A stretch of DNA of 33,244 nt from assembly GCA_020726105.1 (NCBI GenBank), contig DYTF01000002.1:1-33244 (forward strand), given 5' to 3'. Source of the stretch: Sulfurovum sp. (lineage in GTDB: Bacteria > Campylobacterota > Campylobacteria > Campylobacterales > Sulfurovaceae). Positions 1 to 33,244 of the stretch are shown one piece after another. The notes beneath the pieces were generated by a model that had not been told where the DNA came from, made no database searches, and saw only the letters and a program-made list of their open reading frames with translations. A program made the translations under genes and the position numbers. Position 1 is the stretch's first letter; the number at the start of each line of letters is the position of its first letter.

Positions 1-11
1 TATTTTGATGA

Positions 12-344
12 CTAGATAGAGCGTTTGAACTCAGGGTACGCTTCAAGCCCACAGTTGATATTGACCGTTTTTCCTACAAATGCCATCTGAAATAGAAATG
101 CAGCCCACTTACTCATGTTATCATTTTCCCAGCCTCCAAATGCTATCTGGTATCCTATCAGTAAAAATCCCATAGAGGCAACGGCATAAACCATGATGTT
201 GGTGGTAAGAACTGCCGTGACATTTTTGGTGCGCAGCAATCCTGCTTCTAGCATTGTAAATCCAGTTACCATGAAAATAATGAGTGTCATAGCAAAAAGT
301 GCAAAAAGTGCAAAAAGTGTATCGATGATATAATTGATTTCCAC
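12..344 (-). pseudogene. Truncated ammonium transporter (Amt N-terminal ~95 aa, then unrelated short tail and stop)
   Basis: ORF 110 aa; TMLEAGLLRTKNVTAVL...LLIGYQIAFGG...FLFQMAFVGKTVNI matches the Amt N-terminus, then NCGLEAYPEFKRSI* replaces the rest of the family (compare the 437-aa Amt in this window). Confidence 0.7.
292..318. repeat. 3 x 9-bp tandem repeat GCAAAAAGT (in-frame Leu-Phe-Ala x3 in the truncated Amt)
   Basis: Direct reading: GCAAAAAGT GCAAAAAGT GCAAAAAGT at 292-318. Confidence 0.9.
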
Positions 345-453
345 AAATAAGCCTTAGTAATATTTTTCAGTAGTGTATCGTGTAATGAAAAATATTTAAA
401 GCTTTGATTGATATAAAATAAGGCAGTTTAAATAAAATGAAGAAGTGAAGTAT

Positions 454-486
454 TTGGATATTGATTAAATTTTAACCAATATCCAA
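454..486. promoter_or_regulatory. 33-bp dyad with core TGATTAAATTTTAACCA (462-478), putative operator upstream of truncated amt
   Basis: TTGGATATTGATTAAA-T-TTTAACCAATATCCAA, 15/16 arm match; core shared with sites at 2255, 3773 and 10742. Confidence 0.7.
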
Positions 487-494
487 AAAAGTTT

Positions 495-854
<360 letters not shown>

Positions 855-870
855 TTATAGTAGTAGACGC

Positions 871-2184
871 TTAAGCGTTTACTACAACTTCACCATGGAT
901 GGATTCATCAAGACCTGCTGATTCCGTCTCTTCATCTACTCTTGCACCACCTGTGATAGCAGAAGCAATAAAGTAAACAATCACTGTACCTATGAGTGTC
1001 CATAGGGCTACAACAGCAACTGATTCAAGTTGAACCAAGAATTGACCCATTCTGTCACCGTCTGCTTTGAGTGGACCATCCCAAAGTAGTCCTTTGTCGT
1101 CTAGTGCTAACAAACCTGTAGCCAGTGCACCCCAAAGACCCGCTAAGAAGTGGATGCCAAAGGCATCAAGAGAGTCATCGTAGCCCAGTTTTTTCTTGAG
1201 TGTCACGACACCAAAGAATGCAATGAGCGCACCAACGATTCCGATAACAAAAGCACCACCGACACCTACAAAGCCTGCAGCAGGTGTGATGGCAACGAGA
1301 CCTGCAATAATCCCTGAAGCGATACCAAGAAGTGTAGGTCTTTTAAACACAAACCACTCAAGAAGCATCCATGTAACGCCAGCAACAGCCGTTGCAATCG
1401 TCGTTGTCAAGACAGCAAGCCCTGCAATCTCATTTGCACCAAATGCTGAACCACCGTTAAATCCATACCAGCCAAACCAAAGTAGTGCAGCCCCAAGAGC
1501 AGTAATGAGGATACTGTACGGTTTCATCGCTATTTTAGGGTATCCAGCTCTTTTACCGACCAAGAGTGCAAGCACTAGACCAGCCAAACCACCATTCATG
1601 TGAACAACTGTACCACCCGCAAAGTCAAGTGCACCCGCGTCAAACAAAAGTGCACCAGCACCACCCCAAACCATGTGTGCTACAGGTGCATACACTAACA
1701 GACCCCAGAGTACGACAATCATCAGCCATGTGGAGTATTTAATACGACCGATGACCGAACCTGCCGCGATGGCTACAGTGATAGCTGCAAATGTACCTTG
1801 AAAGGCAACAAATACATACTGAGGGTAGCTTCCTACACTGGTAAGATCTGTCCATTTGATACCATCAAGCATCACATTGCCAAAACCGCCGAAGACATTT
1901 TGAAGCATTGCACTTTCGTTGGTGCCAAATGCAATGGAGTATCCTGCGACAATCCACACCACTAATGCAACCATAAATGCACCCATGACCATCGCAAAAG
2001 TGTTAAGCGCATTTTTAGATCTTGACATACCGCCGTAGAACAATGCCAAACCCGCAGGTGTCATAAGCAATACCAATGCGGTGGACATCATCATCCACGC
2101 TGTGTTTCCTGTGTCCAGTTTACTATCTGCAAAAGCAAAGAGAGGCAAGAACAATGCCATTAGAGCTGAAAGTTTTAGTTTCAT
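871..2184 (-). CDS. amt: Ammonium transporter
   Basis: 437 aa, signal-like N-terminus, AWMMMSTALVLLMTPAGLALFYGGMSRSKN..., FGIHFLAGLWGALATG; full-length Amt. Confidence 0.95.
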   Translation of the reverse strand: MKLKLSALMALFLPLFAFADSKLDTGNTAWMMMSTALVLLMTPAGLALFYGGMSRSKNALNTFAMVMGAFMVALVVWIVAGYSIAFGTNESAMLQNVFGGFGNVMLDGIKWTDLTSVGSYPQYVFVAFQGTFAAITVAIAAGSVIGRIKYSTWLMIVVLWGLLVYAPVAHMVWGGAGALLFDAGALDFAGGTVVHMNGGLAGLVLALLVGKRAGYPKIAMKPYSILITALGAALLWFGWYGFNGGSAFGANEIAGLAVLTTTIATAVAGVTWMLLEWFVFKRPTLLGIASGIIAGLVAITPAAGFVGVGGAFVIGIVGALIAFFGVVTLKKKLGYDDSLDAFGIHFLAGLWGALATGLLALDDKGLLWDGPLKADGDRMGQFLVQLESVAVVALWTLIGTVIVYFIASAITGGARVDEETESAGLDESIHGEVVVNA

Positions 2185-2213
2185 ACTATTTCCTTTAATT
2201 TGATTTTTACATC

Positions 2214-2219
2214 ACTATA
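2214..2219 (-). promoter_or_regulatory. Putative -10 element (TATAGT) of amt
   Basis: Minus strand ...GTTACTATAGTGATG..., 44 bp downstream of the operator centre at 2263; similar TACTATA context upstream of narK. Confidence 0.4.
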
Positions 2220-2251
2220 GTAACATTGGTAGAAACATTTTTGGTATAAAG

Positions 2252-2274
2252 GATTGATTAATTTTTAATCAATC
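2252..2274. promoter_or_regulatory. Perfect 23-bp palindrome GATTGATTAA-TTT-TTAATCAATC upstream of amt (core 2255-2271)
   Basis: 10-bp perfect arms; shares the TGATTAA-N3-TTAATCA core with other sites in the window. Confidence 0.75.
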
Positions 2275-2282
2275 TCTGATTG

Positions 2283-2987
2283 CTATTGAATAAGTGGTAT
2301 TTCAAGCTTGATACTGTGTTCCTTGAGAAGGCATTTGATGTGATTGGCACTTGCTAGGGCGCGTATCTCTTCATCTGCATCGGCGTAGCGACCGTTTGCA
2401 TGGATGGCAAGTTGTGCAATAGACTCTTTTTTGTTGTCTATCATCACATGTTGTCCAAAGAGAAGCTTGAGCGAAATATCGATAGAATCTGAAGCCTTGA
2501 AAGTATCAAATATCTTTCTAAGCAACTTAGAAAAGGTGTTTTGGTCTATTTTGAATGCTGGTAAATCCTGATCGGTGAGCAGTTTAAGCGGATTGGTATT
2601 TTTGGTTCTAAAGAGTGCAATGTTCGCTTCAAGTAAAATGTTTATGTCTGTAAGGATAAGCTTTTCGCTTTCAACTTTGCGTGTGGGTTTGATGCGTGGT
2701 GCATTGTAAAGACGCAGGGTAATCTCTTCTTCATTTTCATACCCTACAGTGATGGCATGAAAAAGAAATGAATCATAATTGAGTGTTAGAGAGGTTGTTT
2801 TGTATCCAAAACTTTGAGGTGCATATGATAATGCTATATCATACAGCTCTTTTTTTGAGACATATCCAAATAATATTTCCGCAGCATTGTTCAGGTAGAG
2901 TATTTTGCCCTGATGACTAAACAGTATAAAAGGACTGTTGTCCCATTCTACAAAGGGTTGAAAGTTAATATCCACATTGTTCTCCAA
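2283..2987 (-). CDS. PAS-domain protein with degenerate NtrB-like histidine kinase region
   Basis: PAS-like N-terminus (VEWDNSPFILFSHQGKILYLNNAAEILFGY); C-terminal part vaguely N-box-like (IDQNTFSKLLRKIFDTFKAS) but no H-box and no G1/G2 ATP-lid motifs; adjacent to an NtrC-like gene. Confidence 0.6.
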   Translation of the reverse strand: MENNVDINFQPFVEWDNSPFILFSHQGKILYLNNAAEILFGYVSKKELYDIALSYAPQSFGYKTTSLTLNYDSFLFHAITVGYENEEEITLRLYNAPRIKPTRKVESEKLILTDINILLEANIALFRTKNTNPLKLLTDQDLPAFKIDQNTFSKLLRKIFDTFKASDSIDISLKLLFGQHVMIDNKKESIAQLAIHANGRYADADEEIRALASANHIKCLLKEHSIKLEIPLIQ

Positions 2988-3022
2988 AAGCGTTTTTGTA
3001 TGACTGTGTTGCCAGATGGGTG

Positions 3023-3760
3023 TTAATCCAGATGATGTTCATGCAGTTTTTTTCTCAGCGTGTTTCTGTTGATGCCTAAGACTTGTGAGAGTTGAAGTTG
3101 TGAGCCGAATTTTTTAAGTCCTGCTTTTATCAGCGGCACTTCATAGAGACTCAAGTGCTCCCTGTAGCCGTCATTGCCATCAAGATGTTTGAGTAGATAG
3201 TGATAGAGTACAGATTTAATCTCTTTCTTATCCATCGAATGCTGCAGCAAGTAGGTGTAGATTGATTTTTTAAGGCTTTTGGTATTGCTGGTTAGATTAA
3301 GAGGTATGGCATCGGTTTGTACTGAACTTGGTTCTATCATGAGCGTGGAAAAGGCTTCTTTCAAAAAAAGTCCTTTGATGTGCTCAATATCTTTGGGGCG
3401 TTCCGCAAGTGGTGGCATGGTATAGATAAAGGCAAACAAATCATCTATCACTGTTTGATTTCCCATATAATTTGCAGTAGCAATAATGCGTTTATTGGAA
3501 AAATCAAGCAAACTTTGGTTGCTCAATTTTTCAAAATCAGCGATAATCAATTCATCATGATTGGCAAGTGCGCTCATGACTTCATCTTGATCTTCTCCAG
3601 ATACAAGCTTCGCATGGGGAAAGAGGTAGCGCGCCAGTGATTTTTTACCTGTATGCGCTTCACCGATGATAACAGAAGAGACAAAGAGCGTTTTAGTGAG
3701 GTTAAAGCTCTTGATGATGTGGTGTATTTTATCGGATGTGGTTGAAAAAGTTTCCATCAT
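3023..3760 (-). CDS. Reduced NtrC-like/Fis-family regulator (no receiver domain, no GAFTGA loop, Fis-type HTH)
   Basis: Walker A-like GEAHTGKKSLAR, PPLAERPKDIEHIKGLF, C-terminal LQLSQVLGINRNTLRKKLHEHHLD (Fis-type HTH); GAFTGA and the Walker-B Glu are absent. Confidence 0.75.
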   Translation of the reverse strand: MMETFSTTSDKIHHIIKSFNLTKTLFVSSVIIGEAHTGKKSLARYLFPHAKLVSGEDQDEVMSALANHDELIIADFEKLSNQSLLDFSNKRIIATANYMGNQTVIDDLFAFIYTMPPLAERPKDIEHIKGLFLKEAFSTLMIEPSSVQTDAIPLNLTSNTKSLKKSIYTYLLQHSMDKKEIKSVLYHYLLKHLDGNDGYREHLSLYEVPLIKAGLKKFGSQLQLSQVLGINRNTLRKKLHEHHLD

Positions 3761-3764
3761 TTTC

Positions 3765-3797
3765 TTTCTGTATGGTTAATTATTAATCATACAGAAA
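3765..3797. promoter_or_regulatory. 33-bp dyad TTTCTGTATGGTTAAT-T-ATTAATCATACAGAAA, putative operator at the regulator promoter
   Basis: 15/16 arm match, centre 3781, 21 bp upstream of the regulator start; core TGGTTAATTATTAATCA. Confidence 0.75.
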
Positions 3798-3889
3798 TTC
3801 AAATAAAAGTATGATAAAATAATTCAATTCAAGCTAAAAGGCACTTTATCAAAACAGCATTTAAACGGTTTTACCGTCATCACTCATAT

Positions 3890-4741
3890 TTGGAACTTGA
3901 ACAGGCTGTTGAATACTTTTCCATTTTAGGCGGTATGGCAAATGAGGTTGAGTTGGACTATTTTGACGATGTCTTTTCTATGGTAGAGTCCAATTTTGTA
4001 GACAATTTTTCAAAGTTCCAGCATCTGGTATCTCCCTCGTATCTTTTGGAAAGTCCTTATAAAGAGATACTTATGGCGGTGGCAAGAGGGGATGGGAAGC
4101 TTTACTCCGCATTGCGCAAAGCAAAACTGAGTGAGACGCTAGGAGAGCAAGTACTCCAAGAGTTGATAACTTTGGGTGTACTACAAGTAGAGATTTCAAG
4201 AGAATCACCCCTGCGTATGCACGCCAAACACAAATTAAGAAAAGAACAACGCTCTTATCGTGTACAGGATAAACTTCGTTTTGTACAGCCTTTTATGCGT
4301 TTTTGGTTTGGGTTTGTGATGGTTTACGCAAAAGATTTGGCAGCAGGCAAGGGTGACGCCTTTATGCAGAATTTCAGGATGCACTATGAGCGATTGCGCT
4401 CTTTGGTCTATGAGCAGCTTTGTGATGCTTTGTTGGTGGAGCATTTTTCGGACATAAGCCCCATTTTGTCTAGCGGCAGTTACTGGAATGTGTATAGCGA
4501 GTTTGACATCCTTGCGGTCAATACACACAAAAAAATCATTTTGGGAGAATGTAAATACAAAGACCGAAAAGTCTGTAAGAATGAACTCTCTAAACTCAAA
4601 GCCAAAGCAGAACAATCTGGCATACCCGTAGATGTCTATGCACTTTTTTCAAAGTCAGGGTTTTCCAATGAACTTTTGCAGACCCAGACTGAAGATCTGC
4701 TCTTGTTTGATTTGAATGATCTTAAACTGCTTGCTACTTAG
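3890..4741 (+). CDS. DUF234-type protein with PD-(D/E)XK nuclease-like motif; N-terminus probably extends upstream
   Basis: SSGSYWNVYSEFDILAVNTHKKIILGECKYKD resembles the PD-(D/E)XK core of DUF234 proteins; in-frame coding-like residues HFIKTAFKRFYRHHSYLELEQAVEYFSILGG precede the TTG at 3890 with no ATG. Confidence 0.65.
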   Translation: MELEQAVEYFSILGGMANEVELDYFDDVFSMVESNFVDNFSKFQHLVSPSYLLESPYKEILMAVARGDGKLYSALRKAKLSETLGEQVLQELITLGVLQVEISRESPLRMHAKHKLRKEQRSYRVQDKLRFVQPFMRFWFGFVMVYAKDLAAGKGDAFMQNFRMHYERLRSLVYEQLCDALLVEHFSDISPILSSGSYWNVYSEFDILAVNTHKKIILGECKYKDRKVCKNELSKLKAKAEQSGIPVDVYALFSKSGFSNELLQTQTEDLLLFDLNDLKLLAT

Positions 4742-7053
4742 CGCTTTGCGTCGTGGACTGTTTCTTCTAAAAAAATCTCTTCTTCATAGTGTTTGACGCC
4801 TTCTAGGAAACCTGAAATCCGTATCTCCTCATACACGATGCCATCAGGCACAGCTTTGGAGTGCAGTTGAACCGCACACTGTTTGTAGTTGGGCTCAAAG
4901 GATTTGGGGTCAAACTCAGCCAAGGTAATGGCGTTGATGAGCTGTTCATTGTAGTGAAAAGGAACAAAAACATTGCCTTCGCGCACTGTTTGACTCACTT
5001 TGACGATAACATCTTCCACTCGACCCCTTGAGCCTGAGAGTGCGATGCGGTCACCGCTTCCTACTAGGAGTCTGTGCGCATCATTGGGGTGCAGATCTAC
5101 CCATGCTTCGGGTGCCAGTGCATCGAGTATGCCGACTGTACCTGTTTTGGTTCTGGTATGAAACTGCTCTACGGTGCGCCCAGTGTTGAGCATCAGTGGC
5201 AGTGTTTTGGAAGTCATCTCAGACAGAGGCAACCAATCCACAGAGAGCAGGTTTGCTTTTCCATTTTCTGTTCGACATGGCATCTCTTTATCATACAGGC
5301 GTTTGGTGCCTTGGGGTGCGTCTGCATTACAAGGCCACTGAATGCCGCCGAGCGTTTCCATCTTTTCATACGACATTTCAGAGTAGTCGCAAAGTTGCCC
5401 TTTACTCACCCGTTTAATCTCTTCAAAGACATCTTTAGCACTTTTGAGGTCTTTAAAAAGCAGCTCATATTTTTCTTCAAAATACGCAGAAAATGCCAAG
5501 ATGATGTCAAGATCTGCTTTACTCTCTCCCAAAGGCTCTACGGCTTTTTTGGCAAGGTTGCAACGGCGCTCTGAATTGGTGTAACATCCCTCTTTTTCAC
5601 TCCATGTTGCTGCAGCAAAGACTACATCGGCTATTTGCGCTGTATCGGACATAAAGGCATCCTGTACGACCAAAATCTCCAGCTTTTTCAGTGCTTCACG
5701 CAGAGCATTTTGGTCGGGGTAACTCACCAGTGGATTGGTGGCTACCACCCAAAGGGCTTTGATCTCACCACGGTTTATGGCATCAATAATCTGCGGGTAC
5801 GCATAACCGCGTTTTTGGGGTATGAGATCAACGGGTACATTGATGAGATCTGCAAATGTTTGTCTATCCGCAGGAGAGGCATAGTTTCTGTAGCCGGGGA
5901 TGGAGGAGGTAAAGCCAAACTCACGGGTACCCATGGCGTTACACTGTCCTGTAATGGACATCGGTGAGGCACCTTCGCGCCCCACATTTCCCGTGATGAG
6001 TGCAAGGTTGCAGATGGCAGAGACAGTGTCGGTGCCGATACTGCTTTGATTGACGCCCATCGTCCATGCCGACATCACAGCGCCTGCAGAGGCGTAGATT
6101 TTTGCTAAGGTGTAAAGTTCTTTCACTTCGATGCCCGTGAGTTCTGCTACTTCTTGGGGCGGATAGTTGGCTAAGATGTGTTTTTTGAACTCCACATACC
6201 CGTTGGTACGCTCTTTGATGAAGGTCTCATCTTCCCAGCCTTGCTCAAGGATGATATAACACAGTCCGTTGATGAGTGCCAAGTCTGAACGCGGTTTGAG
6301 TGGCACAAAGATGTCTGCCATCTGTGCCGTTTTGGATTTACGCGGATCGATGACGATGATGGTTGGTTTTTTGCCTGTGACGGACTCATTTTTGGCGATG
6401 TGCAGTTTTAATATAGGATGATTATCCGCAATGTTTGCACCAATGAGCATGATGACATCCGCTTTTTCAAAATCTTCATAACAGCCTGTTGGCCCGTCGC
6501 TTCCAAAGGTTTGTTTGTAACCCATCACCGCAGATGCCATACAAAGCGTGGTGTTGCCGTCATAGTTACTGGTCTCAAGCCCAAGTTGGACAAACTTGCC
6601 TAAAGCATAAAACTCTTCAGTCAGCAGTTGCCCTGTTGAGATGACGGCTACCGAGCCTTTACCGTAGGTGGCTTGTATGCGCTTAAATTCATTTGCAGTG
6701 TGAGCGAAAGTCTCTTCCCAGCCTGCAGGTGTCAGCTGAGCATTTTTTCGTATGAGCGGTTTTTCTACGCGCGAGTTTGCATAGACCATTTGGTGTTCTG
6801 AGAGTCCTTTGGGGCAGAGTGTTCCTAAGTTGACTGGATGTAGAGGGTCACCTTTGGAGTACACCGCTTTGCCATCTTTCACCCCGATATACATTCCACA
6901 TCCCACACCACAGTATCCGCAGGTAGAGCGTACCCATTTGTCCGGTGCTTTGTCTTTGGCTACTTTTCCAAAGATGGGGTCATCCACTAGGGCGTATTTG
7001 TCTGCTTTGATGTCAAGTCCCAAAAAGGCTTTTGTTTTTTCTATAAAGTGCAT
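4738..7053 (-). CDS. nasA: Assimilatory nitrate reductase, molybdopterin catalytic subunit (NasA/NarB type)
   Basis: CGYCGVGCGMYIGVKDGK...GTLCPKG 4Fe-4S motif, molybdopterin domain throughout, C-terminal Mo-dinucleotide-binding region; no Tat signal; co-directional with nirA. Confidence 0.85.
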   Translation of the reverse strand: MHFIEKTKAFLGLDIKADKYALVDDPIFGKVAKDKAPDKWVRSTCGYCGVGCGMYIGVKDGKAVYSKGDPLHPVNLGTLCPKGLSEHQMVYANSRVEKPLIRKNAQLTPAGWEETFAHTANEFKRIQATYGKGSVAVISTGQLLTEEFYALGKFVQLGLETSNYDGNTTLCMASAVMGYKQTFGSDGPTGCYEDFEKADVIMLIGANIADNHPILKLHIAKNESVTGKKPTIIVIDPRKSKTAQMADIFVPLKPRSDLALINGLCYIILEQGWEDETFIKERTNGYVEFKKHILANYPPQEVAELTGIEVKELYTLAKIYASAGAVMSAWTMGVNQSSIGTDTVSAICNLALITGNVGREGASPMSITGQCNAMGTREFGFTSSIPGYRNYASPADRQTFADLINVPVDLIPQKRGYAYPQIIDAINRGEIKALWVVATNPLVSYPDQNALREALKKLEILVVQDAFMSDTAQIADVVFAAATWSEKEGCYTNSERRCNLAKKAVEPLGESKADLDIILAFSAYFEEKYELLFKDLKSAKDVFEEIKRVSKGQLCDYSEMSYEKMETLGGIQWPCNADAPQGTKRLYDKEMPCRTENGKANLLSVDWLPLSEMTSKTLPLMLNTGRTVEQFHTRTKTGTVGILDALAPEAWVDLHPNDAHRLLVGSGDRIALSGSRGRVEDVIVKVSQTVREGNVFVPFHYNEQLINAITLAEFDPKSFEPNYKQCAVQLHSKAVPDGIVYEEIRISGFLEGVKHYEEEIFLEETVHDAKR

Positions 7054-7065
7054 CTTATTTTCCTT

Positions 7066-8673
7066 CTAGCCTCTTTGGTTTCCGGCAAAAAAGTTGCCTG
7101 CCAAGCCCAAAGGCACTACGGTTCTGTAAAACAAGTACCTTCCGCTCAGCTCAGACACAAAAGCACCTAGAGTTGCGAGTACCACGCTAATCATCGCCCA
7201 TCCTACTAAGCCGCTGGCTGTGAACAAAAGTCCCAAGAGAGGCAGGGCTAATGCAAAGATTGCCAAAGAATAGACTCTCAATTTCTTTACTGTAGCAAAA
7301 TGTTCCTGAAGTAGGATACGGCTTCGGTTGTATTGGTAGTAAAGTGGATCCTCTTTGTCTAGGTTTTGATAGAACATCATCTCTTCAAAAATGACCAATG
7401 TCTGAGCCATACCCGCTAGGAGTGTAATCGCTAAAAGCACCATCGCACCCTGCGTGCCATTGTAGGCAAGCAGGACGGAGGTGATGAGTAAAAAGCCGAC
7501 ATAGCCTGTGCCAAAGAATTTTTTATTGGTTGAGCTTCTGTCCCAACTCGGACGGGCTTTGATGCGGTAAATCATCGACTGGGCGTAGATGCCATAGATG
7601 CCTACAGCTAAGGTTACTGCTTCAAGTAAAAGTAATCCTATGCCTGTGATGTGTACAAAATAGAGCAGGGCAACCACAGAAACTAATCCTGTAAATGCAC
7701 CCAGGGCTATGGCTTCACGGCTTAACCATGAGGTCCTCCAGTTTTTCATCGCTTTGAGCGCCATGATGGGTCTGCCTAGATGCAGCGCAGAAAGTGGTAA
7801 ACCAATCGCTGCAGGGATGAAAGCCAAAAGTGCCATGGTAAGGTTTGGCTGAGGAAGATTGAACCCTAAAGCAAAGAGCAACTCACCCAAAAAGAGTGCC
7901 AAAAATGCCCCCAGACTCACTTGGGTAAGCACGGTCATAAAAACAAGAGGCAGTTCTGCATGTGCAGGTTTAAGTAGATGCTCATCTGCTACTCTGAGTG
8001 TTTCTCCTTCTTTTAGTTTTGGCAGTGTATAGCGTGTAGTGGGTTTAGTGATAGCAACATCTGGCAAGTGTGGCGCAACACCTTCTTTGCTCATATCTTC
8101 TTCTAGCCATTGTTTGACATTAAAAACCTCTATCTCTATGGCATTGCTGGGACAGGCTTGTACGCAGGCTGGGCTTTGTCCGAGTTCGAGTTTATCGGCA
8201 CACATGTGACATTTGGTCACGATGCCACGATCAGCGTTAAAAGTTGGCACTTCATAAGGGCAATTCCAGGTACAGTATTGGCATCCGATACAGCTAGGGT
8301 CATCATGCCAAACGATGCCGTTATCAAACTTCACATAAGACTCTGTAGGACAGCCTATGAGACAGGCAGGCTCGATGCAGTGGTTACAGCTCATGGAGTT
8401 AAAGAGTTGAAGTGTATCGGGGAATGCGCCCATCTCCATCTCTCCTACTCTACGCCATTTGATTTCATCAGGGTTTGCATTTTGTTCGTTGCAGGCCACT
8501 TCACAGCAGTGACAGCCCACACAAGCGGTCGCATCAAAGTGAAAACGGTACTGTTCTCCTTCGTTTAACACAGGCAAATCAATCGAATAATTGCCACACT
8601 GCATCCCTGTGTTGGTCTTATGGTTGATAAAATCAGCCAAAGGCGTGTGCTCGCTCAGAGCTTGGACAGCCAT
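7066..8673 (-). CDS. Fused DmsB-like 4x[4Fe-4S] ferredoxin + DmsC-like membrane anchor
   Basis: Four Cys clusters (CVGCHCCEVAC, CNHCIEPACLIGC, CIGCQYCTWNC, CHMCADKL..ACVQAC), then a hydrophobic DmsC-like region (SWLSREAIALGAF, SAL..LGRP); start overlaps nirA stop (TAATG). Confidence 0.85.
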   Translation of the reverse strand: MAVQALSEHTPLADFINHKTNTGMQCGNYSIDLPVLNEGEQYRFHFDATACVGCHCCEVACNEQNANPDEIKWRRVGEMEMGAFPDTLQLFNSMSCNHCIEPACLIGCPTESYVKFDNGIVWHDDPSCIGCQYCTWNCPYEVPTFNADRGIVTKCHMCADKLELGQSPACVQACPSNAIEIEVFNVKQWLEEDMSKEGVAPHLPDVAITKPTTRYTLPKLKEGETLRVADEHLLKPAHAELPLVFMTVLTQVSLGAFLALFLGELLFALGFNLPQPNLTMALLAFIPAAIGLPLSALHLGRPIMALKAMKNWRTSWLSREAIALGAFTGLVSVVALLYFVHITGIGLLLLEAVTLAVGIYGIYAQSMIYRIKARPSWDRSSTNKKFFGTGYVGFLLITSVLLAYNGTQGAMVLLAITLLAGMAQTLVIFEEMMFYQNLDKEDPLYYQYNRSRILLQEHFATVKKLRVYSLAIFALALPLLGLLFTASGLVGWAMISVVLATLGAFVSELSGRYLFYRTVVPLGLAGNFFAGNQRG

Positions 8674-10619
8674 TATGCTATTTCCTTTAAGGCTACAAGC
8701 AGTTCAGAAAAAACCGCTACACGCTCTTTTTTGTTTTCATGGGTCATGTTGTAGAGTATCTCAGAGAGTTTGAGCGGGACTTTCGGGTTGAGTTTGCTGA
8801 CCGTGTCTCTTTTGATGCTGGTGGGTTTAAGCATATTGGGTGAGAGTTCCACCACCGATTCAAAGCGTTTTTCACCGGTGAGCAGTTTGTAAAGCTTGAG
8901 TCCAAAACCAAAGAGTTCATACTCTTCGCGTCTGGAGCTTTTGGGTTCACTTTCAAGTTCCAGTGTGACAGCAAGACCCAGTTTCTCATGGAGTACATAG
9001 TTGATTTTTGTATAAAATGCCAAAGCCTGAAAACTATAGTTTCGCGATAAAAAGCGATCATCAAACATCTCGTATGTTTCACCTCTAAGCTTATGTGTCG
9101 CGTAGGTTTGAAGCAGGTACTTGACATGATGTTTGGCTTCGGTAATGGGTAGGGCTTTATGTAGGGTGTGGGCCTCTTTTGCTTCGCGTGTGATTTTGCC
9201 TCCCACAAAGATATGTACGCCATCCACCTTCTTACCTTCAGTATCTTTTGCGATGCACCCTTCAAACCCGATGTCTGCTATGCCATGTACACCACACCCT
9301 TTGGGGCATGCTGACCAGTTCATGCGTACCGATGCATTGGGTATGGCAACCTCGGAGCTGAGGAAATGTGCCATTTCTATGGCATCGGGTTTGTTGGGTA
9401 TGACCCCAAAACTGCAAGTTGCCGTTCCTGCACAGGCTATCATGTCGCTGAAGTAGAGGTTGTTGTAGGCTGCATAGTGTTTCACAACAGGGGCAGACTC
9501 AAAGCCCTCAAGTGCTTCTTTGGCGATGGATGGGATGTAGACATTTTGATCATAGGTGAGTCTAAGCTCTCCTTGGGCAAATGTTTTTGCGGCATTGGCT
9601 ACATCTATCATGTGGCTACCACTAAAGATGCCTGAGGGTACGATGAGTTTGTAGGCAAAGGTGCCGTCACGACCCAAAACTTTGTTTGAACCCAGTGCGA
9701 TAGACTGCGACTGTACTAGAGTCGCTCCTGCTGAGGTAAAATCACAGGCTGCTTCAGACTTAACTCCTTGGATGAAGGCGTCCATCCCCACATCATTCAG
9801 CAGATAGACCAAACGGTTTTTGTTGCGGTTGTCTCGGTAGCCGTAGGTTTTAAAAACACTCAAGAGTGATTTGAAAAACAGCGGAACTTGGGTGATAGTG
9901 ACAAAGAGATTGGCATCTTGTGCCTGCATCCCCACACGCGCACCCAAGTAGACATTGAAGCCAAAGATACCCTCTTTTTGTGCCAATACAAAACAGCAGT
10001 CGTGACCGAAAATATTGCAAGAGTTTGAGAGTGAACCCAGTATGCCGGTGTTAAATTTACGCGGAAGTACGGAAATCCATTCGGGGTTTTCGCCAAATAC
10101 TTCTTGTAGTGCATCGATGATAGGTTTAGTAGGTATGACATTATCGTAAGCGATGCCATCAAGGGGGTCTGTGACGATGTTTCGCGGATTGTCCACACCG
10201 GTTTGAAAGGTAGAGATGCCGACTGTTTTGAGCTCTCTGAGGACTTTGGCGATGTTTTCTATCTTGAGATAACGCAGTTCAACCTGCATCCGTGTCGTGA
10301 GGTCGATGTAGTCATTGCCATACTTTTGTGCTACTTCACCGATGCGTACAGCCTGTTCATAGTTGAGCTGTCCTGCTGGAATACGCACACGCAACATAAA
10401 GTCTTCGCCTTTGTCAAAAAGACCAAAACATTTTAAAAAGTAAGCAGAGTCTTCTGCGGCAAGCTTTTCATATCCGCCTGCAGCGATTTCGTCCAGTGTA
10501 TCGTAGACATCCATGGGGCTTTTGAGTGCTTTGGTGTTCTCTACTTTATTGAGTTTGGTGTTTCGTGCCTGAGCAGCTTTTTCTAAGATCTGTGTCATGG
10601 TTCTATTCACCTTCTTCAT
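8673..10619 (-). CDS. nirA: NirA-type siroheme nitrite (or sulfite) reductase with kinase-C-lobe-like C-terminal extension
   Basis: Siroheme/4Fe-4S motif ACAGTATCSFGV...NWSACPKGCGVHGIADIGFEG; RMQVELRYLKIENI; ~85-aa tail EEYELFGFGLKLYKLLTG...SKLNPKVPLKLSEILYNM. Actual start may be the internal MTQIL. Confidence 0.85.
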   Translation of the reverse strand: MKKVNRTMTQILEKAAQARNTKLNKVENTKALKSPMDVYDTLDEIAAGGYEKLAAEDSAYFLKCFGLFDKGEDFMLRVRIPAGQLNYEQAVRIGEVAQKYGNDYIDLTTRMQVELRYLKIENIAKVLRELKTVGISTFQTGVDNPRNIVTDPLDGIAYDNVIPTKPIIDALQEVFGENPEWISVLPRKFNTGILGSLSNSCNIFGHDCCFVLAQKEGIFGFNVYLGARVGMQAQDANLFVTITQVPLFFKSLLSVFKTYGYRDNRNKNRLVYLLNDVGMDAFIQGVKSEAACDFTSAGATLVQSQSIALGSNKVLGRDGTFAYKLIVPSGIFSGSHMIDVANAAKTFAQGELRLTYDQNVYIPSIAKEALEGFESAPVVKHYAAYNNLYFSDMIACAGTATCSFGVIPNKPDAIEMAHFLSSEVAIPNASVRMNWSACPKGCGVHGIADIGFEGCIAKDTEGKKVDGVHIFVGGKITREAKEAHTLHKALPITEAKHHVKYLLQTYATHKLRGETYEMFDDRFLSRNYSFQALAFYTKINYVLHEKLGLAVTLELESEPKSSRREEYELFGFGLKLYKLLTGEKRFESVVELSPNMLKPTSIKRDTVSKLNPKVPLKLSEILYNMTHENKKERVAVFSELLVALKEIA

Positions 10620-10634
10620 TTTTTTAGTTTTCTG

Positions 10635-10640
10635 ATTATA
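10635..10640 (-). promoter_or_regulatory. Putative -10 element (TATAAT) of nirA
   Basis: Minus strand TGTAACCTATAATCAG, 40 bp downstream of the weak operator centre at 10680. Confidence 0.45.
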
Positions 10641-10671
10641 GGTTACATTTTTTTGAAATCCATCTACGTAT

Positions 10672-10688
10672 TGCCTATATTTTAATCA
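10672..10688. promoter_or_regulatory. Weak operator-like site TGCCTATATTTTAATCA upstream of nirA
   Basis: Perfect right half TTAATCA, left half 4/7; spacing to the -10 resembles the other sites. Confidence 0.35.
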
Positions 10689-10741
10689 ATTGTATTTCAC
10701 TCCAATCAGAAATATGTAATAGTGTAAAAAGTATGTATAGT

Positions 10742-10758
10742 TGGTTAAAAATTAATCA
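10742..10758. promoter_or_regulatory. Operator TGGTTAAAAATTAATCA upstream of narK-type transporter
   Basis: 17-bp core identical in pattern to the amt/regulator sites; centre 10750, 38 bp upstream of TATACA at 10788. Confidence 0.7.
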
Positions 10759-10825
10759 CTTCTTGCTGTTTTTGTATCCATTTTTACTATACACTTAGAC
10801 ACAAATTAATCTATAGGAAGTAAAA

Positions 10826-12106
10826 ATGGCAGGTTTTAAAGCTTTAAAGGGACAGGGACACGCACCGACGCTGTTCATGGCTTTTTTGTATTTTGATATG
10901 AGTTTTATGGTGTGGACGATGTTGGGTCCGTTGGCAACTGAGATTTCTGAAGCCTTGGCAGCAACGGGGTTTATGATCACTGAAGGGCAAAAGGCAACTT
11001 TGCTCTCTTTGCCGATACTTTCAGGTGCATTTTTAAGAATCGTACTGGGGTTTGGTGTTGATAAATTTGGGGCAAAAGCAACCGCACTGGTCGCTCAGGC
11101 TATCGTTATCGCTGCACTTTTGAGTGCCTATATGATGGGAGAGACCATCACTTACAATGCACTGCTGCTCATTGCACTGGGGCTAGGGTTTGCAGGTGCA
11201 TCTTTTGCGGTGGCGCTTCCGCAGGCTGGACAGTGGTATCCGCCAAAGTCCCAAGGAACGGTTCTGGGACTTGCAGGCGCAGGGAACATCGGTGTGGTTA
11301 TCGACTTTTTGTTTGCACCCAAAATAGCAGAACTGTGGGGCTGGCAATCGGTATTTTTAGTGGGCGCAGTGATGGCGATAGCGGTATTTGTCGCGTATCT
11401 TTTCTTGGCAAAAAATGCACCCGAATCTATCTACAAAGCAAGACCTAAAAAGCTTATCGATTATGCCAAACTGCTTAAAGATAAAGACACTTGGTGGTTT
11501 AACCTCTTTTATGCGGTGAGTTTTGGCGGTTTTGTCGGCTTTGCAGGCTATATGCAAGTCTATTTGATGAATGTGTATCAAGCAGATATGAGTGCCATCG
11601 GACTAGACATTTTAGATGAAGCCAATGTCAAAGTTGTTGCAGGGTATTTTGGTGCGCTGTGTATCTTTGCAGGTGCAGTGCTTAGACCCGTAGGCGGAGC
11701 CATAGCAGATAAAATGGGCGGGGTCAAGTCACTTTACATCTTCTTTGGAAGTGTCACTGCTTTGGCGATGCTCAATGCCACTGTCTCCCTTCCCTTTGGC
11801 GCGGCTATCGTGGTACTTTTTCTCATCATGGCAAATCTTGGCATGGCAAACGGGGCAGTCTTTCAACTGGTGCCGCAGCGTTTTGGCAAAGATATCGGCA
11901 TTATGACAGGTATCATCGGTGCAGCAGGTGGTCTTGGCGGAACGGCACTCATCAAGACATTTGGATGGTCAAAAGGTGCATTTGACGGTTATGGGGCAGG
12001 GTTTATGATTGTTGCGGCGGTTGTGTTGGTGGCTATCATGGGGATTTCACTGGTAAAAACACGCTGGAGAACTACATGGGGTGTTCACTCAGGCGGCATC
12101 ATTTGA
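10826..12106 (+). CDS. narK: Nitrate/nitrite MFS transporter (NNP family)
   Basis: FDMSFMVWTMLGPLATEIS, LLSLPILSGAFLRIVLGFGVDKFGAK, NLGMANGAVFQLVPQRFGKDIGIMTGIIGAAGGLGG nitrate signature regions; divergent from nirA. Confidence 0.9.
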   Translation: MAGFKALKGQGHAPTLFMAFLYFDMSFMVWTMLGPLATEISEALAATGFMITEGQKATLLSLPILSGAFLRIVLGFGVDKFGAKATALVAQAIVIAALLSAYMMGETITYNALLLIALGLGFAGASFAVALPQAGQWYPPKSQGTVLGLAGAGNIGVVIDFLFAPKIAELWGWQSVFLVGAVMAIAVFVAYLFLAKNAPESIYKARPKKLIDYAKLLKDKDTWWFNLFYAVSFGGFVGFAGYMQVYLMNVYQADMSAIGLDILDEANVKVVAGYFGALCIFAGAVLRPVGGAIADKMGGVKSLYIFFGSVTALAMLNATVSLPFGAAIVVLFLIMANLGMANGAVFQLVPQRFGKDIGIMTGIIGAAGGLGGTALIKTFGWSKGAFDGYGAGFMIVAAVVLVAIMGISLVKTRWRTTWGVHSGGII

Positions 12107-12116
12107 TGTGCAGATG

Positions 12117-13388
12117 CTAGAGATTGAACCCTAGCATCTGACCAAAGAGTTTGTCTTCGGTGAGTCTCATCTTCGCTGATTGCATGAGGTTGTTTTTTTC
12201 ATAATACGCCACAAGCTCCTGCGCATCCTGTCCTGACATCATCGCTTGATAATACAGAGCAGACAATACTTCTTGCTCATTGACAACGACATTTTCTTTT
12301 ATCGCCAAAGCTTCCACGATGAGTGCAAGCTTAATGCTACTTTGAGCCGCTTCTTTTACACTCTCTCTGAGCGCATGAAAAAGTGCTTTGTCCTCTTTGT
12401 AACGAGTCTGCTCTGCTGTATCCATCTGCTGGAGTGCTTCAAAACTTTTGGCATCTATCTCCTGCTCGACGACATTTTGAGGCAGGGTAAAAGAAAACAG
12501 TTTGAGCAGTCCTTGCGTAAGTTTGGGTTTAAGCTCCTCATAATAGCGCTGTGTCAAAACATCTGAGGTGATTTGATCGGCTAGTTTACCTTTGAGTGTT
12601 TCAAGCGTGGCAGTGGCGTCATTGAGTATTTTTTGTCCAAAGGCATCGTTCAGCTCAAGCGGCTTTTGTTCTTGTATCTCATGTAGTTTGACTTTAAACT
12701 GTGTCTCTTTTCCTGCCAAATCTGCAGACTGATACTGGGAAGGAAAAGTAACAGAGATGGTTTTTTCTTCGCCATAGCCCATGCCGATGAGCTGTTCTTC
12801 AAACCCTGGTATAAAGGAGTTTGAACCTATTTTGAGATTAAATTTCTCAGCTGCGCCCCCTTCAAAAGCAACACCGTCCAAAAACCCTTCAAAGTCTATG
12901 ACACACACATCATCAAACATCGCGGCTCTTGGTTTGGCTATGGCAGTAAATGGTGCTTGTTGTGTCGCCATCTCAAGCAGTTTGGCTTCTACTTTTTGAG
13001 GGTCTGCTATGGGTTTTTCGTACGCAGGTATAGCAGCTTTATAGTTGATAGAAGTATCAACAAAAGGGCTTGTGGAGAGTAGTATCTCAAGATAGATGCC
13101 CACCTCTTGCTTTTCATATTTTCTAAATCCCGGTTGTCCTAAGATGCTCTCGACATCCACAGCAGCCTCTTTGAGACCTTCTTGGATAAATGCTTTGAGT
13201 ATCAAGCTTGCCGCTTCTTCCTCGAACTGTTCATCGTTTATCTGTGTAGGTTCGTTATCTGAGGGCTGCGCAGGTGTTTTTGCGGCTTGTTCTTTGAGCT
13301 CTGAGGCCTTTTGTTGGGTGAGTGTATCTTCGATTGTACCGATGAGAATCATATTGATATCATCTATTTTTTCAACGCGTATGTTCAC
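12117..13388 (-). CDS. tig: Trigger factor-like protein (PPIase + C-terminal domain) lacking the canonical ribosome-docking loop
   Basis: FKBP-like DDVCVIDFEGFLDGVAFEGGAAEKFNLKIGSNSFIPGFEEQLIGM; TF C-domain; the GFRxGxxP region is replaced by KTPAQPSDNEPTQINDEQFEEEA. Confidence 0.75.
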   Translation of the reverse strand: MNIRVEKIDDINMILIGTIEDTLTQQKASELKEQAAKTPAQPSDNEPTQINDEQFEEEAASLILKAFIQEGLKEAAVDVESILGQPGFRKYEKQEVGIYLEILLSTSPFVDTSINYKAAIPAYEKPIADPQKVEAKLLEMATQQAPFTAIAKPRAAMFDDVCVIDFEGFLDGVAFEGGAAEKFNLKIGSNSFIPGFEEQLIGMGYGEEKTISVTFPSQYQSADLAGKETQFKVKLHEIQEQKPLELNDAFGQKILNDATATLETLKGKLADQITSDVLTQRYYEELKPKLTQGLLKLFSFTLPQNVVEQEIDAKSFEALQQMDTAEQTRYKEDKALFHALRESVKEAAQSSIKLALIVEALAIKENVVVNEQEVLSALYYQAMMSGQDAQELVAYYEKNNLMQSAKMRLTEDKLFGQMLGFNL

Positions 13389-13431
13389 GGAAATCCTTTT
13401 ACTTTAAGAGCGCGATTTTAACACAATAAGA

Positions 13432-13461
13432 TAAAATCTAAACGCATATGGCTAGATTTTA
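13432..13461. promoter_or_regulatory. Inverted repeat TAAAATCTA-N12-TAGATTTTA between divergent trigger-factor-like and PP2C-kinase genes
   Basis: Perfect 9-bp arms read directly. Confidence 0.4.
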
Positions 13462-13529
13462 AGCAGATGGGGTGCGGGGGAATTTTCTCAAACATGGTTA
13501 TAATATTTCACATCAAACAAAGGCTTGGT

Positions 13530-15170
13530 ATGGCATATCAAAACATAGAAACATCGGGTTTTATGCTTGCAAAAGGCAAACATCTCAAAGGTGATGACTT
13601 TTTTGAAGTCAAAGTGATGGAAAATCTAACCGTAGCAGTGTTATGTGATGGCGTAGGGTCTGCACTACAAGGAGCGCAAGCGGCATCTCACACCGTCAGT
13701 TTTCTTATCAATGCACTCAAAAACAGACCTAAAAGCTGGACGATGGAAAAATCCATCAAACACTTTATAACAACTATCAACAGAGTGCTCTATCTGGAAT
13801 CCATGACACAGTACGGACGCCAAGAACTGGTCACCACACTGGCGTTGGTCGTCATAGAAGGTGACAGACTCTATGGTGCCAATGTGGGTGACAGTCGTAT
13901 CTACTTGAAGCGAAGAGACGAAGAGGCTATGTTAACCCAGCTTTCAAATGATCATGTAATGCAAGAAGAGGGCATGAGCAATGTTTTGACGATGGCTATC
14001 GGGTTAGAAGAACATGTTTCGCCGTACTATTTTGAAAACAATCTTTTAGCGCAAGACCAGATACTACTGTGCAGTGATGGACTCTACAACGAATTATCTT
14101 GGAAAGAGCTGTCTGATGGCATCGGTATGGGTGCATCGTATTTGGTGAAAAAAGCAAGTAAATCGCACCAAGATAATCTTCCTGATGATACCTCTGCGGT
14201 GGTCATCGAGATCAAAGAAGTAGACCCCAGACTCAAACTCAAACAGAGCAATCTGCTCGTAAAATCACAGTATGAAGCACAAGAGACCATAGACGGATAC
14301 ACCTTACTTAAACCGCTCATACAAAACGAACGCACCTGGCTGTGCGAAAAAAACGGTCTGCAGTATGTTATCAAGTTTTCTCCCTATGAGACACTTGAAG
14401 ATGAAGTCTTGCTTGATTTGTTTGTGAAAGAAGCGTGGATGGCAAAAAGACTCAAAGCAGGCTTTTTCCCTAAAGCCGTCATACCCAAAAACCGTACCCA
14501 GCGGTATTATGTGATGAGTTTCATCGAAGGGGTGACGCTCAAAGCGCATACTGCCAAAAAACCGCTTTCTGTGGATTTGGGCATCGAACTAGGGATATTT
14601 TTACTGAAGATGTCACAGTTTTTGATTAAGTATGACCTTGTGCATGGTGACATTAAACCTGAAAATATTATGCTCACGCAGCGCAGAGGAAAAACTGTTT
14701 TTAAAATGGTTGATTTTGGCAGTATCACCGAGGCATATGCGAACATCTCACGCTCAGGGACACCCACCTACCTTGCACCTGAGCGTTTCAGGCAAGAACC
14801 TATTAACGAACAAACCGAGATTTACGCCATAGGTGTCACCCTTTATGAAGCCCTGACGCAGAAATACCCATTTGGCGAGATAGAACCTTTCCAAAACCCG
14901 TCGTTTGATCGAAAAATAAAAGCACCCTCTAAGCTCAACCCCAACATCCCCACATGGCTAGAAAGCATCATGCTAAGAGCCTTAGAGCCCGACACCGACA
15001 AACGCTATCGCAACTACTCTTTGATGCAGTACGAACTCACTCATCCCAGCAATGTCAAGCCGTATTTTGACAAACACGCTTCTGTCTTTGAAAGAAATCC
15101 ACTCCTCGTCTGCCGCATCGGTTTTGTGGTGATGTTGGTGTTAAATTTTGTTCAGATGGTTTGGTTTTAG
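13530..15170 (+). CDS. Bifunctional PP2C phosphatase / Ser-Thr protein kinase with C-terminal TM helix
   Basis: PP2C motifs (LCDGVGSALQGAQAA, GDSRIYL, LLCSDGL, DDTSAVVIE); kinase motifs (YVIKFSP, HGDIKPENIM, DFGS, APERF, EIYAIGVTLYEALT); C-terminal VCRIGFVVMLVLNFVQMVWF. Start moved to the internal ATG at 13530. Confidence 0.9.
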   Translation: MAYQNIETSGFMLAKGKHLKGDDFFEVKVMENLTVAVLCDGVGSALQGAQAASHTVSFLINALKNRPKSWTMEKSIKHFITTINRVLYLESMTQYGRQELVTTLALVVIEGDRLYGANVGDSRIYLKRRDEEAMLTQLSNDHVMQEEGMSNVLTMAIGLEEHVSPYYFENNLLAQDQILLCSDGLYNELSWKELSDGIGMGASYLVKKASKSHQDNLPDDTSAVVIEIKEVDPRLKLKQSNLLVKSQYEAQETIDGYTLLKPLIQNERTWLCEKNGLQYVIKFSPYETLEDEVLLDLFVKEAWMAKRLKAGFFPKAVIPKNRTQRYYVMSFIEGVTLKAHTAKKPLSVDLGIELGIFLLKMSQFLIKYDLVHGDIKPENIMLTQRRGKTVFKMVDFGSITEAYANISRSGTPTYLAPERFRQEPINEQTEIYAIGVTLYEALTQKYPFGEIEPFQNPSFDRKIKAPSKLNPNIPTWLESIMLRALEPDTDKRYRNYSLMQYELTHPSNVKPYFDKHASVFERNPLLVCRIGFVVMLVLNFVQMVWF

Positions 15171-15327
15171 CGATATGTTTGCATCTTAAGTTCAAAGCGC
15201 GTAGATGAGTTAATGCGACACAAAACCAAGTAAAGATAAGGTAAAATCCCACTCTAATCTTTTTATGGTATTTTAGCCTCTTATTTTGGCTAGACCGGAT
15301 TAAAAATACAAGCAAAGAAATAGCATA

Positions 15328-17868
15328 ATGAACGACAATCAAGACTATATGAAAGTGGCGAATAAGCTTAGAAAATCGCTCACTGCGGAGCTGTTTGGGC
15401 AAGACAGAGCCATTGATGCCATCGTGAACAGTATCAAAACCAATATTCTTACAAGCAAAAGCGGTCCAAAAGCAACCTATTTGTTTTTGGGCTCACCTGC
15501 CACGGGTAAGACCTACCTAGCAGAGCTGATGACTAAAAATATGCCTGAGTACAAGATACGAAAATTTGACATGACGCAGTACCATGAGCAAAATGGTGGG
15601 GAATTGTACGGTTACCCTAAAGGTTGGTCGGGGTACAGCATCGGGCAGCTGACGGGTTTTGTGCATGACCACCCCAAATCTATCATCGTGTTGGATGCTT
15701 TTGAAAAAGCAGATAATGTCATACAGACCAACCTTTTGTCCATCTTTGAGGGTGGGGTGATGCGTGATGCCTGTGGCTGGGACAAAATTACAGACCAGCC
15801 CTGCAATGATGCAGAAGAGAAGGTCTACACAGAAGATAATGCACATTTTATCGTGGATTTTAAAGAGTCAATCTTTATCATCACCTCTAGTTTGGGTGAA
15901 GAGCTTTACTCAGACAATAAATTTGTCAAGCTCATCGATGATGACTACATCCAAGCTGAGTCGATGATACTTGAGGCTCTCAAAAGAGAAGAAAAGCCCA
16001 ATATCAAATCAGGTGGGATGCAAAAAGCGATCATCCCAGAGCTTATCTCACGCTTTTCGCAGGCAACCATCGTGTTGTTTAACAAACTCAACTATCCTGC
16101 CTATGAGGCTATCGGTCAAAAAGCCTTTTTGGAGTACCAAGAGGTGTTTAAAACCAAGTTTCAGATAGCGTTTTTAGTAGATAAACATTTTCAAAACTTT
16201 TTAAAAACCCAAATCCTGCTGTTTGCACCTGAACTTGATGCCAGACGGATCAAAAACAAAGTGGGTGAAAACTTTTTCAGTAAACTGACAGATTATCTCA
16301 TCGGTTTGGGTGATGAGATGTCAAAGTACAATGAAATCAAAGTCGTGCTGAGTAAAAAAACCGTTGACTTCATAGAAGAAAACATTTCAACGCTCATCGC
16401 TGAACAAAAACTGGTCAAAGAGCTGTTTAGAAAAAACATCAAACTTGAAATCGAAGAGGGCTTTAGTGCCAAAGGCACGACGATTAGTTACACCATCAAA
16501 AACTGTCGGTTTAAGCAGGTGAAGCGTATTAAAGATTTTAGTGAGGATGGATTGGTATTTGATATCCCCAATGTTTCTTTTGCCGATATCGCAGGGCATA
16601 CGACTGCTAAGACAAGGCTCAAAGAAGTGATTAACTTTTTAAAAGAGCCAAAAATGCTCAAAGTCTTTAATGTACAACCGCCAAAGGGGATGCTGCTTTA
16701 TGGCCCTCCTGGTACAGGAAAAACACTTTTGGCAAAGGCATTTTCGGCTGAAGCACAGTTGCCTTTTATCTCCATTACGGGTGTGGAGCTTTTGCAGTTA
16801 GATAAAATCAAAAAAGTATTTGCAAAAGCCAAAGAGTATGCGCCGTCTATTATTTTTATCGATGAGATTGACACCATTGGCATGCGTGAAAAAGGCAATA
16901 ACCGCGAAGTGCAAATCAATAAATTTTTAGCCGAAATGGATGGATTTTCTAACAAAGAAGATGAAAATGTTTTTATCATCGCGGCAACCAACTATAAAGA
17001 AAACATCGACAGCGCCATCATTAGACCGGGAAGAATCGAGATACATATCAAGATAGATGATTTGGACAAGGACGCTAGAAAATATTTTATCGATAAAATC
17101 ATCAAACATAAACCAACGAGCGGTAAGTTTGATATGCATAAGCTTTTGACTTACACCGCAGGCATGACGGGTGCACAACTTGAACTTGTGAGTAAAGAGG
17201 CATCATACTACTGCATCAGACACAATATGCCGCACATCACAGAGGAGATACTGATAAAACAGATCAATACCATCAAATACGGTGAAAACATCTCACATAT
17301 TTCCAACGAACAACTTTTTCTCAAAGCTTCCATCAAAGAAGCAGCACATGCGGTTGTCTCAAAGATACTGATGCCTCATATCAAGATAAAACAAATCGCA
17401 CTCACACCACGCAACCCTAAAAACGGCTTTATCGCCAACAATTATGAAGAGGGTGAAAGCAATATGACCATTGAAGACATCCAAAATAGGATGTGTGTAT
17501 CGCTAGCTGGCAGAATAGCCCAAATAAAAAAATATGGAAGCATCGAAGGCTTAGATATGCAAGGCTCAGCCGATTTGCAGCATGCTATCCATGATGCCTA
17601 TATGGCGATTACCCACTACGGAATGGATACAGAGGTGAGGTATGTCAACATGAAAGGACATACCACTGCCCAGCAGCATACACACACGCCAAACAACACA
17701 CAACAAAGTACAAAAAAAATTGATGATGCACTTGAACGATGGATGACACAGAGTGAACAGAAAACCATTAAGCTAGTAGAGGCACATTGGGAAAAAATAG
17801 AGATCCTATCCTTACATTTACTTGATAAAGAGATACTCTATGGGGATGATTTGGAAGATATTGTCTAG
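15328..17868 (+). CDS. Double-AAA ATPase: ClpB-D2-like domain + FtsH-like AAA + degenerate M41 peptidase-like domain
   Basis: D1: LFLGSPATGKTYLAE, YPKGWSGYSIGQLTG pore-loop region, IIVLDAFEKAD (Walker-B Glu to Ala), IFIITSSLG. D2: LLYGPPGTGKTLLAKAFS, IIFIDEIDTIG, FIIAATN, IIRPGRIE. M41 region: SIKEAAHAVVS in place of HEAGH; SADLQHAIHDAYMAITHYGM. Confidence 0.8.
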   Translation: MNDNQDYMKVANKLRKSLTAELFGQDRAIDAIVNSIKTNILTSKSGPKATYLFLGSPATGKTYLAELMTKNMPEYKIRKFDMTQYHEQNGGELYGYPKGWSGYSIGQLTGFVHDHPKSIIVLDAFEKADNVIQTNLLSIFEGGVMRDACGWDKITDQPCNDAEEKVYTEDNAHFIVDFKESIFIITSSLGEELYSDNKFVKLIDDDYIQAESMILEALKREEKPNIKSGGMQKAIIPELISRFSQATIVLFNKLNYPAYEAIGQKAFLEYQEVFKTKFQIAFLVDKHFQNFLKTQILLFAPELDARRIKNKVGENFFSKLTDYLIGLGDEMSKYNEIKVVLSKKTVDFIEENISTLIAEQKLVKELFRKNIKLEIEEGFSAKGTTISYTIKNCRFKQVKRIKDFSEDGLVFDIPNVSFADIAGHTTAKTRLKEVINFLKEPKMLKVFNVQPPKGMLLYGPPGTGKTLLAKAFSAEAQLPFISITGVELLQLDKIKKVFAKAKEYAPSIIFIDEIDTIGMREKGNNREVQINKFLAEMDGFSNKEDENVFIIAATNYKENIDSAIIRPGRIEIHIKIDDLDKDARKYFIDKIIKHKPTSGKFDMHKLLTYTAGMTGAQLELVSKEASYYCIRHNMPHITEEILIKQINTIKYGENISHISNEQLFLKASIKEAAHAVVSKILMPHIKIKQIALTPRNPKNGFIANNYEEGESNMTIEDIQNRMCVSLAGRIAQIKKYGSIEGLDMQGSADLQHAIHDAYMAITHYGMDTEVRYVNMKGHTTAQQHTHTPNNTQQSTKKIDDALERWMTQSEQKTIKLVEAHWEKIEILSLHLLDKEILYGDDLEDIV

Positions 17869-17883
17869 GTACTTTACTGCTTG

Positions 17884-17914
17884 CTATAAAGACTCAATGA
17901 TAGAGTCTTTATAG
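17884..17914. terminator. Bidirectional terminator-like hairpin CTATAAAGACTC-AATGATA-GAGTCTTTATAG
   Basis: Perfect 12-bp arms with 7-nt loop between convergent genes ending at 17868 (+) and 17922 (-). Confidence 0.7.
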
Positions 17915-17921
17915 TCATTTG

Positions 17922-18233
17922 TTATTGTGGTCCAGTTTGTACAGAGCTGATTTGCTCTATAAATTGTTCAATAAAAAAGGTAATAAGGTTCGCCAAATCC
18001 TCAGGTGTTTTACTCAGATAGTTGTGTTTAATCAGTATCTTTTGTTCTTGAATATGCGTCTCATTGATAGCATATTTGAGTAAGACATAAGGGGCCAAAG
18101 TGTGTGTGTCGTGCATGTCTATTTTTTCTATATTTTCAGGGATATAGTAGTCAATATCAATATCTGGATCCACTAGGACATTATTGACTAATTCTATTAC
18201 TTTTTCTAATTTTGTTTTGAGTTCTTGTTGCAT
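17922..18233 (-). CDS. Small acidic protein of unknown function, paralog of the next ORF
   Basis: MQQELKTKLEKVIELVNNVLVDPDIDIDYYIPE... aligns along its whole length with the ORF at 18306-18608; RBS-like AAAGGAAAAT upstream. Confidence 0.65.
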   Translation of the reverse strand: MQQELKTKLEKVIELVNNVLVDPDIDIDYYIPENIEKIDMHDTHTLAPYVLLKYAINETHIQEQKILIKHNYLSKTPEDLANLITFFIEQFIEQISSVQTGPQ

Positions 18234-18305
18234 GGTATTTTCCTTTTGTATTATTTCAGTTAAAGCATCACTCTTTTGTTGAAAAACAGAAGAGTTGCTT
18301 CGTTT

Positions 18306-18608
18306 TTATCCCATCTGCACAGAGTCAATTTCAGACTTGAATTGCTCTACAGAGAAAGTAACCAAATCGGCAATTTTTTCAGCCGTATAGTCAAGATAGG
18401 TTTTTCCTAAGCGAATTTTACGCGTAGGCTTATTGTACTCACTGATAACATATTTGACTAAGATATATGGATCTCCATTTATATCACAACTGTCAGTTGT
18501 CGTTGCTATTTCAGGTATGCAGTATTCAATATCTATATCGGGATCTGTCATCATGTTGTTAATAAGTAAAACTACTTTATCTAGTTTTTGTTTCAGTTCT
18601 TTTTCCAT
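18306..18608 (-). CDS. Small acidic protein of unknown function, paralog of the preceding ORF
   Basis: MEKELKQKLDKVVLLINNMMTDPDIDIEYCIPE...; shared ELKxKLxKV, DPDIDIxYxIPE, PYxLxKYxIxE, EQFxxxIxSVQ. Confidence 0.65.
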   Translation of the reverse strand: MEKELKQKLDKVVLLINNMMTDPDIDIEYCIPEIATTTDSCDINGDPYILVKYVISEYNKPTRKIRLGKTYLDYTAEKIADLVTFSVEQFKSEIDSVQMG

Positions 18609-18725
18609 TCTTTTTCCTCTTTGCAGATAAATTATTACTTGACATCATAGGATGCAAGCATGAAGTGTGTAGCTTCATTACACATTGTATCAAAAAAAAT
18701 ATAAAGTGTGGCAAACCAAAGTGTG

Positions 18726-19670
18726 CTATTGAACTTTTTTGACATTTTGGCGATGGGTATCGAAGCTGTCGGTGAAATCATGTGTTCCTTGCGCATTTTT
18801 CATAAAATACAGATACTCTGTTTTGGCAGGTTTCATGGCAGCCTTGAGTGCTTCAAAGCTGACTGCACCGATGGGTGAAGGAGGTAAGCCTTTGTATTTG
18901 TAAGTGTTAAAACGGCTGCTGTCATTGCGGATGCGTTCAGGGGTTATCTTCTCGTGTGAGTAGATACCGTAATTGAGAGTACCGTCCATTTGAAGCGCCA
19001 TTTTTTTGCTAAGACGGTTGTAGATGACGGAGGAGACCAAAGGCATTTCTTGTGTGCTGGCTGCTTCTTTTTGGACGATGGAAGCAACAATGAGAATATC
19101 GAGCCATCTTTTTTCTTCGTAGTGTCCATACACTTTTTTAGAAATTGCTTCATATTTTTTAGTAGATGCATCTAAGAGGAAAAGAATGAGGTGTTTTTCG
19201 CCGATGCCATAAGGGACAAAATAGGTGTCAGCATAGATGCCTGCTTCAGGATAAGGTGAAAATTCATTGTAGTAAGTTTGAAGTGTGGTTTTGTCAAGAT
19301 TGAGCCGTTGGGCTACGGTTGCTAAAAAAAGTTCGCTGGTTTCTCCTGGTATCAGAGTGAGGGACTCCATCTTGGCTTTAGCTGTTGCAAGTTTATGCAG
19401 AAAATCAATGCGGTTTAGTTTGGTCGCACCGATGTCTACCCAACCACTTTGAGGATTGCCTAGAAATGCTAAGATGTAAGTGTCTAAGAGGCTTAGTGCG
19501 TAACCGTTTTGTGCCAACTGTGTTATAATGTGTGAAATAGAACCTTGTGGCACCAAAAGCGTACGCGTTGTTTGAATGGGTAGGGTGGTGTAAAAGGCAA
19601 ATGCGATGATTAAAGTGAGTACGATGTTTTTTATCCATAATATAGGGGCTATGATACGCACAATACTCAT
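18726..19670 (-). CDS. mltG: Endolytic murein transglycosylase MltG (YceG-like)
   Basis: LIPGE, EAGIYADTYFVPYG, ILIVASIVQKEA, VSSVIYNRLSKKMALQMDGTLNYGI, SRFNTYKYKGLPPSPIGAVSFEALKAAMKPA. Start set at the internal MSIVRII; ORF open to 19721. Confidence 0.9.
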   Translation of the reverse strand: MSIVRIIAPILWIKNIVLTLIIAFAFYTTLPIQTTRTLLVPQGSISHIITQLAQNGYALSLLDTYILAFLGNPQSGWVDIGATKLNRIDFLHKLATAKAKMESLTLIPGETSELFLATVAQRLNLDKTTLQTYYNEFSPYPEAGIYADTYFVPYGIGEKHLILFLLDASTKKYEAISKKVYGHYEEKRWLDILIVASIVQKEAASTQEMPLVSSVIYNRLSKKMALQMDGTLNYGIYSHEKITPERIRNDSSRFNTYKYKGLPPSPIGAVSFEALKAAMKPAKTEYLYFMKNAQGTHDFTDSFDTHRQNVKKVQ

Positions 19671-22164
19671 AATTTTTGTCGTCCTTTGTCTTTCGGTTTT
19701 TATTTGGCTTAAGATAGGCATCAGACTCGATACATTCTCGGCGTCTGGTTATACGGTTAATGGATTATACATTAAACTGGGTAAGAAGCTTGTGGTTAGA
19801 GGTGAGAAAATAGTGCTTCCAAAGCAAAGTACATCACCCTCGTTTGATACTTTTGATGAGACTTTTGATGACATAAAACACTTGTTTACATTTTTTGAGT
19901 ACATTGAGTTGGAAAACATCCACTTTGAAAATGATACACTGAAACTTATTTTTGCCGATGATGTGCTTTATGTTACCAGTAACGAGTATGAAATCGCTGG
20001 AAATATCCACAGAAAAGGTAAGCTATTTGAAGCCGAAATTCCATTACTGTATGTTAAGAAAGAGGATATGCGTATCTCGGGAAGGCTTGAGTATGATTTT
20101 CAAACAGACAGTCTGACGACAGAGGGTGATTTTGATGGGTTTTCTATCAAAGGAAGATTTTCTGCGAAGAAGAAAAATGATACCGTTAATTTTAGACTTG
20201 AAAGTGATACTTTTACGGATTTGCATCCTTTGGTTGCCAAAATAGGTCTTAGAGATACGGTAAAGGTTTGGGTTTTAGACAGAGTCAAAGCCCAAAACTG
20301 TAAGCTACTCGAACTCAGTGGAAGCGCTAAAATCGAAAATAAAAGGTTTATCTTACAAGAGCAGAGTCTTAAAGCAAAAGCACTGTTCAATGACTGCAAA
20401 ATCCATTTTAAAGAGCGTATACAGCCCGCTATAGCAGAGAGTTTCACTGTCTCTTACGGAAATAATACACTGCTCTTTGATTTTGAAAAACCCACATATG
20501 ACAGCAGAAACCTCGAAGGAAGTACCGCCTCTATCTTTAATGTGAATGATAAAAATGCAACTTTAAAGCTTGACCTTGCGTTTGATACGGCTTTTGATGC
20601 AGGTCTTCAAACGCTCATAAAAGCCTATAGGCTACAGATACCTATTGTCCAAAAAGGCGGAACGATGGATGCGCATTTTATAGCCAATCTGGGACTCAAC
20701 GATGGTAAAGAAGCATTTTTGGTTGATGTTAACCTTACTAAGGGTGAGGTGGAGATACATGGCATCACGCTTCCTTTGCAAAAAGGCACGCTTCATTATG
20801 AAAAAGGCACGATTCGCTTAGAAGATATGACCTTAAAAGATGAGGCGTATGAGGCAAATATTGAGGGTACTGTTTATTTAGCAAAACAAAAAGCTGATTT
20901 GACGGTCAAAGCAAAACGAATTGACATAGAGGCTAAAGGCGAGAAGTTTTTTTCTTTACATGATGAAAACTTCCCTGTGTTACTTGAATACAAGCAGGAT
21001 ATCTCCTTGTCGTTTCCTTCATTTAAAACAACCATTGTGCAAACACAAGATCAAACGCAGATAGATGTTTCTGATATGAGCGCGCTTAAGCCCTATCTTT
21101 CTTCTTCGTCACCTTTTTCAGAAGGAGGCAGCATTACTCTCAAAACAAAAAACTTTAAAACATTTAGTTTTGAGGGTGTTATCAAGCGTTCTGAGTGTAT
21201 CTTATATGAAAATGAAGACACATGTGAGGCAAGTATTCCATTTTTGGCAACACTTACACCTTCAGATTTTGATTTTGATGCACTGGGGGGACGCATTCAC
21301 TACAGTGAGTCGCAAGCGCGCCTCAAACTACAAGACATTAACATAGACCTTGAAAAGCTATTGACACAAGAATCAAAAAAGCGTACAAAAGAAGGACAAC
21401 AACTTTCAATTTCAGGCAAAAATAGCCATTTGAGATATGGAAATCATGCATTGCTTACAGATAGTTATAGTATAGAATTGAAAAAAAATGCTGATATAGC
21501 GTTTTTGGGTAGTGCTGAGGGTGACGGTATAAGATTTTCTAAAAAAAATCAAATGATTGCTTGGCAAGCGTTGCGCATCAAAGATAAAGTGCTTCACAAA
21601 CTCTTAAACTTTAAAGGTCTTCAAGGAGGGCGATACACTTTTAGCGGTGAAGGTGAGTTAGACAAAACAATAAAAGGAGAAATCATTGTCGAGGGAGGTG
21701 CGATGAAAGACTTCAAGGCATACAACAACACACTTGCACTCATCAATACACTTCCTGAACTTGCATTGTTAAATGACCCTGGGTTTTCACAAAAAGGGTT
21801 TGTGATTGATGAAGGTGTTGCGCAGTATCGTATTATTGAGAAAAAACAGATTGTTTTTGATTCGATTTATGTCAAGGGGGCTGCTACAACGATTGAAGGA
21901 AGAGGGGAGATTGATTTAGAAAAAAGAACACTTTCTATTGATTTGGCTATTCATGTTGCGCGTAATTTAGGAAAATTGATAGGTAGCTTACCCCTTGTTG
22001 GCTACATTGTGATGGGTGAGAATAAAAGTGCCACAATCGGATTAAAAATTACAGGTGATTTAGACAAACCTATCGTCAAGACTTCTGCAGTTCAAGAGAT
22101 ATTTACCCTACCACTTGACATCATCAAAAGAACACTTGAGACACCCGCAAGGCTCATACAATAA
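19606..22164 (+). CDS. AsmA-like/DUF3971 (YhdP-like) envelope protein
   Basis: N-terminal TM (MIRTILIIFVVLCLSVFIWLKIG), long beta-rich repeats, C-terminal AsmA-like IVEGGAMKDFKAYNNTLALINTLPELALLNDPGFSQKGFVIDEG...LVGYIVMGENKSATIGLKITGDLDKP. Confidence 0.75.
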   Translation: MIKVSTMFFIHNIGAMIRTILIIFVVLCLSVFIWLKIGIRLDTFSASGYTVNGLYIKLGKKLVVRGEKIVLPKQSTSPSFDTFDETFDDIKHLFTFFEYIELENIHFENDTLKLIFADDVLYVTSNEYEIAGNIHRKGKLFEAEIPLLYVKKEDMRISGRLEYDFQTDSLTTEGDFDGFSIKGRFSAKKKNDTVNFRLESDTFTDLHPLVAKIGLRDTVKVWVLDRVKAQNCKLLELSGSAKIENKRFILQEQSLKAKALFNDCKIHFKERIQPAIAESFTVSYGNNTLLFDFEKPTYDSRNLEGSTASIFNVNDKNATLKLDLAFDTAFDAGLQTLIKAYRLQIPIVQKGGTMDAHFIANLGLNDGKEAFLVDVNLTKGEVEIHGITLPLQKGTLHYEKGTIRLEDMTLKDEAYEANIEGTVYLAKQKADLTVKAKRIDIEAKGEKFFSLHDENFPVLLEYKQDISLSFPSFKTTIVQTQDQTQIDVSDMSALKPYLSSSSPFSEGGSITLKTKNFKTFSFEGVIKRSECILYENEDTCEASIPFLATLTPSDFDFDALGGRIHYSESQARLKLQDINIDLEKLLTQESKKRTKEGQQLSISGKNSHLRYGNHALLTDSYSIELKKNADIAFLGSAEGDGIRFSKKNQMIAWQALRIKDKVLHKLLNFKGLQGGRYTFSGEGELDKTIKGEIIVEGGAMKDFKAYNNTLALINTLPELALLNDPGFSQKGFVIDEGVAQYRIIEKKQIVFDSIYVKGAATTIEGRGEIDLEKRTLSIDLAIHVARNLGKLIGSLPLVGYIVMGENKSATIGLKITGDLDKPIVKTSAVQEIFTLPLDIIKRTLETPARLIQ

Positions 22165-22177
22165 TAAACACTACTTT

Positions 22178-23992
22178 TTAGCGTAAAGCATTGCGTATGC
22201 GACGATCTTTGATGTGAAGATCAAGCTGCGGGTGAGGCATCGCGATACCGTGAGTGGTGAGTGTGTCGTAAATGAGTATCAAAAGATTGGATTTAGTGGA
22301 GGGTCGTATCCCTTCTATCCACACAAGAAGTTCAAGCTCCATAAAACTATCACCCACACCACTCATCCATACAGCTGGTTTTCTCATCCTGACATTTCGA
22401 AGTAAAGGAATTTTACTTGCCATTACCGCATCAAGTATAAGTGCTTGTATTTTTTTGACATCACTGCCATAAGGCACTTTAAAAGGGACATAAATTCTTC
22501 TTATGCGGTCTTCAAATGTGAGATTCACCACCTGTCCATCTATGAGGTCACTGTTAGGAACAAGGATATGAATATTGTCTATGGTTCGGATGACGGTTGC
22601 CCTGAAACCTATGTCCATAACCTTGCCTGTCAGTGTCTCTTTGATGCGGATATAGTCTCCTAGTTTAATATAGTTTTCACTCAAAAGTACCATGCCCGAT
22701 ATGATGCTTGAGACTAAACTTCTTAAGGCAAAACCCACACCAATGGAAAGCGCACCTGCGAGTACAGCAAGGTTGGTAACACTTAATCCTATGGTACTCA
22801 TCGCAACGATAAAAGTAATAAAAAAGATAAGCGTTGCACCGATGTTTGCGATGATTTTAATCGATGTTGTGCTCATGTCTTTGCGTCGTTTATGTAGCTT
22901 AGTGAAGAGTTTAAAGTAGATTTTTGCTACGACAAATCCAAGAATTAAAATACCAAGAAGCTTAAATATACTCAGAAAACTAATAGGCGTTTCGTCTAAA
23001 ACCAAAAATGGTTTACTAATATACCCGTAAAAATTGTCATAAACAGCGTGAAGATTTTCTTGGATGGTGAGATAGTTATAGTTTATTGCATTGTCACTTG
23101 ATTTGGTTAGGCTTTCAAGCTCTATCTGTTTTGCTTCATACAAGGTGCGCTCTATGCTTAGTTGCTCAACCGTTTCTCTCAAGGCTTTGCGTTGCGCAAG
23201 CGCAAGCCGTAAATCGTTTTTTTGATAATAACCTAAAGTTAAAAGCAATCTTTTGTCTGAAAGAATAATCAGTGCTTTGTTGTGCGCCAATTCCAATTCA
23301 CTGAGTTTGCTTGCTAATTTTTTTGAGATATTTTCTTGAGAGAGTAGCTCTCTCTCTTTGGCGAGGTTAGCGGCGACTCGTTTTTTATTGAGTTGGTTTA
23401 TTTCTTTTTGCTCTTTCGTTAAGGCAATTTCATACTCACTCAAATCAAATTTCACACGAGAGAGCACCAAACTAAGTAGTTTTTCTCCTTCTGTGATGAA
23501 TTGTTGATAATTTTGAGTGGAGATTTTCTCATAGCGTTGTTTGAGTTTATAATAGGCAAATTGCAACTGGTAAAGTAAAAGATTTTCATGCTGAAGATCC
23601 GAAATACCCTCGATACGCTTTTTTAAGTATGAAAGTTTTTCTTGAATAAATGCTTGGTTTTGTTCAAGTTTTATTTTTTGCTCAAGCGTAGATGAGACGG
23701 TGTTAAAAAGTTCAATATATTCAACATCTTTAATACTTTCTTTGTCTACAATATCAGCATCAAGTATTTCTGTAGGCGGTTTTTTTACGACCATGGTACG
23801 AAGTTTTTCCAAAAGGTTTTTTTCGCTTTTTAGTCGCTCCGTATCCTCATCGTCCAGAGGCGTATCATTCGATATTTTTTCCAATAATTGATTATAGTAA
23901 ACAAGTGTATCGCCTTCTTGATACAGTCTGCTATCTATCTGCACAGCCCAAACACTCAGACTCAAACCAAGAAAAATGCTTAATAGTTTCAC
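22178..23992 (-). CDS. MscS-family mechanosensitive channel with signal peptide and coiled-coil N-terminal domain
   Basis: MscS TM3/beta domain: LAVLAGALSIGVGFALRSLVSSIISGMVLLSENYIKLGDYIRIKETLTGKVMDIGFRATVIRTIDNIHILVPNSDLID; N-terminal signal sequence and charged helices. Confidence 0.9.
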   Translation of the reverse strand: MKLLSIFLGLSLSVWAVQIDSRLYQEGDTLVYYNQLLEKISNDTPLDDEDTERLKSEKNLLEKLRTMVVKKPPTEILDADIVDKESIKDVEYIELFNTVSSTLEQKIKLEQNQAFIQEKLSYLKKRIEGISDLQHENLLLYQLQFAYYKLKQRYEKISTQNYQQFITEGEKLLSLVLSRVKFDLSEYEIALTKEQKEINQLNKKRVAANLAKERELLSQENISKKLASKLSELELAHNKALIILSDKRLLLTLGYYQKNDLRLALAQRKALRETVEQLSIERTLYEAKQIELESLTKSSDNAINYNYLTIQENLHAVYDNFYGYISKPFLVLDETPISFLSIFKLLGILILGFVVAKIYFKLFTKLHKRRKDMSTTSIKIIANIGATLIFFITFIVAMSTIGLSVTNLAVLAGALSIGVGFALRSLVSSIISGMVLLSENYIKLGDYIRIKETLTGKVMDIGFRATVIRTIDNIHILVPNSDLIDGQVVNLTFEDRIRRIYVPFKVPYGSDVKKIQALILDAVMASKIPLLRNVRMRKPAVWMSGVGDSFMELELLVWIEGIRPSTKSNLLILIYDTLTTHGIAMPHPQLDLHIKDRRIRNALR

Positions 23993-24046
23993 TTTCGTCC
24001 TTATAAAAGAGATATCGTCATGATGGCTTTGCGTATCATATCACGA

Positions 24047-25282
24047 TTATTCATTTCTTAAAACAGTCAGTGGATCTGTTTGTGCTGCTTTTTTTGCAGG
24101 ATACAGTGACGAAAAAAAGATAATAATACTTGTACCGATGAGTATAAAACCAAAATCCTGAAACATCAAATCAACAGGAAGCTTACTTGTACCGTATACA
24201 TCTTCGGGCATGGTGATGATGTCAAATGTTTTCAAAGCCCAAATTCCAACCCCACCCAACAGTGAACCTGCAACAATCCCTAAGCCACCGATAATCAGTC
24301 CAAGTCTAAAAAAGATAGTGCGTATCTCTTTTGTTGTAGCGCCCAAAGTACGCAAAAGGGCTATCTCACTTCTTCTACTCATCACAGTCATCAGTAAAGA
24401 AGAGATGATGTTGAGTGATGCTACTAAGATGATAAGAAGCAGAACGAGGAAGAGTGCTTTTTTTTCCATCTCCATCGCCGCAAAGAAATTTCCATTTTGT
24501 TGCCACCAGCCCTCTATGATAACACTTTTGGGCAACATTTTTTTAATGGCTTCGATTTCATCTAAAGGGTTTTCGGTATAAATATGTAAACCATCATAGC
24601 TACCTTTTTTGCGCTTGAGGAGTTTTTCGAAAGCCTCAAGTGAGGTATACATGATGGCTTTATCGTATGCTTTAAGTCCTGATTTGAAGATGCCATTCAC
24701 ACTAAAGCGTTTTTGTAGCGGCATTGTGCCAAAGCCTATTGCTTGTTGCTCGGAGAAATAAATCGTGACCTTGTCTCCCGTGAGGGCATTCATCTCATAA
24801 GCAAGACCTTCACCAATAACCACAGCAAATGGATGTGGCATCTCTTTTCTGGCTTCTTTGAAGATAGGATTGATGGCAGCTTCTTTGTCAAAATCCACCC
24901 CATAGACTAAAGAGCCTTGTACTGCACCGTCGTTTTTGGTGATGACCTGTGTGGTATAGTAGGGACTAAGCTGTAGTTTGGGAAATTTATGAATCAAACG
25001 ACTGAGTAGTTCTTCACCCAGTGCATTTTCTTCAAGTGGTAAGATGGTAAGCGGATAGTTCATCACAAAAAGTTTTTTACTGAACTCTTTTTGTGTCCCA
25101 TTCATGATGCCCATGGCTATCATCAGTACCATTACACCAGCAGTTATACCTAAAAAAGCCAGCAAAGCGGAGACAAAGATAAAAGGGTTTTCTTTGTCAT
25201 ATTTGAGATAGTGTCTGATGATGTGCCTAATGAATTTTTTATTAGGCTTAATGGAGGATTGGTGTTGGGTATCTGCTTGCAT
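24047..25282 (-). CDS. Lipoprotein-releasing ABC transporter permease (LolC/LolE-type)
   Basis: MacB/FtsX-type permease: FIFVSALLAFLGITAGVMVLMIAMGIMNGTQKEF...NIISSLLMTVMSRRSEIALLRTLGATTKEI...SLYPAKKAAQTDPLTVLRNE; next to secA and lolA. Confidence 0.85.
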   Translation of the reverse strand: MQADTQHQSSIKPNKKFIRHIIRHYLKYDKENPFIFVSALLAFLGITAGVMVLMIAMGIMNGTQKEFSKKLFVMNYPLTILPLEENALGEELLSRLIHKFPKLQLSPYYTTQVITKNDGAVQGSLVYGVDFDKEAAINPIFKEARKEMPHPFAVVIGEGLAYEMNALTGDKVTIYFSEQQAIGFGTMPLQKRFSVNGIFKSGLKAYDKAIMYTSLEAFEKLLKRKKGSYDGLHIYTENPLDEIEAIKKMLPKSVIIEGWWQQNGNFFAAMEMEKKALFLVLLLIILVASLNIISSLLMTVMSRRSEIALLRTLGATTKEIRTIFFRLGLIIGGLGIVAGSLLGGVGIWALKTFDIITMPEDVYGTSKLPVDLMFQDFGFILIGTSIIIFFSSLYPAKKAAQTDPLTVLRNE

Positions 25283-25285
25283 TAT

Positions 25286-27907
25286 TTAAGCCAATAAACC
25301 TTTTTTTGGCCCACTTTGTCCGCAACAACTTTTGTATTTTTTGCCAGAACCACAAGAGCATAAATCATTTCGTCTTGGCTTCTTTCCACTTACAGGTACG
25401 GTATGATTTTTTTTGTCCATCACATCGGTACTCAGCCTCACATCAGAGGTACTACTTTCAAGTTCTTCTCTTATGTGTTCTATAGCGACTTCTTCTTCTT
25501 CGCGGGAGCTAAAGTTAAATTGTACCAACTGAAGCACTTTAACCGCTTCGAGCTTGATGCGAACCACAAGGTCGGTAAAGAGTTTGTAGCTCTCTTGTTT
25601 GTACTCTGTGAGTGGGTCTTTTTGGTTGTATCCTCTGAGTCCGATACCTGTTTTGAGTACATCCATTTCATAAAGATGGTCTCTCCATTGTGGGTCAAGT
25701 ACTTGGAGATAGAGGATGCATTCTGCTTCATGTCTTTGTTCTGAGTCAAGTTGGGACATTTTTGTCTCATAAAGCGTTTCCATCATTTCTGTAATCATAG
25801 CAGCGATTTCGTCTGCTTCTTTTTCTTGAAATTCCTCACCCTTAAGCTCAATATGAAGCTCTTCTTTTAAGAGCGCAAGCAATCTGTCAATATCATAATC
25901 TTCTCTTGACATCCCTGCTAAAATTTCTGATTCTGCTAAAAGATACGCGACATACTCAGCACGGTTTTCTTTGAGTTTGCTTGCCATGTCAAAAGACGGG
26001 TCAAGGAGTTGATTTCTAAACGCATAGATAGCCTTTCTTTGATGATTGGCTACATCGTCATACTCTAAGACATGTTTTCGTGATTCATAATGTTGGTTTT
26101 CCACTTTTTTCTGTGCTTTTTCAACTGAACGGGTGACCAATTTAGAGTCGATAAATTCACCTTCTTCAACACCGAGTCTATTCATGATGTTTCTGATTTT
26201 CTCTCCGCCAAAGATACGAAGTAGATTGTCATCCAGACTTAAAAAAAACTGGCTCTCACCTGGATCACCTTGACGACCTGAACGCCCTCTAAGTTGATTG
26301 TCAATTCGCCTACTTTCGTGACGCTCTGTACCCAAAATCATCAGCCCACCCAGACTTCTCACCTCGTCATTTATCTTAATGTCCACGCCACGCCCTGCCA
26401 TGTTTGTAGCGACCGTTACGGCTGCTTTTTGACCTGCATTGACGATGATTTCTGCTTCTTGAGCATGGTTTTTTGCATTGAGGATGTTGTGGGCGATTTT
26501 CTCTTTTTTGAGTCTTTCGTGTATCATTTCTGATTTTTCGATGGAGGCTGTACCGATGAGAACAGGCTGTCCTTTTTGGTGTAGTTCTTTGACTCTTCTG
26601 ACTACTGCATCCATTTTTTCGCGTTCTGTGTTGTAGATAAGGTCATTTTTGTCGATTCTTGCTACGGCAAGATTGGTTGGTATGGAGATAACATCAAGGT
26701 TGTAGATTTGTGAAAACTCTGTCGCTTCTGTTTGCGCTGTACCCGTCATGCCCGCGAGTTTTTTGTAGAGCCTAAAGTAGTTTTGGTAGGTAATCTCTGC
26801 CAGCGTTTGTGACTCTTCTTGTATCTCAACACTTTCTTTGGCTTCAAGAGCTTGGTGTAGCCCTTCAGAGTAACGCCGCCCTTCTGAGAGTCTGCCTGTA
26901 AACTCATCTACGATGATAATCTCATCATCTTGCACCACATAATCGACATCTTTTACAAAGATATAGTGTGCCTTGAGAGCTTGGTCGAGGTGGTGAGAGA
27001 GGGCTGCATTTTCAAGATTGTAGAGGTTTTCTACTTCAAAGAGGTCTTGTGCTTTTTGAAGTCCATCTTCTGTCATGACAATCGTTCGGTTTTTTTCATC
27101 AACAATAAAATCACCCGTAGTTTGTTCAGGCTCACCTGGTTTTGTTGCTAATTTCTCTCCGCGTATCATCTGTTTGGCTATATCATCAGCTTGTGCATAA
27201 TGTGAATAATCCCGTTTTGCAGGCCCTGAGATAATGAGTGGTGTACGCGCCTCATCGATGAGAATAGAGTCCACTTCATCCACGATAGCATAGTGGTGTT
27301 CTCGTTGTACTTTTTCTTCAGCGCGCACTTTCATGTTGTCGCGAAGGTAGTCAAAGCCGTATTCGTTGTTTGTTCCGTAAGTAATATCGCAAGCATACTG
27401 CGCTTTTCGCTCTTCTTCATGGTGGATACCTGAGATGATACATCCCACACTGTAACCTAAAAATTCATACAAAGGTCTCATCTCTTCAGAGTCTCTGCGT
27501 GCGAGATAGTCGTTGACCGTAACAACATGAACGCCTTTGCCACCCATGGCGTTGAGGACTACGGCGAGTGTGGCAACCAGTGTTTTGCCTTCACCTGTTT
27601 TCATCTCTGCGATGTTTCCATCGTTAAGCACCAGCCCTCCGACCATTTGCACATCATAATGTCTCATGCCTAGACTGCGTTTAGCAGCCTCTCTGGTGAT
27701 GGCAAAAGAGTCAAACAGAACTTCATCTAAACTTTTTGTACCATTTTTTACTTCAACTTTTAGTGCTTCAAATGTCGCTTTAAGTGCCACATCATCTAGT
27801 ACCTCATAGGTGCTTTCAAGTGTAGTGATGGTTTTTACTTTTTTAAGGTAGTTTTTTATAATCTTGTCGTTTTGGGTGCCAAAAAGTTTAAGTACGCTTT
27901 TTATCAT
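25286..27907 (-). CDS. secA: Preprotein translocase subunit SecA
   Basis: Full-length SecA motifs ([70 protein letters not shown]) and C-terminal zinc motif [19 protein letters not shown]. Confidence 0.98.
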
Positions 27908-28053
27908 GATACACTGAGCCTTTACATAAATTGGGGTTATTTTATCTAAATAGTGATTAATCTTCTGTTAAGGTACACGCGATGCGTATGAAATGACATC
28001 ATCGTCATACAAGTGCACTTTTGGTATAGTCTGACTTTATAAAAGGAATGGCT

Positions 28054-28575
28054 ATGAGAGTATCATTATTATTGCTATGGGTGTCGTCTGTGCTCTTTGG
28101 TGGCATTACTTTACCTGAAAACTTTCAGGCTACATTTTCCCAGAAGATTACCAATACAAAAAAAAGTGTTATCAGCTATGGCGGAGAGGTGCGTTTTTCA
28201 AATGAAACCCTCTTTAAGTGGAGTTATAAAACACCCACTCAAAAAGAGGTTTGCACGAACAGTTCAGAACTTATGGTGGTTGATCATGATTTAGAACAGG
28301 TTTCGGTTTATCTCATAGATAAGGGGATTGACATCACCAAGATACTACAAAATGCCAAACCAAAAACTGCTACTGTTTATGTAGCTGAGTATGAAAATAA
28401 ACACTACACGATACAGATAGATGCGCAAAAGCGACTTCAGGGCATTGCCTATTATGACGATTTGGACAATAAGGTGCAAATCGTATTTTCAGATATACGC
28501 TACGGTAAAGGAAGTCTGCCTGCAAATGTCATGCGATGCGATTACCCTATAGAGTATGATAAGATTGAGGGGTAG
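28054..28575 (+). CDS. lolA: Outer-membrane lipoprotein carrier protein LolA-like
   Basis: Signal peptide, LPENFQATFSQKITNTKKSVISYGGEVRFSNETLFKWSYKTPTQKEVCTNSSELMVVDHDLEQVSVY typical of LolA; adjacent to secA. Start placed at 28054 for RBS spacing. Confidence 0.85.
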   Translation: MRVSLLLLWVSSVLFGGITLPENFQATFSQKITNTKKSVISYGGEVRFSNETLFKWSYKTPTQKEVCTNSSELMVVDHDLEQVSVYLIDKGIDITKILQNAKPKTATVYVAEYENKHYTIQIDAQKRLQGIAYYDDLDNKVQIVFSDIRYGKGSLPANVMRCDYPIEYDKIEG

Positions 28576-28602
28576 AAGTCTGTGCAGGGATTGATACTCA
28601 AA

Positions 28603-29097
28603 ATGCAAGATGACTTTAACTGGACATTTATGGCAGGTTTGGCACTGGCGATTCTTCTGTTTATTGTTTTGGTTGTGGTTGTCTCTGCTATGAGGGTGAA
28701 AACCTATAGAGACCGTTTTTTAGACATCTCTCTTGATAACACAGATAAGACAGAGACTATCTTGACACTTGAAGAAGAACTCGAAGCCCTCAAAGTAACC
28801 AATGACCATAATGAGCAAACGCTGAAGGAGTTTGCTAAAACCAAAGAAATACTGAAGGCGACACAAGAGACACTTCTAGGGCTACAAGAAAACTTTGTTT
28901 TGCTGGAAAAAGAGTTTTCTCAAACACAAAATCAACTTTCAACACTCCAAAACACCCACGAAGATGCAACAAAAGAGCAGCTGATACTTAGAGGACAGTA
29001 TGACACATTGCAAGAAGATACCAATAGACTTCGCATAAACAATAGCCGTCTACTCATGAAACTCCAAAGTGAAGAGCGTCAAGCCTCTTTGAAGTAG
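28603..29097 (+). CDS. Hypothetical single-pass membrane protein with long coiled coil
   Basis: TM FMAGLALAILLFIVLVVVVSAM followed by Glu/Leu/Lys/Gln-rich heptad-like region; alternative GTG start at 28582. Confidence 0.55.
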   Translation: MQDDFNWTFMAGLALAILLFIVLVVVVSAMRVKTYRDRFLDISLDNTDKTETILTLEEELEALKVTNDHNEQTLKEFAKTKEILKATQETLLGLQENFVLLEKEFSQTQNQLSTLQNTHEDATKEQLILRGQYDTLQEDTNRLRINNSRLLMKLQSEERQASLK

Positions 29098-29175
29098 CAG
29101 GGCTTCTGCTCATTTTTCCCACTTTCAGCACATTATGCTAAAATCGCAGTTATATTTAAGAAGCAAGGATAAAAG

Positions 29176-30771
29176 ATGCTTAGTACAGTGAATCTAACAC
29201 AACGATATGGCAAAAGAATACTATTTGACAAGATAAACATGACACTTGATGTGGGCAAGCGCTACGGTCTCATCGGTGCAAATGGTGCGGGAAAATCAAC
29301 CTTTATTAAGATTTTATCTGGTGAGTTGGAGCAAAGTGATGGGGAAGTGCAGCTTCAAGCAGGTCTAAAACTGGGTGTTTTAGGGCAAAACCAGTACGCT
29401 TTTGAAGAGTTTACTCTCAAAGATGCTGTTTTGTACGGAAACAAAAAACTTTTTGACGCCCAAAAAGAGAAAGAAAAACTTTACATGGAAGGCGATTTCG
29501 AGAGTGACGCGGTCAATAACCGTTTGGGTGAACTTGAGATGATCTGCGCGGATGAAGACCCTACTTATGAGTCTGATGTCAAGATAGAAAAACTGCTCCA
29601 GTCTCTGGGTTTCGCGCCAGAACAGCACCATGAACTGATGTCTTCACTCACAGGTGGTGATAAGTTTAAGATATTGCTAGCGCAAGTACTTTTCTTGAAG
29701 CCAGATGTTTTGTTACTCGATGAGCCTACTAACAACCTCGATATGGATACCATCTCGTGGCTTGAAAATGAACTGACACGCCACGAAGGAACTTTGCTTG
29801 TGATCTCTCACGATAGACACTTCATTAATGGTGTGGTGACACACATCCTTGACCTTGACTTTCAAAATATCCGTGAATTTACGGGCAATTATGATGAGTG
29901 GTACATCGCTGCCAACCTCATAGCCAAACAAGCCCAAACAGACAGAGATAAAGCCCTCAAGGAAAAAGGGGATTTGGAAAAATTTATCACACGATTTTCA
30001 GCCAATGCCTCTAAGGCAAAACAGGCTACAAGCCGCCAAAAACAACTAGACAAACTGGATGTGCAGGAGATAAAACTCTCAAGCAGACGCGACCCTAGCA
30101 TCATGTTTAAGCCACATAGAGACATCGGCAATGAAGTACTTGAAGTTGAAGGACTTTCTAAAAGTTATGGTGATTTGAAAGTTTTTGAAGACATCTCTTT
30201 TAAGCTGGATAAAAATGAGAAAATCGCCATCATCGGTGGCAATGGTGTGGGTAAAACAACACTCCTTAAGATACTTATGGGTGAAGTAGAAGCCGATACG
30301 GGTATCTTTAAGTGGGGTCAAACCATCACAACAAGCTACTTCCCTCAAAACACTACCGATGTAGTGACAGGAGAAGAAGAATTGCCCCAGTGGATACAAG
30401 GTTTTGACCCAAAATGGCACATTGACGACATTCGCAAAACACTCGGGCGTATGCTCTTTACGGGCGAAGAGCAGAAGAAAAAAGTAAACAGTTGTTCAGG
30501 TGGAGAAAAACACCGCGTGATGCTTTCCAAAATCATGATGGATGCCTCTAACTTTTTAGTGATGGATGAGCCAAATAATCACCTCGACCTTGAAGCGATT
30601 ATCGCTTTAGGTGAAGCACTCTACAACTACCAAGGCGGTGTCATCTGTGTTTCTCACGATAGGGAACTCATCGATGCCTTTGCCACACGCATCATACAAA
30701 TCAAAGAAGATGGAAGCATTGTTGATTTTCATGGTGATTATGAAAGTTTTGTAGAGCAGTTTGAGCACTAG
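29176..30771 (+). CDS. ybiT: ABC-F family ATPase (YbiT-like)
   Basis: Two ABC domains (GANGAGKST, LLLDEPTNNLD; GGNGVGKTT, SGGEKHRVMLSK, VMDEPNNHLD), linker FITRFSANASKAKQATSRQKQLDKL; no TM segments. Confidence 0.9.
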   Translation: MLSTVNLTQRYGKRILFDKINMTLDVGKRYGLIGANGAGKSTFIKILSGELEQSDGEVQLQAGLKLGVLGQNQYAFEEFTLKDAVLYGNKKLFDAQKEKEKLYMEGDFESDAVNNRLGELEMICADEDPTYESDVKIEKLLQSLGFAPEQHHELMSSLTGGDKFKILLAQVLFLKPDVLLLDEPTNNLDMDTISWLENELTRHEGTLLVISHDRHFINGVVTHILDLDFQNIREFTGNYDEWYIAANLIAKQAQTDRDKALKEKGDLEKFITRFSANASKAKQATSRQKQLDKLDVQEIKLSSRRDPSIMFKPHRDIGNEVLEVEGLSKSYGDLKVFEDISFKLDKNEKIAIIGGNGVGKTTLLKILMGEVEADTGIFKWGQTITTSYFPQNTTDVVTGEEELPQWIQGFDPKWHIDDIRKTLGRMLFTGEEQKKKVNSCSGGEKHRVMLSKIMMDASNFLVMDEPNNHLDLEAIIALGEALYNYQGGVICVSHDRELIDAFATRIIQIKEDGSIVDFHGDYESFVEQFEH

Positions 30772-30871
30772 GTTTTGAAGGGATTCTTTGTAAAAAGAGA
30801 ATTTATTTTGGCAAATTCGTCCTATTCTTTACCATAGTTTTTTGACAAAATCTTAATAATCATTTAAGTAA

Positions 30872-30893
30872 TAGTGTGTAATGATACACACTA
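30872..30893. promoter_or_regulatory. Palindromic operator TAGTGTGTA-ATGA-TACACACTA upstream of hicAB
   Basis: Perfect 9-bp arms, immediately before the hicA RBS; HicB carries a ribbon-helix-helix domain. Confidence 0.6.
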
Positions 30894-30906
30894 TAAAAGG
30901 AAAATT

Positions 30907-31137
30907 GTGAGCCAAAAAGAGAAGTTGCTTGAAGCGATGAAAAATAACCCCAAAAATATATCGTTTAACGATATAAAAAAACTTTTGGAAAATCATGGTT
31001 ATGAAGCTCACAATAACGGTGGCAGTCATTTTGTATTTCGTAAAGAGGGGTATGGGCATATAGTCATACCACATCATAAGCCCATCAAGGCAATTTATGT
31101 CAAACAAGTCTTAGAAATACTGGAGAGTGAACAATGA
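30907..31137 (+). CDS. hicA: HicA family toxin
   Basis: VSQKEKLLEAMKNNPKNISFNDIKKLLENHGYEAHNNGGSHFVFRKEGYGHIVIPHHKPIKAIYVKQVLEIL; GGSHFVF catalytic His region; GTG start at 30907 with AAAGGA RBS. Confidence 0.85.
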   Translation: MSQKEKLLEAMKNNPKNISFNDIKKLLENHGYEAHNNGGSHFVFRKEGYGHIVIPHHKPIKAIYVKQVLEILESEQ

Positions 31138-31487
31138 AAAAAGATTTAAACTATTATACAAATCTTGATTATGAAATCATAACAAAAAAGATTAGCCCAA
31201 AAGATGGTGATGGCTGGTTTGCCTACTACAAAGACTTTAGGGGCGTCATGGGTGATGGAGAAACGCCGCAAGAAGCCATAAGCGAAGCCTTGGAAGCATT
31301 TAACGCTTTTGTAGAAGTTGCTTTGTCTAATGGAGATGCTATCTCTTTACCGCATGAAGAAGACAAAACAGTCAGAATCAACATCACAATGCCTTCAAAA
31401 CTTGTTAAAAAAATTGATGAATATATCGCTCCATTGCACATGTCAAGAAGTGCTTTTTTACAGAAGTTGGCTAAAGATGTGATTTGA
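31134..31487 (+). CDS. hicB: HicB family antitoxin with C-terminal RHH domain
   Basis: GDGWFAYYKDFRGVMGDGETPQEAISEALEAFNAFVEVAL (HicB fold) + VRINITMPSKLVKKIDEYIAPLHMSRSAFLQKLAKD; 4-nt ATGA overlap with hicA. Confidence 0.9.
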   Translation: MKKDLNYYTNLDYEIITKKISPKDGDGWFAYYKDFRGVMGDGETPQEAISEALEAFNAFVEVALSNGDAISLPHEEDKTVRINITMPSKLVKKIDEYIAPLHMSRSAFLQKLAKDVI

Positions 31488-31617
31488 TTTGTAAATACCG
31501 TAAAAAATAGTGACGGCAGATTCGTCGAACTCTGGTTATTAAGTTATCATGGGTATTTCTAGCAAAATATAGTAATATTTTTTCTCGTTTTTAAATCAAT
31601 CGAAATAACATATGGTG

Positions 31618-32355
31618 TTACGCGATATTCGTATACACCATCTGAACATCATCATCGTCTTCTAGTTTGTCGATGAGGATGTCTATCTCTTCCATGTGGG
31701 CTTCGCCCAGTTCAATAGGGGTGTTGGCGATGTACTCTAGGGTGGCTTTCTTGACCTCTATCTTTTTCTCTTCAAGTGCTTTACTGAGTTCACCAAATGA
31801 AGTGTAGTCTCCGTAGATTCGGATGATGGCTAAGTCGTCACCGTTTTCCTGAGGCTCTACATCTTCTTCTATCTCTTCTAGCCCAAAGTCTATGAGTTCA
31901 AGTTCAAGTTCTTCTGTGTCCATATTTTCGGTTTTATTGAATACAAAGATGCATTTTTTGCTAAACATAAAGCTAAGTGAGCCTGAAGTGAGCATCTCTG
32001 CGTTGTTGCGGTTGAGGATGGCTTTGACATTGGCTACGGTTCGTGTGCCGTTGTCTGAGGCGCACTCAAGGATGATTTGTACCCCATGGCTCGCTTTGAT
32101 GTCATAGGTAATCTCTTTGATGTCCGCCAGGTCTTTGGCTGCGGCTCTTTTGATGGCGGCGTCGATGTTGTCTTTTGGCATATTTTGCGCTTTGGCATTG
32201 AGGATGGCGGTGCGCAGTTTAGGGTTCATGTCTGGGTCTTGCCCGCCTTCTTTGGCTGCCATGGTGATGATTTTCCCTAGTTTAGGAAATACCCGTGACA
32301 TGGTTCCCCATCGTTTCATTTTTGCTGCTTTGCGGTATTCGAACGCTCTACCCAT
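31618..32355 (-). CDS. yebC: YebC/PmpR family regulator/translation factor
   Basis: [71 protein letters not shown]; start adjusted to 32355. Confidence 0.95.
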
Positions 32356-32475
32356 ATTGTGCTTCCTTGCTGTTGTAATGGGCATCATTATATCCCATTT
32401 TACTTAAGTACATCGGGCAGTCTGAAGCGTGATAATAGTCCTTAGAGGCTATAATATTTCTAAAAAAGGATACCC

Positions 32476-32793
32476 ATGACACTTGAAGCCCTACAAAACA
32501 TCATCCAAACAGAAGTGGGTGTATTGTTGTATTTTTCAGGCGAACACTGCAATGTCTGTCATGCACTCAGACCCAAGTTTGCGGAGCTGTTTGATACAGA
32601 GTTTCCACAGATAAAGCAGATCTATCTGGATGCACATGAAAACCTTGAGATTTCAGTGCACTTTGCTGTTTTTTCTGTGCCTACGATGATAGTATTTTTG
32701 GATGGCAAAGAATTTGCGCGTGAAGGCAGAGCAGTTAGCTTACATAAACTAAGTGAGCAACTAGCACGCCCTTACAAGATGATGATAGAGTAG
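32476..32793 (+). CDS. Thioredoxin-like protein
   Basis: LLYFSGEHCNVCHALRPKFAELF (CxxC), VFSVPTMIVFLDGKEFAREGRAVSLHKL. Confidence 0.85.
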   Translation: MTLEALQNIIQTEVGVLLYFSGEHCNVCHALRPKFAELFDTEFPQIKQIYLDAHENLEISVHFAVFSVPTMIVFLDGKEFAREGRAVSLHKLSEQLARPYKMMIE

Positions 32794-32796
32794 GGT

Positions 32797-33174
32797 TTAG
32801 TCTTTAGTGATGATGGAGATATTTTCAAAATTTTTGGACTTTAAGATGTCGATGATGCCCACAAAGTGCTGAAATTGTGAACTTTTGTCCATATTGAGTG
32901 AGACTAAGTCTTTTTTGGGGTCGAGTGTGACGAGTTTTTCTTTGATTTGCTCCAGACTCAAGGCTTCTTTATCATAAAAGTATTCCCCCTCTTTATCGAT
33001 GGCTATATGAATGCTTTTTTTCTCTTCACTTTTTTTGGCACTCGCTGATGGCAAATCAACTACAATGGTTTTGTTCTTAATAAAGGTCGAAGTCGCAAGG
33101 ACGATGACTAAAAGCACCAACACGATGTCTATGAATGGTACCACATTCATCTTGTCAAAGCGTTCGCGTCTCAT
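32797..33174 (-). CDS. exbD: ExbD/TolR biopolymer transport protein
   Basis: FDKMNVVPFIDIVLVLLVIVLATSTFI; ExbD/TolR N-terminal TM motif. Confidence 0.9.
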   Translation of the reverse strand: MRRERFDKMNVVPFIDIVLVLLVIVLATSTFIKNKTIVVDLPSASAKKSEEKKSIHIAIDKEGEYFYDKEALSLEQIKEKLVTLDPKKDLVSLNMDKSSQFQHFVGIIDILKSKNFENISIITKD

Positions 33175-33186
33175 TGATGGGTTCCT

Positions 33187-33244
33187 TTAATGGTTCCTTT
33201 TTGGGCGAAGCCCAGAAAAGGACTCTTCGGCAGAGTGCCCACGC
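33187..33244 (-). CDS. C-terminal end of an upstream gene (probably exbB/tolQ, inferred from order), partial at window edge
   Basis: Minus-strand frame RGHSAEESFSGLRPKRNH* open to the window end, 10 bp before the exbD start. Confidence 0.35.
   Translation of the reverse strand, partial: RGHSAEESFSGLRPKRNH
33196..33236. repeat. Double hairpin (CCTTTTTGGGC-GAA-GCCCAGAAAAGG followed by ACTCT-TCGGC-AGAGT)
   Basis: Two adjacent inverted repeats read directly; lies inside the open partial frame. Confidence 0.6.

Follow-up and report, generated by a model that had tools for sequence, protein, structure and literature searches.

The siroheme nitrite reductase NirA encoded in a 33,244-nucleotide stretch of a Sulfurovum sp. 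genome (contig DYTF01000002.1, hereafter the window) carries a C-terminal extension of approximately 120 residues, starting at about residue 526, whose last ~84 residues are almost certainly homologous to the helices αF to αI of the Ser/Thr protein kinase C-lobe. A bifunctional PP2C-phosphatase/Ser-Thr kinase, referred to below as type A, is encoded in the same gene cluster. The positions of nirA and of its parts are as follows:

8673..10619, minus strand: nirA, siroheme nitrite reductase with an apparently kinase-derived C-terminal extension (648 aa; ORF, Pfam NIR_SIR and NIR_SIR_ferr)
9045..10619, minus strand: NirA catalytic core, residues 1-525 (its end matches approximately the C-terminus of untailed orthologs)
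8928..9044, minus strand: start of the extension, helix 530-546 and linker, residues 526-564 (helix 7-23 of the AlphaFold tail model)
8676..8927, minus strand: kinase C-lobe-like part αF-αI, residues 565-648 (profile, NCBIfam, hhalign and structure matches)
8916..8927, minus strand: E565-x-x-E568 motif (both Glu residues are shared by type A kinases and NirA tails)
8700..8711, minus strand: FSEL, residues 637-640 (near-invariant as F[ST]E in NirA tails, with YSE as the counterpart in type A kinases)

Up to residue ~525, NirA is a normal siroheme/4Fe-4S nitrite reductase, with two NIR_SIR_ferr and two NIR_SIR domains (Pfam, E 8.7e-30 and 1.1e-34) and with the cysteines of the 4Fe-4S/siroheme centre (C396, C402, C438 and C442) invariant among 50 aligned sequences. 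This core shares its fold, these cysteines and the NIR_SIR domains with the enzymes of spinach, tobacco (Nii3) and Mycobacterium tuberculosis (NirA). The AlphaFold model of the full-length protein is confident along the whole chain (pLDDT 91, pTM 0.89), and its comparison with the PDB returned nitrite and sulfite reductases first (44 matches at E < 0.001), the best matches being the tobacco and spinach nitrite reductases and M. tuberculosis NirA (TM 0.71 with the tobacco enzyme), with kinases as the second class behind them. The plant and mycobacterial structures align without the tail and leave the extension of the Sulfurovum protein unaccounted for; likewise, the alignment with NirA-like proteins found on plasmids of other phyla stops at residue ~526, or at 543 for one of them. 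From the narB and narK neighbours and from nitrite reductases being the best match, we infer that the substrate is nitrite, converted to ammonium, and not mainly sulfite.

The tail sequence reported in the initial annotation, which covered residues 559-648, was confirmed letter for letter, EEYELFGF beginning at residue 565 (base 8927). The extension as a whole begins further upstream, an additional helix and a linker preceding the kinase-like part from residue ~526 on. The AlphaFold model of the tail (mean pLDDT 89.6) contains helices at positions 7-23, 42-58, 83-87, 93-102 and 114-122. The first of them (NirA residues 530-546) resembles the kinase αE helix in position, for which only weak repeated secondary matches were obtained with the tail HMM (E 2.7-6.5), the local hhalign alignment stopping short of this helix. 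In the kinase-like part, E568 occupies the position of the universal αF Asp (PKA D220), while the αF Gly and the subdomain XI Arg of kinases are found in 30 and 27 of 32 tails, respectively. The alignment with kinases covers only the region after the APE motif, and the N-lobe, the ATP-binding Lys and the HRD, DFG and APE motifs are therefore all absent. As judged from these missing elements, and in line with the opinion of the initial annotation that the tail could not be a kinase, it is a C-lobe fragment incapable of phosphorylating, neither a kinase nor a complete pseudokinase.

The homology of the tail with kinases was recovered by sequence, profile and structure comparisons of unequal sensitivity. 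A one-to-one BLASTP alignment with the window kinase gave 33% identity over 58 aa (E 3e-5). The single tail sequence retrieved kinase models from NCBIfam (MAD6, 1.5e-5; PknB, 0.002; PglW, 0.004) and none from Pfam, where its sole match was a spurious one to ERCC3 (E 0.021). Using an HMM built from its relatives, E-values went down to 9e-18 against nas-type PP2C-kinases and reached 1.2e-13 (43 bits) against the window's own PP2C-kinase, and hhalign aligned tail and kinase from the αF helix to the end of αI with a probability of 97.9% (E 5.8e-13). All 60 matches listed for the tail profile in the PDB are kinases, the best (3.9e-8) being two PknB-type kinase chains. Searched at 1e-4 against all ORFs of ~90 loci, the tail HMM matched kinases, NirA tails and a single decayed piece of nirA, and nothing else. 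Finally, the 50 Foldseek matches listed for the tail model in the PDB are all kinases or kinase-fold domains, with probabilities up to 1.00, although the best E-value (0.014) and TM scores not exceeding 0.48 indicate that the structural match is partial. The resemblance to a kinase C-lobe noticed by eye in the initial annotation was hence borne out both by the profile searches and by the predicted fold. The silence of Pfam on the single sequence and the modest Foldseek E-value could be explained by a chance similarity among helical sequences; the matches of the tail HMM to nas-type kinases, the PDB profile search and hhalign in practice refute this explanation, and neither the kinase models retrieved from NCBIfam, nor the uniform kinase identity of the 50 listed structure matches, nor the rank of kinases as the next class for the full-length model fits with it, making it extremely improbable. 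An assembly error or a frameshift as source of the tail was ruled out, since the same frame is found in dozens of genomes, including that of a 98% relative.

The PP2C-kinase of the window is located downstream of narK:

13467..15170, plus strand: bifunctional PP2C-phosphatase/Ser-Thr kinase, type A (Pfam PP2C_2 1e-15, Pkinase 1.4e-21)
14808..15029, plus strand: kinase C-lobe αF-αI, homologous to the NirA tail (BLASTP, tail HMM, hhalign)

It displays the motifs HGDIKPEN (393), VDFGS (415) and LAPERF (436). HGD replaces HRD and a Glu replaces the universal αF Asp, both substitutions being typical of its type A relatives. The ORF opens at an ATG at 13467 and not at 13530 as first annotated, yet the latter position (M22) fits better with the starts of its relatives. 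A hydrophobic C-terminal segment, read from the sequence, may be a membrane anchor. The kinases of this nas-cluster family, named bifunctional protein-serine/threonine kinase/phosphatase at NCBI, share with the NirA tail the αF-αI helices, the gene cluster and the motifs ExxE[IL][FY] at αF, NP.[IV]P and [YF]SE. The tail differs from them by the absence of the PP2C domain, N-lobe, HRD, DFG, APE and membrane segment, and by its fusion to a metabolic enzyme.

Several observations bear on the kinase lineage from which the tail originated. At the αF Asp site, all 32 type A kinases and all 32 tails have Glu, against none of 21 other kinases, which all have Asp; three positions upstream (αF-3), Glu is present in 32/32 type A kinases, 31/32 tails and only 1/21 others. 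Both features are absent from type B, a second and divergent PP2C-kinase (26-28% identity). The relationship of the tail with the nearby PP2C-kinase proposed in the initial annotation is thus supported by two diagnostic residues held in common with the family of this kinase. The tail HMM also scored type A kinases (34-57 bits) above other Campylobacterota kinases (17-30 bits) and type B (4-22 bits). In a maximum likelihood tree built on an 89-column C-lobe alignment, tails, type A and type B were each monophyletic (UFBoot 96, 94 and 100, respectively); a pairing of the two kinase types was favoured by the best tree (UFBoot 86). The AU test accepted all three groupings (A+B, p 0.77; tail+A, p 0.36; tail+B, p 0.19). 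The diagnostic Glu residues and the ranking of profile scores favour descent from type A, and we consider it probable that the tail arose by duplication from a kinase of this type.

A sample of 398 Campylobacterota genomes (397 drawn and the window's own) contained 80 NirA orthologs, among which the tail is present in 64, absent in 13 (proteins of ~520-540 aa) and truncated in 3. A scan of genome contigs with the single tail sequence gave 21 loci, assigned to Sulfurovum, Nitratifractor, Campylobacteraceae or Campylobacterales. In the tree of the NirA core, tailed sequences stand on both sides of the root, whose position is uncertain. One clade with full support, next to the Sulfurovum group, unites fourteen untailed NirAs, namely 12 of the 13 as well as L044 and L056; the untailed L189 sits on a long branch whose placement is poor. 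The three truncated tails (L190, L191 and L192) come from one genus different from the Sulfurovum group and occupy two places in the tree; these proteins are cut just past the linking helix, which is kept, and the kinase-like part is gone. The simplest reading of this distribution is one ancient gain of the tail followed by at least two losses or truncations. In genome G029, where NirA was not detected, a 131-aa open frame (L177:2645-3037) matches the end of the NirA tail only (E ~2e-19). It was rejected as a free-standing tail gene owing to the missing nirA core and reads as the decayed 3' end of a nirA gene.

Within Sulfurovum, the median dN ratio between tail and core is 1.24, and omega, estimated on 11 unsaturated pairs, is ~0.09 for the tail versus 0.06 for the core. 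Moreover, invariant residues are present across 47 diverse tails. A rate of change close to that of the core, together with a low omega, indicates that the tail is not a decaying remnant, and on these substitution patterns its retention is attributed to purifying selection.

The gene cluster surrounding nirA in the window is composed, besides the kinase, of:

4738..7053, minus strand: NarB/NasC-type assimilatory nitrate reductase (NCBIfam NasC 8.6e-157, also Fdh-alpha)
7066..8673, minus strand: fused 4Fe-4S (DmsB-like)/DmsC-like membrane protein, between narB and nirA (Fer4_11 and DmsC)
10826..12106, plus strand: NarK-type nitrate/nitrite MFS transporter, divergent from nirA (TIGR00886 1.6e-68)
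12117..13388, strand opposite to narK and the kinase: trigger-factor-like/FKBP PPIase gene, between narK and the kinase

The protein encoded at 7066-8673 probably links assimilatory nitrate reduction to quinol as a source of electrons. The PPIase gene separates narK from the kinase in the window, these two genes being adjacent in most relatives. Over the ~90 loci, type A kinase genes are beside or near narK in most cases, and nirA directly abuts the kinase gene in one locus (L215). Among 20 genomes lacking type A that were searched, 18 also lack a NarK ortholog; the remaining two are G076, with a partial 44% match, and G081, where narK is at a contig edge and the neighbouring gene may thus be unassembled. 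Type B adjoins a formate/nitrite transporter near nirA (L041:9827-12605, L207:1679-6319 and L056:7886-13265), and in L041 and L207, which have neither type A nor NarK, type B and this transporter are directly upstream of nirA. In several lineages, the type B cluster takes the place of narK and type A. Similar kinases are encoded on Pseudomonadota plasmids beside a nitrate/nitrite transporter, nirBD and an MFS transporter, or a formate/nitrite transporter. Considering these narK, formate/nitrite transporter and plasmid contexts, the PP2C-kinase looks linked to the transporter first: at the genomic level it is most tightly associated with the nitrate/nitrite transporter and not with the NirA tail.

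The 64 tailed genomes encode type A in 54 cases, type B only in 6 and neither in 4, so that the tail is uncommon in the absence of a PP2C-kinase; the initial annotation had named the opposite, a tail common in organisms lacking the kinase, as an observation that would speak against its reading. Among the 16 genomes with an untailed or truncated NirA, type A occurs in 10 (8 untailed and 2 truncated) and no kinase in 6. Any PP2C-kinase (A or B) is therefore found in 60/64 tailed versus 10/16 untailed or truncated genomes (Fisher p 0.003, uncorrected for phylogeny), the association with type A alone having a Fisher p of 0.077, likewise uncorrected. A strict dependence between tail and kinase was rejected, as 10/64 tailed genomes lack type A and 10 type A genomes have an untailed or truncated NirA. 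Three genomes (G084, G277 and G377) have a well-conserved tail although neither a PP2C-kinase nor NarK was detected.

We tentatively propose, at somewhat below even probability, that the tail is a putative docking module in a transporter/PP2C-kinase/NirA pathway. A nas-linked PP2C-kinase gene was probably partly duplicated and fused to the 3' end of nirA, most likely once, in an ancestor of Campylobacterota NirA; the αF-αI fragment, domesticated in a non-catalytic form, has since been held by purifying selection. The tail could then place NirA in a transporter/PP2C-kinase assembly by offering the surface of a kinase C-lobe either to the kinase or to a partner common to both, which would couple nitrite reduction, physically or through regulation, to the uptake of nitrate/nitrite. 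This proposal is favoured by the kinase origin of the tail, the shared cluster, the excess co-occurrence and the known docking surface in kinases, since ordinary kinases dock substrates via this part of the C-lobe, as in the case of the PKR αG helix with eIF2alpha. The conserved tails of G084, G277 and G377, as well as the type A kinases found alongside eight untailed and two truncated NirAs, count against it. A more elaborate form, which we hold as doubtful, is that the C-lobe sub-fragment acts as a stand-alone interaction domain mimicking a kinase toward the transporter or the PP2C-kinase, NirA being joined to nitrite import at the membrane and switched by the kinase/phosphatase.

The main rival to the docking module is an intrinsic structural role, in which the tail would now contribute to NirA stability, to an oligomer interface or to the shaping of the electron-donor site, its link with the kinase being gone. 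The selection acting on the tail in genomes devoid of PP2C-kinase or NarK and the confidence of the full-length model over its whole length are consistent with such a role, whereas the plainly viable untailed orthologs of one well-supported clade, the plant and mycobacterial enzymes that align without the extension and the higher frequency of the PP2C-kinase with the tail make it possible at best, and on the doubtful side. The initial annotation had suggested that the tail might serve for docking or as a pseudosubstrate; in this view, the adjacent PP2C-kinase would bind it directly and phosphorylate or inhibit NirA. The shared ancestry of tail and kinase and their position in one cluster, up to the direct contact of the two genes in L215, agree with this idea, but it is unlikely in view of the tailed genomes lacking type A or both types and of a kinase that tracks the transporter more tightly than the tail. 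As for a passive relic of an ancient gene fusion, tolerated and functionless, it would account for a tail that can be lost, as illustrated by the stub of L190, L191 and L192 and by its lack in one clade; the near-core amino-acid rate with a low omega, the residues invariant across diverse tails and the maintenance of the tail in four fifths of the orthologs (64/80) render it very unlikely.

Both NirA and PP2C-kinases are known families, and to our knowledge no description exists of a bare C-lobe fragment fused to a nitrite reductase and retained in many families of a phylum. In the open-licence literature, no description was found of a kinase-like tail in NirA, nor of this PP2C-kinase in nitrate assimilation. 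The M. tuberculosis MviN domain and the KSR pseudokinases have a kinase fold without catalysis, plausibly used for binding, and the NirA tail may be used likewise. Kinase pseudo-domains usually retain both lobes, as do these known pseudokinases; unlike them, the tail is reduced to the lower helices of the C-lobe, fused to a central nitrogen enzyme and conserved over many families of a phylum.

For Sulfurovum and many of its relatives among the Campylobacterota, these results suggest that nitrogen uptake is connected with control by phosphorylation in a way not described so far, which the existence of both tailed and untailed relatives would make directly testable. If the tail mimics a kinase, it would reveal a layer of control of nitrogen assimilation not described in Campylobacterota; if it is a docking module, it would provide an entry point to the role of the transporter-adjacent PP2C-kinase in both Campylobacterota and Pseudomonadota.
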